Below are positions 1 to 64,000 of a DNA stretch of 64,000 bases, piece after piece. Each line of letters starts with the position of its first letter. Within the stretch, counting starts at the first letter, position 1. The stretch comes from Streptomyces sp. HUAS MG91. Lineage in GTDB: Bacteria > Actinomycetota > Actinomycetes > Streptomycetales > Streptomycetaceae. The notes beneath the pieces were generated by a model. The model made no database searches and had not been told where the DNA came from. It saw only the letters and a list, made by a program, of their open reading frames with translations. The translations under genes were made by a program, and so were the position numbers. The DNA is taken from positions 7,502,001-7,566,000 of the forward strand of contig NZ_CP159534.1 in NCBI RefSeq assembly GCF_040529335.1, read 5' to 3'.

Positions 1-208
1 GCCCCGCGGCGGTCGAGTTCCATGTAGTCGAGTTCGTCGATGCAGAGCAGGTCAACGCGTCCGTAGCCCGCGATCGTCTTCGACAGCTGCTTCTCATCGG
101 CGGCCTCGACCAGCTCGTTGACGAGCTTGGTCGCCAACGCGTAGCGGACCCGGAAACCCTGCATGGCAGCCTCGGTGCCCAGCGTGATCAGCAGATGGGA
201 CTTGCCGC
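1..208 (-). pseudogene. IstB-like IS21 helper ATPase, fragment cut by window edge
   Basis: The reverse strand encodes an uninterrupted stretch that matches IstB, the AAA+ ATPase that assists IS21-family transposases. It starts at a degraded Walker A (SGKSHLL), continues through GTEAAMQGFRVRYALATKLV and DEKQLSKTIAGYGRVD, and reaches a Walker B (LLCIDELDYMELDRRG) at the window edge. Upstream of the Walker A the reading frame turns into Pro/Arg-rich sequence unlike IstB, so the N-terminal domain that contacts the transposase is missing. I read it as the remnant of an IS21-type element marking the border of an accessory island. The rest of the gene lies outside the window and could not be judged. 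Confidence 0.75.
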
Positions 209-377
209 TGAAGGGAGGCGGCCGGTAGCGCGGTGCTGATCTCAATGTGCTCGGATGGGCCCACTTCCGCTGTCGGCGACGAGGTCGCATCGTCGCTGTA
301 CGTGGGCGTGGTGCGCCGAGTGGTTGGGGTGGTGATCGTGCCCAAGTGGCCGCAGGGGATGGGGATACGGTGCTGCC

Positions 378-629
378 ATGCTGCTGTCACCTGACGATGA
401 ACTTCGAGACCGAAATGACCTGGTCGCCTTTCTGCGTGATCTCCATCGCGACTTCCAACAGCGAGGTCATGAGTGGGGGAATCCGACACTCGACCACTTC
501 CTGGAAGCCCTGACCGCGTGGATTGAGGGATCAGAGAGCTGGTACCGGCATGCCGGCAAAGAACTGCCGGCCGCAGGCGACTGGACCTTCTTTGCCCGAG
601 CTCTTACGGCAGCAACCATCTACGAATAG
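378..629 (+). CDS. small DUF7660-like hypothetical protein
   Basis: This is an 83-residue acidic protein with no signal peptide or membrane segment. The layout is a short helical N-terminus (DDELRDRNDLVAFLRDLHRDF), a central WGNPTLDHFLEALTAWI segment and an aromatic C-terminus ending in ATIYE. It resembles the small actinobacterial proteins grouped as DUF7660, of unknown function. The ATG at 378 is the only start that keeps the conserved N-terminal helix, although the Shine-Dalgarno is weak. It sits alone between the IstB remnant and the convergent MFS gene. The family call comes from memory of the pattern and was not searched. Confidence 0.55.
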   Translation: MLLSPDDELRDRNDLVAFLRDLHRDFQQRGHEWGNPTLDHFLEALTAWIEGSESWYRHAGKELPAAGDWTFFARALTAATIYE

Positions 630-638
630 CCGGATGCC

Positions 639-656
639 GACCTGCCCGGGTAGGTC
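639..656. terminator. short inverted repeat between convergent genes
   Basis: GACCT and AGGTC (639-643 and 652-656) flank a CCCGGG core. The repeat lies in the 54-bp gap between two convergent stop codons and is followed by ATTT, so a weak bidirectional terminator is plausible. Confidence 0.35.
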
Positions 657-683
657 ATTTCAAGAGATCCGTACCCAGGTCAG

Positions 684-2006
684 TTAGTTTCCGCGGGTGG
701 CTTCAGTTCGGCTGTCCATGGCGAGCCACTGCGGCATCAGGCCGCTGACCATGGCGATAAGGAGATATCCGCATCCCGCGCAGAGCAGCACTGTCTGTAC
801 ATCGGCTGCGGCGACCGCGATGCCCGCCAGCAGACCGCCGAAGGGAATCCCCGCGTACATCAGCGCGTCGGCGACGCCGCCCACCCGGCCCAGCATGGGG
901 CGGGGGATCCGCTCGAGAACCACCGCGCCCAGCAGCGGGTTGAGGAACCCCTGGGCCAGGCCGGCGCAGGCGATCACTGCAGCCGCGACGGTCAGGGAAC
1001 CGCCGCTACCCAGAACGAGGAAGCGCGGGGCGCCTGCGAGCAGGAAGCAGATCAGAAAGAGCATCCGTCGCGAGAACCGATGGGCACACCAGGCTGCCAG
1101 AGCGCTTCCGCCCAGTGCGCAGCCGGTGAGGACGCCACCGAGCAGGCCGACCGCGGAGGAGTTCCGCCCGGAATGTTCGGCCCAGAGAGGCAACAGCACC
1201 GAGGTGTAGGCGGTGTCCAGAAGGGAACCGAGTCCCAGTGTCGCGATGATCACCAGCAGGAAGGTGTCGCCGCGCAGGAAGCGAAGGCCGGCGGACATGT
1301 CAGCTCGGTAGCTGGTACGCCCCACCGTGTTTGTCTTGGACCCGCTGGGGACAGGTCGAGCAGCAGTCCGGTACTTGGCGCGTGGCACGAAGAGGGTCAG
1401 GATTGCCGAGCCCATGAGGAACAGGGCAGCGTTCACCAGCAGGGCGGTTTGGGGCCCGGCCCAGGCGACCAGTACTCCGCCGCCGCTCAGTCCCACGATG
1501 CCAGCGGTCTGTTCCACCATGCCGGAGAGGCTGGTGGCCCGGACCAGGGGGACCCGGGCCCACTCCGCGACCTGGGGAACCATGGTCTCCTTCGCCAGGT
1601 CGCCGGGCGCGCGGGCAGCCCCCACCACCGCGACCAGCGCGAGGAAGAGCGGCGTGGGTAGGCCTGTGGTGAGGAAAAGCAGGGGCACAGCCGTAAGGGC
1701 GGCGGCACTTGCCAAGTCCGCGGCGGCGGATATCCGCCGTGGGTCGTGCCGGTCCACCACGGGCCCGGTCAGCGCCTTTCCCAGCACGTAGGGAACCAGC
1801 TGGCAGAAGCTGACCAGGCCCATCCGGGACGCGCTGCCGCTCATGGCGAGCGTGAACCAGGGAAGCGCTACTGCGACGATCCGGGAGGACGTGAGCGCTA
1901 CCGCAAGTGCGGCCAACAGGCCGACCAGCGGACGGAGATGGCGGTCGGTGGGCGGCGCGTCCTGGTCGATCGGCTCGGTGTCTCCGCTGCGTTCTGTCTT
2001 CGTCAT
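684..2006 (-). CDS. MFS efflux transporter of the RiPP locus
   Basis: This 440-residue membrane protein has about 12 hydrophobic segments and the loop motif GPVVDRHDPRR between segments 2 and 3, as in MFS drug and siderophore exporters (MFS_3, EntS/macrolide-efflux type). The first ~25 residues are a charged cytoplasmic tail. Its ATG overlaps the stop of the SARP-type regulator by 4 bp (2003-2006), so the two genes are translationally coupled. The pair is divergent from the precursor peptide gene. I infer that it exports the mature RiPP or gives self-resistance. An unrelated drug exporter remains possible. Confidence 0.75.
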   Translation of the reverse strand: MTKTERSGDTEPIDQDAPPTDRHLRPLVGLLAALAVALTSSRIVAVALPWFTLAMSGSASRMGLVSFCQLVPYVLGKALTGPVVDRHDPRRISAAADLASAAALTAVPLLFLTTGLPTPLFLALVAVVGAARAPGDLAKETMVPQVAEWARVPLVRATSLSGMVEQTAGIVGLSGGGVLVAWAGPQTALLVNAALFLMGSAILTLFVPRAKYRTAARPVPSGSKTNTVGRTSYRADMSAGLRFLRGDTFLLVIIATLGLGSLLDTAYTSVLLPLWAEHSGRNSSAVGLLGGVLTGCALGGSALAAWCAHRFSRRMLFLICFLLAGAPRFLVLGSGGSLTVAAAVIACAGLAQGFLNPLLGAVVLERIPRPMLGRVGGVADALMYAGIPFGGLLAGIAVAAADVQTVLLCAGCGYLLIAMVSGLMPQWLAMDSRTEATRGN

Positions 2007-2707
2007 GCCGCTCGTATCCCCTGCCCGACGGGTGTGCCGGGGGAGGCAAGCGCCTGAACCAGCTGTCGACTGGGGCCGATTCCGAGCTCTCGACGCAGCA
2101 GCGCCTCAAAATCCCTCACGCGTACATGTGCCTCTGCGGGCTCTCCTGCCCGGACGCAGCATGTCACCGCGATGCGCCGGGGTGCTTCTCGCAGGGGGTT
2201 CACCTCGGATGCCCGGTCTGCCAGCAGGATCGCTGGCCTCAGCTCGCCGGAACGCATGTGCTGGACGGCCAGTTGCTCCAGAGCTGCGAGCCGGCGAAGG
2301 TCCCATGAGTGGCGCAGTTCCTCTGCCCACGGGGTGTCGAGATCCTTCAGGAGTGGTCTGCTCAGCAGTTCCCATCCGCCGTGAAGCGTGTCTCCTCTTT
2401 CGATGCGCTGGATCACCGTGAGGGCTTCCCGGAAGTCGATATTGACGTTCTTGGCGATTGCTATCGAGGATCGCGCCTGGGCCAGGAGCGGAGCGGTCTG
2501 CTGTGTTCGCCAGATCAGCTGGCGCAGGCGGGCGGAGGCCCTGCGGAGGGGTACTCGAGGGAAGAGGTCTGTAGCGGCCTGTTCCCGTGGGGAGGGCTGC
2601 GCTCGGGTCGCCAGGTAGGCGATCAATTGTTGTTGGGCCGGCCCAAGAAGGACCTCCCCGGTTGTCGTGCGCACATGAAGAGACGGCAGGACAGAGACCT
2701 GAAGCAC
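2003..2707 (-). CDS. SARP-type pathway activator (wHTH + BTAD)
   Basis: The 234-residue protein has a small SARP layout. An OmpR-like winged helix (residues ~1-100: LLGPAQQQLIAYLATR, then LRRASARLRQLIWR) is followed by a bacterial transcriptional activator domain (~115-225: WAEELRHSWDLRRLAALEQLA, then HVRVRDFEALLRRELGIGPS). No ATPase or TPR extension is present. The start was set at GTG 2707 because the winged helix begins there and AGGGGGG lies just upstream; the frame stays open to 2956 but that extra sequence is not domain-like. SARPs activate secondary-metabolite operons by binding direct repeats, and such repeats occur at 2887-2931 in front of the divergent precursor operon. Confidence 0.75.
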   Translation of the reverse strand: MLQVSVLPSLHVRTTTGEVLLGPAQQQLIAYLATRAQPSPREQAATDLFPRVPLRRASARLRQLIWRTQQTAPLLAQARSSIAIAKNVNIDFREALTVIQRIERGDTLHGGWELLSRPLLKDLDTPWAEELRHSWDLRRLAALEQLAVQHMRSGELRPAILLADRASEVNPLREAPRRIAVTCCVRAGEPAEAHVRVRDFEALLRRELGIGPSRQLVQALASPGTPVGQGIRAA

Positions 2708-2886
2708 GGACCCCCCTAATGATCTTGGTTGGATGCATCCTGCATCTACCTCTCCGTGGGGGACAAGAGTGCGGATGGAAAAGGGGAGGGCAAGGGGAGG
2801 GAAAGAATCCGGCATGGCTATCGAGGGTGGGAACGTCCGTCCGCACCGATCCGAACTTCCCTGAGCTGCCCGCATAACGGTGGGAT

Positions 2887-2931
2887 GACGGTCCGGGCGA
2901 CGTTGCCGGGACGATGCCGGAACGACTGGCT
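2887..2931 (+). promoter_or_regulatory. candidate SARP direct-repeat box
   Basis: Two 11-bp repeats, GACGTTGCCGG (2899-2909) and GACGATGCCGG (2910-2920), lie head to tail. They are flanked by weaker copies beginning GACGGTCCGG (2887) and AACGACTGG (2921). Direct repeats in 11-bp register just upstream of a -10 element are the known SARP binding layout; a possible -10 (TACGTT) sits at 2935-2940. The 2708-3014 interval holds this box and the divergent start signals and no other gene. Confidence 0.55.
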
Positions 2932-3014
2932 CCATACGTTCTTGGCATGGCTCCACACGGAGCTTCCCGCCACTGTCCGGGACGTACAGCCCGGTCCGTA
3001 TCCAAGGAGTTCGT

Positions 3015-3119
3015 ATGAAGCAGGAAATTCAGGTCGCGCAGATCGAGGACGTCGTCATCGAGGTCGTCGCGCCGGAGGGTGAGTCGCTCACGGTCCTGAA
3101 CCTCAACGGCAACTGCTGA
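3015..3119 (+). CDS. RiPP precursor peptide (34 aa, C-terminal Cys)
   Basis: This short gene has a strong AAGGAG (3004-3009) five bases before its ATG. The product has a hydrophilic leader starting MKQEIQVAQIEDVV, rich in Ile/Val/Glu, and an end rich in Asn (LNLNGNC) with a single Cys as the last residue. A radical SAM/SPASM enzyme and a SagB-type dehydrogenase follow at once, which is the usual layout for a ribosomal peptide and its modifying enzymes. I infer that the C-terminal LNLNGNC is the modified core and the rest is leader. I do not recognise the peptide family. No dedicated protease gene is present. Confidence 0.75.
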   Translation: MKQEIQVAQIEDVVIEVVAPEGESLTVLNLNGNC

Positions 3120-3125
3120 CGCCAA

Positions 3126-3157
3126 GGGTGGGGGCGGGTACCTTCCCGCCCCCACCC
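3126..3157 (+). terminator. perfect hairpin between precursor and maturase genes
   Basis: GGGTGGGGGCGGG (3126-3138) and its exact complement (3145-3157) form a 13-bp stem with a six-base loop, seven bases after the precursor stop. Such hairpins typically let most transcripts end after the precursor and a minority read on into the enzyme genes. It also argues that the maturase starts downstream, at 3197. There is no U-tract. Confidence 0.7.
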
Positions 3158-3196
3158 TCGCACCTCCCCAACGCGACGGAACAGAAAGCGCAGGCC

Positions 3197-4624
3197 GTGT
3201 CCGAACCCTCCTTTCATCCTGCTTCCCCATACCTCCGGTTCGGTCACGAGACCTTCCTCGACGCGCGAGGTCGTGAGGTGGTGCCCGCGATCCTTCCCGG
3301 CACGGCCTCTTCGATGTTCATCCCGGTCGACCTGGCAAACCTGCTCAATGAAGGCGGGATACCGGGGGGAACGGTCTCCCCCGAAGGGCTTCGTCAGCTG
3401 CGTGAGGTCGGTGTTGTCGTCGACAGCCAGGACGAAGCGCGCGCTTCGCACTACGCACGCATGCGCCAGGCATCCGCAGATCCCGGGATGCGGAAGTTCG
3501 TCCTGCTTCCCACTTCATACTGCAACATGGGTTGCTCGTACTGCGGACAGGAACACCGCAAAGGGAGCACGTCTCCGCGGCATCGGGCCGTGGTTGCCGC
3601 CCGGGTGCGACGTGCGGCGCAGTCCACGGCCGTGTCCCGCATCCAGGTTGGCTGGTTCGGCGGTGAACCCTTGATGGCCTACCACGCCATCAAGGAGATG
3701 AGCCGAGAATTCCGTCATCACGCGCAGACGAACGGCATTGCATACGCCGCGAGCATTGTCACCAATGGATCTCTGCTCACCGAACGCAAGATTGCCACCC
3801 TGGTGGAAACGTGTGCGGTGACCAGGTTCGACATCACGCTGGACGGACTGGCGGACGTGCACGATGCGCATCGGCCGCTCAAGAGCGGCGCGAAGTCGTT
3901 CGACCGGCTGGTTGGACTGCTGTCCCAGACCGTGGCCGACCCCAGGTACGCCCATGTTCATTTTGTGTTGCGCACCAACGTGGATATCGAGAACTGTGAG
4001 CATGTCACCCCGTACCTGGAGGAAATGGCGCGCCTCGGCTTCGGCGGGCGGAGCAACGTCATGTTCCAGCTGGCCGCGATCCATACATGGGGAAACGATG
4101 TACGGGCGCAGCAGATGGAACATGGCGCCTACGTGCGACGTGAGGTGGAGTGGCTCGACCTCATGACACGCCTCGGCCTGAACACCGCCCTGCTGCCGAC
4201 TTCACCAAAGCCCCAGACCTGTACAGCAACAGGAGCGGCGAATGAGGTGATCGCCAGCGACGGCTCCCTGTACTCCTGCACAGAGCACCCTCTGGTTCCG
4301 GCTCATGAACAGGCAGACAGGCTCGCCTGGGTCGATGGACTTCCGTCCACCCAGCTGAGGCCACAGGGCGCCTTCGACGACTGGGCCCAGCATGTCGGCG
4401 AGGGTAAGGCCATGTGCTCCTCGTGCTGGCTGCTGCCGGCCTGTGGGGGGAGCTGCCCAAAGCTGTGGAGGGAGGGAGAGGTCCCCTGCCCCCCTGTGAA
4501 GTTCAACATCAAGGAGCGGCTGTCCATCGTGGCCCGCAAGGCAGGGATGCAAACGGTCGATTCCTTCCCTGCGCCCTCCGCACCGACGGTGACCACCGCC
4601 CCAACCGAGCAGGTGGCGAAATGA
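3197..4624 (+). CDS. radical SAM/SPASM peptide maturase
   Basis: The product is 475 residues. The radical SAM cluster is CNMGCSYC (CX3CX2C, residues ~109-116), followed by the SAM-binding GGEP (WFGGEPL). The C-terminal SPASM domain is complete and canonical: C342, G356-X4-C361, then C407-X2-C410-X5-C416-X3-C420 and C431, enough for two auxiliary Fe-S clusters. SPASM maturases catalyse radical chemistry on RiPP precursors, such as thioether, C-C or C-O crosslinks. GTG 3197 is preferred over GTG 3128, which would lie inside the hairpin stem. The stop overlaps the next ATG (4621-4624). The exact reaction cannot be told from sequence; the lone Cys of the precursor makes a Cys-centred linkage plausible. 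Confidence 0.85.
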   Translation: MSEPSFHPASPYLRFGHETFLDARGREVVPAILPGTASSMFIPVDLANLLNEGGIPGGTVSPEGLRQLREVGVVVDSQDEARASHYARMRQASADPGMRKFVLLPTSYCNMGCSYCGQEHRKGSTSPRHRAVVAARVRRAAQSTAVSRIQVGWFGGEPLMAYHAIKEMSREFRHHAQTNGIAYAASIVTNGSLLTERKIATLVETCAVTRFDITLDGLADVHDAHRPLKSGAKSFDRLVGLLSQTVADPRYAHVHFVLRTNVDIENCEHVTPYLEEMARLGFGGRSNVMFQLAAIHTWGNDVRAQQMEHGAYVRREVEWLDLMTRLGLNTALLPTSPKPQTCTATGAANEVIASDGSLYSCTEHPLVPAHEQADRLAWVDGLPSTQLRPQGAFDDWAQHVGEGKAMCSSCWLLPACGGSCPKLWREGEVPCPPVKFNIKERLSIVARKAGMQTVDSFPAPSAPTVTTAPTEQVAK

Positions 4625-5729
4625 AAGTCCGTGCCGTGCATCCCATACACGTCCAGTCCGACGAGAGCGGGGTCCATCTGACCTCCCCACGCGTCGCCAA
4701 GCGCTTGCGGGTGCACCCAGCCGTCGCTGAACTTCTGCTCCAAATGCGGGAACCGGTCGAACACGCCGAGCTGAGACACCCGTCCCTCAGCCGCAAGCAA
4801 CTCGACTCAGCCATCGACGTGTTGAAGGACGTCGGGTTCGTGGTGTCGGGCGCTGACGCCGACGCAGCCCAAGATCAAAGCGGCTTCCCGCCTCCATGGG
4901 ACGTGTGGGGCGCCACTGCCTGGAACTTTCACCAGCAACTGCGCGATGCCCCTTTTCTCACCTCGGAGTCCCCTGAGTACTCAGCATACGAGGAGCGGGT
5001 CTTGGCACGTCCGCGCCCTTCCTTCCACCGGAGTCACGACAGCGACCTCATTCTGTTGCTCCCCAGGGTGAGGTCGGACCTCTCGATTCCCTTCCAAACA
5101 GTGTTGGAGCAGCGGCGCACTCACCGGGACTTTGAGGACCGTCCCGTCCCACTGGACCAGTTCGCCACCCTGCTCCACTACGCGTTCGGCCCGCTCCGCT
5201 TCGTGGATTCCGGCTCCATGGGGTACAACAACTCAAGACGTACGCATCAGGTGGCGCCCGCCATGAGGCCGAGGCGTACATCGCGGTGTTCGCGGTCGAA
5301 GGCATCTCGAGCGGAACCTACCGGTACGACGCGATTCGACACGGGCTCGTTCCGGTGGAAGCAGATCTCTCCCGTGGCCAGCTCGAACGACTGACTCACG
5401 ATCAAAGGTTCTTCACCGCGTCCGGCTTCGGGGTGGTCACCACGGCCCAGACCGAGCGGATGGCATGGAAGTATCCGCATCCCCGCGCCTATCGGTTGAT
5501 GTTCCACAACGTCGGCCACATGGTCCAGGTCTTCTCCATGACGGCGTGCGCACTGGGGCTCGGGGCGGCTATTACGGGAGCCTTCCGCGATAGCGAAACC
5601 GAGGAGGTACTGGGCATCGCGGGGACGAGCGAGATTCCTACCTTCTTCCTGGCCGCCGGCATCCCGAAGCGGAACAACGACGGCCTGCCCCTTTCAATCC
5701 GTATCCACGGAGCTGCCACGACGCATTGA
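4621..5729 (+). pseudogene. SagB-type FMN-dependent peptide dehydrogenase, frameshifted
   Basis: The gene encodes an N-terminal winged-helix-like region (residues ~1-90) and then a SagB-type nitroreductase. The frame opened at ATG 4621 carries the FMN-binding EQRRTHRDF and runs to about 5220. The rest (GVQQLKTYASGGARHEAEAY, EGISSGTYRYD, AYRLMFHNVGHMVQVF, GLGAAITGAF) reads in the frame one base back and stops at 5729. The switch falls at a GGGG run (5220-5223); one more G would restore about 369 residues. SagB enzymes oxidise azolines to azoles in TOMM peptides, but no YcaO cyclase is present, so another two-electron oxidation of the radical SAM product is possible. A real mutation and a homopolymer sequencing error cannot be separated here. 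Confidence 0.75.
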
Positions 5730-6089
5730 CCGAAGTCGGGAGCTGGAGGATCCCCGTGCCTGCCGACGCCGTTCGACGTCGAACGCAGGCCATGGATCCC
5801 GTCGGCGAACGACGCCAGCAGCGCGGCTCGGCCCCTGTCCCGCCGGCGCCCCGGCTGGACGCGGGGGGAGGGGGGCAAGTTGAGGCTGTGCAGTACCCCA
5901 GCAAGGTGGCTCGGCACAGCAGACACCTGCCGTGGGGCAGGGCCGGTGGTACGAGGCGAACCTGGACGGTTCTCCGGACACCTGAGAACGTCTCGGTCGC
6001 GGAAGATGCCGACACTGGACCCCTGGCTGCGCTTCTAGTGCTGCGACCGCATAGGTTCATCGGGTTGCTGTGCGCCTGCCGAGAGCGGC
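5730..6089. other. intergenic region, no gene recognised
   Basis: Several frames are open by chance because of high GC, but none has a recognisable motif, plausible start or Shine-Dalgarno. It separates the RiPP operon from a zone of mobile-element debris. Confidence 0.5.
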
Positions 6090-6369
6090 TCAGCGATCGG
6101 CATCGGTGAGTGGTCCGGCCTCGGTGGCAACTCCGGTCCACCAGTCCGGTTGATCGGTGGGCTGCCACGAGACTTCCAGCTCTCGGTGGGTCAGCTCCTC
6201 GGCCCTGCGGTGGAGTGCGGCCTGCGCTGTCTCGGGCTCGCACGAGGGAGCGGGGATGAACGAGCGCGCCGTCGGCGGTGCCGCCCGGTGTTTCGAAGTG
6301 CAGGGCGAACCACCACTGGTCTGGCGTGCGGTATAGGACGAGAGTCTTCGGAGTCCCGGGCGCGTTCAC
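6090..6369 (-). pseudogene. small hypothetical protein, frameshifted
   Basis: On the minus strand a GTG at 6369 opens a coherent reading (APGTPKTLVLYRTPDQWWFA, LHFETPGGTADG). Near 6250 the coherent reading moves to another frame (CEPETAQAALHRRAEELTHR, ELEVSWQPTDQPDWWTG) and stops at 6090. Together they would make a soluble protein of roughly 90 residues with several conserved-looking Trp. I do not recognise the function. The frame break and the neighbouring transposase fragments suggest a decayed cargo gene. Confidence 0.5.
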
Positions 6370-6472
6370 GGCGCTGGGCGGCCAGGACGTCGGGATGCCG
6401 TGCGTTCTGGTTGCGCCAACGCAGGTAGCGGTGCAACTCCCTTGTCTGCAAGATGTGGTGGTGATCGCGGAG
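6356..6472 (-). pseudogene. possible transposase C-terminal remnant
   Basis: About 39 residues (LRDHHHILQTRELHRYLRWR, NQNARHPDVLAAQRRERAR) read coherently on the minus strand and recall the basic C-terminal tails of some Streptomyces transposases. The stretch begins next to the IS5-family fragment and runs into the start of the frameshifted gene at 6369. The family assignment is weak and rests on the pattern only. Confidence 0.3.
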
Positions 6473-6484
6473 GTGCCCGGCTGT

Positions 6485-6780
6485 GCCGGGCACCTCCGCG
6501 GACGCGCACGCCTGGCGCGCGTCCGGCCTGGCCGAGCACTGCGAAGGCGTGACCCTGCTCGGTGATGGCGCCTATCTCAACTGCGGGATGGTCACTCCGC
6601 ACCCCAAACGCCCCCGGCGGGCCCTGCTGCCGTGCGAAGAGGCCGACAACGCCGCGCACCGCAAGGTCCGCGCCCGGGTGGAGCACGTGATCGGCCGGAT
6701 GAAGCACTACAAGATCTTCCGCGACTACCGGCAGCACGGCGACGGCCTCCACCACGCCGTCCAGACCGTCGCCCCTTTAG
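6485..6780 (+). pseudogene. IS5-family (DDE_Tnp_4) transposase, C-terminal fragment
   Basis: The fragment reads SADAHAWRASGLAEHCEG, LLGDGAYLNCGMVTPH, then AHRKVRARVEHVIGRMKHYK and YRQHGDGLHHAVQTVA. This is the C-terminal catalytic part of IS5-group transposases, with the third acidic residue in RVEHVIGRMK. The N-terminal half is absent. After HAVQTVA the usual tail is replaced by unrelated sequence. It is non-functional debris joined at about 6485 to another possible transposase remnant. Confidence 0.7.
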
Positions 6781-6808
6781 TCGTGCCTATCACCACATGG
6801 GCGAGGCC

Positions 6809-6833
6809 ACCGGTTCGAGCCCGGTCGCCCGCA
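6809..6833 (+). other. tRNA 3'-end-like sequence, possible attachment-site remnant
   Basis: ACCGG-TTCGAGC-CCGGT (6809-6825) is a perfect T-arm with the TTCGA loop, followed by CGCCCGC (6826-6832) and A, like the 3' acceptor strand of a tRNA. No anticodon arm or 5' half fits upstream, where the transposase fragment lies. Such partial tRNA ends are left by elements that integrate at tRNA genes. GGGCG at 6799-6803 could also pair with CGCCC, so a plain hairpin is an alternative. Confidence 0.4.
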
Positions 6834-6976
6834 CTCTTACCGGACCGTGCTCGCCGCGTGGTTGGCTCGACTCCGCGGTCTGTACGTCGTTGACCCGCAC
6901 TTCGACCGTGGCAGGGAACGGGTCTCCTGCTCGTGTAGGCGTTTCCGGGGCGGCCGTGCCGAAGTCTCCCGAAAGA

Positions 6977-7066
6977 CTGCTCCCCACGCCCGCGGGGATG
7001 GTCCCCCGATCAACGGCCTGCCCCAGACGACCGTTGACTGCTCCCCGCGCCCGCGGGGATGGCCCC
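6977..7066. CRISPR. orphan two-repeat type I-E-like CRISPR
   Basis: Two 29-base repeats (6977-7005 and 7038-7066) begin CTGCTCCCC and contain the CGCCCGCGGGGATGG palindromic core, differing at two positions. They flank one 32-base spacer (7006-7037). The 61-base period and the CCCCGCGCCCGCGGGG core are those of actinobacterial type I-E arrays. No cas genes occur in the window. The second repeat ends at the stop codon of the cupin gene. Confidence 0.7.
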
Positions 7067-7575
7067 TAGGCTTCGGTCGGGCCGTCGCCGGGCTCCTTGC
7101 CCAGTACGTACAGCTCCGGGAGGTTGACCACGATGGCCTCCTGGGTGCTGCGGGCGATCACCACGACGGCCTCCTCGTCGGGGCTCGGGTTCTCCTCCCG
7201 GTGGGGGACGAACGGCGGTACGAAGATGTAGTCGCCGGGAGCCGTGCGGATGCGGACCTCCTCCGCGGTGCCGGAGGAATCGTCGAGGAAGACGAACTCC
7301 GGGTGGCCCTTGACCACGTGGATCGCCGTCTCGGAGGCGCCGTGGTGGTGGTTGGAGGACGCGGTGACGGGTGCGACGTGGGTCTGGCCCATCCACAGCC
7401 GCTCGGAGCCGACGCTGTCCCCGCTGATCGCGGCGAACCGGCGCATCCCGCCGGTCTGGGCGGTGTCGCCGTCGAGCCCGTCGGCGCGGATGTGGTGCAG
7501 CCGCGCGCTCAGGGGGAGTTCGCCCGACCCGGTCAGATGCGGGTGGAAGGCGTCGTGTCCGGGGTGCGAAGTCAT
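7066..7575 (-). CDS. cupin-domain protein
   Basis: The product is 169 residues from ATG 7575, chosen over upstream in-frame codons because an AGGA lies eight bases before it. The cupin motifs are visible: SSNHHHGASETAIHVVKGHP (metal-binding His cluster and Glu of motif 1) and GDYIFVPPFVPHREENPS (motif 2). Small single-cupin proteins bind a metal or a small ligand as enzymes or sensors; no substrate can be assigned. It is divergent from the Rrf2-family regulator across a 167-bp gap holding a candidate operator, so I infer that it belongs to that regulon. Confidence 0.8.
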   Translation of the reverse strand: MTSHPGHDAFHPHLTGSGELPLSARLHHIRADGLDGDTAQTGGMRRFAAISGDSVGSERLWMGQTHVAPVTASSNHHHGASETAIHVVKGHPEFVFLDDSSGTAEEVRIRTAPGDYIFVPPFVPHREENPSPDEEAVVVIARSTQEAIVVNLPELYVLGKEPGDGPTEA

Positions 7576-7656
7576 GGGAGAAAGTCCTGCTCGTCGAAGG
7601 GCGCAACGCAAGATCCTTGAGGCGACCGTAGAGAGCCGGAGAAAAGGATGTCAAGA

Positions 7657-7666
7657 TGTGTCCATT
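7657..7666. promoter_or_regulatory. candidate Rrf2 operator half-site, divergent promoter
   Basis: GTGTCCATTG in the cupin/Rrf2 intergenic region recurs exactly at 9108-9117 in front of the transport operon, where it is half of an inverted repeat. The copy here is preceded by GGATGTCAAGAT. Sharing between the regulator's own promoter and a neighbouring operon suggests a common operator. Confidence 0.45.
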
Positions 7667-7742
7667 GTGCGCGGCCCGGCTCCGGCACGCTCCGAGCGGG
7701 ATGCACCGGGACGCCGGAACCGACGCTCGGGAAGACGGTGAC

Positions 7743-8168
7743 ATGCAGATTTCCGCCAGGGTCGACTACGCCGTGCGGGCCCTCGCCGAACTGGCGGCCG
7801 ACAGCGCGCGGCCGTTGACGTGCGAGTCCATCGCCTCGGCGCAGGAGATTCCGTTCCGCTTCCTCAAGTCGGTCTTCCGCGACCTGCGATCGGCCGGGCT
7901 CGTGCGCAGCCAGCGCGGCTGCGAGGGCGGGTACTGGCTCGGGCGGGACGCGGCCGAGATCTCCGTCGCCGAGGTGATGACCGCCGTCGACGGCGCCTTC
8001 TTCACCGTGCGCGGCGAGCGCCCCGAGACCCTGGGGTACCCCGGTGCCGCGGCCGGTCTGCCCGGACTCTGGCACGGCGTCGAATCGGCCGCCCAGACAC
8101 TGCTCGCACGGACCAGCATCGCGGACCTCGCCCGGCAGGGAGCGGACGGCAAGGCCGTCAGCGCATGA
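7743..8168 (+). CDS. Rrf2-family transcriptional regulator
   Basis: The product is 141 residues and begins MQISARVDYAVRALAELAAD, the standard Rrf2 N-terminal helix. The winged helix follows (CESIASAQEIPFRFLKSVFR, LRSAGLVRSQRGCEGGYWLG). The three-Cys Fe-S ligand set of IscR is absent, so direct Fe-S sensing is unlikely. In Firmicutes the Rrf2 protein CymR controls cysteine and sulfur genes. The linked monooxygenases and the Cys-containing leader make a sulfur role plausible here too. The next gene overlaps its stop by 4 bp. ATG 7743 is preferred over an earlier in-frame GTG because it starts at the domain edge. Confidence 0.85.
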   Translation: MQISARVDYAVRALAELAADSARPLTCESIASAQEIPFRFLKSVFRDLRSAGLVRSQRGCEGGYWLGRDAAEISVAEVMTAVDGAFFTVRGERPETLGYPGAAAGLPGLWHGVESAAQTLLARTSIADLARQGADGKAVSA

Positions 8169-9118
8169 GGGCGGGCGAGCCGGACGCCGCGCCCCGACCC
8201 GTCGTGGACGTCACCGAGTTCACGGATCCCGCGTGCCCGTGGGCCTGGGGCTCCGAGCCGGTCTTCCGGCGGCTGCGGCACGGTCTGGCGCCCCGGCTGC
8301 GCTGGCGGCGGGTGTTCGGCATCCTCTTCGACGAGGACGACGACCCCGCGCCGGACCCCGACGCCGAGGCCCGCTGGTACGAGGAGTTCATCGAGGGCGT
8401 CGCCGCCCACACCCGCGCGCCGTACGCCGCCCGGCTGCACTGGCTGACCCGGACCAGCTGGCCCGCGTCGGTCGTCGCCAAGGCCGCCGAGGCGCAGGGC
8501 TCTCAGGTGGCCGACCGGGTGCTGCGCAGGCTCCGCGAGACGACCTTCGTCCTGGGCCGCCCCGCCGACTCCCTGGCCGCCGCCGAGGAGGCCGTCAGGG
8601 GAGTGCCGGGCCTCGACGTACGCCAACTCTTGGACGAGCAGGCCCTGTTCGCCGCGCAGGAGGCCGTCGGCGCCGACCGGGCGGAGACCCGCCGCCCGCT
8701 CGCCGAGGTGTACGGCCTGCAAGGCCCCGGGCCGCACCCGGGCCGCGCCAAGGAACTCGCCGACGGACACCGGTACGCCCTGCCGACGCTCCTGTTCGCG
8801 GGGCCGGGCGGGCGCGTCTGCGTACCGGGCTGGCGGCCCCTGCGGGAGTACGTCGACGCGGCGTCGACGGCCGCCGGTGCGCCGCTGAGCCTGCCCGCGC
8901 CGCTCGGTCCCGACGCGGCGGCGGAGCTCTGGCGCAGCCTCACCGAGCCCGAACTGCGCCTGCTCACCGGCGGATCGCAGCCCCCCGCCGACGCCGTGCG
9001 GGTCGCGACGGGGAACGGTCCGCTGTGGCTCCACCCCGACGAGGCCAAGCACCACCCGGCGACGAAAGCGCAGGCAGCGGGGGTCTCGGACAATGAGACA
9101 CCTAAAGGTGTCCATTGA
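8165..9118 (+). CDS. DsbA/FrnE-like thioredoxin-fold protein with CPWA motif
   Basis: The product is 317 residues without a signal peptide, so it is cytoplasmic. The N-terminus has a thioredoxin fold of the DSBA/FrnE type (VVDVTEFTDPACPWAWGSEP), then the helical insertion, then LPTLLFAG before the final strand and helix (the cis-Pro region of this fold). The usual CPWC active site reads CPWA, so only the first redox Cys remains. This excludes a simple disulfide exchange cycle and suggests a mycothiol-linked reductase, isomerase or binding role. It is coupled to the Rrf2 gene by a 4-bp overlap. The C-terminal ~70 residues are an extra region I do not recognise. Confidence 0.75.
   Translation: MRAGEPDAAPRPVVDVTEFTDPACPWAWGSEPVFRRLRHGLAPRLRWRRVFGILFDEDDDPAPDPDAEARWYEEFIEGVAAHTRAPYAARLHWLTRTSWPASVVAKAAEAQGSQVADRVLRRLRETTFVLGRPADSLAAAEEAVRGVPGLDVRQLLDEQALFAAQEAVGADRAETRRPLAEVYGLQGPGPHPGRAKELADGHRYALPTLLFAGPGGRVCVPGWRPLREYVDAASTAAGAPLSLPAPLGPDAAAELWRSLTEPELRLLTGGSQPPADAVRVATGNGPLWLHPDEAKHHPATKAQAAGVSDNETPKGVH
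9091..9117. promoter_or_regulatory. inverted-repeat operator before the organosulfur operon
   Basis: CAATGAGACACCT (9091-9103) and AGGTGTCCATTG (9106-9117) form a near-perfect dyad around AA, with one extra base in the left arm. The right arm contains the 10-mer also present at 7657-7666. The dyad overlaps the last codons of the upstream gene and precedes the leader peptide, a fitting place for repressor control of the operon. Confidence 0.55.
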
Positions 9119-9149
9119 CAGCCCGTCGGGCGGCCGTGAGGATATGAGC

Positions 9150-9224
9150 ATGCCTTCGACGCATCCCGGCGTGGTCTGCCGTTACGTGGACTTCCGGCGC
9201 ACTTCCAGCGCACTCTGTCGCTGA
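9150..9224 (+). CDS. Cys-containing leader peptide (24 aa)
   Basis: ATG 9150 has GAGGA (9138-9142) seven bases upstream. The 24-residue product starts MPSTHPGVVCRYVDFRRTSS and ends ALCR. The pattern Arg-x-Val-Asp, Arg, Ser-Ser-x-x-Cys-Arg-stop matches small leader peptides I know from actinobacterial sulfur and cysteine operons, where ribosome stalling at Cys codons is thought to control downstream expression. Cys codons here are 10 and 23. About 200 bp of GC-rich sequence with hairpin potential follows before the transporter gene. Confidence 0.65.
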   Translation: MPSTHPGVVCRYVDFRRTSSALCR

Positions 9225-9427
9225 CCCCTGCGGCCGCCGCCTGCCCCTCCCGGCAGCGCGGGCTCGTCCCGAAGCCGGCCCGCCCCCTTTTCCTGTGACG
9301 ACGCCGCCCCGTCTCCGCGTCGCCTTTCCCTGGCCTCCACCTCCTGTGCCCGCGCCCCGCCGTCCGGGCGTTCCATGACCCGCCCGCGCACCCGTCCCGC
9401 GCGGCGCGGTCAGAAAGGTGTGCTCCC

Positions 9428-11005
9428 ATGCCTGCGTTCCGCCTGCCCACCGTCCCCCGACCGCCCTCGGAACCGTCGTCGTCCCCCCGGCTCGGCCGCC
9501 GTTCCTTCCTCGGCGTCTCGCTCGCCGCCGGGGCCTCCCTCGCCCTGACCGCCTGCGGCGGGCAGTCCACCTCGGCGGCCGGAAGCGGCGGCGGAACCCT
9601 CAAGTGGGGCTGGGACCTGCCCACTTCATGGGATCCGGTCACCTCGTCGGCCGGCTGGGACGTGCACTCCCTCTCCCTCGTCTACGCGGCCCTGACCCAG
9701 CTCGACCCGCGGGGCGACGCCGTCCCCGCGCTCGCCGAGGCGTGGAAGTACAACGACGACGGCACGGTGGTCACCTTCACGCTCCGGTCGGGCGCGACGT
9801 TCGGCGACGGCAGCCCGGTCGACGCGACTGCCGTCAGGAAGAGCCTCGAACGGGGCCGTGACGACCCGAAGTCCCTGGTCGCCTCCCAGCTGATCGGCGT
9901 GAAGCAGATCAGCGCCCCGGACCCGCGCACCGTCGAACTGCGCCTGGCCGCACCCGACTTCCAGATACCCGCACTGCTCGCGGGCAAGACCGGGATGATC
10001 GTCAACCCGAAGGTCTTCGCGAAGGACCCCACGAGCCTGGCCATGAAGCCGGCCGGCGCCGGACCGTACACGCTCGTCTCCTACGTGGAGAACTCCAAGG
10101 CCGTCCTCAAGCGCAACCCCGCCTACTGGGACGCGAAGAAGATCAGGACGGAGAACTTCGAGCTGTACCCGCTCCCGGAGCCCTCCACCGTCGTCGCCGC
10201 GCTCAAGTCCGGCCAGTACAACGTCGCCCAGATACCCGGCAGTCAGGTGAAGGCCGCCCGCGCGGCCGGGCTGAAGGTGCAGGTCATCCCGTCCATGGTG
10301 GTGGCCGTCCTCGATGTGCACAACGGCCGCGAGCCCTTCACCGACCCGGACGTCGTCCTCGCCCTGAAGTACGCCGTCGACCGCGAGGAACTGCTGAGGA
10401 CGGCCTCCTTCGGCTACGGCGAGACCACCCGCCAGCCCTTCCCCAAGGGCTATGCGGGCTACGACCCCGAGCTGGACAAGCTGTTCCCGTACGACCCGAA
10501 GAAGGCCAGGGAACTGCTCGCGAAGGCCAGCCACGCCGACGGGCTGAAGCTCAAGATCACCACGCAGAAGGCGGAAGGCGTACCGGAGTTGCTCCAGGCC
10601 CAGCTGAAGAAGGTCGGGATCACCGCCACCATCGAGACGATCCCCGCCGACCAGGCCACGCAGATCGTCTACATCCAGCGCGCCAAGGCGCTCAACGTCG
10701 ACCAGTTCGCCGGACGCGACTCCGCCACCCAGGCCTTCCAGGTGCTGTTCGGCAAGGAGGGCCTGATGAACCCCGGGCGCACCACCTCACCCGCACTCGA
10801 GAAGGCCCTCGACGTCGTCCGCCGCACCCCGCTGGACTCGGCCGACTACCCCGAGGTGCTCCAGAAGGCCACCGGCATCGCGGTGCGGGACATGCCGAAC
10901 GTGTTCCTGTACACCGTCCCGCGCATTCTCGCCCGCAACCCGGAAGTCTCCGAGATCCCCTCCTACACCGTCGTCCAGCGCTTCGACGGGGTGACCGTCG
11001 GATGA
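9428..11005 (+). CDS. ABC transporter substrate-binding lipoprotein (SBP family 5)
   Basis: The product is 525 residues. The N-terminus carries a twin-arginine motif (GRRSFLG) and a lipobox (LALTACGG), so it is a Tat-exported lipoprotein on the outer face of the membrane. The body is an SBP_bac_5 domain as in DppA/Opp[41 protein letters not shown] and DREELLR are typical. GAAAGG precedes the ATG. The next gene overlaps its stop by 4 bp. Family members bind peptides, nickel complexes or opines. With two SsuD-like enzymes in the operon, I infer an organosulfur compound as ligand. Confidence 0.85.
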
Positions 11006-12033
11006 GCGCGCCCGCCCTCGGCTCCCGTCGGGCGCGGCCGCTCGGCCGGCTCGCCGCGGCGCCCCGCTCGCTGGGCCGGGCCGCCGTCACCACCGCCACC
11101 GTCTTCCTCCTTGCCTCGCTGCTGACCTTCGCACTCGGTGCGCTCTCGCAGGCCAACCCCGCCGCCTCCGTCCTCGGTGACCTCGCCACCCCGGCCGACA
11201 TCGCGCGCATGGAGGCGCAGTTCGGCCTCGACCGGCCGCTGCCCGTGCAGTACGTGAGCTGGCTCGGGCACGCCCTCAGCGGCGACCTCGGCACCTCGTG
11301 GTTCACCGGGGTGCCGGTGGCGGACAGCATCGCCCAGGCCCTCCCCGTCGACCTGTCCATCGCCGGACTCGCGCTGCTGCTCGCCGTGGTCATCGGCGGC
11401 GGCGCCGGGATCGCCGCCGCGCTGCACGCCGGCGGACGCGTCGACCGGGCCGTCACCCTCGTCTGCTCGGTGCTCGCGACGCTGCCGCCGTTCCTCATCG
11501 GGATCGTCCTGATCGTCGTCTTCGCCGTCCAGTTCGGCGCGCTGCCCACCGGCGGCTACGAGCCGCTGAACGCGGGCGCCGGCCCCTGGCTGCGGTACGC
11601 GATCCTGCCCGCCTTCGCGCTCAGCCTGGACGCCGCCGCCTCCCTCGCCCGGCAACTGCGCACCTCGCTGGTCGGGGCGCTGCGCGAGAACTACGTCGTC
11701 GGCGCCGAGATGCGCGGATTCTCCGCCCGGCGCGTGATGTTCGGCCACGTCCTGCGCAACGCGGCCGGGCCCGCCCTCACCGTCCTCGGGATGAGCGTGC
11801 CGGTCATCCTCGGCGGCGCCGTCGTCACCGAGAAGATCTTCAACCTTCCGGGGATCGCGCAACTGTCCCTCCAGGCCGCCGAACGGCACGACATCCCCGT
11901 CGTGCAGGGCACCCTCCTCGTCCCCGTCGCCGTCGTGCTCGTCGCCAACATCGCGGTCAACGCGGTGCTCGGCGCGCTCAACCCGGCCGCCCGCAGGAGC
12001 GGGCGCGCCGCACGCAAGGGGGAGGCCGCATGA
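11002..12033 (+). CDS. ABC transporter permease, DppB type
   Basis: The product is 343 residues with six hydrophobic segments. It has the N-terminal region typical of DppB (FGLDRPLPVQYVSWLGHALS, GDLGTSWFTG) and the EAA-like loop AEMRGFSARRVMFGHVLRNA that contacts the ATPase. The C-terminus has the family sequence VTEKIFNLPGIAQL. It starts inside the stop of the binding-protein gene (ATGA) and ends inside the start of the second permease. It forms one half of the translocation pore of this transporter. Confidence 0.88.
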   Translation: MSAPALGSRRARPLGRLAAAPRSLGRAAVTTATVFLLASLLTFALGALSQANPAASVLGDLATPADIARMEAQFGLDRPLPVQYVSWLGHALSGDLGTSWFTGVPVADSIAQALPVDLSIAGLALLLAVVIGGGAGIAAALHAGGRVDRAVTLVCSVLATLPPFLIGIVLIVVFAVQFGALPTGGYEPLNAGAGPWLRYAILPAFALSLDAAASLARQLRTSLVGALRENYVVGAEMRGFSARRVMFGHVLRNAAGPALTVLGMSVPVILGGAVVTEKIFNLPGIAQLSLQAAERHDIPVVQGTLLVPVAVVLVANIAVNAVLGALNPAARRSGRAARKGEAA

Positions 12034-12968
12034 GGGTGCTCCGGATCACCTGGCGGCAGCGCTCGGCCAAGGCCGCCCTCGCCGTGCTCGCCGTGGTCGC
12101 GGTGCTCGCCGTCGCGGGCGGCGCGCTCGCACCGGCCGACCCGCTGGCGCAGCACCCCGCCGACATGCTCCAAGGGCCCAGCGCCGCACACCTGTTGGGC
12201 ACCGACTACCTCGGCCGGGACGTCCTGAGCCGTGTCGTGGCCGGGACGGGGCTCTCCATCGGCGGCGCCCTGGAGGCCGTCGGCGCCGCACTGCTCCTCG
12301 GCGTCGTCCCCGGGCTCGCGTCGGTCTGGCTCGGCCCGGCCGTGGAATGGAGCACGCAGCGAGCCGCCGACACGCTGATGATCATGCCGTTCACGGTGTT
12401 CGCGATCGCCGTCGTCGGCGCCCTCGGCAACGGCGTGCACCAGGCCATGCTCGCCCTCGGCGTGCTCTTCGCCCCGCTGTACTTCCGCGTCACCCGGGCG
12501 GCCGCGCTCGGCCTGAAACAGGCGCAGTACGTGGAGGCCGCCGAACTGATGGGCGCCTCCCGCCGCTGGATCCTGCGCACCCACGTCTGGGGCAAGATCC
12601 TGCCGACGGTCGCGGTGACCACCGCACAGGTCGCGGGACAGGCCCTGCTGGTCGTCTCCTCGCTCACCTTCCTCGGCCTCGGCGTCAAGGCGCCCGCGCC
12701 GACCTGGGGCGGGATGCTCGCCTCCGACCTCGGCTACCTCGCCCAGCAGCCGTGGGCGCCGCTCGTCCCCGGCGCCGCGATCATGATCACCGTCGGGGCG
12801 CTCAACCTGCTGGCGGACGCGATCCGCGACGGCGGGGCGCGGCCGGTGACCCTCGCCGCCGCGGCCCCCGTGCGCCCGGCGCCCGCGCATCCCGCCCCCG
12901 AGCCGGCGGTCCGTGTCGTGCAGTCCCCGCAGACCGAGGAGGCCGAGCGCCGTGTCACCACTGGCTGA
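12030..12968 (+). CDS. ABC transporter permease, DppC type
   Basis: The product is 312 residues with about six membrane segments. The periplasmic entry sequence HLLGTDYLGRDVLSRVVAGT and the EAA loop AELMGASRRWILRTHVWGKI identify the DppC partner of the preceding permease. Its C-terminal ~35 residues are Pro/Ala-rich and unusual. The frame is open far upstream, but ATG 12030 overlaps the previous stop and begins at the first membrane segment. The following ATPase gene starts 17 bases before its end. Confidence 0.88.
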   Translation: MRVLRITWRQRSAKAALAVLAVVAVLAVAGGALAPADPLAQHPADMLQGPSAAHLLGTDYLGRDVLSRVVAGTGLSIGGALEAVGAALLLGVVPGLASVWLGPAVEWSTQRAADTLMIMPFTVFAIAVVGALGNGVHQAMLALGVLFAPLYFRVTRAAALGLKQAQYVEAAELMGASRRWILRTHVWGKILPTVAVTTAQVAGQALLVVSSLTFLGLGVKAPAPTWGGMLASDLGYLAQQPWAPLVPGAAIMITVGALNLLADAIRDGGARPVTLAAAAPVRPAPAHPAPEPAVRVVQSPQTEEAERRVTTG

Positions 12969-13977
12969 ACCCACCGCAGCGCGGACGGCCGCCCCCGTCC
13001 TCACCGTCGAGGGCCTCGACGTCACCGTCGGCCCCTCCGTCACCGCCGTCCGCGACGTGTCCTTCACCCTGGAACGCGGCCAGGCGGTCGGCCTGGTGGG
13101 GGAGTCGGGCAGCGGCAAGAGCCTCACCTGCCGGTCCGTCCTCGGCGTCCTGCCGCACGGATGCGAGGTCGCCGCCGGACGGGCGACGCTCGCCGGCGAC
13201 GCCACCGACCTGACGGCCCTCACCCGCCGCCAGTGGAACACCGTCCGAGGCCGGCGCGTCGGAGCCGTCTTCCAGGACCCGGCCTCGTATCTGAACCCCT
13301 CCCTCACCGTGGGCAGGCAACTGGCCGAACAACTGCGGGTGGGGCGCGGCCTCGCCCGGTCCGCCGCACGCCGCCGCGCCGTCGAACTGTTCGCGGCGGT
13401 CGGACTGCACCGCCCCGACGAGGTGTTCCACCACTACCCGCACGAGCTGTCCGGCGGCATGCTCCAGCGGGTCCTCATCGCCATCGCCGTCTCCTGCGAG
13501 CCAGAACTCCTCATCGCCGACGAGGCGACCACCGCACTGGACGTCGTCGTCCAGGCGGAGATCCTCGAACTGCTGCGGACCCTGCGGGCCGAACGCGGTC
13601 TCGCGCTCCTCCTCGTCACCCACGACCTCGCCGTCGTCGCCGAGGCCTGCGACCGCGTGATCGTCATGTACGCGGGCGAGATCGTCGAGGACGGCCCGAC
13701 CGCCGAGGTGCTGGCCGCGCCCGCGCACCCGTACACCGAGGCGCTGCTGCGCGTGGCGTCCCTCGGCGACTGGGGACGCCGGGAGCTCGACACCATCCCC
13801 GGCCGCCCGCCCGAGACGGGGGCCGACCTGCCGGGCTGCCGGTTCGCCGAGCGCTGCGCCCACGCGACGCGCGAGTGCGTCGACGGCCCGATCGCCCTGC
13901 GCACCCTGGACGGCGGCCGGCGCACCCGCTGCGTACGCCCCCAGAGCCCCACCGCGCCGGAAGGAGCAGCCCGGTGA
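12952..13977 (+). CDS. ABC transporter ATP-binding protein, DppD type
   Basis: The product is 341 residues from GTG 12952, with GGAGG at 12937-12941. Walker A is GESGSGKS, the signature LSGGM and Walker [13 protein letters not shown]. The C-terminal oligopeptide-transporter extension carries the Cys-rich [15 protein letters not shown] expected to bind an Fe-S cluster in DppD/OppD-type ATPases. It pairs with the next ATPase as a heterodimer energising the two permeases. The GTGA overlap with the next gene implies coupled translation. Confidence 0.88.
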
Positions 13978-14975
13978 CCACCACCTCCGAACCCCTGCTG
14001 GAGATCGGCGGCCTCGACGTGTCCTACGGGCGCCGGGGCACCGTCCGCGCAGCCGCCCGCCGCACCCGGGTCCTCACCGGCGTCGGACTCGACGTCCGGG
14101 CGGGGGACGTCGTCGGCGTCATCGGGGAGACCGGCTCCGGCAAGACCACCCTGGCCCGGGCCGCCGTCGGCCTGGTGCGGCCCGACGCGGGCACCGTGCG
14201 CTTCGGCGGACGGGAGCTGACCGGACTCGACCGGCGGGCGCTGCGCGCGTTCCGGCGCTCGGGCCAGGTCCAGTACATGTTCCAGGACCCGCTGCGTTCC
14301 CAGGACCCCGACCTGACGGTCCGCCGGATCGTCGCCGAGCCGCTCGCGGTGGCCGGCACGCTCACCCGCCGGGAGCGGGCCGTGCGCGCCGACGAGACGC
14401 TGGCCCTGGTCGGCCTGGAGGCCGACCGGTTCGGCGACCGCGTCCCCGCGCAGCTCTCCGGCGGCCAGCGGCAGCGCGTCTCGCTCGCCCGGGCCATCGT
14501 CACCCGGCCCCGGCTGCTGTTCAGCGACGAACCCGTCAGCGCCCTCGACGCCTCCAACCGCAATCTCGTCCTCGCCCTCCTCGACCGGCTCCGCCGGGAA
14601 CTGGGCCTCGCCGTCGTCGTCATCTCCCACGACCTGTCCTCCCTCGCCGGCATCGCCGACCGGGTCGCAGTCCTCTACCGGGGCCGGCTCGTCGAACAGG
14701 GCCCCATCGGCGAGGTCCTCCAGCACCCGCGCCACCCCTACACGGCCCTGCTCACCGCCTCCGCCCCCAGCGTCCGCGGCGAACACCGGCTGCTCCCGGC
14801 CCAGTTGAGAGCGCCCGCCGAACGCGCGCCCTGGCCGGACGGCACGGGCTGCGTGTTCGCCCCGCGCTGCCGATTCGCCGACGACACCTGCCGTACGGAG
14901 CCCGACGCGATCCACGCCGCCGGGCGCGCCGTGGCCTGCCACCACGCCGGGACCTGGCGCGAGCGCCTCAACTGA
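13974..14975 (+). CDS. ABC transporter ATP-binding protein, DppF type
   Basis: The product is 333 residues from GTG 13974, with AAGGAG at 13961-13966. Walker A is GETGSGKT, the signature LSGGQRQR and Walker [13 protein letters not shown]. The C-terminus again has the Cys-rich oligopeptide-transporter tail ([15 protein letters not shown]). It is the second nucleotide-binding subunit of the transporter. A 38-bp gap with its own GGAG then leads into the monooxygenase genes, so transport and metabolism genes are likely one transcript. Confidence 0.88.
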
Positions 14976-15013
14976 ACCGTTCCCCTCCTCACCCCTTCTG
15001 GAGTCACCCCGCC

Positions 15014-16105
15014 ATGACCGTCGAGTTCATCGGTTTCGCCGCCACCCACGAATCCAGCGAGAGCGGCCCCCGCCCCGAAGGCCCCGTCGTCCAGCCCGAC
15101 TATCTGCGCGAAGTGGCGCGCGTCCACGAGGCGTCCGGCTTCGACCGGGTCCTGATCGCCCACTCCTCGGCGAGCCCCGACGGGTTCACCGTCGCCGACC
15201 AGGTCCTCCAGCACACCGACCGCCTCGGCGTCCTCCTCGCGCACCGGCCCGGCTTCGTCGCGCCGACCCTCGCGGCCCGCAAGTTCGCCACCCTGGACGC
15301 CTTCCACCCGGGCCGGGTCGCGCTGCACGTCATCACCGGCGGCGACGACGCCGACCAGGCACGCGACGGTGACTTCAGCGACAAGCCGACCCGCTACCGC
15401 CGCACCGACGACTTCCTCGACGTGGTCCGCAAGGAATGGACGGCCACCGAACCGTTCGACCACGAGGGCGAGTTCTACCGCGTCAAGGGCGGCCTCTCCG
15501 CGGTGCGCCCGGCCGCCCCGATCCCCGTCTACTTCGGCGGCGCCTCCGCCGACGCCGTCCGCACCGGCAGCAGGCACGCCGACGTGTACGCCTTCTGGGG
15601 CGAACCCCTCGCCGGGATCGCCGAGCGGATCCGCGAAGTGCGGGCCGCCGCCGCGCCGCACGGCCGCGACCCGCGGTTCAGCGTCAGCCTGCGGCCGATC
15701 GCCGCCGCGACCGAGACCGAGGCGTGGGAGCGGGCCAGGGAGATCCTGCGCCTGACCAAGGAACGCTTCGGCGACCTGCGCAAGGCCTTCCCCCTCGACC
15801 ACTCCGCGCAGCGCGGCTCCCAGCGCCTCCTCGAGTACGCGGCCCAGGGCGAGGTCCACGACAAGCGGCTGTGGACCGAGATCGCCCGGACGACCGGTGC
15901 CGCCGGCAACTCCACGGCGCTGGTGGGCAGTTACGAGCAGGTCGCCGACGCCCTCCTGGACTATGTGGCGCTGGGTGTCACCACGCTCCTCATCCGCGGC
16001 TTCTCCCCGCTCGCCGACGCTCGCGACTACGGCACCCTCATCGATCTGGTGCGCTCCTCGCCCGCGGCGAGCGCCCCTGCGCCCGAGGCCGTGGTGCCCG
16101 CGTGA
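15014..16105 (+). CDS. LLM-class FMNH2-dependent monooxygenase, SsuD-like (first copy)
   Basis: The product is 363 residues with a TIM-barrel fold of the bacterial luciferase family, close in length and motifs to alkanesulfonate monooxygenase Ssu[73 protein letters not shown] and [20 protein letters not shown]. SsuD-type enzymes use FMNH2 and O2 to release sulfite from sulfonates. The reductant would come from the flavin reductase at the operon end. A second copy lies two genes downstream, suggesting two substrates or sequential oxidations. The stop overlaps the next GTG. Confidence 0.85.
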
Positions 16106-17295
16106 GCGACTCCACCGCCGTCGAAGGAGCCGTGCTCCCCGCCCTGCGGCTCGACCGGCTCCCGGAGGTCACCCGCGCCCTCGCCGACCGCGCCGACGCG
16201 CACGACCGCGAGGCGAGCTTCCCCGCCGACGGCATCGCCCTCGTGCACGACGCGGGACTGCTCACCGCGACCGTCGCCGCCCGCCACGGCGGGCCCGGTG
16301 CCGGGCTCACGGACACGGTCCGCATCCTGCGCGCCCTCGGCGCGGGCGACCCCGCCGTCGCTCTGATCAGCGCCATGACGCTGTTCGTGCACGCGGCGGA
16401 GGCCCGCACACCGCGCTGGCCCACGGCCGCGTACGCCGAGTTCCTCCACACCGCGGCCGACCGGCCCGCCCTGGTCAACCATCTGCGGGTCGAACCCGAG
16501 CTGGGCAGCCCGGTCCGCGGCGGGCTGCCCGCGACCACCGCCCGCCGCGCGGGCGACCACTGGCTGCTCACCGGCCGCAAGATCTACTCGACGGGGGCCG
16601 TCGGACTCGACCGGATGCTCGTCTGGGCCCGCACCGACGAGGACCCGGTGCGCGTCGGCTCGTTCCTGGTCCGCAAGGACAGCCCCGGCCTGACCGTCGA
16701 GCCGACCTGGGACCACGTCGGACTGCGGGCGAGCCGCAGCGACGACGTACTGTTCGACGGCGTACGCGTCCCCGTGGACGACGTCGTGGCACTGGCCGCC
16801 CCCGGTCCCGCGACGCCGGACGCCGTCGGCGGCGCCTGGGGCGCGCTCGGCCTCACCGCGCTGTACCTGGGGGTCGCCGAGGCCGCCCGCGACTGGCTCG
16901 TCGGCTTCCTCCACGAACGCGTCCCCACCGGACTCGGTGCCCCGCTGGCCACCCTGCCCCGCTTCCAGAGCGCCGTCGGCGAGATCGAGACCGCGCTGAC
17001 CGGCGCCACCGTCCTGGTCGACGCGCTCGCGGCGGACATCGACGCGGGCGACCCGGACGCCCCCGGCCGGGCGGGCGCCGCCAAACTCCTCGGCACCCGT
17101 GCCGCGATCGGCGCCGTCGAACAGGCCCTCCAGCTCACCGGCAACCACGGCCTGACCCGCGCCAACCCGCTCCAGCGGCACCACCGCGACGTGCTCTGCA
17201 GCCGGATCCACACCCCGCAGGACGACTCCCTCCTCACCGCCGCCGGCCGCGCGGCCCTCGACCGCCATCCCCTCGCAGCGAAGGACACCCCGTGA
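16102..17295 (+). CDS. acyl-CoA dehydrogenase-like flavin monooxygenase (SfnB/DszC type)
   Basis: The product is 397 residues with an acyl-CoA dehydrogenase fold: helical N-domain, middle beta domain (HWLLTGRKIYSTGAVGLDRM, FLVRKDSPGLTVEPTWDHVG) and C-terminal helical bundle (ALQLTGNHGLTRANPLQRHH). The catalytic Glu region of true dehydrogenases is not evident, and the context favours the branch acting as FMNH2-dependent monooxygenases on sulfur compounds, such as SfnB and DszC. It starts at a GTG overlapping the first SsuD-like gene and is overlapped by the second. The exact substrate is unknown. Confidence 0.75.
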   Translation: MSDSTAVEGAVLPALRLDRLPEVTRALADRADAHDREASFPADGIALVHDAGLLTATVAARHGGPGAGLTDTVRILRALGAGDPAVALISAMTLFVHAAEARTPRWPTAAYAEFLHTAADRPALVNHLRVEPELGSPVRGGLPATTARRAGDHWLLTGRKIYSTGAVGLDRMLVWARTDEDPVRVGSFLVRKDSPGLTVEPTWDHVGLRASRSDDVLFDGVRVPVDDVVALAAPGPATPDAVGGAWGALGLTALYLGVAEAARDWLVGFLHERVPTGLGAPLATLPRFQSAVGEIETALTGATVLVDALAADIDAGDPDAPGRAGAAKLLGTRAAIGAVEQALQLTGNHGLTRANPLQRHHRDVLCSRIHTPQDDSLLTAAGRAALDRHPLAAKDTP

Positions 17296-18419
17296 CCACG
17301 ACCCAACCCCCGGCCCGGACCGTCGAGTTCATCGGCATGATCGGCACCCAGGACGGCTCGGAGACCCGGCCGGCGAACGGCCCGGTGATCGACCCGCAGT
17401 ACACCGCCCGGTTCGCCCGCGCCCACGAGGACGCCGGCTTCGACCGCATCCTCATCGGCTACAGCTCCACCCGGCCCGACGGCCCCCAGGTCGCCGCGTA
17501 CGTCGCCGCCCGCACCGAGCGCCTCGGCCTGCTCATCGCCCACCGGCCCGGCGTCATCGCCCCGACGCTCGCCGCACGCAGCTTCGCCACCCTCGACCGA
17601 TTCACCGAGGGACGCGTCGCAGTCCACACCATCACCGGCGGCAACGACGCCGAACAGCGGCGCGACGGCGACTACTTGGACAAGGACGAGCGCTACGACC
17701 GCACCGACGAATACCTGGGCATCCTCCGGCGCGCCTGGTCCGCCGACACGCCCTTCAGCCACCAGGGCCGCCACTACCGCTTCGAGGACTACACCCCCGG
17801 CGTGCTGCCGCACCGGGAGTCCGGCATCCCGCTCTACTTCGGCGGCTCCTCCGAGGCCGCCTACCGGGTGGGCGGCAAGCACGCCGACACCTTCGCGCTG
17901 TGGGGCGAGCCGCTCGCCGAGACCGCCCAGCAGATCGCCGCCGTCCGCGCCGCCGCCGAGGCCGCGGGCCGCACCGAACCCCCGGGCATCAGCGTCTCCT
18001 TCCGGCCCATCCTCGCCCCGACCGACGAACTCGCCTGGGAACGCGCCCACCGTATCCTCGACACCATCAAGGCCGGGCCGGGGCGCCCCTTCTTCCCCAA
18101 CTCCGCTTCCGCGCCGCAGAACACCGGGTCCCAGCGCCTGCTCGCCGCCGCGGCCAAGGCCGACCTGCACGACCGCTGCCTGTGGACGCCGACCGCCACC
18201 GCCAGCGGCGCGGGCGGCAACACCACCGCCCTCGTCGGCACCCCCGAGACGGTGGCGCGGGCCCTGCTCGACTACATCGACATCGGCGCCACCACGATCC
18301 TCATCCGCGGGTACGACCCGCTCGACGACGCCATCGACTACGGACGGCATCTGCTGCCCCTCGTCCGCCAGGAACTCGCCCACCGCGCCGCCCTCAGCCC
18401 CGCAGGAAGCACCCGATGA
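17292..18419 (+). CDS. LLM-class FMNH2-dependent monooxygenase, SsuD-like (second copy)
   Basis: The product is 375 residues and a clear paralogue of the copy at 15014. Shared segments include TVEFIGMIGTQDGSE, TLAARSFATLDRFTEGRVAV, HTITGGNDAEQRRDGDYLDK and ALLDYIDIGATTILIRGYDP. The two differ in the loop after the barrel entrance (EDYTPGVLPHRESGIPLYFG here), as expected if they accept different sulfonates. GTG 17292 overlaps the previous stop by 4 bp. The frame is open far upstream, but that part is a shadow of the preceding gene. Confidence 0.85.
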   Translation: MTTTQPPARTVEFIGMIGTQDGSETRPANGPVIDPQYTARFARAHEDAGFDRILIGYSSTRPDGPQVAAYVAARTERLGLLIAHRPGVIAPTLAARSFATLDRFTEGRVAVHTITGGNDAEQRRDGDYLDKDERYDRTDEYLGILRRAWSADTPFSHQGRHYRFEDYTPGVLPHRESGIPLYFGGSSEAAYRVGGKHADTFALWGEPLAETAQQIAAVRAAAEAAGRTEPPGISVSFRPILAPTDELAWERAHRILDTIKAGPGRPFFPNSASAPQNTGSQRLLAAAAKADLHDRCLWTPTATASGAGGNTTALVGTPETVARALLDYIDIGATTILIRGYDPLDDAIDYGRHLLPLVRQELAHRAALSPAGSTR

Positions 18420-19177
18420 CCCACGTCGCCCCGGCCGCCACCGCGCACAGCTGGCGGCCGCCCGCACCGATCGCCCCGCGCGGCACCATCGTCGTCCTTC
18501 CCGGACGCGGCGAACACGGCCTGGTCTACGAGCGGTTCGGCCGCCGCATCTCCGCGGACGGGTACGTCGTGCACGCCCTGGACACCACGCCCGAGCAGGA
18601 CTCCGCCGACATCCTCCTGGCGGTGACCGGGGTGCTCGGCGCGGCCCCCGCCGCCCCGGTCGTCCTCGTCGGCAGCGACACGGGCGCCCTCCAGGTACTG
18701 AACGCCGCGGCGCGGGCCGGGGACGAGGTGCCGCTCGCCGGACTCGTCCTGGCCGGGACGGCCCCGACGTCCGGCGGGGAGACGGCCCTGGACTGGGACG
18801 CGGAGCTGGCCGCGCGCACCTCCTGCCCGACCCACCGTCAGACACTTGCTGAGGACGCCGAGTTCGAGCGGGGACGGCTCGCCGACGCGATCCCCGCCCA
18901 CCTCCTGCCCACGGAGGTCACCCCGGTCGTTCCCGTCCTGCTGCTGCACGGCGCCGCCGACCCGCTGACGCCCCTCGAAGAGGCTCGCGCACTGGCCCGC
19001 CGCCTTCCGTACGCCGACTTCGGGGTCGTGCGCGACGGCGTGCACGACGTCCTCAACGACGCCTCCCACCGCACGACCGCCGCCGCCGTCGTCCAGTGGC
19101 TGGAACGCCTGCGGGCCGACGACGACCTGCGCCCGATCCTCACCCTCGAACCCCTCGAACCGCGCGAACAGCACTGA
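18416..19177 (+). CDS. alpha/beta hydrolase
   Basis: The product is 253 residues with an alpha/beta-hydrolase layout: GTIVVLPGRGEHGLVYERFG (oxyanion region), the nucleophile elbow region VVLVGSDTGALQVLN, where Asp replaces the usual Ser (G-S-D-T-G), an Asp strand PVLLLHGAADPLTP, and a late His in DGVHDVLND. The Asp-type elbow is seen in haloalkane dehalogenase-like branches, so the enzyme may be a dehalogenase-type hydrolase or a lyase rather than an esterase. It overlaps the second monooxygenase gene by 4 bp and probably processes a product or substrate of the pathway. Confidence 0.75.
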   Translation: MTHVAPAATAHSWRPPAPIAPRGTIVVLPGRGEHGLVYERFGRRISADGYVVHALDTTPEQDSADILLAVTGVLGAAPAAPVVLVGSDTGALQVLNAAARAGDEVPLAGLVLAGTAPTSGGETALDWDAELAARTSCPTHRQTLAEDAEFERGRLADAIPAHLLPTEVTPVVPVLLLHGAADPLTPLEEARALARRLPYADFGVVRDGVHDVLNDASHRTTAAAVVQWLERLRADDDLRPILTLEPLEPREQH

Positions 19178-19203
19178 CCGCGACCGACCGAAAGGCGAGT
19201 GCC

Positions 19204-19725
19204 ATGACCACCACGTCCCTCCAGCCCGTTCACCAGGCCGCGACCGCCGATGCCGTGGGAGCCGACGCGATCCTCCGTCGTACGCTCCGCCGGCACGCCT
19301 CCGGCATCACCGTGATCACGGTCCCCGGCCCCGCCGGGTTCACCGCGACGTCGTTCACGTCCGTCTCGCTCGACCCGGCCCTCGTCTCCTTCTGCCTCGG
19401 CGCCACCGCGTCGACGGCAGCGGCGGTGCGGCGGGCCGAGCGCTTCGCCGTTCACCTGCTGGGCGCGGAGAACACCGACCTGGCCCGGCAGTTCGCCCGC
19501 AGCGGCATCGACCGCTTCGAGGGCGTCCGGTACCGGAGGGAGGACGACGGCCTGCCCGTCCTGACCGACGCCCCGGCCTGGCTCACCGCCCGAGTCGTCT
19601 CCCTGCAGCGCCTCGGCGACCACTTCCTCGTCGTCGGCCAGGTCGACGCGGGCGATGTCCGGCAGGAGGCGCCGGGTCTCGTGCACCACGCGGGAGAGTT
19701 CGCGGAGGTCTCCCGGCTCACCTGA
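19204..19725 (+). CDS. flavin reductase (FMN reductase, SsuE partner type)
   Basis: The product is 173 residues, a flavin_Reduct (HpaC/DIM6-type) domain: LRRTLRRHASGITVITVPGP, GFTATSFTSVSLDPALVSFC, ERFAVHLLGAENTDLARQFA and DHFLVVGQVDAGD. It supplies reduced flavin to two-component monooxygenases, matching the two LLM enzymes and the acyl-CoA-dehydrogenase-like enzyme upstream. ATG 19204 has AAAGGCGAG before it. This is the last gene of the operon; a short inverted repeat follows. Confidence 0.88.
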   Translation: MTTTSLQPVHQAATADAVGADAILRRTLRRHASGITVITVPGPAGFTATSFTSVSLDPALVSFCLGATASTAAAVRRAERFAVHLLGAENTDLARQFARSGIDRFEGVRYRREDDGLPVLTDAPAWLTARVVSLQRLGDHFLVVGQVDAGDVRQEAPGLVHHAGEFAEVSRLT

Positions 19726-19742
19726 ACCCGTACGGAACGGGT
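19726..19742. terminator. short hairpin after the organosulfur operon
   Basis: ACCCGT-ACGGA-ACGGGT starts two bases after the flavin reductase stop and faces the convergent membrane-protein gene. The stem is only 6 bp, so termination is a guess from position. Confidence 0.35.
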
Positions 19743-19771
19743 GATACGGGCGATACGGATACGGCCGCGGT

Positions 19772-20209
19772 TCAGGCGGCGTGCGGTTCGTCGTTCACGG
19801 TCGTCGGCACCGCGGGCGCCGGGGTGAGCGAGTGGTAGGCGGCGCGGGCGTGGGCCACGCGCGCCGCCGTGGTGCCGGCGAGGGTGGCGGCGAGCAGGCA
19901 GGTCAGCCAGAAGGTGTCGCGGTCCGCGGTCCAGCTGAGCACGCCCGTGGGCGGGATCGCGAAACCGTTGAGGAACAGCCAGCACAGCACCGCCGTGCCG
20001 GGCGCCGCCGTGAAGCGGGCGAAGAACCCCAGCATCGTCGCGAGCACGGACAGCACGGTGAGCGCGAGCAGCGGCCGGGTCCCCGCGACCGTGTTGAGGA
20101 GCACCACGAACAGCAGCGCGGTGGCGCAGGCGGCCGTCCACACCAGCGGCGTCGCCACGGGCCGGGGAACGGGGCGCTGCCCGGCCCTGAGGAACACCCA
20201 CTTGATCAC
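19772..20209 (-). CDS. small membrane protein, DUF4118-like
   Basis: The product is 145 residues from GTG 20209, with AGGAAG seven bases before it. Three to four hydrophobic helices are visible (LVWTAACATALLFVVLLNTV, LLALTVLSVLATMLGFF, TAVLCWLFLNGFAI, FWLTCLLAATLAGTTAAR). The loop FAIPPTGVLSWTADRDTFWL between the last helices resembles the DUF4118 membrane module of KdpD-type sensors, but no kinase follows. Role unknown; it stands alone. Confidence 0.6.
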   Translation of the reverse strand: MIKWVFLRAGQRPVPRPVATPLVWTAACATALLFVVLLNTVAGTRPLLALTVLSVLATMLGFFARFTAAPGTAVLCWLFLNGFAIPPTGVLSWTADRDTFWLTCLLAATLAGTTAARVAHARAAYHSLTPAPAVPTTVNDEPHAA

Positions 20210-20335
20210 GTTCGTGCTTCCTTCCGGCTGCGGCGACGGACGGGCAGGCCGACGCGGACCACCGATGAGCTCGGGGCCGTACGGACTGCCGGGGCTGCCA
20301 TTCTCCCACCCGTGCCGCACGGCCCGGCCCCCGAG

Positions 20336-20854
20336 TCACCCGGCCTGTGCCGCCGTCGCTGCCCTGCCCCGTGCCGTCGCCCGGGCCAGCGCCTCGGGGT
20401 CGGAGGCCCACAGGAGGGTGCCGCCGAGCCGGGTGATGCGCCAGCCGTCGGCGGTGCGGGCGGCCTCGACGCGGCACCGCTCACCCAGGGTGAGCGTCGG
20501 TGCCGGGACCGTCTCCGGCGTCCCCGCCGGGTCGTGGGCCACCAGGAAGATGAGCCGGTTGATGCCGATGGCGGCCCGGTCGCCGTCGATCTCGACGACC
20601 GGGTTGGTGTGCAGATGCTGGGTCGCGGCCCAGATCGACCGGCCGCGCGCCGCCTGCGCGGTGAGCGCGTCGATGCCGCGCGAGACCCCGCCCGGCGTCA
20701 CCGCCTCGGCGTCCGGGGTGAAGAGCACCGCGGTCTCGTCGGCGGTGAAACGGCTCTCGTCCAGCCAGCGGTCCCAGCGGGCGAGCAGATCGATCAGAGC
20801 GGTGCGGTCGTCGGGCATGACGTCGGACAGAGTGTCGGACAGAGCGTCGGACAT
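20336..20854 (-). CDS. SnoaL/NTF2-like protein
   Basis: The product is 172 residues. After a short Ser/Asp-rich N-terminus comes an NTF2-like cone fold of the SnoaL_4 type: ALIDLLARWDRWLDESRFTA, VLFTPDAEAVTPGGVSRGID, TQHLHTNPVVEIDGDRAAI and EAARTADGWRITRLGGTLLW. Members are small cyclases, isomerases or binding proteins; function cannot be narrowed. It is divergent from the MarR gene over a 94-bp gap with three operator-like palindromes, so I infer it is the main target of that regulator. Confidence 0.8.
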   Translation of the reverse strand: MSDALSDTLSDVMPDDRTALIDLLARWDRWLDESRFTADETAVLFTPDAEAVTPGGVSRGIDALTAQAARGRSIWAATQHLHTNPVVEIDGDRAAIGINRLIFLVAHDPAGTPETVPAPTLTLGERCRVEAARTADGWRITRLGGTLLWASDPEALARATARGRAATAAQAG

Positions 20855-20870
20855 GGAGAACCCCTCTTTG

Positions 20871-20928
20871 CGTTAGCCGTACTAACGTTTGTGGCACTAA
20901 CGAAAGTAGGTCGTTAGGGGCACTAACG
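20871..20928. promoter_or_regulatory. triple CGTTAG-N5-CTAACG operator
   Basis: Perfect palindromes CGTTAG-N5-CTAACG occur at 20871-20887 and 20912-20928. A third, with one degenerate arm (CGTTTG-N5-CTAACG), sits at 20886-20902. They fill the gap between the divergent SnoaL-like and MarR genes, the expected place for MarR autoregulation. Confidence 0.7.
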
Positions 20929-20948
20929 CAAGGGGGTACGATCCGGCC

Positions 20949-21428
20949 ATGCCCGCAGAGCGCCCGGAATCCCCGGAACCCCCAGAGTCCGCACCCCCGG
21001 TCCCCGCCCGCCTCGACGGTCTCCCCAGCAGGCTGCTCGGCCTCGCCGCCCTGCGCGCCGAGCGGGTGGTGGGGGAGCGGCTGGCCGGCGCCGACTCCCG
21101 GCGATGGCACTACGCGGTCCTTGCCGTCCTCGCCGAGAGCGGCCCCGCGAGCCAGGCCGAGCTCAGCCGCCGTACCCGCATCTACCGCAGCGACATGGTG
21201 GCCGTCCTCAACGAGCTGGCGGAGGGGCGGCACGTCGAGCGCGCCCCCGACCCCGGCGACCGCCGGCGCAACGTCGTCACCCTCACGCCCTCGGGCCGCC
21301 GCCACCTCGCACGCCTGGACGGGCTGATCACCGAGGCGCAGCAGGAACTCCTGGAGCCGCTGACGGAGACTCAACGCGCCCAGCTGATCCAGCTGTTGAC
21401 GCGCCTCACCGGAGGAGGGCATTCCTGA
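20949..21428 (+). CDS. MarR-family transcriptional regulator
   Basis: The product is 159 residues with a Pro/Glu-rich N-terminus and then a MarR winged helix: RRWHYAVLAVLAESGPASQA, ELSRRTRIYRSDMVAVLNEL and the wing RAPDPGDRRRNVVTLTPSGR. MarR proteins usually repress their own and a divergent gene and release DNA on binding small phenolic or oxidising ligands. Three palindromes lie 20-80 bp upstream. The inducing ligand cannot be inferred. Confidence 0.85.
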   Translation: MPAERPESPEPPESAPPVPARLDGLPSRLLGLAALRAERVVGERLAGADSRRWHYAVLAVLAESGPASQAELSRRTRIYRSDMVAVLNELAEGRHVERAPDPGDRRRNVVTLTPSGRRHLARLDGLITEAQQELLEPLTETQRAQLIQLLTRLTGGGHS

Positions 21429-21576
21429 CCGGCCCGGCGGCGTCGCCCTGCACCCCGGGGCGCTCGCCACCTACCGGTCGCTGCACGGCTGAGGGCCGCC
21501 CCACCGCTCAATAGCGTCAAGGGTGCGTCGTAATTCAGGACGGCCTGCCGCAGCCCGGAGAATTTATTTCAAGGTG

Positions 21577-21587
21577 TTGACGAAAAT
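21577..21587 (+). promoter_or_regulatory. TTGACGAAAAT motif before first ROK gene
   Basis: The 11-mer TTGACGAAAAT lies 17 bp upstream of the chosen start in an AT-rich patch. The same 11-mer precedes the second ROK gene (26133) and a near copy faces the GH43-like gene (25854-25863), suggesting a shared promoter or operator. Confidence 0.45.
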
Positions 21588-21603
21588 AAGGGGCCTGGGC
21601 AGC

Positions 21604-22842
21604 ATGGGTCTCATGGCTGTGGTCAAGAACCCCACCGTGCTGCGCCAGTTGCGGTACGGGAACGTGGAGCGGGTCCTCGCAGTGCTGCGCAGGCAGGGGC
21701 CGAGCACCCGGGCCGACGTGGCCGGCGCCACCGGACTCTCCCGCACCACCCTCTCCGGCATCATCGGCCAACTCCTCACCGACGGCGTGCTGCTGGAGGA
21801 GCCCGCGCCCGCGGCGGGCGCACCGGCAGGGCGCGGCCGCCCCGTCCACCGGCTCGTCCTCAATCCGAACTCGGCGCAGGCCGCGGGCATCGAGGTGGGC
21901 CGTGAGCGCATCAAGGTCGTGATCGCCAACGCGGCGCACGAGATCACCGCCTTCGACGGCGTCCACTGCCCGCCGCGCACCAGCGTCCAGGAACAGGCCG
22001 CCGCCGCGCTCGGGCTGCTGCGCGACCTCGCCGCCCGGGAGGCCATCGACCTCACCGGGCTCGGCGGCGTCGGCATCGGCACCCCGGGCCCCGGCGAGAC
22101 CACCGGCGGCGGCAGCGCCCCGGCCGAGGCGGGCCACGGCGTGCCCCGGCACCGCCAGGCGGTCGCCGACAGCTTCGCCGAGGCCCTCCAGGTCCCCGTA
22201 CTCGCCGACAACAACACCCGGCTCGCGGCTCTCGGCGAGGCCATCTGGGGCGCCGCCCGAGGCGCGGGCGACGCCCTGCACGTGACCCTGTCGTACGGCG
22301 TCGGCGGCGGCCTCGTCGCGGGCGGCCGGCTGTTCCGCGGCGCGCAGGGCGCGGCCGGGGAGATCGGCCACATCAGCGTCGACCCGGCCGGGCCCCGCTG
22401 CTGGTGCGGAGGCCACGGCTGCATGGAACAGCTCGCGTCCGTACCCGCCCTGCTGCGGGCCGCCGGGCGACGCAGCTGGACACGGTTCGGCGAGGCGCTC
22501 GCCGCGGGGGAGGAGAAGGAGTGCGCCGCCGTGGAGCGCGCCGCGCACGCCGTGGGCCGGGCCCTCGCCGCCGCGTGCAGCACCGCCAACCCGCAGCGCG
22601 TGGTGCTCGGCGGCGAGGTCGCCGCCCTGGGCGGCGCCTTCCTCGGCCCGGTCGAGGCCGCCTTCCGCCGGTACACCCCCACCCGCGTGCACCGCGGCGT
22701 CCGTCTGGTGCCCGCCGCGCTCGCCGACCGGGCCGGACCGCTCGGCGCCCTCGCCCTCGTCTTCCACGAATCGCCGCTGCTCGCCGGCTACACCACGCCC
22801 GGCGCCGAGCCCTCCGAGCCCTCGGCGACCGAGGCCTCCTGA
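21604..22842 (+). CDS. ROK-family transcriptional repressor (first)
   Basis: The product is 412 residues from ATG 21604; ATG 21613 is an alternative. The N-terminal winged helix (VAGATGLSRTTLSGIIGQLL) is joined to a ROK sugar-kinase fold with the zinc motif CWCGGHGCME and GIGTPGPGE. The kinase catalytic Asp position reads [11 protein letters not shown] instead of NDANAA, so it is likely a non-catalytic sugar-sensing repressor. It precedes the sulfatase gene by 61 bp and is probably co-transcribed with it. A paralogue lies at 26157. Confidence 0.8.
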   Translation: MGLMAVVKNPTVLRQLRYGNVERVLAVLRRQGPSTRADVAGATGLSRTTLSGIIGQLLTDGVLLEEPAPAAGAPAGRGRPVHRLVLNPNSAQAAGIEVGRERIKVVIANAAHEITAFDGVHCPPRTSVQEQAAAALGLLRDLAAREAIDLTGLGGVGIGTPGPGETTGGGSAPAEAGHGVPRHRQAVADSFAEALQVPVLADNNTRLAALGEAIWGAARGAGDALHVTLSYGVGGGLVAGGRLFRGAQGAAGEIGHISVDPAGPRCWCGGHGCMEQLASVPALLRAAGRRSWTRFGEALAAGEEKECAAVERAAHAVGRALAAACSTANPQRVVLGGEVAALGGAFLGPVEAAFRRYTPTRVHRGVRLVPAALADRAGPLGALALVFHESPLLAGYTTPGAEPSEPSATEAS

Positions 22843-22903
22843 CCGGCGCCCCGCCCGGGCGGCCCGCATCCGCACGACCCGCTACGACCCGAAAGGCCCC
22901 GCC

Positions 22904-24388
22904 GTGCGCCACAACATGCTCTTCCTGATGACCGATCAGCACCGGGTCGACACCCTCGGCGCCTACGGCAACCCGCACGTGCGCACCCCGAACCTCGACC
23001 GGCTCGCCGCCGAGGGCACGCGCTTCGACAGCGCCTACACGCCGACCGCGATCTGCACCCCGGCCCGCGCCAGCCTGCTCACCGGCGCCGCGCCCTTCCG
23101 GCACAAGCTGCTCGCCAACTACGAGCGCAACGTGGGCTATCTGGAGGATCTGGCCGACGACCAGTTCACCTTCGCCGGGCAACTGCGCGACGAGGGCTAC
23201 AACCTGGGCCTGCTCGGCAAGTGGCACGGCGGTGTGCGGCGCACCGCGGCCGACTACGGGTTCGAGGGCCCGGACCTCGCGGGCTGGCACAACCCCGTCG
23301 ACCACCCCGACTACCTGGACTACCTCAAGGAGAACGGCCTGCCCGAGTACGCCATCAGCGACCGGATGCGCGGCACCACGCCCAACGGCAGCCCGGGCAA
23401 TCTGCTGGCCGCCCGCCTCCACCAGCCCGTCGAGGCGACCTTCGAGCACTACCTCGCCACCCGGACCATCGAGATGCTCCGGCGGTTCGCCGACGGGGAG
23501 CGCGGCGGCGACGGAGCCCCGTTCTTCCTGGCCACCCACTTCTTCGGCCCGCACCTGCCGTACATCGTCCCGGACGCCTACTTCGACCTGTACGACCCCG
23601 AGCTGGTGACCCTGCCCAAGTCCATGGGCGAGACCTTCGCGGGCAAACCGCCGGTGCAGAGCAACTACAGCAAGCTGTGGGCGTTCGACACGATGCCGAT
23701 CGAGGACAGCCGCAAACTCATCGCCGTCTACTGGGGATACGTCACCCTCATCGACGAACAGATAGGCCGCATCCTGGACGCCGTAAGGGAGTTGGGGCTC
23801 GACGAGCGGACCGCGGTCTGCTTCACCGCCGACCACGGCGAGTTCACCGGCGCCCACCGGCTGCACGACAAGGGCCCGGCCATGTACGAGGACATCTACC
23901 GCATCCCGGGACTGCTGCGGGTGCCGGGGGCGGTGCCCGGACAGGTGCGCGACGAGTTCGTCTCCCTGACCGACTACACGGCGACGATCCTCGAACTCGC
24001 GGGCAGCGACCCGGCCCCCGCCGTCGACAGCCGCAGCCTGCTCCCGCTGGCCCGCGGCGAGCACCCGGAGTGGGACGGGCACCACGTGGCCGAGTACCAC
24101 GGCCACCACTTCCCCTACCCGCAGCGCATGCTCCGCACCCGGCGGTACAAGCTGGTCGTCAACCCCGAGTCGCACAACGAGCTGTACGACCTGGAGAGCG
24201 ACCCGGACGAACTCCTCAACCGCTACGAGCACTCCGAACTGCACTCCGTGCGTACGGAGTTGATGCACCGCTTGTACCACCTGCTGCGGGACCGCGGCGA
24301 CAACTTCTACCACTGGATGACGCCGATGTACGACGTGCCGACCGACTACGACACGACCCTCTCGGCGTTCGAGACGGAGAAGGCCTGA
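22904..24388 (+). CDS. type I sulfatase (formylglycine-dependent)
   Basis: The product is 494 residues from GTG 22904. The N-terminus has NMLFLMTDQHRVDTLGAYGN (metal-binding Asp-Gln/His) and the maturation motif CTPARASLLTG, where Cys is converted to formylglycine. Further family motifs are LGKWHGG, FTADHGEF and a C-terminal YDLESDPDELLN. No signal peptide is visible, so it acts in the cytoplasm unless exported otherwise. It hydrolyses sulfate esters, probably of a sugar or choline-like compound. Its neighbours are two ROK repressors, a secreted GH43-like enzyme and a sulfonate-type transporter, suggesting sulfated-carbohydrate or sulfur scavenging. Confidence 0.88.
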   Translation: MRHNMLFLMTDQHRVDTLGAYGNPHVRTPNLDRLAAEGTRFDSAYTPTAICTPARASLLTGAAPFRHKLLANYERNVGYLEDLADDQFTFAGQLRDEGYNLGLLGKWHGGVRRTAADYGFEGPDLAGWHNPVDHPDYLDYLKENGLPEYAISDRMRGTTPNGSPGNLLAARLHQPVEATFEHYLATRTIEMLRRFADGERGGDGAPFFLATHFFGPHLPYIVPDAYFDLYDPELVTLPKSMGETFAGKPPVQSNYSKLWAFDTMPIEDSRKLIAVYWGYVTLIDEQIGRILDAVRELGLDERTAVCFTADHGEFTGAHRLHDKGPAMYEDIYRIPGLLRVPGAVPGQVRDEFVSLTDYTATILELAGSDPAPAVDSRSLLPLARGEHPEWDGHHVAEYHGHHFPYPQRMLRTRRYKLVVNPESHNELYDLESDPDELLNRYEHSELHSVRTELMHRLYHLLRDRGDNFYHWMTPMYDVPTDYDTTLSAFETEKA

Positions 24389-24396
24389 CGCGGACC

Positions 24397-24430
24397 GCCG
24401 TCGGCCCCGCACGGATGCGGGGCCGACGGC
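24397..24430. terminator. bidirectional hairpin terminator
   Basis: GCCGTCGGCCCCGCA (24397-24411) and its exact complement (24416-24430) form a perfect 15-bp stem with loop CGGA, between the convergent sulfatase and GH43-like genes. No U-tract, as is common in Streptomyces. Confidence 0.75.
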
Positions 24431-24452
24431 GGGCGGGTCACCGAGGCGGGGG

Positions 24453-25775
24453 TCAGTCCCGGCGCTTCACGTACAGGCGGTTGCCCTGCGGGCCGGTCCA
24501 CTCCAGCCGGACGACGCCGGCGACCGCGCCATCACCCGTGCGGGAGGGATCGGACCAGTAACCGGCGGCCGGGTTGCGGAAGAAGGTGCCCCACAGGCCG
24601 CCGTGGTGATCCTTGAAGAAGTTGTTGTGCCCGGCGCCCACACCCGCCGTCCACCGCCGCGAGTAGGGGCCCTCCAGCCGGTCGGCGACGGCGACGACCG
24701 CGTCGTACTGGTACTGCGTGCGTCCGGCGGCCGCCGTGTCGTAGGCGTTCCGTGCCGACCCGTCGGCGGCGGTCGACGCCCGGTCCCACGCGGCCTGCAA
24801 CAGGTAGTACTTGCCGCCGTGCTTGAACACGTAGGCGCCTTCGAGATAGGGCTCGGGCGTGTACGCGGTCTCCTGGAACGCCGGGAGGTTCGTCGGCGTG
24901 ACGATGTCCTCCATGTCGGGGCGGAACCTGGCGTACAGGTGGTTGTGCAGCACCAGCCACGCGTCACGGCCCTCGGAGTAGAGGCTGCCGTCGATGTGGA
25001 AGTACGCGCCGGGCTCGATGAACGACGGCCCCCCGATGAAGGACTCGCCGAACGGCTTGTCGAGGTTGCCCTCGGCGAGCCGGTAGGGCCCGGCGACCCC
25101 GCCGTCGCTCACCAGCAGGAACGAGCCGACCTTCTTCGAATGGTCGCCCATGCACGCCACGAGGTACCACTTGCCGCGGAAGTGGTGCAGCTCGGGCGCC
25201 CACACCTCGCCCCGCTTGCCGAACCGGTCGTCGTACCAGTACTCCTGCCACGGCGCGACGACCGTGCGCCCGGGGCGGTTCTCGTCCACGAACTCGGGCG
25301 ACCACACCTTGCCCCGCTCGGCGCCGGGCCGGAACCGGGTGGTGTCGGCGAGCTTCCACGGTCCGTGCAGGGACCGGGCCGTCCAGACGAAGAGGCCGTC
25401 GTTCCAGGGCTGGGCCGCCGGGAGGCCGGGCACCCGGGTGGTGCCGGTGGCGACGTAGAGCGGGCGGCCGTCGACGACGAAGCAGTTGACGTAGGTGTCG
25501 CGCATCCAGACGCGGCCCAACTCCTTGTCGCGCGGCCGCAGTTCGAGCGGCAGTACGAAGGAGTTGTCCTTTCGCGGCCACAGGTCCTCGCGGACGTCGG
25601 CGATGCCGTACAGCTCGGGCTGCGGCCAGTTCGACGGGTACCCGTGCCGTGCGGCGCCCGGCGACGGGAGCGCCTGGGCGGCGGCCGGCGGCAGCGCCAC
25701 GGCTCCCATCGAGCCGGCCATGCCGGCCAGCAACGACCGTCGGCCCAGATGCGGCGCGTTCTCCGGTCTCGTCAT
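24453..25775 (-). CDS. secreted GH43-like glycoside hydrolase
   Basis: The product is 440 residues from ATG 25775, with AAGGAGA seven bases upstream. The N-terminus is a Tat signal (GRRSLLAGMAGSMGAVALPP, cleaved near AQALPSP). The rest is a five-bladed beta-propeller like GH43/GH117 enzymes: VWMRDTYVNCFVVDGRPLYV, WTARSLHGPWKLADT, WSPEFVD, VWAPELHHFRGKWYLV, FIEPGAYFHIDGSLY and YTPEPYLEGAYVFKHGGKYY. It would act outside the cell on a glycan side chain. Convergent with the sulfatase and divergent from the second ROK gene. Family number and substrate are uncertain. Confidence 0.7.
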   Translation of the reverse strand: MTRPENAPHLGRRSLLAGMAGSMGAVALPPAAAQALPSPGAARHGYPSNWPQPELYGIADVREDLWPRKDNSFVLPLELRPRDKELGRVWMRDTYVNCFVVDGRPLYVATGTTRVPGLPAAQPWNDGLFVWTARSLHGPWKLADTTRFRPGAERGKVWSPEFVDENRPGRTVVAPWQEYWYDDRFGKRGEVWAPELHHFRGKWYLVACMGDHSKKVGSFLLVSDGGVAGPYRLAEGNLDKPFGESFIGGPSFIEPGAYFHIDGSLYSEGRDAWLVLHNHLYARFRPDMEDIVTPTNLPAFQETAYTPEPYLEGAYVFKHGGKYYLLQAAWDRASTAADGSARNAYDTAAAGRTQYQYDAVVAVADRLEGPYSRRWTAGVGAGHNNFFKDHHGGLWGTFFRNPAAGYWSDPSRTGDGAVAGVVRLEWTGPQGNRLYVKRRD

Positions 25776-25853
25776 CAGTCGCGTCTCCTTCGTCGTCCGG
25801 GGTGCGGGTGTCTGCGGGAGGTGGCTGCCGCCCAGCATCAAAGGCCCCGATGA

Positions 25854-25863
25854 ATTTCGTCAA
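25854..25863 (-). promoter_or_regulatory. TTGACGAAAT motif before GH43-like gene
   Basis: On the minus strand this reads TTGACGAAAT, nearly identical to the motif before both ROK genes, and lies 79 bp upstream of the GH43-like start. The 25776-26156 divergent region holds this and the second ROK motif and no recognisable gene. Confidence 0.4.
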
Positions 25864-26132
25864 GAGGCCGGAAAATTAATCCCGGGAGCGGTCCGGAGGG
25901 TGCGCGGAGTGCCGGGACACGGGAAGTCTCGCCGTCAGGGCCGGTCCGGCACCACTCGCTCCCTCGCGTGTCACACGATCGTCATACGGGTCCCAGCGTG
26001 GCAATCGTGTTGCGGGAACATTGCGAGAGCGCCGGAGCCGACTCGTCGAGTCCATCATCGTTGCAGGTCAGCCCAGTTGGGGGCGGGAGGATCCGGGCTG
26101 CCGGACGGCGTTGACTTTTTCTGTCCGACTCA

Positions 26133-26143
26133 TTGACGAAAAT
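26133..26143 (+). promoter_or_regulatory. TTGACGAAAAT motif before second ROK gene
   Basis: This is identical to the 11-mer at 21577. A second TTGAC (26111) lies 22 bp upstream followed by TTTTTCTGTC, so promoter and operator may overlap here. The first bases of the ROK coding frame could begin inside or just after this motif. Confidence 0.45.
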
Positions 26144-26156
26144 GACCGCTGCTCAC

Positions 26157-27407
26157 ATGCTGTCGGGCATGCACGAACACGACGGTCCGCTGACGCGGCT
26201 CCGACGCAGCCACGAGCACTCCGTCCTCGACCTGCTGCGCAAGCACGGCCCGCTGAGCCGCGCCGAGTTGGGCACCCGCAGCGGCCTGTCCCGCACCACG
26301 CTCTACGACATCGTCGCCGGGCTGGTCGGCAGCGGCGCGGTCGTCGCCAGCACCCCGCACGTCGAGGTGCGCAAGCGCGGCCGGCCCGTGGAGAAGCTCA
26401 GCCTCAACCCGGCGGCGGGGGAGGCCGTGGGCATCGACTTCGCGCGCCGGGCGGTGCATGTCGCGGCGGTCAACTTCGCGCACGAGGTGATCGGTTCGGC
26501 GAGCGAGCCGCACACCGCGGACCTGTCCTGGCCCGAGCGGGTCGACATCGCGGAGCGCCTCCTGGGCTCGCTGGCCACCGTCCCGTCCGACGACCCGGCA
26601 CGCCCCGCGGGCGGCACGGGTGACGGCCCGGCCGCCGTCCACCTTGACGCGCTCAGCGCGATCGGCGTCGGCGTTGTCGGCCCGATCACCGACCCGGGCA
26701 GCGAGCGGGCCCACGCACAGGGCATCGACGGCCTCCCCGACCTGCTGCGCAAGAGATTCGGCGTGTCGGTGCTCCTCGACAACAACACCCGGCTCGCCGC
26801 CCTCGCCGAAGCCGTCTGGGGCGCGGCCGCCGACAGCAGCGACGTGCTCTACCTGCGGCTGTCGCACGGCGTCGGCGGCGGCCTGGTCGTCGGCGGCGCG
26901 CTGCACCGGGGCCGCTACGGCCTGTCCGGCGAGTTCGGGCATGTCGTCGTCGACCCCGTCGGCCGGCAGTGCGAATGCGGCGGCACCGGCTGTCTGGAGA
27001 CCCGCGCCGCCCTCGACGCCGTCCTCAACCGCTACCGGGAGGCCGGCGGACGCGCCGGTGACCTGGCCGGCTTCCTCGCGGCCGCCGCCGCGGGCGAACC
27101 ACCCGCGCTCCAGGTCCTGGAGCGGGTCGGACACGACGTCGGCAGCGTCCTCGCCGCCGTCTGCCACGCCGTCGGCCCCGGCGTCATCGTCGTCGGCGGC
27201 GAACTCGCCGAGGCGGGACCCGCCCTCCTCGAACCCGTCGAACGGTCACTGCGGCAGCACCTGATGCCGATGGCCCGCCATCACGTCGACGTCCGCCGCG
27301 CCACCCTCGGCGAGGCGGGCAGCGCGCTGGGCGGCATCGCCCTCGTTCTCCACGAATCCCCCCTCCTTTCCCACTACCCGCGGCCCGTCTCCGAGGAGAA
27401 CGCGTGA
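26157..27407 (+). CDS. ROK-family transcriptional repressor (second)
   Basis: The product is 416 residues from ATG 26157; ATGs at 26142 and 26169 are alternatives and no Shine-Dalgarno decides. The N-terminal winged helix ([20 protein letters not shown]) is followed by a ROK domain with [12 protein letters not shown], zinc motif [10 protein letters not shown] and [15 protein letters not shown]. As in the first ROK protein, the catalytic Asp site reads [11 protein letters not shown], arguing for a sensor and not a kinase. It lies 19 bp before the transporter operon and is probably its first gene, likely controlling it and the divergent GH43-like gene. Confidence 0.8.
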
Positions 27408-27426
27408 AGCCACCAGTGAGGTACCC

Positions 27427-28239
27427 ATGGCTGTGATCACCCCGGTGCGGAAGACCGCACCCGAAGAGCCCCGGCAGCGGCCCCGGCGCTCCCGGCGCCG
27501 CCCCCTGATCCTCAACGCCGTGGCGGTGGTGGCCGGAATCGCCCTGTGGGCCGTGGTGGCCGCCCTGGGCCTGGTCGACAATCTGCCCGCTCCCGTGGCG
27601 GTGGCCCGGAAGGCCGGCAGCATGATCGCCGACGGCACGCTGGGTACCGACATCGCCGCGAGCCTGCGCCGCGTCCTGATCGGCTACGCCCTCGGTGTCG
27701 TCGTGGCCGTGCCGGTCGGCTTCCTGATGGGCTGGTACCCGACGGCGCGCGCGCTCATCGAGCCGTACATCCAGTTCTTCCGCACCATCCCGCCGCTCGC
27801 GCTGATCCCGCTCGCGGTCGTGCTGCTCGGCATCGGCGAGGTCCCGAAGATCGCGGTGATCTTCCTCGCCTCGTTCATGTCGTGCGTCGTCTCGGCCTTC
27901 CAGGGCGTCGTCGACGTCGACCGGACGCTGATCAACGCGGCCCGGGTGCTCGGCGCGTCGGACCGCACCATCTTCGCCAAGGTCGTCGTCCCCGCCTCCA
28001 CCCCGTTCATCCTCGTCGGCATGCGGATCGGCCTCGGCGCGTCCTGGGCCACCGTGGTCGCCGCCGAACTCATCGGCGCCCAGGAGGGGCTCGGCTACCG
28101 GATGCAGAAGGCGTCCACCTGGTTCGAAATGGACACGATCTTCGTGTCCCTCATCACGATCGGCGTGCTCGGGCTCGTCATGGACCGGCTCCTGCTGCTG
28201 GCCGAGCGACGCCTGACCGGCTGGCAGGAGCGACGATGA
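27427..28239 (+). CDS. ABC transporter permease, TauC/SsuC type
   Basis: The product is 270 residues with six membrane helices after a basic Pro/Arg-rich N-terminus. Family sequences: [20 protein letters not shown], the EAA loop [20 protein letters not shown] and [20 protein letters not shown]. This subfamily imports taurine, alkanesulfonates, nitrate or pyrimidine precursors. With the following ATPase and binding protein it makes a complete importer. The stop overlaps the ATPase start by 4 bp. Confidence 0.85.
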
Positions 28240-29015
28240 ACAGCAAGATCAGCTTCCGCGACGTGGTGAAGACCTTCCCGCTGAAGGGCCAGACGTTCAC
28301 CGCGCTGGGCGGAGTCGTCCTGGACATCGCGGACCAGGAGTTCGTCACCGTCGTCGGCCCCTCCGGCTGCGGCAAGTCCACCCTGATGAGCATGGCCGCC
28401 GGACTCCAGGAGCCCGACTCCGGAGCCGTCCTGGTCGACGGCACGCCCGTGTCGGGGCCCGGACCGGACCGCGGCGTGATCTTCCAGCAGTACGCGCTCT
28501 TCCCGTGGTTGACGGTGCGTCAGAACGTCGAGTTCGGGCTCAAGTTGGCCTCCGTGCCCGGACCGGAGCGCCGCCGCAAGGCCGAGCAGGCCATCGACCT
28601 CGTCGGCCTCGGCGACTTCGCCGACGCCCTCCCCAAGACCCTGTCCGGCGGCATGAAGCAGCGCTGCGCCATCGCCCGCGCCTACGCCGTCGACCCCCAA
28701 GTGCTGCTGATGGACGAGCCGTTCGGAGCGCTGGACGCGCTGACCCGCGTACAGCTCCAGGACCAGCTGCTGCGCACCTGGAGCCAGGAGAAGCGCACCG
28801 TGCTGTTCATCACCCACGACGTCGACGAGGCCGTCTACCTCGCAGGCCGGGTCGTCGTCATGGCCGCGCGGCCCGGCCGCGTCCACCGGATCATCGACGT
28901 CGACCTGCCCTATCCCCGTACCGAGGAGATCCGGCTCTCGCCCGAGTTCCGGCGCATCCGCAACGAGGTGTGGACCTCGGTCCACCACCAGGAAGCGCCG
29001 CCGCGGGCCGCCTGA
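28236..29015 (+). CDS. ABC transporter ATP-binding protein, TauB/SsuB type
   Basis: The product is 259 residues. Walker A is [10 protein letters not shown]-loop [12 protein letters not shown], signature LSGGMKQR, Walker [15 protein letters not shown] and H-loop [13 protein letters not shown]. The [14 protein letters not shown] and [13 protein letters not shown] sequences are those of the nitrate/sulfonate/taurine subfamily. It energises the preceding permease. Confidence 0.88.
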
Positions 29016-29076
29016 ACCCTCCCCTTCCCCCGCCCCTCCTTCGTTGCCGCGCACCGCCCCGAGAGGAACCTTCAGC

Positions 29077-30060
29077 ATGCCCGGAAAGACCATCAGGCAC
29101 GGCTATCTCGCCCTGCCCGCCGCGTTGTTGCTCGTCCTCCCGCTCAGCGCCTGCTCGGGCAGCGACTCCGGGGACGACGCCACCGTCCGCTTCGGCTACA
29201 TCGGCGACTACAACGGCGCCAGCCTGCTGGCGATCGCCGAGAAGCGGGGCCTGTGGAAGAAGGAGGGCCTGACCGCCGAGGTGAAGGTGTTCACCAACGG
29301 CCCGGTGCAGATCCAGGCGCTCAACGCCGACAGCCTCGACTACGGCTACATCGGCCCCGGCGCGATGTGGCTGCCGGCCTCCGGCAAGTCCAAGGTGATC
29401 GCCATCGACACCCTCACCTACGCCGACCGCGTCATCGGCCGGCCCGGCATCACGTCCATGAAGGACCTGAAGGGCAAGAAGGTCGGCGTCCCCGAGGGCA
29501 CCTCCGGCGACATGGTCCTCAACATCGCCCTGGAAGAGGCGGGCATGAGCGCGGGCGACATCGAGAAGGTCAACATGGACCCCTCGACGATCGTCTCCGC
29601 CTTCTCCTCGGGGAAGATCGACGGCGCGGGCTTCTTCTACCCGGCCATCGACACCATCAAGAAGAAGGTCCCCGGCCTGGAGGAGATAGCCAGCACCAAG
29701 GACACCGGCGACGCCTTCCCCACCGCCTTCGTCGCCGGCAACAAGGTGTCCGGGGACAAGACCACCAAGGTGATCAAGGTGCTCCAGCAGGCCAACGACT
29801 GGCGCAGCGCGCACCCCGACGAGACCATCGCGCTCACCGCCAAGATGCTCAAGGTCACCGAGGCCCAGGCCAAGGCGGACGCCTCGCACGTGCAGACGCT
29901 CTCCACGAAGGACCTGGTCGCCAAGACCAAGAACGGCGAGGTCGACTCCTGGCTGAAGAAGCTCGGCGACTTCTTCGTACGCAACAAGGAGCTGGACGAG
30001 AACACCGACCCCGGCAAGTACTACGACGGCGACCTCTACGCGAATACGTACGCCGACTAG
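29077..30060 (+). CDS. ABC transporter substrate-binding lipoprotein, TauA/SsuA-like
   Basis: The product is 327 residues from ATG 29077, with GAGAGGAA upstream. A Sec signal ends in the lipobox LSAC. The body is a NMT1/SsuA-like periplasmic fold: VRFGYIGDYNGASLLAIAEK, EVKVFTNGPVQIQALNADSL, DYGYIGPGAMWLPASGKSKV and GKKVGVPEGTSGDMVLNIAL. Ligands in this family are sulfonates, nitrate or thiamine-like compounds. The neighbouring sulfatase makes a sulfur compound reasonable, though binding residues could not be assigned. Confidence 0.83.
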   Translation: MPGKTIRHGYLALPAALLLVLPLSACSGSDSGDDATVRFGYIGDYNGASLLAIAEKRGLWKKEGLTAEVKVFTNGPVQIQALNADSLDYGYIGPGAMWLPASGKSKVIAIDTLTYADRVIGRPGITSMKDLKGKKVGVPEGTSGDMVLNIALEEAGMSAGDIEKVNMDPSTIVSAFSSGKIDGAGFFYPAIDTIKKKVPGLEEIASTKDTGDAFPTAFVAGNKVSGDKTTKVIKVLQQANDWRSAHPDETIALTAKMLKVTEAQAKADASHVQTLSTKDLVAKTKNGEVDSWLKKLGDFFVRNKELDENTDPGKYYDGDLYANTYAD

Positions 30061-30086
30061 CGGCCGGCCCGTGACAGGCTGGGCGG

Positions 30087-30470
30087 GTGCGACTGACGCT
30101 GAGTGAGCAGGGCGGCGCCGACGTGGACACGGTGTGGCAGCGCTACGCGCGGCCCGTCCTCTGGTCCGCCTGGGCCCCGCAGATCCGGTCCGTGGAGACG
30201 GAACCCGAACTGCGCGCCGGGATACGGGGAAAGGTGCGTCCCGTCGCCGGACCGGCGGTGCGGTTCGTCGTCACGGCGGTCGATCACGAGGCCCGCACCT
30301 GGAGCTGGCGCGTGCAGGCGGGACCGTTCCGCCTGCGCCTCGACCACGCGGTCGACCGGTGCGGGCCGTCGGGCACCGCGACACGGCTGACCGTCACCGG
30401 GCCCGCGCCCGTCGTCCTCGCCTACGCGCCCTTGGCCCGCCGTGCGCTGCGCCGACTGGTGCGTCGCTGA
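30087..30470 (+). CDS. SRPBCC-family protein
   Basis: The product is 127 residues from GTG 30087. It has a START/Bet v 1-like (SRPBCC) pattern: WQRYARPVLWSAWAPQIRSV, a beta-rich middle (VRFVVTAVDHEARTWSWRVQ) and a C-terminal helix that is very Arg-rich. Members bind hydrophobic ligands or act as aromatases/cyclases. It stands 26 bp after the transporter gene but has no evident functional link to it, and is convergent with the MpaB-type gene. Confidence 0.65.
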   Translation: MRLTLSEQGGADVDTVWQRYARPVLWSAWAPQIRSVETEPELRAGIRGKVRPVAGPAVRFVVTAVDHEARTWSWRVQAGPFRLRLDHAVDRCGPSGTATRLTVTGPAPVVLAYAPLARRALRRLVRR

Positions 30471-30494
30471 ACCCGGGGCGGCGCCCCGCTGCCG

Positions 30495-31376
30495 TCATCC
30501 GTCCTTCTCCGTGCCGGGATCGTGCATCGCCCAGCGGATCAGGCCGGTGATCAGCCGCCCGGTGGGCCGCACCGCCCACCGCTCGGCCGGCTCCCAGCGC
30601 GGCAGCCGCAGCTCGTCGGCGGCCCAGCGGGGCAGCAGCGCGATCGCGTTGGACGCCAGAGCCGCGTAGAACGGCAGGGCCGGAACCGGGAGCGGCGGAC
30701 GGAGCAGCAAGTAGCGGGCGGTGTCGAGCGCTTCGGGCGTGGCGCGCAGCTCGGGGCGGTAGGCCGTGAACCGCTCGCGCAGCTCGGCCACGGTCCGCGG
30801 GGGCCGCGCCACACCGAGCGCCTCGGCGACGCGGGCGGTCTGCGCCACGTACTGATCGCATTCGTTCCTCGTCAGGCGAGCGGTGGCGAAGCGCTGGTGG
30901 GCGCGGAGGAAGGAGTCGATCTCGGCGATGTGGACCCATTCCAGCAGGTGCGGGTCCGAGGCGCGGTAGGCGACACCGTCGTCGGTCACTCCCTGGATGC
31001 GGGCGTGGACGGCGTTCAGCCGGTCGCAGGCCGACTGGGCGCTGTCCGCGGTGCCGTAGGTCGTCGTGGCCAGAAACGTGCTCGTGCGGTGCAGCCGGCC
31101 CCACGGGTCGCCGCGATAGCCGGAGTGCGCCGCGACGGCCGCCATCGCGGAGGGATGCAGCGTCTGCACGAGCAGCGCGCTGAGCCCGCCGACGAACATG
31201 GCGCTGTCCGCGTGGACCCGGCGGATCGGGCTGCCCTCCGGGAACCAGCGGGGGCCGGGAGTCTCGTGGATGGCCTCGCGGTTGCGCGGCCCCTCCGGCC
31301 CCGCGACCCGCGCGAACAGCACCTTCCCGGCCCGCAGCCGCAGCGGCTCGACGACCCGGGTGGCAACGACGGCCAT
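30495..31376 (-). CDS. oxygenase MpaB family (DUF2236) protein
   Basis: The product is 293 residues, all-helical. Conserved segments are MFVGGLSALLVQTLHPSAMA, GDPWGRLHRTSTFLATTTYG, ASDPHLLEWVHIAEIDSFLR and LTRNECDQYVAQTARVAEAL, the pattern of the MpaB/DUF2236 family related to latex-clearing oxygenases. The His residues near HPSAMAAV and in WVHIAE are expected heme ligands. Substrate unknown. An AGGAGGTGTCGCC-like Shine-Dalgarno precedes the ATG. Confidence 0.8.
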   Translation of the reverse strand: MAVVATRVVEPLRLRAGKVLFARVAGPEGPRNREAIHETPGPRWFPEGSPIRRVHADSAMFVGGLSALLVQTLHPSAMAAVAAHSGYRGDPWGRLHRTSTFLATTTYGTADSAQSACDRLNAVHARIQGVTDDGVAYRASDPHLLEWVHIAEIDSFLRAHQRFATARLTRNECDQYVAQTARVAEALGVARPPRTVAELRERFTAYRPELRATPEALDTARYLLLRPPLPVPALPFYAALASNAIALLPRWAADELRLPRWEPAERWAVRPTGRLITGLIRWAMHDPGTEKDG

Positions 31377-31497
31377 GGCGACACCTCCTGCTCCTCTTTA
31401 CCTCCTGCCCCTCTTTCGCTTGGACTGTCGGGGCGGATGCGGCGCCGGTCCGGTTCCTCGGCATGCGGATCCCGAGCATCGGGAGGACCGTGGAGAC

Positions 31498-31677
31498 ATG
31501 ACCCACTCACTCGTCCCGCCGTCGGAGACACCGCCGGCGGAAGGATCCATCGCCGAGGCCCACCAGGAACGGGCCGACGGCGGGATCTGGGAGCACCCCT
31601 ACTGGTGGGTGCTGCTCATCCTCGTCGGCTCCGTGCTGGTGGCGGGCTTCTTCGTGGCACGCCTGTGGGGCCTGTGA
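31498..31677 (+). CDS. small single-pass membrane protein, DUF6480-like
   Basis: The product is 59 residues with GGAGAC before the ATG. A Pro/Glu-rich N-terminus (PPSETPPAEGS) is followed by AEAHQER and one C-terminal membrane helix (WWVLLILVGSVLVAGFFVAR). The SETPPAEGS segment recalls the GETPP motif of the actinobacterial DUF6480 family. Function unknown. Confidence 0.55.
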   Translation: MTHSLVPPSETPPAEGSIAEAHQERADGGIWEHPYWWVLLILVGSVLVAGFFVARLWGL

Positions 31678-31690
31678 CCCGCTCGGAACC

Positions 31691-32704
31691 TCAGTAGGGC
31701 AGCCCGGCCCGGGTGCGCAGTGTCCAGCGGCGTTCCGCGTAGGCCAGGTCGTCGCGCCACAGGCGCTTCGCCGCGGCCCGCATCAGCGGGCGCAGCGCGA
31801 AGGAGGCGTGGCGCGCCGCGGTGAAGCCGGGCCGCTCGGACGTGGCGATCACCGCCTCCACCACCGCGGTCCGCGGCGCCGGGTGGCCCGCCGGGGTCAG
31901 CGGGGTCGCGTGCGTCTCCACCACCGAGTCGCGCCCCTCGCCGTCCGTGATGTGCATGACCACCGTGCGCGGCTCCGGCGCGGTGAAGACGGCGCGGACG
32001 GGCACGACGAGCCGCGAGGTGAGCCGGAAGGACACGTCCACGGCGAACCCGTCGTCCTCCGGCTCCGCGCCGTCACCGGACGGACTGTCGACGACCCGCA
32101 GGTCGACGAACGAGTACGGGTGGAACCACGCGCCGTGCCACGGGTCGAGGCGGTTGGCGACGATGTCCTCCGGCTCGCACCGGCCGAAACCGGTGTAGAC
32201 GGCGGCGACGGAGCGGGCCGGATCCGGACGCGGCGGGATCACCGGCCGCTCCAGCGGCTGTTCACCGCCCGCGCCGTCCAGCCGGACCCAGATCAGGACG
32301 CCGTCGTCGTGGACGGGCAGGGTCCGCCAGCCCGCCGTGCCCTGCGCGCCGAGCGCGAGCCCGTGCCAGTGGCAGACGAGCGTCCCGCACCGCAGCGGGC
32401 TGTCCTTGAGCGGCGCGCCCAGATGGGGGCAGGCGCCCGGCCCCGCGACCAGTGCGCCGTCGGCGTCGCGCCAGACGACCAGCTCACGGCCGGCCACGGT
32501 GCGCCCCAGCGGCGCGCCGGACGGTACGTCGCCGGTGGCGCCGACGACGTACCAGTTGCCCGACGGCCGGGCCTGGGACCGCTTCAGGGCGCTCTCGATC
32601 ACGGCGGGCCGCGCCTGGCGCCAGGTGGGTTCCTGCTGCTCCCACGCCGGCGGGTTCTTGCGGAAGGTCAGCGGGATCCGATCCGTCCAGGGCCGCTTGC
32701 TCAT
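31691..32704 (-). CDS. crtV: Rieske [2Fe-2S] protein of the carotenoid cluster
   Basis: The product is 337 residues. The Rieske ligands are CPH ([12 protein letters not shown]) and CHWH ([10 protein letters not shown]), giving CXH...CX2H. The C-terminal two thirds ([20 protein letters not shown]) resemble the catalytic part of Rieske-type enzymes (DUF5914-like). It is the fourth gene of the crtE-I-B operon, and its ATG overlaps the crtB stop by 4 bp. This position is that of crtV in S. griseus and S. coelicolor, so the symbol rests on synteny. The reaction is unclear; aromatic-ring or end-group oxidation of the carotenoid is possible. Confidence 0.7.
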
Positions 32705-33720
32705 GCCGCCTCCTTGTCCACGAGCGGGGCGCGCCCCGCCCCCGCGGGGGAAGGGTGCACATGCGGCAGTGTCGCCGAGGGCGTGGACCGATGCCGGATC
32801 CGGGCGTGCGCGATGCGGACGAGCCCGTCGAGGGCGACGACCGCGCGGCGGCGCCGGGGCACCACGGCCCGGCGGTGCAGCACGCTGTACCGGTCGTCGG
32901 CGACGGCGTCGAGAATGCCCGCGTACAGCACGAAGGCGCTGCGGATGCAGGGCCGCGACACCGGATCGAGCAGGCCGATGCCGGGCACCGCCTCCCGGTA
33001 GACGTCCCGGGTGAGCGCCTCGAACGCCTTCAGCGCCCGCGTGATGCGCTCGTCCCGGCAGCCGGTGTCCCGGCTCCACCGCAGCAGCTCCCGGTCGACG
33101 CCGTGCGCGGCCAGCAGGTCCGCGGGCAGGTAGACGCGCCCCCGGTCGAGGTCCTCGCCCACGTCGCGCAGGAAGTTGGTGAGCTGGAAGGCCACCCCGA
33201 GGGCGGCGGCGTGCGGCTCCGCCTCGGCGCGCGGCACCGTGGTCCCCAGCACGGGGAGCATCTGCAGTCCGATCACCGCCGCCGAACCGTGCATGTAGCG
33301 GCGCAGATCCGCGTAGCCGGGATAGTCCGTCACCGTCAGGTCGTCGCGCATCGCCGTCATGAAGTCCTGGAAGTGCGCGGGTTCGATCGCGTACCGGTGC
33401 GCGGTGTCGACGAGCGCCCGGACGACGGGCTCGTCGCTGTGTCCCGTGGTCAGCCCGTGCCGGAGCTCCGCCGACAGCCGGTCGAGCGCCGCGCCGCGCT
33501 CCCGCACGGTGGTCTCGCCGCCGTGGCAGTCGACGATGTCGTCGGCCCAGCGGGCGAAGCCGTACAGGGCGTGCACGGCGGGCCGCCGATGGGCGGGCAG
33601 CAGCCGGGTGGCCAGGAAGTAGGTCTTTCCGTGGCGGGCGTTGAGGTCGCGGCACCGGGTGTAGGCACCGCGCAGCGCGGGGTCGGTGATGCCCGCGGCA
33701 TCGAGTTCTCGCGCGGTCAC
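32701..33720 (-). CDS. crtB: phytoene synthase
   Basis: The product is 339 residues from GTG 33720, overlapping the crtI stop. It has the squalene/phytoene synthase Asp motifs: WADDIVD (first) and [14 protein letters not shown] (second), plus YGFARWADD and QLTNFLRD. It condenses two geranylgeranyl diphosphates to phytoene at the membrane surface. The frame stays open across crtI and crtE, but those extensions are shadows of genes in other frames. Confidence 0.92.
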
Positions 33721-35255
33721 AGGTGTGCCCCTCCAAGGGTGTCGTGCGGGGAGCGGGATCGGGTCGTCCCGCCCGTGCGGGAGCCCGTGATCCGCGCGGC
33801 CGCGAGCTTTCCGGACAGCAGCACCGTGGGAACGCCGACACCCGGTGTCGTCCCGCACCCCGCCAGCACCGCGTTCTGCGTGCCGCGCACGAGGTTGCGG
33901 GGCCGGAACGGTCCGGTCTGGGCGAAGGTGTGCGCGGCCGAGAACGGTGTGCCGGCGGCGTGCTCCTGGGCGTGCCAGTCGGCCGGGGTGACGAAGCACT
34001 GCTCGTCGATGGCGTCGCCGATGCCGTCCAGACCGCGCCGCTCCAGCTCGGTCAGCAGCTCGGTGCGGTAGCGGGGCGCCAGGTCGCCCCACTGGGCGGG
34101 GCTCGGACCGATGTCGGTGTTCGGACAGGGCGCCAGGATGTAGTGCAGATGCTTCCCGGGCGGGGCCAGCCCCGGATCGGTCGCGGTGGGCCGGGTGATG
34201 AGCAGCGACGGATCGCTCATCAGGCTGCCGCGCCGCGTCAGTTCGTCGAACGTCTCGTGCCAGGCACCCCCGAACGAAATGGTGTGGTGCGCCAGTTGGG
34301 GCCAGGTGCGATCGGTCCCGGCGTGCAGGATCACCGCCGAGGGAGCGTGCCGCAGGGCCACCGACCGGCGCGGGGCGCGGCCCAGCAGCCGGTAGACGAC
34401 CGGCAGATCGGGGGTCAGGACGACGGCGTCGCACGGGATCCGCTCGGTGTCGGTCACCACGGCGGTAATCCGGTCGCCCGAGCGCTCCAGGCTGCGCACC
34501 GTCGTGCCGAACCGCAGCTCGGCGCCGGCCGCTCGGGCGGCGTCCGCCATCGCCCGGGGCAGCGCGTGCATGCCGCCGCGCGGGAAGTACACGCCGGCGA
34601 CGGTGTCCATGTAGGCGATGACGGCGTACGCGGCCAGCGCGCGGGCCGGCGGGACACCCGCGTACAGCGACTGGAAGGAGAAGACGCGGCGCAGCCGTTC
34701 GTCCTTGATGAACCGGCCGATCCGGGCGTCCATCCGGCCGAAGCCGCCGAGCGCGGCGAGGCGGGCCAGGTCGGGGGTGAGCAGTTGCAGCGGCGAGTCG
34801 AAGTTCGTGTCGATGAAGTGCTTCATCTGCGCCCGGTACAGGCGCTCCAGCCAGTGCCGCAGCCGCACATACCCGGCGGCCGCGTCCGGCCCGGCGAACT
34901 CCTCGACGGCCTGCTCCATGGCCTGCGCGTCGGTGTGGACGTCGAGGGAGCTGCCGTCGGCGAACTGCGCCCGGTAGGCGGGGTGCAGCGGGATGAGGTC
35001 CACCCGGTCCCGCAGGCGTTCCCCCACGGCGGAGAACGCCTCGTCGGCCAGGTGCGGCATCGTCAGGACCGTCGGGCCCGTGTCGATCCGGTAGCCCCGC
35101 CGGGTCAGCAGGCCCGCCCTGCCGCCGGGCCCGTCGTCCCGTTCGACGAGCGTGACCTGGCGTCCCGCGCCCAGCAGATGGAGGGCGGCCGCCAGGCCGG
35201 ACAGGCCCGCGCCCACCACGACCACATGATCCGTCCTGCCGCGTACGGTCCTCAT
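33717..35255 (-). CDS. crtI: phytoene desaturase
   Basis: The product is 512 residues. The N-terminal FAD-binding fold is [20 protein letters not shown], and further CrtI motifs are [40 protein letters not shown] and the C-terminal [20 protein letters not shown]. It introduces four double bases' worth of desaturation into phytoene to give lycopene. It overlaps crtE upstream and crtB downstream by 4 bp each. The C-terminal ~25 residues after TGSRTGG are variable. Confidence 0.92.
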
Positions 35256-36487
35256 CGAGTCGCTCCTTCGACCACGCCGGCCGGCCGCAGCGGCGCCGTG
35301 GAGGTTCCCGCCACCTGCCGCAGCAGCAGACGCAGCCGGGCATGGGCCACGGGGTCGATCGACGCGCCGTCCAGATGACGTGCGCTCTGCGCGACCAGAC
35401 GGCGGATCCGCTCCTCGACGAGCCGACGGGCGCCGGTACGTTCGAGGACGTACCGCAGATCGTCGAGATCGCCGTCGTCGAGCACCTGCCGCCCCGGCCG
35501 GGCGAGGATCGCCAGGGCGCGGTGGTCGCCGTCCCGTTCGGCACGGGCGTGGGCGAGGGCGAGCAGGTACGTGGGTTTGCCGGTCCGGAGATCACCGGCC
35601 GCCGGCTTGTCCCGCCGGACCGGATCGCCGAACGCGTCGTCGAGGTCGTCGCGCAACTGGAAGGCGAGCCCCGCGCCACGGCCCGCCGCACACAGGGCGT
35701 GCAGCGTCGCGTCGTCCGCGCGGCCGATGAGCGCGCCCAGTTGCAGGGGGCGTTCCACCGTGTAGAGCGCGGTCTTCAGGGAGGCGGCGTCGAGGGCCTG
35801 CCGGGGCGACCTGTTCCGGGTGTGCTCACCCTGGACGTCCAGGTACTGCCCGGCGACCATCTCGAGGCGCATCTGCGACCACGTCTCGCGCAGCCGCCGC
35901 GCCTGTGGGCCCGTCAGATCGACGTCCGCCGCCTCGTCGTCGGCCCAGGCCAGCGCGAGATCGCCGGCGAGGACCGCCGCCGATTCACCGAACCGGGTCC
36001 CGTCCGCGCCCGCCCGGGAGCGGTACTGCGCGGTGAAGTCGACGTGCAGGGCGGGCCGGCCGCGGCGCGTCGGGGCCTGGTCCATGACGTCGTCGTGCAC
36101 GAGGGCGCAGGTCTGTATCAGCTCCAGCGCCGCGCTGAGCTGGAGGGCGGCCTCGATCTGCGCGTCGTCGGGGAGACCGCAGGCGCGCAGTCCCCACCAC
36201 AGGAACTGCGGGCGGATGCGCCGCCCGCCACCGAGGGTGAACCGCGCGACGCGCTCGGCGACATCGGCGCCGAACGTCGTGTCGACCGCGGTGGCCCGGG
36301 CGACACGCCGGGTCAGCAGCCGGGTCAGCCGCTCGTGGACCGTACGGGGAAGATCGGCATCGATCCGACGCACCCGCACGGACCGGGACGGGAGGACGCC
36401 ACGCGCGGCGCCGGAGGCGTTCCGACGCGGCGTCCCGCCGTGGGGCACCATCGCCGTGGCGACGCCCAGAGCCTGATCGGGGGGCAT
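35252..36487 (-). CDS. crtE: geranylgeranyl diphosphate synthase
   Basis: The product is 411 residues. Both Asp-rich motifs of trans-prenyltransferases are present: LVHDDVMD (first) and [11 protein letters not shown] (second), with [13 protein letters not shown] and [11 protein letters not shown]. It makes the C20 precursor for phytoene. The N-terminal ~45 residues are longer than usual. AAGGAG lies just before ATG 36487. First gene of the leftward crt operon. Confidence 0.9.
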
Positions 36488-36513
36488 GTCAGCTCCTTAG
36501 GGATGCCGGTGAC

Positions 36514-36540
36514 CGGGGAGAGTATGTAGGGCATTCCCCG
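36514..36540. promoter_or_regulatory. CGGGGA/TCCCCG dyad in the divergent crt promoter region
   Basis: CGGGGA (36514-36519) and TCCCCG (36535-36540) flank an AT-richer core containing TATGTAGG. The dyad lies 27-53 bp upstream of crtE in the 217-bp divergent region. On the crtE strand it reads GGGGAATGCCC, compatible with an ECF-type -35 or a regulator dyad. No litR/litS genes are in the window. Confidence 0.35.
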
Positions 36541-36704
36541 CCGCACGCGTGATCGGATGCGGTGGATTGCGGCAACCGGAGCAACATCGTTCACGCGTTC
36601 GTTCGCGCGGGGTGTCCGCGAGAACGGCGTACACCGGCGCATCCACGGCCGGGCCGACGGCAGAAGGGTGTCCGGAGCGGAGTGACCCGACACAGGAGGT
36701 GGGC

Positions 36705-37889
36705 GTGCGGACGGACGTGGTGATCATCGGCGCGGGTGCCGCCGGACTGTCGCTGGCGGAGCGGCTGTGCACGGCGACGGGGCGCGCACCGGCCGTCCGG
36801 CTCGTCGACGCGCCCGCGGGACCGCTGCGGCCCCCGCCGCGCACCTGGTGCTTCTGGGAGCGCGGACCCGGCCGCTACGACGACGCCGTCACCGCGTCCT
36901 GGAACCGCATCCGGGTCCGTGGCACCGACGGCCGCCTGGTCGACGCCGGGACCGGAGCGCTGCGCTACAAGATGATCCGCTCCACCGACTTCGAGGCGAC
37001 GCTCGCGCCCCGCCTCGCCGCCCACGCCTCGCTCACCCGCACCGAGGGCACCGTGGAGACCGTCGAGGAGGACGCCGACGGCGCACGTGTCGTCGTGCGC
37101 ACCGCCGACGGCCGGCGCGAGAGCCTCCCGGCCCGCTGGGTGTTCGACTCGCGGCCGCTCGGCAGCCTGCCGCCGGCCCGCACGACCCTGCTCCAGCACT
37201 TCCGCGGCTGGTTCGTCCGCACCGACCGGCCCGCCTTCGACCCGCACGCCGTCGACCTGATGGACTTCCGCACCCCCCAGCCGGACCGGGGCCTGGCCTT
37301 CACCTACGTCCTGCCGACCGGAGAACGGACCGCGCTCGTCGAGTACACGCAGTTCTCGCCGGCCGTCCTGCCCACCGGGGAGTACGACACCGCCCTGCGG
37401 GCCTACCTGCACGACGTGCTCGGCCTCGGCGACGTCCGCGTCGAGGCCCGCGAGGAAGGGGTCATCCCCATGACCGACGCCCGCTTCGCCCGCCGGGTCG
37501 GCCGGAGCACCTTCAGGATCGGCGCGGCCGGCGGCGCCACCCGCCCCGCGACCGGCTACACCTTCGCCACCATTCAGCGCCAGACCGCCGCGATCGCCAC
37601 GGCCCTGCTCGCCGGACGCGACCCGGCACCGCCGCCCCCGCACTCCAAGCGGTCGATGGCCATGGACGCGGTCCTGCTGCACGGCCTGGACAGCGGCCGC
37701 ATCGACGGAGCGGCCTTCTTCACCCGCCTCTTCTCACGGGTGCCCATGGAGCGCCTGCTGCGCTTCCTCGACGGCGACACCGCCCTGCACGAAGACCTCT
37801 CGATCGGACTCAACAGCCCGGTCGTGCCCCTGCTGCGCAGCGCGGTGGAACTGCCCGCCCGCCCGCTGCGGCCCGCCCCCACACCCTGA
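36705..37889 (+). CDS. crtY: lycopene beta-cyclase
   Basis: The product is 394 residues from GTG 36705, with AGGAGG at 36694-36699. The FAD/NAD-binding N-terminus is VVIIGAGAAGLSLAERLC; CrtY features include PRTWCFWE, LQHFRGWFVRTDRP, VEYTQFSP and EEGVIPMTD. It cyclises lycopene ends to beta-carotene. The frame is open 156 bp further upstream, but the strong ribosome site fixes the start. Head of the rightward crt operon. Confidence 0.88.
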   Translation: MRTDVVIIGAGAAGLSLAERLCTATGRAPAVRLVDAPAGPLRPPPRTWCFWERGPGRYDDAVTASWNRIRVRGTDGRLVDAGTGALRYKMIRSTDFEATLAPRLAAHASLTRTEGTVETVEEDADGARVVVRTADGRRESLPARWVFDSRPLGSLPPARTTLLQHFRGWFVRTDRPAFDPHAVDLMDFRTPQPDRGLAFTYVLPTGERTALVEYTQFSPAVLPTGEYDTALRAYLHDVLGLGDVRVEAREEGVIPMTDARFARRVGRSTFRIGAAGGATRPATGYTFATIQRQTAAIATALLAGRDPAPPPPHSKRSMAMDAVLLHGLDSGRIDGAAFFTRLFSRVPMERLLRFLDGDTALHEDLSIGLNSPVVPLLRSAVELPARPLRPAPTP

Positions 37890-37913
37890 CCGCCCGGGCC
37901 CGGAGGAGAACCC

Positions 37914-38636
37914 ATGCCCACGATGCGCGATGCCGCGCTCGCCTCGGCTTTCGACCACGCCGCGCGCACCTACGACACCCTCGTGCGCGCCAATCCCGGC
38001 TACCACGCCCATCTACGCCGCTCGGCACGCCGCCTGGGCCTGCCCGCACAGGGGCGCGGTCTGCGGGTGCTGGACCTGGGCTGCGGAACGGGGGCGTCCA
38101 CCGCCGCGCTGCTGTCCGTGCTGCCCGAAGCGGAGATCACCGCCGTCGACGCCTCCGCGGGCATGCTGGAGCGGGCCGAGGCGAAGGACTGGCCGTCCAG
38201 CGTCACTTTCACCCACAGCCCGGCCGAACACCTGGCCGAGGCGGGGATCGAGGGCGGCTTCGACGCCGTGTTCGCCGCCTATCTGTTCCGCAACACGGCC
38301 GACCCCGACCGCGTCCTGGCCTCCGTACGGGACGTGCTCGCCCCCGGCGGCCGGGTGGCCGTGCACGAGTACACCCTCAGCGGCCGCCGTCACCACCGCG
38401 CGCTCTGGTCGGCGGTCTGCGCCGGACTGCTGCCCGTCACCACGGCGCTTGGGGACGGCGCCCTCTACCGGCATCTGTGGCGCAGCGTCGTCGAGTTCGA
38501 CACCGCCGCGCTCTTCGCCCGCCGGCTGACGGCCGCGGGCTTCTCCCGGGTCGCGGTCCTGCCGCTGCCCGGCTGGCAGACCGGCATCACCCACACCATC
38601 GTCGGCCAGGTGCCGCAGGAGAGGACCCGAGGATGA
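37914..38636 (+). CDS. crtT: SAM-dependent methyltransferase of the crt cluster
   Basis: The product is 240 residues. The SAM-binding motif I is VLDLGCGTGASTAALL, followed by ITAVDASAGMLERAEAKDW and FDAVFAAYLFRNTADPDRVL, as in UbiE-like class I methyltransferases. It lies between crtY and crtU, the position of crtT in Streptomyces isorenieratene clusters. Its exact role is not settled there. GGAGGAG precedes the ATG. The stop overlaps crtU. Confidence 0.8.
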   Translation: MPTMRDAALASAFDHAARTYDTLVRANPGYHAHLRRSARRLGLPAQGRGLRVLDLGCGTGASTAALLSVLPEAEITAVDASAGMLERAEAKDWPSSVTFTHSPAEHLAEAGIEGGFDAVFAAYLFRNTADPDRVLASVRDVLAPGGRVAVHEYTLSGRRHHRALWSAVCAGLLPVTTALGDGALYRHLWRSVVEFDTAALFARRLTAAGFSRVAVLPLPGWQTGITHTIVGQVPQERTRG

Positions 38637-40216
38637 AGCGCCACCCGCAGGCGCCGCCGCAGGCACGCGACCGCCGCGCGGCGCACATCCCGGCCGCGCC
38701 CGGAGCGTCCCGGGTCACCGACCCCGCCCCCACGACGGCCGTGGTCGGCGGCGGGATCGCGGGACTCGCCGCCGCCGTGGCACTGGCCGAACGCGGCGTG
38801 CGCGTCACCCTCTTCGAGCGGGAGGCCACGCTCGGCGGGCGGCTCGCCGGGTGGACCACCGAACTGGCCGACGGCTCCACGGCCACGATGAGCCGTGGCT
38901 TCCACGCCTTCTTCCGCCAGTACTACAACCTGCGGGCCCTGCTGCGGCGCACCGATCCGCACCTGGAACGGCTGACCGCGCTGCCCGACTACCCGCTCTG
39001 GCACGCCGACGGCCTGCGGGACAGCTTCCGGCACGTCCCGCGCACCCCGCCGTGGAGCGCCCTCGGCTTCGCCCTGCGCAGCCCCACCTTCACCCTTCGC
39101 GACCTTCCCCGGATCAACGCGCGGGCGGCCCTCCCGCTGATGGACGTCAGCGTCCCGGAGGTCTACGACCGGCTGGACGGCGTCAGCGCGCACGACTTCC
39201 TGCACGCCATCCGATTCCCCGAGGCCGCCCACCACTTGGCGTTCGAGGTGTTCTCCCGGAGCTTCTTCGCCGACCCGCGCCGGCTCTCGGCCGCCGAGAT
39301 GGTGCTGATGTTCCACATCTACTTCCTCGGCTCGGCCGAGGGCCTCCTCTTCGACGTGCCCGACGACCCCTTCCCGACCGCCCTGTGGGACCCGCTGGCC
39401 CGCTACCTCGAGGAGCGCGGCGCCGACATCCGCGTCGCGCAGCCGGTCGACCGTCTCGCCTCGTCCTCCGACGGCGGGTTCACCCTCACCGCCGGGTCGC
39501 ACACCGGGCACTACGACGCCTGCGTCCTCGCCCTCGACACGGGCGGTCTGCAACACCTGGTCCGCGACAGCCCCGACGTCGCCGACGCGTCGTGGTACGC
39601 CCGGATCGCGCGACTGCGGACGGCCCCCTCCTTCCTCGTCTCCCGGCTGTGGCTCGACCGGCCCGTCGCCGCCGACCGCGCGGGATTCCTCGGGACCAGC
39701 GGCTACGGCACCCTGGACAACGTCAGCGTGCTGGAGCGCTGGGAGAACGAGGCACACCAGTGGTTCCGCCGCACGGGCGGCTCGGTCGTGGAACTCCACG
39801 CCTACGCCCTCGACGGCCTCGTCGACCGGGCGACCGAGGAGAAGCGGCTCATCGACCAACTGCACCAGGTGTATCCGGAGACCCGCGCGGCACGCATCGT
39901 CGACGCCCGCCACGAGTGGCGCGACGACTGCCCGATGTTCGCGGTGTCGGGGTACGGGGACCGGCCCACGGTCCGCACCTCCAACCCCCGCCTCATGATC
40001 GCGGGCGATCTGGTCCGCACCGATCTGCCGGTGGCGCTGATGGAACGCGCCGCGACCAGCGGCATGCTCGCCGCCAACGCGCTGCTGCGCCAATGGCGGG
40101 TGCGGGGACACGAGTTGTGGACGGTACCCCTGCGCGGGCGCGATCCACTGCTGCGCCACCTCGCGCGCTGGAGCGCGGGACCACGACGGGGGAGGTCCGC
40201 ACATTCCCCGAGGTGA
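38633..40216 (+). CDS. crtU: carotene desaturase/methyltransferase (aromatic ring formation)
   Basis: The product is 527 residues. After a ~30-residue basic Pro-rich N-terminus comes a FAD-binding fold (TTAVVGGGIAGLAAAVALAE, EREATLGGRLAGWT) and CrtU-like sequence: MSRGFHAFFRQYYNLRALLR, FSRSFFADPRRLSAAEMVLM and NPRLMIAGDLVRTDLPVALM. CrtU desaturates beta-carotene rings with methyl migration to give isorenieratene. It is the last gene of the crtY-T-U operon. Confidence 0.88.
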   Translation: MKRHPQAPPQARDRRAAHIPAAPGASRVTDPAPTTAVVGGGIAGLAAAVALAERGVRVTLFEREATLGGRLAGWTTELADGSTATMSRGFHAFFRQYYNLRALLRRTDPHLERLTALPDYPLWHADGLRDSFRHVPRTPPWSALGFALRSPTFTLRDLPRINARAALPLMDVSVPEVYDRLDGVSAHDFLHAIRFPEAAHHLAFEVFSRSFFADPRRLSAAEMVLMFHIYFLGSAEGLLFDVPDDPFPTALWDPLARYLEERGADIRVAQPVDRLASSSDGGFTLTAGSHTGHYDACVLALDTGGLQHLVRDSPDVADASWYARIARLRTAPSFLVSRLWLDRPVAADRAGFLGTSGYGTLDNVSVLERWENEAHQWFRRTGGSVVELHAYALDGLVDRATEEKRLIDQLHQVYPETRAARIVDARHEWRDDCPMFAVSGYGDRPTVRTSNPRLMIAGDLVRTDLPVALMERAATSGMLAANALLRQWRVRGHELWTVPLRGRDPLLRHLARWSAGPRRGRSAHSPR

Positions 40217-40230
40217 CGGGTCCGCTCGTC

Positions 40231-41199
40231 TCAGGGGGTCAGCACGATCCGGCCGAACACCCGGCCCTCGTCCATCGCCCGGTGGGCGGCCGCCGCCCGG
40301 TCCAGCGGCAGGACCTCGTGCACGACCGTCCGCAGCTCCCCGCGCGCGGCGGCGGCGAACTGGGCCGCCCGCACGGCCTGCCGGTCCGGGCCCGGCACGG
40401 TGTCGGAGCTGAAGGTGGCGAACGACAGTGACGAACGGAAGGCGTCGATCAGCCGCATGCCGAAGTCCTCGGGAGGCTGTCCGCCGACCACGCCGACGGC
40501 GACACAGCGCCCGTTCGGCCGCAACATGTCCAGGAAGTCGGGCAGTTGCGGCCCCGCGACGACATCGATCACCACGTCGAAGCCCTCGAGCGCCTCGTCC
40601 CCGCCGGAGACGGCCCCGGAGCGGTCGAGGACATGGGTCGCACCCAGCTCCCGCAGGCGGGCCCCACGCTCCGCCGACGAGGTGGTGACCGCCACCGCGC
40701 CCGCGCCGCCCCGGGCCGCGAGCTGCACCGCCGTGACCCCGATGCTGCCCGCCGCACCCCGTACGAGCACCGCGTCGCCCGGCGTGAAACGGGCCCGCTC
40801 CAGGGCGAAGTGGGCGACCACACCGGAACCGCCGAGCGTCACCGCGTCGGCGCCGCCGAGGCCGTCCGGCAGCGCCAGTACGTCGTCGACCGAGGCGACC
40901 GCGTGCTCGGCGTACCCGCCGGACAGCCCCGTGAAGGCCCAGACACGCCGCCCGGACCACCCGGCGTCCACGCCCTCTCCCACGGCGGTGACGCGCCCCG
41001 CGACCTCGCTGCCCGGAAGGTGGCCCTCGCGGAAACCGTAGGCGGCCAAGGTGCCCCGGCGGATCACCGCGTCCGCGCCGCCCACCCCGATCGCCTCCGT
41101 CGCGATCCGCACCTGCCCCGGGCCGGGCACCGGCTCGGGCACATCGACGACCTCCAGCCCGTCCGGCTCGCCGAACGTCCTGATGACCACTGCTTTCAT
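40231..41199 (-). CDS. zinc-independent alcohol dehydrogenase / quinone reductase (MDR)
   Basis: The product is 322 residues from ATG 41199, with GAGGAG upstream. It has the medium-chain reductase layout of quinone oxidoreductases: MKAVVIRTFGEPDGLEVVDV, LPGSEVAGRVTAVGEGV, and the NADPH-binding VLVRGAAGSIGVTAVQLAAR. The structural-zinc Cys set is absent. It is divergent from a TetR regulator, its likely controller, and reduces quinones or enones in the cytoplasm. Confidence 0.85.
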   Translation of the reverse strand: MKAVVIRTFGEPDGLEVVDVPEPVPGPGQVRIATEAIGVGGADAVIRRGTLAAYGFREGHLPGSEVAGRVTAVGEGVDAGWSGRRVWAFTGLSGGYAEHAVASVDDVLALPDGLGGADAVTLGGSGVVAHFALERARFTPGDAVLVRGAAGSIGVTAVQLAARGGAGAVAVTTSSAERGARLRELGATHVLDRSGAVSGGDEALEGFDVVIDVVAGPQLPDFLDMLRPNGRCVAVGVVGGQPPEDFGMRLIDAFRSSLSFATFSSDTVPGPDRQAVRAAQFAAAARGELRTVVHEVLPLDRAAAAHRAMDEGRVFGRIVLTP

Positions 41200-41318
41200 C
41201 GCTGCTCCTCGGGGTGGGTGACGGGCGGGCCGCCGCCGGAATGCTGAGATGGCGGGGCGGCGGCACCACCGTCGGACCGTAGGGGACACCCACCTCCGCT
41301 CGACCGAAGTGAGAGACG

Positions 41319-41975
41319 ATGACCGGCGAATTGCCTCGGACCGCGCGCTCCGACGCCCGCGACAACCGGGCCCGCGTCCTGGCGGCCGCCCGCGCGGTGT
41401 TCGGCGAGAGAGGCCTGGGCGCGCCCGTGCGCGAGGTGGCCCGGCGGGCGGGCGTGGGCCCCGCCACGCTCTACCGGCACTTCCCGGCCAAGGCCGACCT
41501 GATCACGGAGACCTTCGCCGAGCAGCGGCGGATCTGCCGCGCCGCCGTCCGCGACGCCCTGGCCGACCCGGACCCCTGGCACGGCTTCCGCACGCTGATC
41601 GAGCAGGTTTGCGAACTCCACGGGCACAGCCTGGGCTTCGCCGACGTGTTCATGGCGGCGTTCCCCGAGGCCATGGACTTCGCCGCCGACCGGGAACAGA
41701 CCCTGCGCGCGGTCACCGAACTGGCCCGCAGGTCCCAGCGGAGCGGCGACCTCCGCCCCGACTTCGTCATCGACGACCTGATCCTCATGCTCATGGCCCA
41801 CCGCGGCCTGCACGACACACCCCGCGCCGCACGCGTCGCGGCCTCCCGCCGCTTCGCCGCGTACGTGATCGAGGCGTTCCGCGCCGTACCGGGGACGGCC
41901 GCGCCCGTCACGCTGCCGCCGCCCCCGCACCTGCGCGGCGCCGGACCTCAGCGCACGGGAAAGCCGAAGGAGTAA
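41319..41975 (+). CDS. TetR/AcrR-family regulator
   Basis: The product is 218 residues. The N-terminal helix-turn-helix is VLAAARAVFGERGLGAPVRE, VARRAGVGPATLYRHFPAKA. The C-terminal ligand domain is of the TetR_C_33-like kind seen with many quinone-reductase pairs. It is divergent from the MDR oxidoreductase over ~119 bp and overlaps the convergent deacetylase gene by 28 bp at its 3' end. Confidence 0.85.
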   Translation: MTGELPRTARSDARDNRARVLAAARAVFGERGLGAPVREVARRAGVGPATLYRHFPAKADLITETFAEQRRICRAAVRDALADPDPWHGFRTLIEQVCELHGHSLGFADVFMAAFPEAMDFAADREQTLRAVTELARRSQRSGDLRPDFVIDDLILMLMAHRGLHDTPRAARVAASRRFAAYVIEAFRAVPGTAAPVTLPPPPHLRGAGPQRTGKPKE

Positions 41976-42718
41976 CCCTTCTTCTTGAGCTCGGGCAGGA
42001 CCTGGCGCAGGGCTTCGACCGTCTGGGTACGGTCGCCGCCCGCGTCGTGGAAGAGGACCGTCGGCCCGTTGGGCAGCTCCTGTTCCACGGTGGCGACGAT
42101 GGCGGCCGTTCCCGGGCGCTCGAAGTCCTTGGTGTCCACGTTCCAGCCCAGCGGGCGCATACCGCGGGAGGCGGCGAGCTTGCGGCTGTACGGGGTGAAG
42201 GCCCCGCCGGGCGCCCGGTAGTACATCGGCCGTACCCCGCCGGACGCCTCGGTGATCATCCGCTCCGCGTCGAGGATCTCCTGCGACTGGTAGGCGTCGG
42301 GCCGCTTGTCCATCGCGGTGTTGTGCGACACGGTGTGGTCGCACAGACGGTGCCCGGCCGCGACGACCTTCTTGACGAGATCCGGGTGGGCCTGTGCCTG
42401 GGTGCCCACCATGCAGAAGGTCGCCTTCACCCCGTACTCCTTGAGCACGGCGAGTACTTGAGGCGTCCACTCGGGGTCGGGGCCGTCGTCGATGGTGATG
42501 TTCACCCCGCGGGGCCCCGCGTCGGAGGCGTGCGCGATGCTCACCGCGACCGCCTTCGGAACCTTGCCCCGCGCGGTGGCGCTCGCCCTCGGCGCCGTCC
42601 CGTTCGCCTCGCCCGCCTGCGCGGTCCACACCGAGACGCCCCCGGCGAGCACGGTCACCGCGAGCGCCGCCCCCACCACTCTGCTGTTCCAGCTCTGCCC
42701 GCCGCTCCGCCGTGCCAT
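41948..42718 (-). CDS. secreted polysaccharide deacetylase (NodB domain)
   Basis: The product is 256 residues from ATG 42718, with GGAGGAACGG upstream. The N-terminus is a Sec signal or anchor (VVGAALAVTVLAGGVSVWTA). The NodB motifs are NITIDDGPD (catalytic and metal Asp), DHTVSHN (metal His pair) and YYRAPGGAF. It removes acetyl groups from chitin-like or peptidoglycan sugars outside the cell. Its 3' end overlaps the TetR gene by 28 bp, tail to tail. Confidence 0.87.
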   Translation of the reverse strand: MARRSGGQSWNSRVVGAALAVTVLAGGVSVWTAQAGEANGTAPRASATARGKVPKAVAVSIAHASDAGPRGVNITIDDGPDPEWTPQVLAVLKEYGVKATFCMVGTQAQAHPDLVKKVVAAGHRLCDHTVSHNTAMDKRPDAYQSQEILDAERMITEASGGVRPMYYRAPGGAFTPYSRKLAASRGMRPLGWNVDTKDFERPGTAAIVATVEQELPNGPTVLFHDAGGDRTQTVEALRQVLPELKKKGYSFGFPVR

Positions 42719-42877
42719 GTCCGTTCCTCCCGCGCCGTGCCTCACCGATGCCGCTGATGTCGCGGCCACTTGGCAGGACGAGTGGGAGGGGGCCGCGGAT
42801 CCGTCCGTTACCGATCACGGACAATTCCGCAGGCGTTCGCGGACACAGGGGCGGTGCGCCGGGTGCGGGCGCGTCGT

Positions 42878-42979
42878 GGCTGGTCGTGCGGTTCCCCGCG
42901 CCCCTGAGGCGCGCCTCTTCCGGCGGGATGCCCGCACGAGGTGCGCACCTCCGGGGCGCGGGAAATCGCGCGACCAGCC
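42878..42979. repeat. large cruciform-like inverted repeat (Streptomyces intergenic repeat type)
   Basis: Arms of 27 bases (42878-42904, starting GGCTGGTCG; 42953-42979, ending CGACCAGCC) pair with three mismatches. The 48-base loop holds three further hairpins: GAGGCGCGCCTC (42906-42917), GCGGG-ATG-CCCGC (42923-42935) and GAGGTGCGCACCTC (42938-42951). The GGCTGGTCG...CCCCGCGCCCC arm recalls a dispersed intergenic repeat common in Streptomyces. The 42719-43138 gap otherwise holds only start signals. Confidence 0.65.
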
Positions 42980-43138
42980 CCCCACCGGAGCCGCAGATTG
43001 GCGGAGACGAGGTGGCCGACTCATGGGCCGGGATTAGGATGTGGCGCTTGCCCGGCCCCCGGGCCGGGCGGGTTCAGGCAGACCTGGAACGGAACGCCCA
43101 CGCTCCCGGGAATGCGCGGCCCCCGACGTCAGGACCCG

Positions 43139-46100
43139 ATGCCAGCCACGCGTGCGAACGCCGAAGTCGGCCTGCTCGAAGCGGAGATGAGCGACCGGCC
43201 CGAGGGCATGGCCCTCTTCACCGGAGGATGCGCCGCACCGCCGCGCACCCTCGTGGACCTGCTCGACGCGACAGTACGGGCGCACCCCGACGAGCCCGCC
43301 CTCGACGACGGCACCCGCCAACTGACGTACCGCGCACTGGCCGCCGCCGTGGAACACCTACGGCGCGGACTCGACGCGGCCGGGGTCGGGCACGGCGACC
43401 GCGTCGGCATCCGCCTCCCGAGCGGCACGAACGAGCTGTACGTGGCGATCCTCGCGGTCCTCGCCGCCGGCGCGGCCTACGTGCCGGTCGACGCCGACGA
43501 CCCCGACGACCGCGCCGAGCTGGTCTTCGGCGAGGCGGGGGTCAGAACCGTCATCGGCGCCGGACACCGCTTCACGGTGGACAAACCCGCGGACGTGCCC
43601 GCCGCACGGCCCGCACCCGGCGACGACGCGTGGATCATCTTCACGTCCGGTTCGACGGGCAGGCCGAAGGGCGTCGCCGTCCACCACCGCGCCGCCGCGG
43701 CGTTCGTCGACGCGGAGGCCGCGCTGTTCCTCACCGACGATCCGATCGGCCCCGGCGACCGGGTGATGGCCGGGCTGTCCGTCGCGTTCGACGCATCCTG
43801 CGAGGAGATGTGGCTGGCCTGGCGGCACGGCGCCTGCCTGGTACCGGTGCCGCGGGCACAGGTGCGCGGCGGCGCCGACCTCGGCCCCTGGCTGGTCGAG
43901 CAGGAGATCACCGTGATCTCCACCGTGCCCACCCTCGCCGCCCTCTGGGAGCCCGAGACCCTCGACGACGTCCGGCTGCTCATCTTCGGCGGCGAGGCCT
44001 GCCCGCCCGAACTCGCCCGCCGCCTGGTCACCGAGGGCCGCGAGGTGTGGAACACCTACGGGCCCACCGAGACCACGGTCGTCGCCTGCGCCGCCCTGAT
44101 GACGGGCGCCGACCCGGTCCGCATCGGACTGCCCCTGAACGGCTGGGAACTGGCCGTCGTCGACGACGCCGGCCGGCCCGTCCCGATGGGCGGGAGCGGC
44201 CAGCTCGTCATCGGCGGCACCGGACTCGCCCGCTATCTCGACGCCGCCAAGGACGCCGAGAAGTACGCGCCGCTGGAGCCGCTGGGCTGGCCGCGCGCCT
44301 ATCGCAGCGGCGACCTGGTCAGGGCCGACCCGGAAGGGCTCGTCTTCCTCGGGCGCGGCGACGAACAGATCAAGCTCGGCGGCCGGCGCATCGAACTCGG
44401 CGAGGTCGACGCCGCGTTGGCGGCGCTGCCCGGCGTCGCGGGCGCGGCCGCCGCCGTCCGCACGGCCCCCGGCGGCAACCAGCTCCTCGTCGGCTACCTC
44501 GTCACCCAGGACGGCTTCGACCGCACGGCCGCCCTCGGCCGGCTCCGCGCCGAACTGCCCGCGGCCCTCGTACCGTTGCTGGCCCCCGTCGATGACCTGC
44601 CCACCCGCACCTCCGGCAAGGTCGACCGCGACGCGCTGCCCTGGCCGCTGCCCGGCACGGACACCGGCGCCGACGGCACGGCCGAGCAGCTGTACGGCAC
44701 CGAGGCCTGGCTCGCCGAACAGTGGGGCGACATCCTCGGCGTCCCCGTGAGCGGCGCCCGCGACGACTTCTTCGCACTCGGCGGCGGCAGCCTGGCCGCC
44801 GCCCGGCTCACCACACGGCTGCGCACCCGCTACCCGGACGCCGCCGTCATCGACATCTACGAACGGCCCGTCCTGCGCAAACTGGCCCGCAGGCTGGAGA
44901 AGTCCGCGCAGAACGACGGCGCCACCCGCACCGTCGCCCCTGTTCCCCGGCGCACCCAGGCGGCCCAGACCGCCCTGCTGCTGCCGCTGTTCACCCTCGT
45001 AGGACTGCGCTGGACCGTCGCCCTCGCGGCACTCGGCAACGTCCTGCACCGGCTCGGCCCCTACCCGTGGGCGCCGTCCGCCTCCTGGTGGCTCGTCGCC
45101 GCCGGCGCACTCGTCCTGTACAGCCCGCCGGGGCGGCTGGCCGTCGCGGCGGGCGGCGCCCGGCTGCTGCTGCGCGGCGTCGAACCCGGCACCTACCCGC
45201 GCGGCGGCCGGGTCCACCTGCGCCTGTGGACCGCCGAACGCCTCGCCGAGTACAGCGGCGCGACCTCCCTGACCGGCTCCTGGCTCGAACGGTACGCGCG
45301 GGCCCTCGGCGCCCGGGTCGGCGCCGACGTCGACCTGCACTCGCTGCCCCCGGTCACCGGTCTGCTCAAGCTGGGCCGCGGCTGCGCCGTCGAGGCCGAG
45401 GTCGACCTGTCCGGGCACTGGCTCGACGGCGACCGGCTGGAGATCGGCGCGGTCAAGGTCGGCGCGGGGGCCGTCGTCGGCACCCGCAGCGTGCTCTTCC
45501 CGGGCGCCCGGGTCGGCAAGCGCGCCGAGGTCGCCCCCGGCTCGGCCGTGCGCGGACAACTGCCCACCGGCCAGCGCTGGGCGGGCTCACCCGCCGTCAA
45601 ACTCGGCAAGGCCCGGCGCGACTGGCCGCGCGAGCGACCCCCGCGCGCCGTGCTCTGGCGCGCCATGTACGGCCTGACGGGCAGCACCCTCAGCCTGCTT
45701 CCGGTCCTCGCCGCGCTCCCCGCGCTGTGCCTGGCCCGCACCTTCGTGCCCGCCGACGCCGCCCTCGGGGAGGCCGTACGCGGCGCCCTGGGCGCGCTCG
45801 TCCCCGCGACCCTGCTCTTCGGCCTCGCCTTCGCCGCGCTGATCCTCGTCGGCGTCCGGCTGCTCAGCCTCGGCCTGCGCGCCGGCACCCGGCCCACGCA
45901 CAGCCGCACCGGCTGGCAGGCGTGGACCGTCACCCAGCTCATGGACCAGTCCCGGCAGACCCTCTTCCCGCTGTACGCCGGACTCGTCACCCCTGTCTGG
46001 ATGCGGCTGCTCGGCATGCGCGTGGGGCGCGGCGCCGAGGTGTCCACCGTGCTCGGGCTGCCCGGCCTGACCACAGTGGGGGAGGGCGCCTTCCTCGCCG

Positions 46101-47032
46101 ACGACACCCTGACCGCCCCGTACGAACTCGGCGGCGGCTGGATCCGCGTCGGCCGCGCCGACATCGGACGGCGCGCCTTCCTCGGCAACTCCGGCATGAC
46201 CGCACCCGGCCGCGCCGTCCCCGACGACGGCCTGGTCGGCGTGTTGTCGGCCACCCCCAAGAAGGCCCGGCGGGGCAGCTCCTACCTGGGCCTGCCCCCG
46301 GTCGAACTGCCCCGCACGGTCGCCGTCCGCGACGACCGCCGCACCTACGCGCCGCCCGCCCGGCTCAAGGCGGCCCGCGCCCTGGTCGAACTGTGCCGGC
46401 TCGTCCCTGTGTGCTGCTCGGCGGCGCTGTTCGTCCTCGTGGCCGCGGCCCTCACCGCCGCCGCGGCCCACGGCTGGTGGCTCGCGGCACTGCTGTCCGG
46501 CGCGGTGCTGCTGGGCGCCGGGGCGCTCGGGTGCCTCGTCTCCGTCGCCGCCAAGTGGCTGCTCGTCGGCCGGCACCGGCCCGGGGAACACCCGCTGTGG
46601 TGCGGTTTCGTGTGGCGGGGCGAGCTCGCCGACACCTTCGTCGAGACGGTCGCCGTGCCCTGGCTCGCCGGGGCCGTCCCCGGCACCCCGGTGCTGACGC
46701 TGTGGCTGCGCGCCCTCGGCGCGCGGATCGGCCGGGGCGCGTGGTGCGAGACCTACTGGCTCCCGGAGACCGACCTCGTCACCGTCGGACCGGCCGCGAG
46801 CGTCAACCGGGGCTGTGTCCTGCAGACCCACCTCTTCCATGATCGGATCCTGCGGACGGATACTGTTGTTCTCCGTGCGGGCGCCACGCTGGGCCCGGGC
46901 GGAGTCGTCCTGCCGGGCAGCGAGATCGGAGCCCGTACGACCCTGGGCCCCGCGTCCCTCGTCATGGCCGGCGAGTCGGTACCGGCGGACACCCGCTGGC
47001 TGGGCAACCCGATCGAGGCCTGGCGCCCCTGA
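43139..47032 (+). CDS. Pls/PosA-family single-module poly(amino acid) synthetase
   Basis: The product is 1297 residues from ATG 43139 (AGGA upstream). Residues ~20-510 are an adenylation domain (FTSGSTGRPKG at ~167, AFDASCEEMWLAW, WNTYGPTETT, LPTRTSGKVDRDALP). A carrier domain follows with LGGGSLAAARL (Ser ~549). The rest has six membrane helices (near 610, 650, 845, 890, 1085 and 1115) separating three soluble hexapeptide-repeat-like domains (~684-820, ~937-1067, ~1154-1297). This is the epsilon-poly-L-lysine synthetase architecture and length: one module that iteratively links one amino acid by isopeptide bonds. The monomer is probably a basic amino acid, but the specificity code was not verified. 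Confidence 0.85.
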   Translation: MPATRANAEVGLLEAEMSDRPEGMALFTGGCAAPPRTLVDLLDATVRAHPDEPALDDGTRQLTYRALAAAVEHLRRGLDAAGVGHGDRVGIRLPSGTNELYVAILAVLAAGAAYVPVDADDPDDRAELVFGEAGVRTVIGAGHRFTVDKPADVPAARPAPGDDAWIIFTSGSTGRPKGVAVHHRAAAAFVDAEAALFLTDDPIGPGDRVMAGLSVAFDASCEEMWLAWRHGACLVPVPRAQVRGGADLGPWLVEQEITVISTVPTLAALWEPETLDDVRLLIFGGEACPPELARRLVTEGREVWNTYGPTETTVVACAALMTGADPVRIGLPLNGWELAVVDDAGRPVPMGGSGQLVIGGTGLARYLDAAKDAEKYAPLEPLGWPRAYRSGDLVRADPEGLVFLGRGDEQIKLGGRRIELGEVDAALAALPGVAGAAAAVRTAPGGNQLLVGYLVTQDGFDRTAALGRLRAELPAALVPLLAPVDDLPTRTSGKVDRDALPWPLPGTDTGADGTAEQLYGTEAWLAEQWGDILGVPVSGARDDFFALGGGSLAAARLTTRLRTRYPDAAVIDIYERPVLRKLARRLEKSAQNDGATRTVAPVPRRTQAAQTALLLPLFTLVGLRWTVALAALGNVLHRLGPYPWAPSASWWLVAAGALVLYSPPGRLAVAAGGARLLLRGVEPGTYPRGGRVHLRLWTAERLAEYSGATSLTGSWLERYARALGARVGADVDLHSLPPVTGLLKLGRGCAVEAEVDLSGHWLDGDRLEIGAVKVGAGAVVGTRSVLFPGARVGKRAEVAPGSAVRGQLPTGQRWAGSPAVKLGKARRDWPRERPPRAVLWRAMYGLTGSTLSLLPVLAALPALCLARTFVPADAALGEAVRGALGALVPATLLFGLAFAALILVGVRLLSLGLRAGTRPTHSRTGWQAWTVTQLMDQSRQTLFPLYAGLVTPVWMRLLGMRVGRGAEVSTVLGLPGLTTVGEGAFLADDTLTAPYELGGGWIRVGRADIGRRAFLGNSGMTAPGRAVPDDGLVGVLSATPKKARRGSSYLGLPPVELPRTVAVRDDRRTYAPPARLKAARALVELCRLVPVCCSAALFVLVAAALTAAAAHGWWLAALLSGAVLLGAGALGCLVSVAAKWLLVGRHRPGEHPLWCGFVWRGELADTFVETVAVPWLAGAVPGTPVLTLWLRALGARIGRGAWCETYWLPETDLVTVGPAASVNRGCVLQTHLFHDRILRTDTVVLRAGATLGPGGVVLPGSEIGARTTLGPASLVMAGESVPADTRWLGNPIEAWRP

Positions 47033-47034
47033 AG

Positions 47035-47064
47035 CGGCGGGCCGCCCTCGACGACGGCCCGCCG
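47035..47064 (+). terminator. hairpin between synthetase and M1 peptidase genes
   Basis: CGGCGGGCC (47035-47043) and GGCCCGCCG (47056-47064) form a 9-bp stem with a 12-base loop, directly after the synthetase stop. It could terminate part of the transcript before the peptidase gene 40 bp on. Confidence 0.4.
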
Positions 47065-47103
47065 GCGCACCGTACGAGGACAGGGCAGGGGAGCGGACCA
47101 GGC

Positions 47104-48423
47104 GTGAGCGGGCACCACAGATCGGCACCGGACCCCTACTTCCCGGGCCACGGCGACGCCCGCTTCCGGGTCCACCGCTACGAACTGGCCCTGGACTACC
47201 GGCCGGTGCCGAACCGGCTCGCGGGCACCGCCCGGCTCAGCGCGATCGCGGGCCGCGCCCCGCTCACCGAGTTCCAGCTGAACCTGGGCGACTTCCGCAT
47301 CGACCGCATCCGCGTCGACGGCCGCCCCACGCACTACACCCTGCGCGGCGGCAAACTGCGCGTGCGCCCCGCCAAGCCGCTGGCCGCGAGCGCCGCGTTC
47401 ACCGTCGACGTGCACTACTCGGGCAACCCCCGGCCGGTCAGCAGCCCCTGGGGCGGCCTCGGCTGGGAGGAGCTGACCGACGGCGCGCTGGTCGCCAGCC
47501 AGCCGGTGGGGGCGCCGTCCTGGTACCCGTGCAACGACCGGCCCGCGGACAAGGCCGCGTACCAGATCTCCGTCACCGCACCCTCGGCGTACGAGGTGGT
47601 GACCGGCGGCCGGCTGCTGACCCGCACCACGCGGGCCTCCACCACCACCTGGCTCTACGAACAGCCCGCGCCGACGTCGAGCTATCTGGTCGGCCTGTCC
47701 ATCGGCAAGTACCAGACGGTGCTGCTCGGCGACCCGGGGCTCAGGGGAGTGCCGCAGACCGGCCACTTCCCGGCCCGGCTCCTCGCCGACTTCTCCCGGG
47801 ACTTCGCCCGGCAGCCGCGGATGATGAACCTCTTCGAGGAGCTCTTCGGGCCCTACCCCTTCGGCGAGTACGCCGTCGTGGTCGCCGACGAGGAACTCGA
47901 CATCCCGGTCGAGGCCCAGGGAATGTCGCTCTTCGGCGTCAACCACGTGGACGGCGCCCGGGGCGCGGAGCGGCTCGTCGCGCACGAACTCGCCCACCAG
48001 TGGTTCGGCAACAGCGTCACCGTCGCCGACTGGCGGCACATCTGGCTCAACGAGGGCCCGGCCAAGTACGCGGAGTGGCTGTGGTCCGAGCGCTCGGGCG
48101 CCCACCCCGCCCGTGAACTGGCCCTGGCCGCCCACCGCTCGCTCGCCGCTCAGCCCCAGGACCTCCAACTCGCCGATCCGGGGCGCAAGTCGATGTTCGA
48201 CGACCGGCTCTACGAGCGCGGCGCGCTCACCGTGCACGCGGTCCGCCACGCCCTCGGCGACGCCGCGTTCTTCCGGATGCTGCGCGAGTGGACCGCCGTC
48301 CACCGGCACGGAGTGGTCAGCACCGAGATGTTCACCGCGCACGCCGCCCGCTTCGCCCCCCGCCCGCTGGACGACCTCTTCGAGGTCTGGCTGTACGAGA
48401 GGCAGCTGCCCCCTCTCCCCTAG
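47104..48423 (+). CDS. M1-family zinc metallopeptidase, candidate polymer-degrading enzyme
   Basis: The product is 439 residues from GTG 47104. Zinc ligands are H294-E-L-A-H298 and E317 (WLNEG), i.e. HEXXH-X18-E. The aminopeptidase GXMEN motif is replaced by IPVEAQGMSLFG, so free N-terminus recognition may differ. No signal peptide is evident. In epsilon-polylysine producers a zinc M1-type peptidase (Pld) sits next to pls and degrades the polymer. The same pairing here suggests a self-protecting depolymerase. It is shorter than typical 800+ residue aminopeptidases. Confidence 0.85.
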   Translation: MSGHHRSAPDPYFPGHGDARFRVHRYELALDYRPVPNRLAGTARLSAIAGRAPLTEFQLNLGDFRIDRIRVDGRPTHYTLRGGKLRVRPAKPLAASAAFTVDVHYSGNPRPVSSPWGGLGWEELTDGALVASQPVGAPSWYPCNDRPADKAAYQISVTAPSAYEVVTGGRLLTRTTRASTTTWLYEQPAPTSSYLVGLSIGKYQTVLLGDPGLRGVPQTGHFPARLLADFSRDFARQPRMMNLFEELFGPYPFGEYAVVVADEELDIPVEAQGMSLFGVNHVDGARGAERLVAHELAHQWFGNSVTVADWRHIWLNEGPAKYAEWLWSERSGAHPARELALAAHRSLAAQPQDLQLADPGRKSMFDDRLYERGALTVHAVRHALGDAAFFRMLREWTAVHRHGVVSTEMFTAHAARFAPRPLDDLFEVWLYERQLPPLP

Positions 48424-48432
48424 GGTCGGGTC

Positions 48433-48864
48433 ATGGATCATGAACCGATGCGCAGTGTCGCCGAATTCCGCGCGGCGTTCGACGGACAGGCGGACGCCAC
48501 ACGCCCCGAACTGGCCGAACTGAGGCGGGAGCTGCTCACCGAAGAGGCGCGGGAGGCGGCCGAGGCCCTGACCCACCTCGCCGAGTCGCTGCGCACCGGC
48601 GCCGATCCGGCCGCGGCGTACACGGCGCTGGCCAAGGAACTCGCCGACGTCCTCTACGTCACCTATGGCGCCGCGGACGCCCTGGGCATCGACCTGCCGG
48701 CCGTCTTCGCCGAGGTCCACCGGTCCAACATGAGCAAGCGGGACGCGGACGGCCAGGTCCTGCGCCGGGCCGACGGCAAGGTCCTCAAGGGCCCCGGCTA
48801 CCGGCCGCCGGACCTCGACGGGCTCGTCGAGTGGCCGGGCGCGACGGCCCGCCGCGAACCGTGA
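48433..48864 (+). CDS. MazG-like nucleotide pyrophosphohydrolase domain protein
   Basis: The product is 143 residues. An all-alpha MazG-like/NTP-PPase pattern is visible: LRRELLTEEAREAAEALTHL (EExxE-type metal site) and AKELADVLYVTYGAADALGI (ExxD). The C-terminus (NMSKRDADGQVLRRADGKVL, KGPGYRPPDL) matches the tail of small MazG-like phosphohydrolases. It likely hydrolyses a nucleoside triphosphate to monophosphate and PPi. It starts 9 bp after the peptidase stop. Confidence 0.75.
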   Translation: MDHEPMRSVAEFRAAFDGQADATRPELAELRRELLTEEAREAAEALTHLAESLRTGADPAAAYTALAKELADVLYVTYGAADALGIDLPAVFAEVHRSNMSKRDADGQVLRRADGKVLKGPGYRPPDLDGLVEWPGATARREP

Positions 48865-48879
48865 GGCGGGGCCGCGCCG

Positions 48880-49779
48880 TCACACGGTGTGCGGCCCCAT
48901 GTCGTAGCGCTCCTTGACCAGTTCGAGGTGGAGCCAGCTCTCCACCTCGCGCACCCGCGGCAGCTCCCGCATCTCCTCCAGCGTGGTGCGGACGGCGGCG
49001 AAGGACTCGGCGGTGATGGTGCCGACCAGCTCGGCGCTGCCCAGACACGTGGACAGGAACGTCACCCGGGAGAGGGCGGCCACCCGCCGCGCCGTCTCCG
49101 CCGCCGCGCCGGTCACCCGCAGGCTGAACCCGCACAGATAGCCCATCCCGAGCACCTCGGGCCGCACCAGCGCGACCACCTGGGCCACGCCCCCGTCGAG
49201 GAGGCGCAGCGTGCGGGAGCGGGTGGCGCCCGCCGACAGCCCGATCCGAGCCGCCAGCTCGGCGAACGGCAGCCGCCCGTCCTCCTCCAGCTCCGCGAGG
49301 ATCCGCTCGTCCACGGCGTCCTGCGGCGCGACGGTCGGCTCCTCGGCCGGCAGATACGGGTCCTTCACGTGCCGCGTCGCGATCAGCGGGTCCACGCAGC
49401 GCACCCCGTCGAGCGCCCGGATGTGCTCGATCGTCCGCTCCAGCTCGTCGAACCCCGCCGTCCGCAGCTCCGTCATGATCGACCGGCGCCCGCTGGTCAG
49501 CGTCACGAACGGGGCCGCGGACAGCTCGGCGATCGCGCGCGCGACCGGCCCCGCGGCGCCCTCCGTGCCGATGGCCAGATGCGCGGAGGCGGTCAGCCGC
49601 CGCACGGCGGGATGGGTGATGGCCACGACGCGCACCGCGCCCGACTCCTGGAGCCGCTGCACCCGCATCCGGGTCGCCGGCCGGGACAGGCCCACCCGCT
49701 GGGCCAGCGTCTCGTAGGTCAGCCGGCCGTCGGTCTGCAGCTCGCGCACGATCGCCAGGTCGGTCTCGTCGAGATCCAC
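48880..49779 (-). CDS. Lrp/AsnC-family regulator with duplicated domains
   Basis: The product is 299 residues, roughly twice the normal Lrp length. It has two AsnC-type helix-turn-helix units: LDETDLAIVRELQTDGRLTY, ETLAQRVGLSRPATRMRVQR, and later VDERILAELEEDGRLPFAEL, AARIGLSAGATRSRTLRLLD. Each is followed by a RAM-like sensor half. Tandem forms occur in actinobacteria and likely act as pseudodimers sensing an amino acid or related metabolite. Divergent from the dehydrogenase/aldolase operon, which it may control. Confidence 0.85.
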   Translation of the reverse strand: MDLDETDLAIVRELQTDGRLTYETLAQRVGLSRPATRMRVQRLQESGAVRVVAITHPAVRRLTASAHLAIGTEGAAGPVARAIAELSAAPFVTLTSGRRSIMTELRTAGFDELERTIEHIRALDGVRCVDPLIATRHVKDPYLPAEEPTVAPQDAVDERILAELEEDGRLPFAELAARIGLSAGATRSRTLRLLDGGVAQVVALVRPEVLGMGYLCGFSLRVTGAAAETARRVAALSRVTFLSTCLGSAELVGTITAESFAAVRTTLEEMRELPRVREVESWLHLELVKERYDMGPHTV

Positions 49780-49899
49780 GGGTCGGTCCCCTCGGTCAGC
49801 GGTTCGGCCCGGCCGTGGCGCGGCCGGGGTCTGGGGTCATTCTCGGACAGCTCCCGGACAGTGCGACCGTACCGTTGGAGGTGGACAAGAGCGGCAGTC

Positions 49900-49913
49900 G
49901 AAACGTAAGTTTC
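49900..49913. promoter_or_regulatory. GAAAC-N4-GTTTC palindrome
   Basis: GAAACGTAAGTTTC is a perfect 5+4+5 dyad 39 bp before the dehydrogenase start, in the divergent region with the Lrp gene, and stands out as AT-rich against the background. Likely operator, binder unknown. Confidence 0.45.
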
Positions 49914-49951
49914 ATTCCCATGTTGCGATCGAATTATTCCTGGAGGACGGT

Positions 49952-50953
49952 GTGACGCGTCCCGTCGCCGTGATCACCGAGACGGCGGAGCTCGACCCCG
50001 AGCCGGGCCTGCGCCTGCTGTCCGAGGCCGGCTTCGAGGCCCGGCTCGTCGGCAGCCGCGACCCGGAGGCCATCGCCGCCGCCGCGCACGACGCCGTCGC
50101 GCTGATCGTCGGGTACGCCCGTGTCGACGCGGCGCTGCTCGACCGGCTGCCCGCCGTGCGGATGCTCGCCACCATGTCGGCGGGGACCGACATGATCGAC
50201 GTCCAGGAGGCGGAGCGGCGCGGCCTGTGGGTGGCCAACCTGCCGGACGCGGCCACCGAGGACGTCGCCGTGCACGCCCTCGCCCAGGCGCTCGCCCTCG
50301 TCCGCCGCCTGCCGCAGGCCGACGCCCTGGTCCGGGGCGGCGGCTGGAGCGACGACTTCATCGAAGTCCCACGCCGGTCGAGCGAGTTGACGCTCGGGCT
50401 GCTCGGCTTCGGCCGCATCGCCCGCATGCTCGCCCGGATCGCCGCCCCGCTCTTCGGGCGGGTCGTCGCCCACGACCCGCACGCCACCGGCCGGCCCGAC
50501 GGCGTCGACCTGGTCGACCTGGACACGCTGATCGCCGACGCGGACGTGCTCTCCCTGCACATCCCGTCCACCCCGCGGACCCGCGGCATGATCGACGGCC
50601 CGCTCCTGGCCCGGATGCGGCCCGGCAGCCTCCTCGTGAACGTCGCCCGGGGTGATCTGGTCGACCCCGGCGCGCTGCTCACCGCCCTCGACGGCGGCCC
50701 GCTCGCCGGCGCCGCCCTCGACGTCTTCCCGACCGAGCCGCCCGCCGCCGACGACCCGCTGCGCACCCACCCCCGGCTGCTGCTCTCCCCGCACAGCGCC
50801 TTCCTCACCGACGCCTCGCTGCACGCCTACGCCACCGACCCCGCGCGCAACGTCATCGCCTGGTGGACCACCGGCCGCCCGCACACCCCGGTGACCGGCC
50901 CGGCCACCACCCCCGCCCCCGGCACCACACCCCGGCAAGGAGCCCCCGCGTGA
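49952..50953 (+). CDS. D-isomer-specific 2-hydroxyacid dehydrogenase
   Basis: The product is 333 residues from GTG 49952, with GGAGG upstream. The NAD-binding fold is ELTLGLLGFGRIARMLARIA, the 2-hydroxyacid signature VLSLHIPSTPRTRGMIDGPL, and the catalytic Arg/Glu/His are in VNVARGDLVD, FPTEPPAADDP and LSPHSAFLT. It interconverts a 2-keto and 2-hydroxy acid. The stop overlaps the aldolase gene start (GTGA), implying linked steps. The last ~25 residues are a Pro/Thr tail. Confidence 0.85.
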   Translation: MTRPVAVITETAELDPEPGLRLLSEAGFEARLVGSRDPEAIAAAAHDAVALIVGYARVDAALLDRLPAVRMLATMSAGTDMIDVQEAERRGLWVANLPDAATEDVAVHALAQALALVRRLPQADALVRGGGWSDDFIEVPRRSSELTLGLLGFGRIARMLARIAAPLFGRVVAHDPHATGRPDGVDLVDLDTLIADADVLSLHIPSTPRTRGMIDGPLLARMRPGSLLVNVARGDLVDPGALLTALDGGPLAGAALDVFPTEPPAADDPLRTHPRLLLSPHSAFLTDASLHAYATDPARNVIAWWTTGRPHTPVTGPATTPAPGTTPRQGAPA

Positions 50954-51741
50954 CCGACATCCTCACCACACCCGCCCCGGCCGCCGACGCCGCCACCGAG
51001 GAACTGCGCCTGCGCCGCGAACTCGCCGCCGTCTACCGGCTCGTCGCGCACTTCCGCATGACCGACCTGATCTTCACCCACATCTCCCAGCGGCTGCCGG
51101 GCCCCGACCACCACTTCCTCATCAACCCCTACGGGCTGCTCTTCGAGGAGATCACCGCCTCGAACCTGGTCAAGATCGACCTCGACGGCAACCCGGTCGA
51201 GCCGACCCCGCACCCGGTCAACCCGGCCGGATTCGTCATCCACAGCGCGATCCACAAGGCCCGCACCGACGCCCACTGCGTGCTGCACACGCACACCAAG
51301 GCGGGCTGCGCCGTCGCCGCGCAGCAGGGCGGCCTGCTGCCGGTGAACCAGATGTCGATGGAGTTCCACAACCGCGTCGGCTACCACGACTACGAGGGCG
51401 TCGCCCTCAACCTCGACGAGCAGCAGCGCCTCGTCGCCGACCTCGGCGGCCACCCCGCGCTCATCCTGCGCAACCACGGCCTGCTGACCGTCGGCGACAG
51501 CGCCAAGCAGGCGTTCCTGCGCATGTACTACCTGGAGAAGGCCTGCGAGATCCAGGTCACCGCCCAGGCCGGCGGCACCCCGCTGATCCTCCCCTCGGAC
51601 CAGGTCGCCGAGTACACCGCCCAGCAGCTCACCGGCGAGGGCGAGGCGGCCTCCGACTTCGAGGACCACGACGCCTACGACCTGGCCTGGGGCGCCCTGC
51701 TGCGCCTCGTCGAGCGCGTGGCGCCCGACTACAAGGACTGA
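50950..51741 (+). CDS. class II aldolase/adducin-family protein
   Basis: The product is 263 residues from GTG 50950. Zinc ligands are visible in VLHTHTKAGCAVAAQ (HTH) and the later His in LRNHGLLTVGDSAKQAFLRM; ELRLRRELAAVYRLVAHFRM, TDLIFTHISQRLPG opens the domain. The family includes fuculose-phosphate aldolases and decarboxylases. With the coupled hydroxyacid dehydrogenase and the nearby PucR-controlled operon, a role in breakdown of a small carboxylate is likely. Confidence 0.82.
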   Translation: MTDILTTPAPAADAATEELRLRRELAAVYRLVAHFRMTDLIFTHISQRLPGPDHHFLINPYGLLFEEITASNLVKIDLDGNPVEPTPHPVNPAGFVIHSAIHKARTDAHCVLHTHTKAGCAVAAQQGGLLPVNQMSMEFHNRVGYHDYEGVALNLDEQQRLVADLGGHPALILRNHGLLTVGDSAKQAFLRMYYLEKACEIQVTAQAGGTPLILPSDQVAEYTAQQLTGEGEAASDFEDHDAYDLAWGALLRLVERVAPDYKD

Positions 51742-51753
51742 CGGGCACAAGGA

Positions 51754-51776
51754 CCGACCGGTCGAAGACCGATCGG
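51754..51776. terminator. hairpin between convergent aldolase and PucR genes
   Basis: CCGACCGGTC (51754-51763) pairs with GACCGATCGG (51767-51776) with one mismatch across loop GAA, between two convergent stops. Confidence 0.5.
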
Positions 51777-51777
51777 G

Positions 51778-52962
51778 TCAGCCGCGGGCCCGCAACGCCA
51801 CCGCGACCAGCGCCGCGTCGTCGGGCCTGCGTACATCGCGGCCGGTCAGCTGGTGGAAGCGGGCGAAGCGGTGCTGGACCGTGTTGCGGTGGCAGTAGAG
51901 CGCGTCGGCCGTCTCCGCGATCGACCCGCTGCCCGACAGATGCGTGCGGACCGTCTCCAGGAGGCGGTCCGCCTCCGTACCGCTCACGCCGGGCCCGTCG
52001 AGCCCGCCGAGGACGTCCGCCGCCAGGTCCCGGGTGAAGTCACCGGCCTGGTGCGTCAGCACGTCCAGCCAGCTGTCCTCGAGCAGCCGCGGTGCCGCGG
52101 CCCCCGGCGGCAGCACCTGCGCCGTCGCCACCGCGAGGACCGTGGCTCGCGGCACCGCGGCCAGCCCCGACACCGGCGGCGCGACGCCGCACGGTGACCC
52201 GGCGAGTTGGTCGAGGACGCCCGCGCGCGTGGTGCGGCGGCCCAACTGCACCACCAGCACCGCCTCGCCGCCGGTCATCTGCTGCTGCACCGGCGCGCCC
52301 GCCGACCGCAGCGCCGCCGCCGCCCGGCGCAGACCGGGCCCGTCCGCCGCGGACGCCGCCGCGCACAGATAGCGGCCCGTCGCCGCGAAGCCCAGGGCGA
52401 GCCCCGCGTCCCGGACCACGGTCGGATTGCGGCCCTCGCTCTCCAGGAGCCGGGCGAACCACATCCGCCGCTCGTCCTCCTCGCGCCGCCCCATGTCCAG
52501 GACCGTGCGCTGATACGCCGTCATGATCCCGGTGACGTGCCCCTCGACGGCCTCCCACACGTGGTACGCGGACTCCACCAGCTCCGCCATGTCCTGCGGC
52601 TCCGCGCGCCGCACCAGCGCCGCCCACACCACCCGGAAGTCCAGCCGGGCCGCCTGGAGCAGCGAGTCGAGCGGGACGCCCTGCCGGGCCCGGTCCTCGC
52701 CGACCCGCTGCGAGACGTCCGCGATGTGCGGCGGCACCGGCAACTGCGCGACCGTGCGCAGCAGCAGTTCGAAGGCGTGCCAGGCCGTGTCCCGGAACTG
52801 GGTGTCCGGCACCCGGTCCGCGTACGTGGTGCGCACCGGACGCACCATCTCCAGCCAGTCGCCGATCAGCCCGTCGATGTTGTCGAGCAGCTGCCCGGCC
52901 AGCTCCGCGATGCGCGGCGACGGCGGGGGCAGCTCGGACTCCGGGAGCGCGGGACTGTGCAT
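51778..52962 (-). CDS. PucR-family transcriptional regulator
   Basis: The product is 394 residues. The C-terminal helix-turn-helix (SIAETADALYCHRNTVQHRF, ARFHQLTGRDVRRPDDAALV) is the PucR_HTH30 type. The N-terminal half (LDNIDGLIGDWLEMVRPVRT and the VRRAEPQDMAELVESAYHVW region) resembles the RsbT-like/GGDEF-like sensory part of these proteins. PucR members activate purine, allantoin or proline catabolism in response to substrate. It is divergent from the urease operon over 124 bp and is its probable regulator. Confidence 0.83.
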   Translation of the reverse strand: MHSPALPESELPPPSPRIAELAGQLLDNIDGLIGDWLEMVRPVRTTYADRVPDTQFRDTAWHAFELLLRTVAQLPVPPHIADVSQRVGEDRARQGVPLDSLLQAARLDFRVVWAALVRRAEPQDMAELVESAYHVWEAVEGHVTGIMTAYQRTVLDMGRREEDERRMWFARLLESEGRNPTVVRDAGLALGFAATGRYLCAAASAADGPGLRRAAAALRSAGAPVQQQMTGGEAVLVVQLGRRTTRAGVLDQLAGSPCGVAPPVSGLAAVPRATVLAVATAQVLPPGAAAPRLLEDSWLDVLTHQAGDFTRDLAADVLGGLDGPGVSGTEADRLLETVRTHLSGSGSIAETADALYCHRNTVQHRFARFHQLTGRDVRRPDDAALVAVALRARG

Positions 52963-53086
52963 GTGACCAATCCTGGGTGACGTACGGGTGATATTTCAAC
53001 GTTGGATTTGTGCTCGCTGCCACGGAAGCTGGGGCGGTCCCGCGGCGAACCGCCCGGGTCCCGCCGGACAGGAGGGCCTCTCGACC

Positions 53087-53677
53087 GTGCATCTGACCCC
53101 TCGCGAACAGGAACGGCTCCAGCTGTTCACCGTCGCCGAACTCGCGCGCCGCCGCCGCACCCGGGGCCGCCGCCTCAACGCGCCCGAGGCGATCGCCCTG
53201 ATCTGCGACGAGATCCTGGAGGCCGCCTGGGACGGGCTGAGCCTCGACGAGGTCATCGAGGCGGCGGGCCGGGTCCTGACCGCGGACGACGTCATGGACG
53301 GCGTCGCCGACATCGTCACGACCGTCCAGGTCGAGGCGCTGTTCCCGAGCGGCACCTCGCTCGTCGCCGTCGACCGCCCCATCGGGCCCGGCAGCGCCAC
53401 CCCGCCCGGCGCCGTCCGCACCGGCGAGGAGCCCATCGAGATCAACGCGGGCCGCCCGCGCACCACCCTCACCATCCGCAACACCGGTGACACGGTCGTC
53501 TACGTCTCCTCGCACTACCCGCTGCACGAGGTCAACCAGGCCCTCGCACTGGACCGCGAGGCCGCCCGCGGCCTGCGCCTCGACATCGCCGCCGGCACCG
53601 CGCTGACCTTCGCGCCCGGCGAGGAGCGCGAGGTCGTCCTCGTACCCGCCAGCCGCAAGACCCAGGAGCGCGCATGA
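53087..53677 (+). CDS. ureAB: urease gamma-beta fusion subunit
   Basis: The product is 196 residues from GTG 53087 (AGGAGGG upstream). Residues 1-~100 are urease gamma (LTPREQERLQLFTVAELARR, RLNAPEAIALICDEILEAAW, GLSLDEVIEAAGRVLTADDV). The rest is urease beta (GEEPIEINAGRPRTTLTIRN, TGDTVVYVSSHYPLHEVNQA, LDIAAGTALTFAPGEEREVV). Fused gamma-beta subunits occur in several bacterial ureases. The beta core is more divergent than usual (canonical FEVN is HEVN). It is coupled to the alpha gene by a 4-bp overlap. Confidence 0.88.
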   Translation: MHLTPREQERLQLFTVAELARRRRTRGRRLNAPEAIALICDEILEAAWDGLSLDEVIEAAGRVLTADDVMDGVADIVTTVQVEALFPSGTSLVAVDRPIGPGSATPPGAVRTGEEPIEINAGRPRTTLTIRNTGDTVVYVSSHYPLHEVNQALALDREAARGLRLDIAAGTALTFAPGEEREVVLVPASRKTQERA

Positions 53678-55359
53678 CCAGCATCGACCGCCGCACCTAC
53701 CACGCCCTCTACGGGCCCACCACCGGCGACCGGATCCGGCTCGGCGACACCTGCCTGTGGGTGGAGGTCGAGGCCGACGACGGTACGCCCGGCGACGAAC
53801 TCCTCGGCGGCTGCGGCAAGACGGTCCGCGACGGACTGCTCGCCTCGCCGCGCTCCGACCGCGACTCGGCGCTCGACATGGTCGTCGCCGGTGTGGTGCT
53901 GATGGACCCGGTGCTCGGCGTCCGCAAGACCGACATCGGCATCAAGGACGGCCGCGTCGTCTCCGTCGGCGGCGTCGGCAACCCGGACGTCATGGACGTC
54001 GAGTACGCCATCGACTCGCACACCTCGGTCGTCCCCGGCGAGGGGCTGATCGTGACCCCCGGGATCGTCGACAGCCACGTCCACCTCTCCTCGCCCGAGG
54101 TCGCGCCCGCCGCGCTCTCCGCCGGCGTCACCACCCTCGTCGGCATGGGGCTCGGCGGCGTGTGGGAGATCGGCTGCAACCCCGCCCACAACCTGCACAC
54201 CCTGATGAGCGCCTGGCAGGGCACCCCGCTCAACATCGCCTTCCTGGCCCGCGGATCGTCCAGCTCGCGGGCGCTGCTCGACGAGATCACCCTCGCCGGA
54301 GCCGGCGGCTTCAAGATCCACGAGGACTTCGGGGCGACGCCCCGCATCATCGACAACTGCCTGGACACCGCCGAGCAGGCGGACCTGCCCGTCGCCCTGC
54401 ACACCGACTCCATGAACGAGTCCGGCTACCTCCGCGACACCATCGGCGCGACGCGCGGCCGGACCGTGCACGCGTACCACGTGGAGGGCGGCGGCGGGCA
54501 CCCCGACCTCCTGGAGATCCTCTCCGAGCCGAACATCCTGCCCTCGTCGACGACGCCCACGATCCCGTACACCCCGAACACGGTCGGCGAGCTCTTCCCG
54601 ATGACGATGACCGTGCACCGGCAGAACCACCACTCCGCGAGCGACGTCGCGATCTCCCAGGGCCGGATCCGCGAGCACGCCATCGCCGCCGAGAACGCCC
54701 TGCACGACCTGGGAGCCATCTCCATCGTCAACTCCGACTCCATGGGCATGGGCCGGATCGCCGAGACCGTCCGCCGCACCTGGCAGCTCGCCCACGTCCA
54801 GGCGCTGGCGAACGGCGGCGGGGGAGTGGAGAAGGCGGACAACGTACGGGCGTTGCGCTATCTCGCCAAGATCACCCTGAACCCGGCGATCGCCCACGGC
54901 CTCGCCCACGAGGTCGGCACGATCCAGGCGGGACGGATGGCGGACCTGGTGCTGTGGGACCCCAAGTGGTTCGGCAGCAAGCCGGAGCTGGTCATCAAGT
55001 CCGGCTTCGTGGCCTGGGGCAACACCGGCTCGGGATCCGGCTCGACGCGGCTCACCCAGCCACGCGTCTACCGCCCCTACTACGGCGCGCTCGGCGCCGC
55101 GCCCGCCCGGCTCGCCAAGGTCTTCGTCGCCGAGGCGGCCCTCCAGGACCGGGCCGCGCGCGCCGCCCTGCCCGGCGGACTCACCTACGCGCCGATCCGC
55201 GGCAGCCGCGGTCTGACCCGCGCCGACATGCTGCACAACACCGCGACACCGCGCGTGGTCGTGCCCCGCGAGCCCGCGCCCGTCCTCGTCGACGGCGTCG
55301 CCACCGGCACCGCGCCCGCCACCGAGCTGCCGCTCGCGCAACTGCACCACCTCGCCTGA
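53674..55359 (+). CDS. ureC: urease alpha-like subunit, flap cysteine absent
   Basis: The product is 561 residues. Metal ligands of urease are conserved: HVH in VDSHVHLSS, carbamylated Lys K214 in GGFKIHEDFG, His in HTDSMNESG and YHVEGGGGH, Asp in NSDSMGMGR. The mobile-flap Cys (MVCHHL in Klebsiella UreC) aligns without gaps to V314 (MTVHRQ); the next His is kept but the following His is Arg. Flap chemistry is therefore altered. No ureD, E, F or G accessory genes are in the window. It may hydrolyse urea slowly or act on another ureido compound. Symbol by homology only. Confidence 0.85.
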   Translation: MTSIDRRTYHALYGPTTGDRIRLGDTCLWVEVEADDGTPGDELLGGCGKTVRDGLLASPRSDRDSALDMVVAGVVLMDPVLGVRKTDIGIKDGRVVSVGGVGNPDVMDVEYAIDSHTSVVPGEGLIVTPGIVDSHVHLSSPEVAPAALSAGVTTLVGMGLGGVWEIGCNPAHNLHTLMSAWQGTPLNIAFLARGSSSSRALLDEITLAGAGGFKIHEDFGATPRIIDNCLDTAEQADLPVALHTDSMNESGYLRDTIGATRGRTVHAYHVEGGGGHPDLLEILSEPNILPSSTTPTIPYTPNTVGELFPMTMTVHRQNHHSASDVAISQGRIREHAIAAENALHDLGAISIVNSDSMGMGRIAETVRRTWQLAHVQALANGGGGVEKADNVRALRYLAKITLNPAIAHGLAHEVGTIQAGRMADLVLWDPKWFGSKPELVIKSGFVAWGNTGSGSGSTRLTQPRVYRPYYGALGAAPARLAKVFVAEAALQDRAARAALPGGLTYAPIRGSRGLTRADMLHNTATPRVVVPREPAPVLVDGVATGTAPATELPLAQLHHLA

Positions 55360-55374
55360 GAGGCACGCACCCCC

Positions 55375-57093
55375 ATGCGACTCGATCTGCTCGTCCGCAA
55401 CGCCCGCGTCCGCACCCTCGATCCCGGCCGGCCCACCGCGCACACCCTCGGCGTGCTGCACGGCCGGGTCGTCGGGCTCGACGACGAGGTCGCGGGACTG
55501 CCCGCGCGGCGCGTCCTCGACGCCGGCGGCGCCACCGTGCTGCCCGGATTCAACGACGCGCACTGCCACACCGCCTGGTTCGGCCTGACCCTCACCCAGC
55601 TCGACGTCTCCACCGCCCGCACGGTCGACGAGGTGTACGCGGCCGTCGCCTCCTACGCCGCGAAGCTGGCCCCGGACGCCTGGGTGATCGGCGCCGGGCT
55701 CGACCACCACCGGCTCGGCGGCGCCTACCCGCACCGCGACGCCCTCGACCGCGCCGCGGGCGGCCGGCCCGTGTGGCTCAAGCACACCTCCGGCCACGCC
55801 TGCGTCGTCAACACCCCCGTACTGGAGATGGCCGGCGCGCTGGCGGCGGGCTTCACCGATCCGGACGGCGGGGTCGTCTCGCGCGACGCCGACGGTCGCC
55901 CCGACGGCCTCCTGGAGGAGACCGCCCAGCGCCTCGTGCAGCGGCAGGTACTGCCGTACCCCGTGGAGACCGTCGCCGACGCCGTCGGCGCGGCCACCCG
56001 GCACTACCTCACCGAAGGCATCACCAGTTTCACCGAGGCCGGGATCGGCGGCGGCTGGATCGGGCACACGCCCGTGGAGATCGCCGCCTACCAGCTCGCC
56101 CGGGAGACCGGCCGCCTGCACACCCGTGCCCAGCTCATGGCAGCCTCCGACGTGCTGCACCCGCTGACCGCGCACGCCGACGACGACATCACGCTCGGCC
56201 TCGACCTCGGTCTGCGCACCGGCTTCGGCGACGACCGGCTCTCGCTCGGACCGGTCAAGATCTTCCTCGACGGATCCCTGCTGGGCCGCACAGCCGCCGT
56301 CACCGAACCGTTCTGCGGGTGTCCGCACAACGAAGAGCGGCCCACCGGCTACTTCCAGGGCGACACCGACGCGATGACCGATCTGGTCGTCGCCGCCCAC
56401 CGGTCCGGCTGGAGCGTCGCCGCGCACGCCATCGGCGACCGGGCCGTCGACCTGGCCCTCGACGCCTTCGCGCGGGCCCGGGAGGAACGGCCGCGCCCCG
56501 GCGTGCGGCACCGCGTCGAGCACGCGGGCGTGGTCCGCCCCGACCAGCTCGCCCGCTTCGCCGCCCTGGACGTGGTCCCCGTGCCGCAGCACAACTTCCT
56601 GCACACCTTCGGCGACGCCATGGCCGCCGCGCTCGGCCCCGAGCGGACCGCCTGGTCGTACCGGATGAAGTCGTTCACCGACCTCGGACTGCCCGTCCCC
56701 GGCAGCTCCGACCGGCCCGTGGCACCCGGCGCACCGCTCCCCGCGATCCAGTCGATGGTCACCCGGCTGACCGAGACCGGCGTGCCGTATGGTCCGGACG
56801 AGAGCATTCCGGTTCTTGCCGCGCTGCACGCCTGGACCGAGGGGTCCGCCCTCGCCACCGGCTTCGGCGGCCGCAAGGGACGTCTCGTCCCCGGACAACT
56901 CGCCGACCTCACCGTCCTGGACGGCGACCCCGTCCGGACCGACCCCGACCGCATCGGCGCGATCCGGGTCCTGGCCACCGTCGTGGGCGGCGATCCCGTC
57001 CACGATCCGCACGGCCTCACCCGCACCCCCGCACGCTCCGGTCCCCCGTCCCCTCCGGCCACCGCGGCCGCCCCTTTCCAGGAGAACGCGTGA
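55375..57093 (+). CDS. amidohydrolase family protein (YtcJ/Amidohydro_3-like)
   Basis: The product is 572 residues. It has an HXH site (FNDAHCHTAWFG), a Lys in LGPVKIFLDGSLLGRTAAVT, later His in WSVAAHAIGDRAVDLALDAF and RHRVEHAGVVRPDQL, and a C-terminal GRLVPGQLADLTVLDGDP. These are Amidohydro_3/YtcJ-type features. Such enzymes hydrolyse amide or formamide bonds of small molecules. It lies 15 bp after the urease alpha gene, and its stop overlaps the transporter start. Pathway substrate unknown; a cyclic amide or ureido compound would fit the neighbours. Confidence 0.83.
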   Translation: MRLDLLVRNARVRTLDPGRPTAHTLGVLHGRVVGLDDEVAGLPARRVLDAGGATVLPGFNDAHCHTAWFGLTLTQLDVSTARTVDEVYAAVASYAAKLAPDAWVIGAGLDHHRLGGAYPHRDALDRAAGGRPVWLKHTSGHACVVNTPVLEMAGALAAGFTDPDGGVVSRDADGRPDGLLEETAQRLVQRQVLPYPVETVADAVGAATRHYLTEGITSFTEAGIGGGWIGHTPVEIAAYQLARETGRLHTRAQLMAASDVLHPLTAHADDDITLGLDLGLRTGFGDDRLSLGPVKIFLDGSLLGRTAAVTEPFCGCPHNEERPTGYFQGDTDAMTDLVVAAHRSGWSVAAHAIGDRAVDLALDAFARAREERPRPGVRHRVEHAGVVRPDQLARFAALDVVPVPQHNFLHTFGDAMAAALGPERTAWSYRMKSFTDLGLPVPGSSDRPVAPGAPLPAIQSMVTRLTETGVPYGPDESIPVLAALHAWTEGSALATGFGGRKGRLVPGQLADLTVLDGDPVRTDPDRIGAIRVLATVVGGDPVHDPHGLTRTPARSGPPSPPATAAAPFQENA

Positions 57094-58424
57094 GCACGCC
57101 CAGCAAGCCCGACCTGAAGGACATCAGAAGGCTGTTGACGGCCGCCTTCAGCGGCACCGCCCTGGAGTGGTACGACTACTTCCTCTACGGCACCGCCGCC
57201 GCGCTCGTCTTCAACAAGCTGTTCTTCCCCGACCTCGACCCGACGGTCGGCACCCTCGCCTCCTTCGTCACCTTCGCCGTCGGTTTCGTGGCCCGGCCCA
57301 TCGGCGCCGCCGTCTTCGGGCACATCGGCGACCGCTACGGCCGCAAGGTCTCACTGATCATCACCGTCGTGATGATGGGCGCAACCACCGGCTGCATCGG
57401 CCTGCTGCCCACGTACGAGACCATCGGCATCTGGGCGCCCGCGCTGCTCTCCCTCCTCCGCTTCCTCCAGGGCATATCCGTCGGCGGCGAGTGGTCCGGC
57501 GCGATGCTGCTGACCCTGGAGCACACCCCGAAGGAGAAGCACGGCAGCTACTCCTCGATACCGCAGCTCGGCTCCCCGGTCGGCACCCTGCTCTCCTCCG
57601 GCGCCTTCGCCCTGGTCGGCCTGCTCCCCGACGACGCGTTCTACTCGTGGGGCTGGCGCCTGCCGTTCCTCGTCGCCTTCCCGCTGCTCGGCTTCGCGCT
57701 CTACCTGCGCATGCACATCGAGGAGTCCCCGGTCTTCCGCAAGATGCTGGACGACGCCGAGCGCAACGGCCCCAAGCCCGCGCCGCTCGTCGAGGCGTTC
57801 CGCCGCACCTGGGGCCGCATGATCGTCGGCGTCGGCGCCGCGCTCCTCGGCGTGGGCGGCTTCTTCCTGATGAGCACGTTCGTCATCTCCTACGGGACCG
57901 ACGAACTCGGCATCGACAAGCAGACGATGCTGAACTCCACCGTCATCGGCTCCGTCGTCGAGATCATCGTGCTCTTCCTCGCCGGACGCCTCGCCGACCG
58001 GATCGGCGCCTGGCGGGTCTGCGCCCTCGGCGCCGCCGCCACCATGATCGTGGCGTTCCCCGCCTTCTGGCTGGTCGACACCGAGCAGACCGGTCTGGTC
58101 TACCTCGGCGTCTCGCTCGGCATCGGCGCCCTGTCGATCCCGTACGCCCCGATCGGCGCCGTCGTCTCCGGGATGTTCCCCGAGGAGTTCCGCTACAGCG
58201 CCGTCGCCATGTCCTACAACCTCGCGGGCGTCCTGTCCGGCTTCGTGCCGCTCATGGCGACCTCGCTCACCAGCGCCGCCCACGGCGCCTCGTGGGGCGC
58301 GGCCCTGCTGCTCATGGCGATCGCCGCCTGCACCGTCGCGGGCTCGCTCGCCGCAGGAACCGTCCTGCGCCGGCACGCCGCCGCCCCCTCCACCCCGTCC
58401 CAGAACGTCGAGGTCCCCGCATGA
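57090..58424 (+). CDS. MFS transporter, metabolite:H+ symporter (MHS) type
   Basis: The product is 444 residues from GTG 57090. The N-terminus has the MHS hallmark GTALEWYDYFLYGTAAALVF, followed by the loop FGHIGDRYGRK, the LRFLQGISVGGEWSGAMLLT region and PEEFRYSAVAMSYNLAGVLS. Twelve helices are predicted. MHS carriers import small carboxylates, betaines and similar compounds. It is embedded in the operon with overlaps on both sides, so it likely imports the pathway substrate. Confidence 0.87.
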   Translation: MSTPSKPDLKDIRRLLTAAFSGTALEWYDYFLYGTAAALVFNKLFFPDLDPTVGTLASFVTFAVGFVARPIGAAVFGHIGDRYGRKVSLIITVVMMGATTGCIGLLPTYETIGIWAPALLSLLRFLQGISVGGEWSGAMLLTLEHTPKEKHGSYSSIPQLGSPVGTLLSSGAFALVGLLPDDAFYSWGWRLPFLVAFPLLGFALYLRMHIEESPVFRKMLDDAERNGPKPAPLVEAFRRTWGRMIVGVGAALLGVGGFFLMSTFVISYGTDELGIDKQTMLNSTVIGSVVEIIVLFLAGRLADRIGAWRVCALGAAATMIVAFPAFWLVDTEQTGLVYLGVSLGIGALSIPYAPIGAVVSGMFPEEFRYSAVAMSYNLAGVLSGFVPLMATSLTSAAHGASWGAALLLMAIAACTVAGSLAAGTVLRRHAAAPSTPSQNVEVPA

Positions 58425-60094
58425 CCCAGCAGCACCCTGCCCGCACCGGCGGACAGGTCCTGATCGACCAGCTCGCCGCCCACGGCACCGACACCGCGTA
58501 CGGCGTGCCCGGCGAGAGCTACCTCGCCGCGCTCGACGCCCTGCACGACGCCCCCGTACGCATGGTGGTCTGCCGCCACGAGGGCGGCGCCGCCTACATG
58601 GCCGAGGCGCACGGCAAGCTCACCGGACGCCCCGGCATCTGCTTCACCACCCGGGGCCCCGGCGCCACCAACGCGCTCGTCGCCCTGCACACCGCCCACC
58701 AGGACGCCACCCCGCTGATCCTCTTCATCGGACTCGTCCCGCGCGGCCACACCGACCGCCACTCCTTCCAGGAACTCGACCTGCGCGGCACGTTCGGCGC
58801 CAGCGCCAAACTCGTCGAGACCATCGACGACGCCGCACGCATCCCCGAGTACGTCGCCCGTGCCTACGCCGTCGCGGGCAGCGGCCGCCCCGGGCCCGTG
58901 GTCCTCGGGCTGCCCGAGGACATGCTCACCGACGTCGTACGGGTCGCCGACGCCACCCCGCTGCCGGTCCCGGACGGCGGGGTCGCACCCGCCGAACTCG
59001 CCCGCACGGAAGCCCTGCTGAGCGCCGCCGAACGCCCGCTCGTGATCCTCGGCGGCAGCCGGTGGACGCCCGCCGCGCGCGCCGACGTCCAGGCGTGGGC
59101 CGAGGCCTGGTCGCTGCCCGTCGCCGTCGACTTCCGCTGCCAGGACCTCGTCGACAACGAGGCCGAGACCTACGTCGGACACCTCGGCTACGGCCGCGAC
59201 GACCTGCTCGCCGAGCGGGTGCGCACCGCCGACCTGCTGATCGCCGTCGGCGCCGCGCCGGGCGACGTGACCACCGACGGCTTCACGCTCCTGCCGCACG
59301 ACGGCACCGGCCCGCGCCTGGTGCAGGTGCTCCCCGAGGCCCAGCCCCCGGGCGTCCTGCACCCCGCCGAACTGACCCTGCTGGCGAGCCCCGAGGCGTT
59401 CGGCGCCGCCGTCCGCACCCTGCGGCCCGCCGGACCGGTCGCCTGGGCGGTGCGCACCAAGCAGGACCGGGCCGCGCACGTCGCCTTCCGGACCCCGGCG
59501 CCCGAGCCGGACCCCCTCGACCTCGGCGCGGTCTTCGCCACGCTCGACGCCCGGCTCCCCGCCGACACCGTCGTCACCTTCGGCGCGGGCAACCACGCCA
59601 TCTGGGCCCAGCGTTTCCTCACGTACCGCGAGGGCGGCCGTCAACTCGCCCCGCGCAACGGCTCGATGGGATACGGCATCCCGGCGGCCGTCGCCGCCTC
59701 TCTCGCCGATCCGGACCGCCAGGTCGTCTCGATCGCGGGCGACGGCTGCTTCCTGATGAACGGTCAGGAACTCGCCACCGCCGTCACCGAGGGCGCCGCC
59801 CCGCTCGTCCTCGTCCTGAACAACTCCCAGTACGGCACCATCCGCCAGCACCAGGAGCAGACCTATCCCGGCCGGGTCAGCGGCACCGCGCTCGGCAACC
59901 CCGACTTCGCCGCCTACGCCCGCGCCTTCGGCGCCCACGGCGAAACCGTCACCACCACCGAGGAGTTCGGGCCCGCTCTCGACCGCGCGCTCGACTCCGG
60001 CCGGGCCGCCCTCATCGAACTCAAGGTGACCGAAGGGCGGCTCGCCCCCGGCGTCACCGTCGCCGCCCTGCGCAAGGAGACCGCCGATGTCTGA
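58421..60094 (+). CDS. thiamine diphosphate-dependent enzyme (acetolactate synthase-like)
   Basis: The product is 557 residues with three ThDP-enzyme domains. The N-terminal PYR domain has YGVPGESYLAALDAL and the catalytic Glu in CRHEGGAAYMAEAHGKL; a middle domain follows; the C-terminal PP domain has SIAGDGCFLMNGQELATAVT with LNNSQYGTIRQHQE. It decarboxylates a 2-keto acid or ligates aldehydes. It overlaps the transporter upstream and the aldehyde dehydrogenase downstream by 8 bp. A 2-keto acid decarboxylase feeding the dehydrogenase is a plausible order. Confidence 0.85.
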   Translation: MTQQHPARTGGQVLIDQLAAHGTDTAYGVPGESYLAALDALHDAPVRMVVCRHEGGAAYMAEAHGKLTGRPGICFTTRGPGATNALVALHTAHQDATPLILFIGLVPRGHTDRHSFQELDLRGTFGASAKLVETIDDAARIPEYVARAYAVAGSGRPGPVVLGLPEDMLTDVVRVADATPLPVPDGGVAPAELARTEALLSAAERPLVILGGSRWTPAARADVQAWAEAWSLPVAVDFRCQDLVDNEAETYVGHLGYGRDDLLAERVRTADLLIAVGAAPGDVTTDGFTLLPHDGTGPRLVQVLPEAQPPGVLHPAELTLLASPEAFGAAVRTLRPAGPVAWAVRTKQDRAAHVAFRTPAPEPDPLDLGAVFATLDARLPADTVVTFGAGNHAIWAQRFLTYREGGRQLAPRNGSMGYGIPAAVAASLADPDRQVVSIAGDGCFLMNGQELATAVTEGAAPLVLVLNNSQYGTIRQHQEQTYPGRVSGTALGNPDFAAYARAFGAHGETVTTTEEFGPALDRALDSGRAALIELKVTEGRLAPGVTVAALRKETADV

Positions 60095-61517
60095 CCTGAC
60101 CCTGCACAACGTCGTCGACGGCCGCGCCGCCGACACCGCCGACCGCATGGAGCTGACCGACCCGGCCACCGAGGAGGTCTACGGCACCGCGCCCCGCTCG
60201 ACGGCCGCCGACGTGGACACCGCCGTCGCGGCCGCCCGCCGCGCCCTGCCCGCCTGGCGGCGCGCCACCCCGGCCCGGCGCCAGGAGGCACTCCTGCGCC
60301 TCGCCGACCTCGTCGTCGAGCACGCGGACCAGCTCCTCGACGCCGAGATCCGCGGCACGGGCAAGCCCCGCGAGACCACCCGCACCCTCGAAATCCTGCG
60401 CGGAGCCGACCAGTTGAGGTTCTTCGCGGGCGCCGCGCGCGTCCTGGAGGGCGTCGCCGCGGGCGAGTACGCCGAGGGCCACACCTCGTACGTGCGCCGC
60501 GAGCCGGTCGGAGTCGTCGCCCAGGTCACCCCCTGGAACTACCCGTTCATGATGGCCGTCTGGAAGCTCGGCCCCGCGCTCGCCGCCGGGAACACCGTCG
60601 TCCTCAAGCCGTCCGACACCACCCCCTGGTCGACCGTCCTGCTCGGCGAACTCGCCCAGCGGGCCTTCCCGCCCGGCGTCGTGAACATCGTCTGCGGCGA
60701 CCGCGACACCGGCCGCGCCCTCGTCGCCCACCCGGACGTCGACATGGTCGCGATCACCGGCAGCACCCGGGCCGGCTCCGAGGTCATGGCGGACGCGGCA
60801 CGGGACGTGAAGAACGTCCACCTCGAACTGGGCGGCAAGGCCCCGGCCGTCGTCTTCGCCGACGTCGACCCGGTCCGCACCGCCCGCGCCCTCGCCGACG
60901 CGGCGTTCTTGAACGCCGGCCAGGACTGCACCGCCGTCACCCGGGTCCTCGTCCAGCGCGACGCCCACGACGCGCTGCTCACCGCGCTCGTGGCGGCGGC
61001 GCGCGAGACCCGCACGGGCGGACCGGACGAGGACGGCGTCTTCCACGGCCCCCTCAACAGCGCCGCCCACGCGGCCCGGGTCGCCTCCGTCGTCGAGAAC
61101 CTGCCCGCGCACGCCACGGTCGAGACCGGCGGCGCCCGGCTCGACCGGCCGGGCTGGTTCTTCCCGCCCACCGTGATCTCCGGGGTGCGCCAGGACGACG
61201 ACGTGGTCCAGGGCGAGATCTTCGGCCCGGTGATCACCGTCCAGCCGTTCGACACCGAGGAGGAGGCGCTCGCCCTCGCCAACGGCGTCAGCCTCGCCCT
61301 CGCCTCCAGCGTCTGGACGGCCGATCTGGCCCGCGCCATGCGGGTCAGCGCCGACCTGGAGTTCGGCTGCGTCTGGCTCAACTGCCACCAGGTGATCCCG
61401 GCCGAGATGCCGCACGGCGGCTACAAGCAGTCCGGCATCGGCCGCGACCTCAGCCGCTACGGCCTGGACGACTACACCCGCGTCAAGCACGTCATGGCCG
61501 CCCACCAAGCGCCCTGA
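60087..61517 (+). CDS. aldehyde dehydrogenase, gamma-aminobutyraldehyde dehydrogenase-like
   Basis: The product is 476 residues. Catalytic sites are intact: VTPWNYPFMMAVWKLGPAL, the Glu in HLELGGKAPAVV and the nucleophile Cys in LNAGQDCTAVTRV. C-terminal features (CVWLNCHQVIPAEMPHGGYK, QSGIGRDLSRYGLDDYTRVK) are typical of gamma-aminobutyraldehyde/betaine aldehyde dehydrogenases of actinobacteria. It oxidises an amino-aldehyde to the acid with NAD(P)+, probably the last step of this operon's catabolic route. Confidence 0.87.
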   Translation: MSDLTLHNVVDGRAADTADRMELTDPATEEVYGTAPRSTAADVDTAVAAARRALPAWRRATPARRQEALLRLADLVVEHADQLLDAEIRGTGKPRETTRTLEILRGADQLRFFAGAARVLEGVAAGEYAEGHTSYVRREPVGVVAQVTPWNYPFMMAVWKLGPALAAGNTVVLKPSDTTPWSTVLLGELAQRAFPPGVVNIVCGDRDTGRALVAHPDVDMVAITGSTRAGSEVMADAARDVKNVHLELGGKAPAVVFADVDPVRTARALADAAFLNAGQDCTAVTRVLVQRDAHDALLTALVAAARETRTGGPDEDGVFHGPLNSAAHAARVASVVENLPAHATVETGGARLDRPGWFFPPTVISGVRQDDDVVQGEIFGPVITVQPFDTEEEALALANGVSLALASSVWTADLARAMRVSADLEFGCVWLNCHQVIPAEMPHGGYKQSGIGRDLSRYGLDDYTRVKHVMAAHQAP

Positions 61518-61529
61518 CCGCCCCGACCG

Positions 61530-61979
61530 TCAGGAATGGGCGTCCCGCCACGCCGCCATCGAGGCGTCCCACGCGTCGCCCGACAGCGCCGTCAGGGAGG
61601 CGGGGAACAGACCGTCCTCCTCCTTGGCGATGTGCCGCCGCAGCTCGTGCATCGCCTCGGTGAACACGGCGACGTCCGCGGGCGCGGTGAGGTCGAGCGC
61701 CGGGAGCAGTTCCGCGAGTTCCCGGTGCTCGGCCTCCAGGGCCGCGATGTAGGCGCGGTACTCGGGATCCTGGCCCATGACGCGGAACAGGCCGTCCTCC
61801 TCGCCCCGCCAGTGCGCGGTCAGCTCCCCGGCCATCCGGTCCACGAGGGCGCGCGCGGCGGCCGGATCACCGCGGTCGAGCGCGCGCAGCGCGTCCCCCG
61901 CGGTGTCGGTGACGCGCTCGTGCTCGGCGATGAACTCCTTGATGAGCGGGATGTCGCGGCAGCCGCAGTAATGGCACAT
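61530..61979 (-). CDS. hemerythrin-domain protein with N-terminal Cys cluster
   Basis: The product is 149 residues from ATG 61979 (GGAGAC upstream). The start MCHYCGCRDIP adds three Cys, which may bind a metal. The four-helix hemerythrin-like body has ligands in EFIAEHERV, AHWRGEEDGLFRV, AEHREL and RRHIAKEEDGLFPA (HxxxE-type repeats) for a di-iron centre. Such proteins sense or handle O2 or NO. It starts four bases after the stop of the phosphatase gene, so the two form an operon. Confidence 0.82.
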   Translation of the reverse strand: MCHYCGCRDIPLIKEFIAEHERVTDTAGDALRALDRGDPAAARALVDRMAGELTAHWRGEEDGLFRVMGQDPEYRAYIAALEAEHRELAELLPALDLTAPADVAVFTEAMHELRRHIAKEEDGLFPASLTALSGDAWDASMAAWRDAHS

Positions 61980-61983
61980 GCGG

Positions 61984-63687
61984 TCAGTCTCCCCGCACGC
62001 GGCCGTCCGCCGGGGCATGGCCGCGCCGCAGGGCCAGCAGACACGAGTCGTCCTGCTGCGGCGCGGGCAGCAGCTCCGCGCTGACCGTGTCCACGAGCTG
62101 CTGCGGCGACAGACCGCCGTGCCGCTCCACCGCGCACAGCAGCGCGGCCAGCCCGTCGGTGATGTCCTCGTCGCGGCGCTCCACCAGGCCGTCCGTGCAC
62201 ATCAGCACGGTGTCGCCGCCGCGCAGCGGCAGCTCGGCGGCCCGGTACGTCACCTCCGGCAGCACCCCGAGCAGCAGCCCGGTGGTCTCGTCCAGCAACG
62301 TGGCCTTCCCGTCGCGCAGCAGGACCGGCGGTACATGCCCGGCGCACACCCAGCGCAGCAGCTCACGGTCGGGGTGGTAGCGGCAGACGATCGCGGTGGC
62401 GGTGCCGTCGGTGTCGGTGTCGAAGGTGATGCGGTTCAGCCAGGCGGTGAGCTTCTCCACCGGCTGCCCGGTGTGGGCGAGCCCGGCGAGACCGCCGCGC
62501 AGGGCCGCCATCCGGGCCACCGCGTCGAGCCCGTGGCCAGCGGCGTCGCCGAGCGCGTACAGGACGCGCCCGTCGGGCAGTGGTTGCACGTTGTACCAGT
62601 CGCCGCCGATCGAGGAACGGGTCTCGGCGGGCCGGTACGCGACCGCCGAGGTCACACCCTGCACCGTGATCTCCGGCGGATGGGAGGGCAGCACCGCCTC
62701 GCGCAGCCGGGCCGCGACCCGGGCCTCGGCGTCCGCCCGCTGCCGCCGCCGCTCCGCGGCGTGCACCGCCTCGTCCAGCTGCACCCGCCGCAGATAGGAC
62801 TTCGACACGTCCCGTACGAGGGCCTGGACGCCCCACACGGGACCGCTCGCCGCCCGCAGCGGCTCCAGGGTGAAGCGGATGTGGCGGGTGTCGTCCGTGA
62901 GGCGCAGCCGCAGCTCCAGCTCCACGGGAAGCCCGGACAGCACGTGCTCCAGCGCGACCCGGAACGCGGTGCGGTCCTCCGGCACCAGCCGGCGGGCCAG
63001 CTCACCCAGCGTGAGCGGCGCCGATCCCGGCGGCCTGTCGAAGATCACGTACAGGCCGGGTGACCAGTCGCTGTGCCGCGAGGCCAGCTCCCACTCGCCC
63101 CAGCCGATGAGGCCCCGCTCCTGCACCCGGTCGCTGATCAGCTCGTGCCGGCGGGCCGTGCCGTCGAAGGTCACCACCACATGGCCCCGATGACGCGTCG
63201 CGGTGATCCGCAGCCGCCGGTGCAGCGGCTCGCCGCCGAGCAGCAGGGTCGCGTCCCAGTCGCGGCCGGTCACCGGCTCCCCGGTGGTCAGGACCCGGCG
63301 CAGCGCCGCGAACAGCCCGGAGGCCTCCGATGTCGGCTGGGACACGGTCAGCAGCTGCCCGTGACGGGGCAGTGAGCGCGCCACCAGGGCCCGGCCCGCC
63401 GCGTTCACGGCCACGTCCACGAAGTCCACGACCTGCCCCGTCGCGTCCGTGACCGGGGCGAACACCACGGTCGGCTCGGCGGACGCGTCCACCACCTCAC
63501 ACGCCCAGTCCGGTGGGTCCACCGGCAGCTCGGGCGCGCTCAGGGCGGCGTCGCGCACCGCCTCCCCGCCCAGGAGCCGGAAGGAGTGCCGCAGCGCCTC
63601 GCGGGCCTGCCGCGTGAGCAGCGCGTCGATCTCGGTGAGCTCCGGCGGGGCGGGCGGGTCCGGTGCGCCGGGTGCCGCCTGGGCCAT
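61984..63687 (-). CDS. PAS-SpoIIE-type PP2C phosphatase
   Basis: The product is 567 residues from ATG 63687 (GGAGGAACC upstream). The N-terminal ~300 residues hold PAS-like sensor domains (WACEVVDASAEPTVVFAPVT; GLIGWGEWELASRHSDWSPG, LYVIFD). A coiled linker (AVHAAERRRQRADAEARVAA) joins the SpoIIE phosphatase (SSIGGDWYNVQPLPDGRVLY, ALGDAAGHGLDAVARMAALR, MCTDGLVERRDEDI). One metal-binding Asp is changed (GGDWYN for GGDFYD). These enzymes dephosphorylate anti-sigma-factor antagonists, tuning stress sigma factors. Co-transcribed with the hemerythrin gene, suggesting a redox or O2 cue. Confidence 0.83.
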   Translation of the reverse strand: MAQAAPGAPDPPAPPELTEIDALLTRQAREALRHSFRLLGGEAVRDAALSAPELPVDPPDWACEVVDASAEPTVVFAPVTDATGQVVDFVDVAVNAAGRALVARSLPRHGQLLTVSQPTSEASGLFAALRRVLTTGEPVTGRDWDATLLLGGEPLHRRLRITATRHRGHVVVTFDGTARRHELISDRVQERGLIGWGEWELASRHSDWSPGLYVIFDRPPGSAPLTLGELARRLVPEDRTAFRVALEHVLSGLPVELELRLRLTDDTRHIRFTLEPLRAASGPVWGVQALVRDVSKSYLRRVQLDEAVHAAERRRQRADAEARVAARLREAVLPSHPPEITVQGVTSAVAYRPAETRSSIGGDWYNVQPLPDGRVLYALGDAAGHGLDAVARMAALRGGLAGLAHTGQPVEKLTAWLNRITFDTDTDGTATAIVCRYHPDRELLRWVCAGHVPPVLLRDGKATLLDETTGLLLGVLPEVTYRAAELPLRGGDTVLMCTDGLVERRDEDITDGLAALLCAVERHGGLSPQQLVDTVSAELLPAPQQDDSCLLALRRGHAPADGRVRGD

Positions 63688-63871
63688 GGTGGTTCCTCCG
63701 GGTGTCCGGTGGGGCGCGTACGGGCGCGTACCTCCAGTTGACCTTGCTCCGTGGCCGCGCGCACACCGGCGGGGCCACGGCCCGGCCGGTGTGCGGGGAA
63801 AACGGGGTGATCGCCGACCGGTCCCGACGGTAGCCTCGCCCGCCGGATCACCGCTCCAGGGAAAGGCGTCC

Positions 63872-64000
63872 ATGACGACCCCGCGCAAGCTGCACGACGA
63901 CGAGCCGGACATCGACCACGCGCTCGTCGCGGGGCTGCTCGCCGACCAGTTCCCGCGCTGGGCGGGTCTGCCGCTGCGGTACGTGGCGTCGGACGGCACG
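63872..64000 (+). CDS. aminoglycoside phosphotransferase-like protein, partial (cut by window)
   Basis: The first 43 residues are visible. After GGGAAAGG and ATG 63872 the reading is TPRKLHDDEPDIDHALVAGL, then ADQFPRWAGLPLRYVASDGT to the window edge. This is the usual start of APH-family (aminoglycoside phosphotransferase/choline kinase-like) proteins of Streptomyces, just before the ATP-binding strand. The catalytic part lies outside, so activity cannot be judged. Confidence 0.7.
   Translation, partial: MTTPRKLHDDEPDIDHALVAGLLADQFPRWAGLPLRYVASDGT

Follow-up and report, generated by a model that had tools for sequence, protein, structure and literature searches.

A Streptomyces RiPP locus pairing a radical SAM/SPASM maturase with an interrupted SagB-type dehydrogenase

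The window analyzed here, a 64,000-nt stretch (positions 7502001-7566000) of the 8.6 Mb, two-contig genome of Streptomyces sp. HUAS MG91, carries a genuine RiPP locus: a short conserved precursor of 34 aa adjoins two peptide-modifying enzymes, a radical SAM (rSAM)/SPASM maturase and a SagB-type dehydrogenase, the arrangement by which RiPP loci are recognized. We assign a probability of about 0.5 to the reading that it belongs to a SagB-led family, in which the maturase would form an Asn31-Cys34 thioether and SagB would desaturate the core, with SagB interrupted in this strain.

Architecture of the locus

The features of the locus and its immediate borders are as follows.

3-290, minus strand: IstB transposase fragment, on one side of the locus
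684..2006, minus strand: MFS exporter gene, divergent (Pfam MFS_1, 87 bits)
2003..2956, minus strand: BTAD-containing, SARP-like regulator (BTAD, 48-49 bits); start codon uncertain
3015..3119, plus strand: 34-aa RiPP precursor, with the EGESL leader motif at 3075-3089 and the core end N-G-N-C at 3105-3116
3121..3161: hairpin directly 3' of the precursor stop (-36.7 kcal/mol)
3197..4624, plus strand: radical SAM/SPASM maturase, N-terminal domain read as RRE-like; possible alternative start upstream, at 3128
4621..5223, plus strand: SagB-type dehydrogenase, N-terminal part; frame open to 5394, homology ending at ~5223
5220..5729, plus strand: C-terminal part of the SagB-type dehydrogenase, in a different frame from the N-terminal part and containing W-K-Y
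6483-6893, plus strand: DDE transposase fragment, on the other side of the locus

The predicted divergence of the MFS gene from the operon is borne out at 684-2006, extending the locus beyond the interval 2003..5729 originally given to it. The predicted SARP at 2003-2956 has the BTAD domain; Pfam detected no N-terminal DNA-binding domain in a gene model whose start codon is uncertain. GC content dips to 62-69% at about window -1000 to 7000, with flanks mostly at 70-77% and one upstream 2 kb at 68%; this dip, together with the flanking transposase fragments, suggests that the locus was acquired horizontally. At window 6975-7066, a pair of CRISPR-like direct repeats of 31 nt, lying 61 nt apart, is perhaps an array remnant. 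The hairpin at 3121-3161 has a z of -5.36, with 0 of 200 shuffles as low, and is a possible attenuator or processing signal; among the loci compared after offset correction, 9/16 post-precursor hairpins reach 0.05.

The precursor and its closest relative

The precursor was originally described as a short ORF with a strong ribosome site, a description upheld by the 34-aa frame at 3015-3119, an upstream AAGGAG, a codon HMM scoring 3013-3113 as coding in the same frame, and an unannotated relative, 61% identical, on Streptomyces plasmid NZ_CP108437 (locus L002, 5735-5836). The L002 gene order is precursor, maturase (50% identical to that of the window), methyltransferase, SagB, and MFS. The window precursor ends in EGESLTVLNLNGNC and its L002 counterpart in EGESLTMLDLNGNC, both finishing L(N/D)LNGNC, and their last 15 codons differ by five changes, three synonymous and two non-synonymous. 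Lack of conservation of the 34-mer had been named as an outcome that would speak against the proposed peptide class: the peptide is kept in one close readable locus, L002, while distant maturases are accompanied by other leaders; the NGNC end is kept in L002 and N-x-x-C by most distant maturase loci. The precursor matches 0 NCBIfam families at E<=1, and at E<=0.01 it is found in 1/295 genomes of the genus draw, that of the window itself.

The maturase and the N-x-x-C motif

The seven-Cys SPASM maturase of the original prediction is confirmed at 3197-4624, where all cysteines (C109-x3-C113-x2-C116, C342, C361, C407, C410, C416, C420, and C431) are present and invariant in a 28-row alignment. 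Its AlphaFold2 model (pLDDT 91) starts with strands (6-43) followed by helices (44-94), a secondary structure from which alone we read a putative RRE-like, leader-binding domain. The closest solved folds are 5why/5wgg, which are titled for thioether formation in a RiPP enzyme and which we take to be CteB. The best NCBIfam model, TIGR04463, scores 164 bits, short of its cut-off of 525, excluding membership, and likeness to many other rSAM maturases is likewise sub-threshold. At E<=1e-60 the maturase occurs in 13/394 genomes of the family draw, its own included.

A 70-row maturase tree comprises 13 SagB-linked rows, 18 without a SagB-like match in the fetched flanks, and 39 unlabelled. SagB-linked maturases span at least two clades: L139 stands apart on a long branch, and the others fall into two groups. 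The group of 28 rows around the window is supported at 90/94 and includes nine SagB-linked rows but not one of the 18 SagB-negative ones.

The motif survey covered 95 loci with the maturase family, a hit being an upstream small ORF with a ribosome site and N-x-x-C in its last 14 residues; 54/95 are positive. Setting aside 31 non-actinobacterial loci (L052-L082, 1/31 positive) and five same-contig repeats (L128, L129, L130, L133, and L134), the motif is present in 48/59 actinobacterial loci (46 distinct sequences), which are mutually related and so do not represent 59 independent events. The Cys forms the C-terminus in 30 of the 48. The background, 9/194 among the remaining late-Cys small ORFs, is a fairer control than shuffling (mean 8.6, highest 16, of 46), which took in only precursors preselected for the motif. 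The 11 negatives are L010, L015 (contig edge), L034, L040, L044, L046, L110, L136, L137, L138, and L139; in L110 an NFGC peptide is encoded 2 kb ahead of SagB, on the other strand from the rSAM gene, and the L139 peptide ends NKVNVC, not N-x-x-C. By our reading, leaders across N-x-x-C loci appear to be of different types (aroma-sacti, MIKLTT, signal-like, and EGESL).

The window locus shows both sequence hallmarks of NxxC-type ranthipeptides: its precursor contains N-x-x-C and its maturase is an rSAM/SPASM enzyme. According to two reviews (PMC8326336; PMC13361665), NxxcB ties Cys23 to the beta-carbon of Asn20 in NxxcA, with the same spacing, making an Asn31-Cys34 thioether the likeliest first step in the window peptide.

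SagB and its interruption

The single SagB ORF expected in the operon did not stand: homology leaves one frame near 5,220 and resumes in another. The intact L002 SagB (plasmid NZ_CP108437) aligns to 4627-5223 and continues, after a change of frame, over 5220-5702, alignment to intact relatives places the frame change at the same position, and the codon HMM switches frame between 5232 and 5263. A frame scan of the 64 kb found no break elsewhere, the same scan being too insensitive to flag the SagB break. Judged from these alignments, SagB is probably inactive in Streptomyces sp. HUAS MG91, unless misassembly produced the break. Damage to SagB recurs, with an in-frame TAA in another genome (G259:C1:5421461-5422540) and, in Streptomyces sp. 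NPDC058964 (P0169), a C-terminal half fused to unrelated N-terminal sequence. An in-frame TGA also occurs in a maturase gene of the family (G548:C1:4535703-4537049).

On the TIGR03605 SagB model (cut-off 78.4), the intact relative P0122 scores 101.5 bits and the window's C-terminal piece alone 76.2 bits. TIGR04511 (SagB_rel_DH_2) is the best NCBIfam model, yet P0122 reaches 127.9 bits against a cut-off of 240 and is not a member. Fold matches of the SagB model (pLDDT 74) include ThcOx, BmdC, McbC, and, at rank 27, AlbAB. W281-K282-Y283 is invariant across 15 SagB relatives, with W-K-Y also retained in the second SagB piece of the window; azoline dehydrogenases use the Lys-Tyr pair in catalysis. 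The L002 SagB as query (E<=1e-30) finds 20/392 genomes of the genus draw, and P0122 (E<=1e-60) finds 8/394 in the family and 1/394 in the class, its own included. A viral origin was set aside: no SagB or maturase relative was confirmed in viral_contigs, and phages gave one weak SagB match.

Co-occurrence of maturase and SagB

Maturase and SagB occur together, without YcaO involvement, in the window, L002, L034, L110, and L139. A SagB-like match lies near the maturase in 8/95 loci, three of the eight being of a different, fused kind. Catellatospora/Hamadaea maturase loci carry a Lant_dehydr_C-nitroreductase fusion (L032 3544-5313, L039 8663-10462, and L035 4693-5397), assigned by Pfam in L032 only, by likeness in L039, and by match position in L035. 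At least nine pairs are found among 120 listed of 274 maturases and 50 listed SagBs: P0002/P0137, P0004/P0124, P0005/P0141 (the L002 strain again), P0009/P0174, P0011/P0168, P0012/P0172, P0014/P0171, P0016/P0167, and P0102/P0151. These pairings rely on exactly equal longest-contig values, of which short ones (5708, 6444) could coincide by chance.

The expected co-occurrence is seen in part: the enzyme pair recurs, but most fetched maturase relatives have no nearby SagB, and some SagB genes accompany related leaders where no family rSAM gene lies nearby, qualifying the claimed SagB-rSAM pairing. The suggestion of a new peptide class gains from the NGNC end kept in L002 and the recurring pair and loses from the chemical precedent for N-x-x-C in NxxcA/NxxcB; conservation of the NGNC end supports the window locus as a distinct RiPP subclass. 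The reported absence of YcaO extends to the whole genome, where a search for the cyclodehydratase gave 0 matches, and an azole-peptide reading (YcaO plus SagB) was dropped for this reason.

Tiny acidic peptides at SagB loci

A tiny acidic peptide (18-48 aa) is associated with SagB in 16/31 SagB loci inspected, with cores of NxxC, LC(F/Y), or HHP. It lies mostly ahead of the maturase in rSAM clusters and ~150-970 bp ahead of SagB in others (~2 kb in L110). Peptide, SagB, and family maturase are united in the window, L002, L110, and L139. The EGESL-type peptides align with the consensus VVExEGExL. No tiny peptide was found at L034, for which no precursor was found, at L114 or L153, or at twelve more distant loci (L092-L103, most of them with only 1.5 kb flanks). 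The remaining peptide-bearing SagB loci group by core:

L107 (peptide 10325-10408) and L149: CLCY core, SagB, no family maturase
L108 (peptide 8718-8801) and L109 (8485-8568): LLCF core, SagB, no family maturase
L148: ACF core, SagB, no family maturase
L150 (9104 onward) and L151: LNKNN(A/V)C core, SagB, no family maturase nearby
L112 (two 18-mer copies, about 9014-9330), L113 (three near-identical), L154 (two variants), L111, and L152: HHP group, SagB, no family maturase

The HHP-group peptides measure 18-20 aa, such as MDIVIIEDREVVAHHPSL, with one to three copies preceding SagB; in L112 and L152, SagB is followed by JmjC_2 proteins and an MFS gene. Pfam places JmjC_2 beside SagB in L112 (two), L152, L148, and L110, and two L113 proteins resemble those of L112. 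A simple pairing of JmjC with HHP holds only partly: JmjC_2 also occurs in L148 (ACF) and L110 (NFGC). L149 contains a TauD-type dioxygenase; in L107, SagB is accompanied by a methyltransferase-like gene and one for a carbamoyltransferase.

On a SagB tree of 66 rows, the five LC(F/Y) loci cluster together (95/95), the three labelled JmjC loci make up a separate cluster (97/76), and L150/L151 fall beside the rSAM-linked P0124 (96/84). L150 and L151 combine an NxxC peptide and SagB with no nearby family maturase, so NxxC need not mean rSAM; their position beside P0124 makes rSAM loss or action in trans the simpler account, and from the tree this looks like what happened. A profile search for the family maturase in SagB-bearing genomes found none in G671, G638, and G259, weak, distant matches in G353, G179, and G542, and one true member in G548, far from SagB.

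Two cousin loci encode a LanD-like flavoprotein (PF02441): L139 (4915-10491, minus strand), with maturase, SagB, and MFS, and L029 (6638-11107), with maturase and a B12-binding radical SAM protein. LanD decarboxylases act on a C-terminal Cys, and by analogy these genes point to Cys-derived C-termini in the cousin products.

Proposed pathway and alternatives

In the proposed pathway, the N-terminal domains of the maturase and SagB would grip the leader. The maturase would abstract a hydrogen from Asn31 and bond that residue to the sulfur of Cys34, through the beta-carbon if NxxcB is a guide. SagB, most likely a core desaturase, would strip two hydrogens from the Asn/Cys-bearing core, leaving an unsaturated, vinyl-thioether-like C-terminal ring, and release of the product would fall to the MFS pump together with a protease encoded elsewhere, under control of the BTAD regulator. 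With SagB interrupted, the path in this strain probably halts at the thioether, barring an assembly error. EGESL-like leaders, common to clusters with and without rSAM, fit leader recognition by SagB. The enrichment of NxxC (48/59 against 9/194), the NxxcB precedent, and the 5why/5wgg fold support thioether formation by the maturase. The TIGR03605 score, the ThcOx/BmdC/McbC fold, the invariant W-K-Y, and the grouping of SagB-linked maturases support the SagB-led explanation, and counting against it are the 11/59 loci without an NxxC ORF, the NxxC peptides of L150/L151 beside SagB with no family maturase nearby, the aroma-sacti matches of some relatives' precursors, and the broken SagB.

Two alternatives concern the chemistry. 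The maturase may make an alpha-thioether (sactionine) or another crosslink while SagB oxidizes a different residue, the two steps sharing one leader but being otherwise independent. The name of the aroma-sacti model implies an alpha-thioether, and this NCBIfam domain is matched by precursors of maturase relatives; the sub-threshold likeness of the maturase to many other rSAM maturases and the presence of SagB with LC(F/Y) and HHP cores that have no NxxC point the same way. The name is an annotation, however, the window precursor itself is unmatched, and the fixed two-residue Asn-Cys spacing is that of NxxcA, which leaves this alternative unlikely. Alternatively, SagB itself could make the Asn-Cys bond by desaturating Asn31 for addition of the Cys34 thiol, the maturase improving the reaction or doing something else. 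L150 and L151 retain LNKNN(A/V)C with SagB and no family maturase nearby, and a dehydro-amino-acid intermediate for the Asn-Cys bond is discussed in the available part of PMC8326336; yet most NxxC loci have the maturase without SagB, and loss or trans action explains L150/L151 more simply given their place on the SagB tree, making a bond-forming SagB improbable.

A third alternative concerns this strain and is compatible with the thioether-desaturation pathway in intact relatives: the locus may be a horizontally acquired, decaying relic without a product. The split SagB, the IstB and DDE fragments on its flanks, the 62-69% GC dip, and the SagB damage in G259 and P0169 favor decay, whereas the precursor, maturase, regulator, and exporter ORFs are all open, and the SagB break is a possible assembly error, with no other break found by the insensitive 64-kb scan. 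We regard a relic as a serious possibility, though on balance doubtful.

Implications and comparison with known systems

More broadly, and tentatively, at slightly less than even odds, we propose a new RiPP family in which SagB instead of YcaO would bind acidic leaders of 18-48 aa and desaturate the core, with exchangeable partners: rSAM in combination with NxxC cores, JmjC oxygenases where HHP peptides stand in tandem copies, and, for LC(F/Y), either varied oxygenases or none. Its rSAM branch would make an unseen unsaturated Asn-Cys thioether ring. SagB enzymes are known mainly for oxidation after YcaO in azole formation; if the proposal is true, action on a bare or thioether-bridged peptide would be a new SagB reaction. 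The very short leaders and the change of partner from locus to locus make the idea testable by simple co-expression, and a tiny acidic peptide beside a SagB gene offers a search handle for clusters unnamed by present NCBIfam precursor models. In the open-access literature searched, a scope outside which most subscription papers lie, neither SagB with radical SAM on NxxC precursors nor a tiny-leader SagB family was found described.

Azole peptides (TOMM/LAP) share with this locus a SagB-type dehydrogenase with the conserved W-K-Y and the fold of ThcOx, BmdC, and McbC, and they differ in that the partner here is a radical SAM enzyme and YcaO is absent from the genome. Among actinobacterial sactipeptides related to aroma-sacti and StsA (NF045560, NF045559), precursors of maturase relatives match NF045560 well, and the window precursor matches neither model at E<=1. 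The beta-thioether ranthipeptide system NxxcA/NxxcB of Streptococcus orisratti, compared through the available portions of its descriptions, likewise has an rSAM/SPASM maturase and the N-x-x-C spacing; the window differs in its actinobacterial host, its EGESL leader, its Cys at the very C-terminus, and its SagB, of which those portions of the NxxcB descriptions make no mention.
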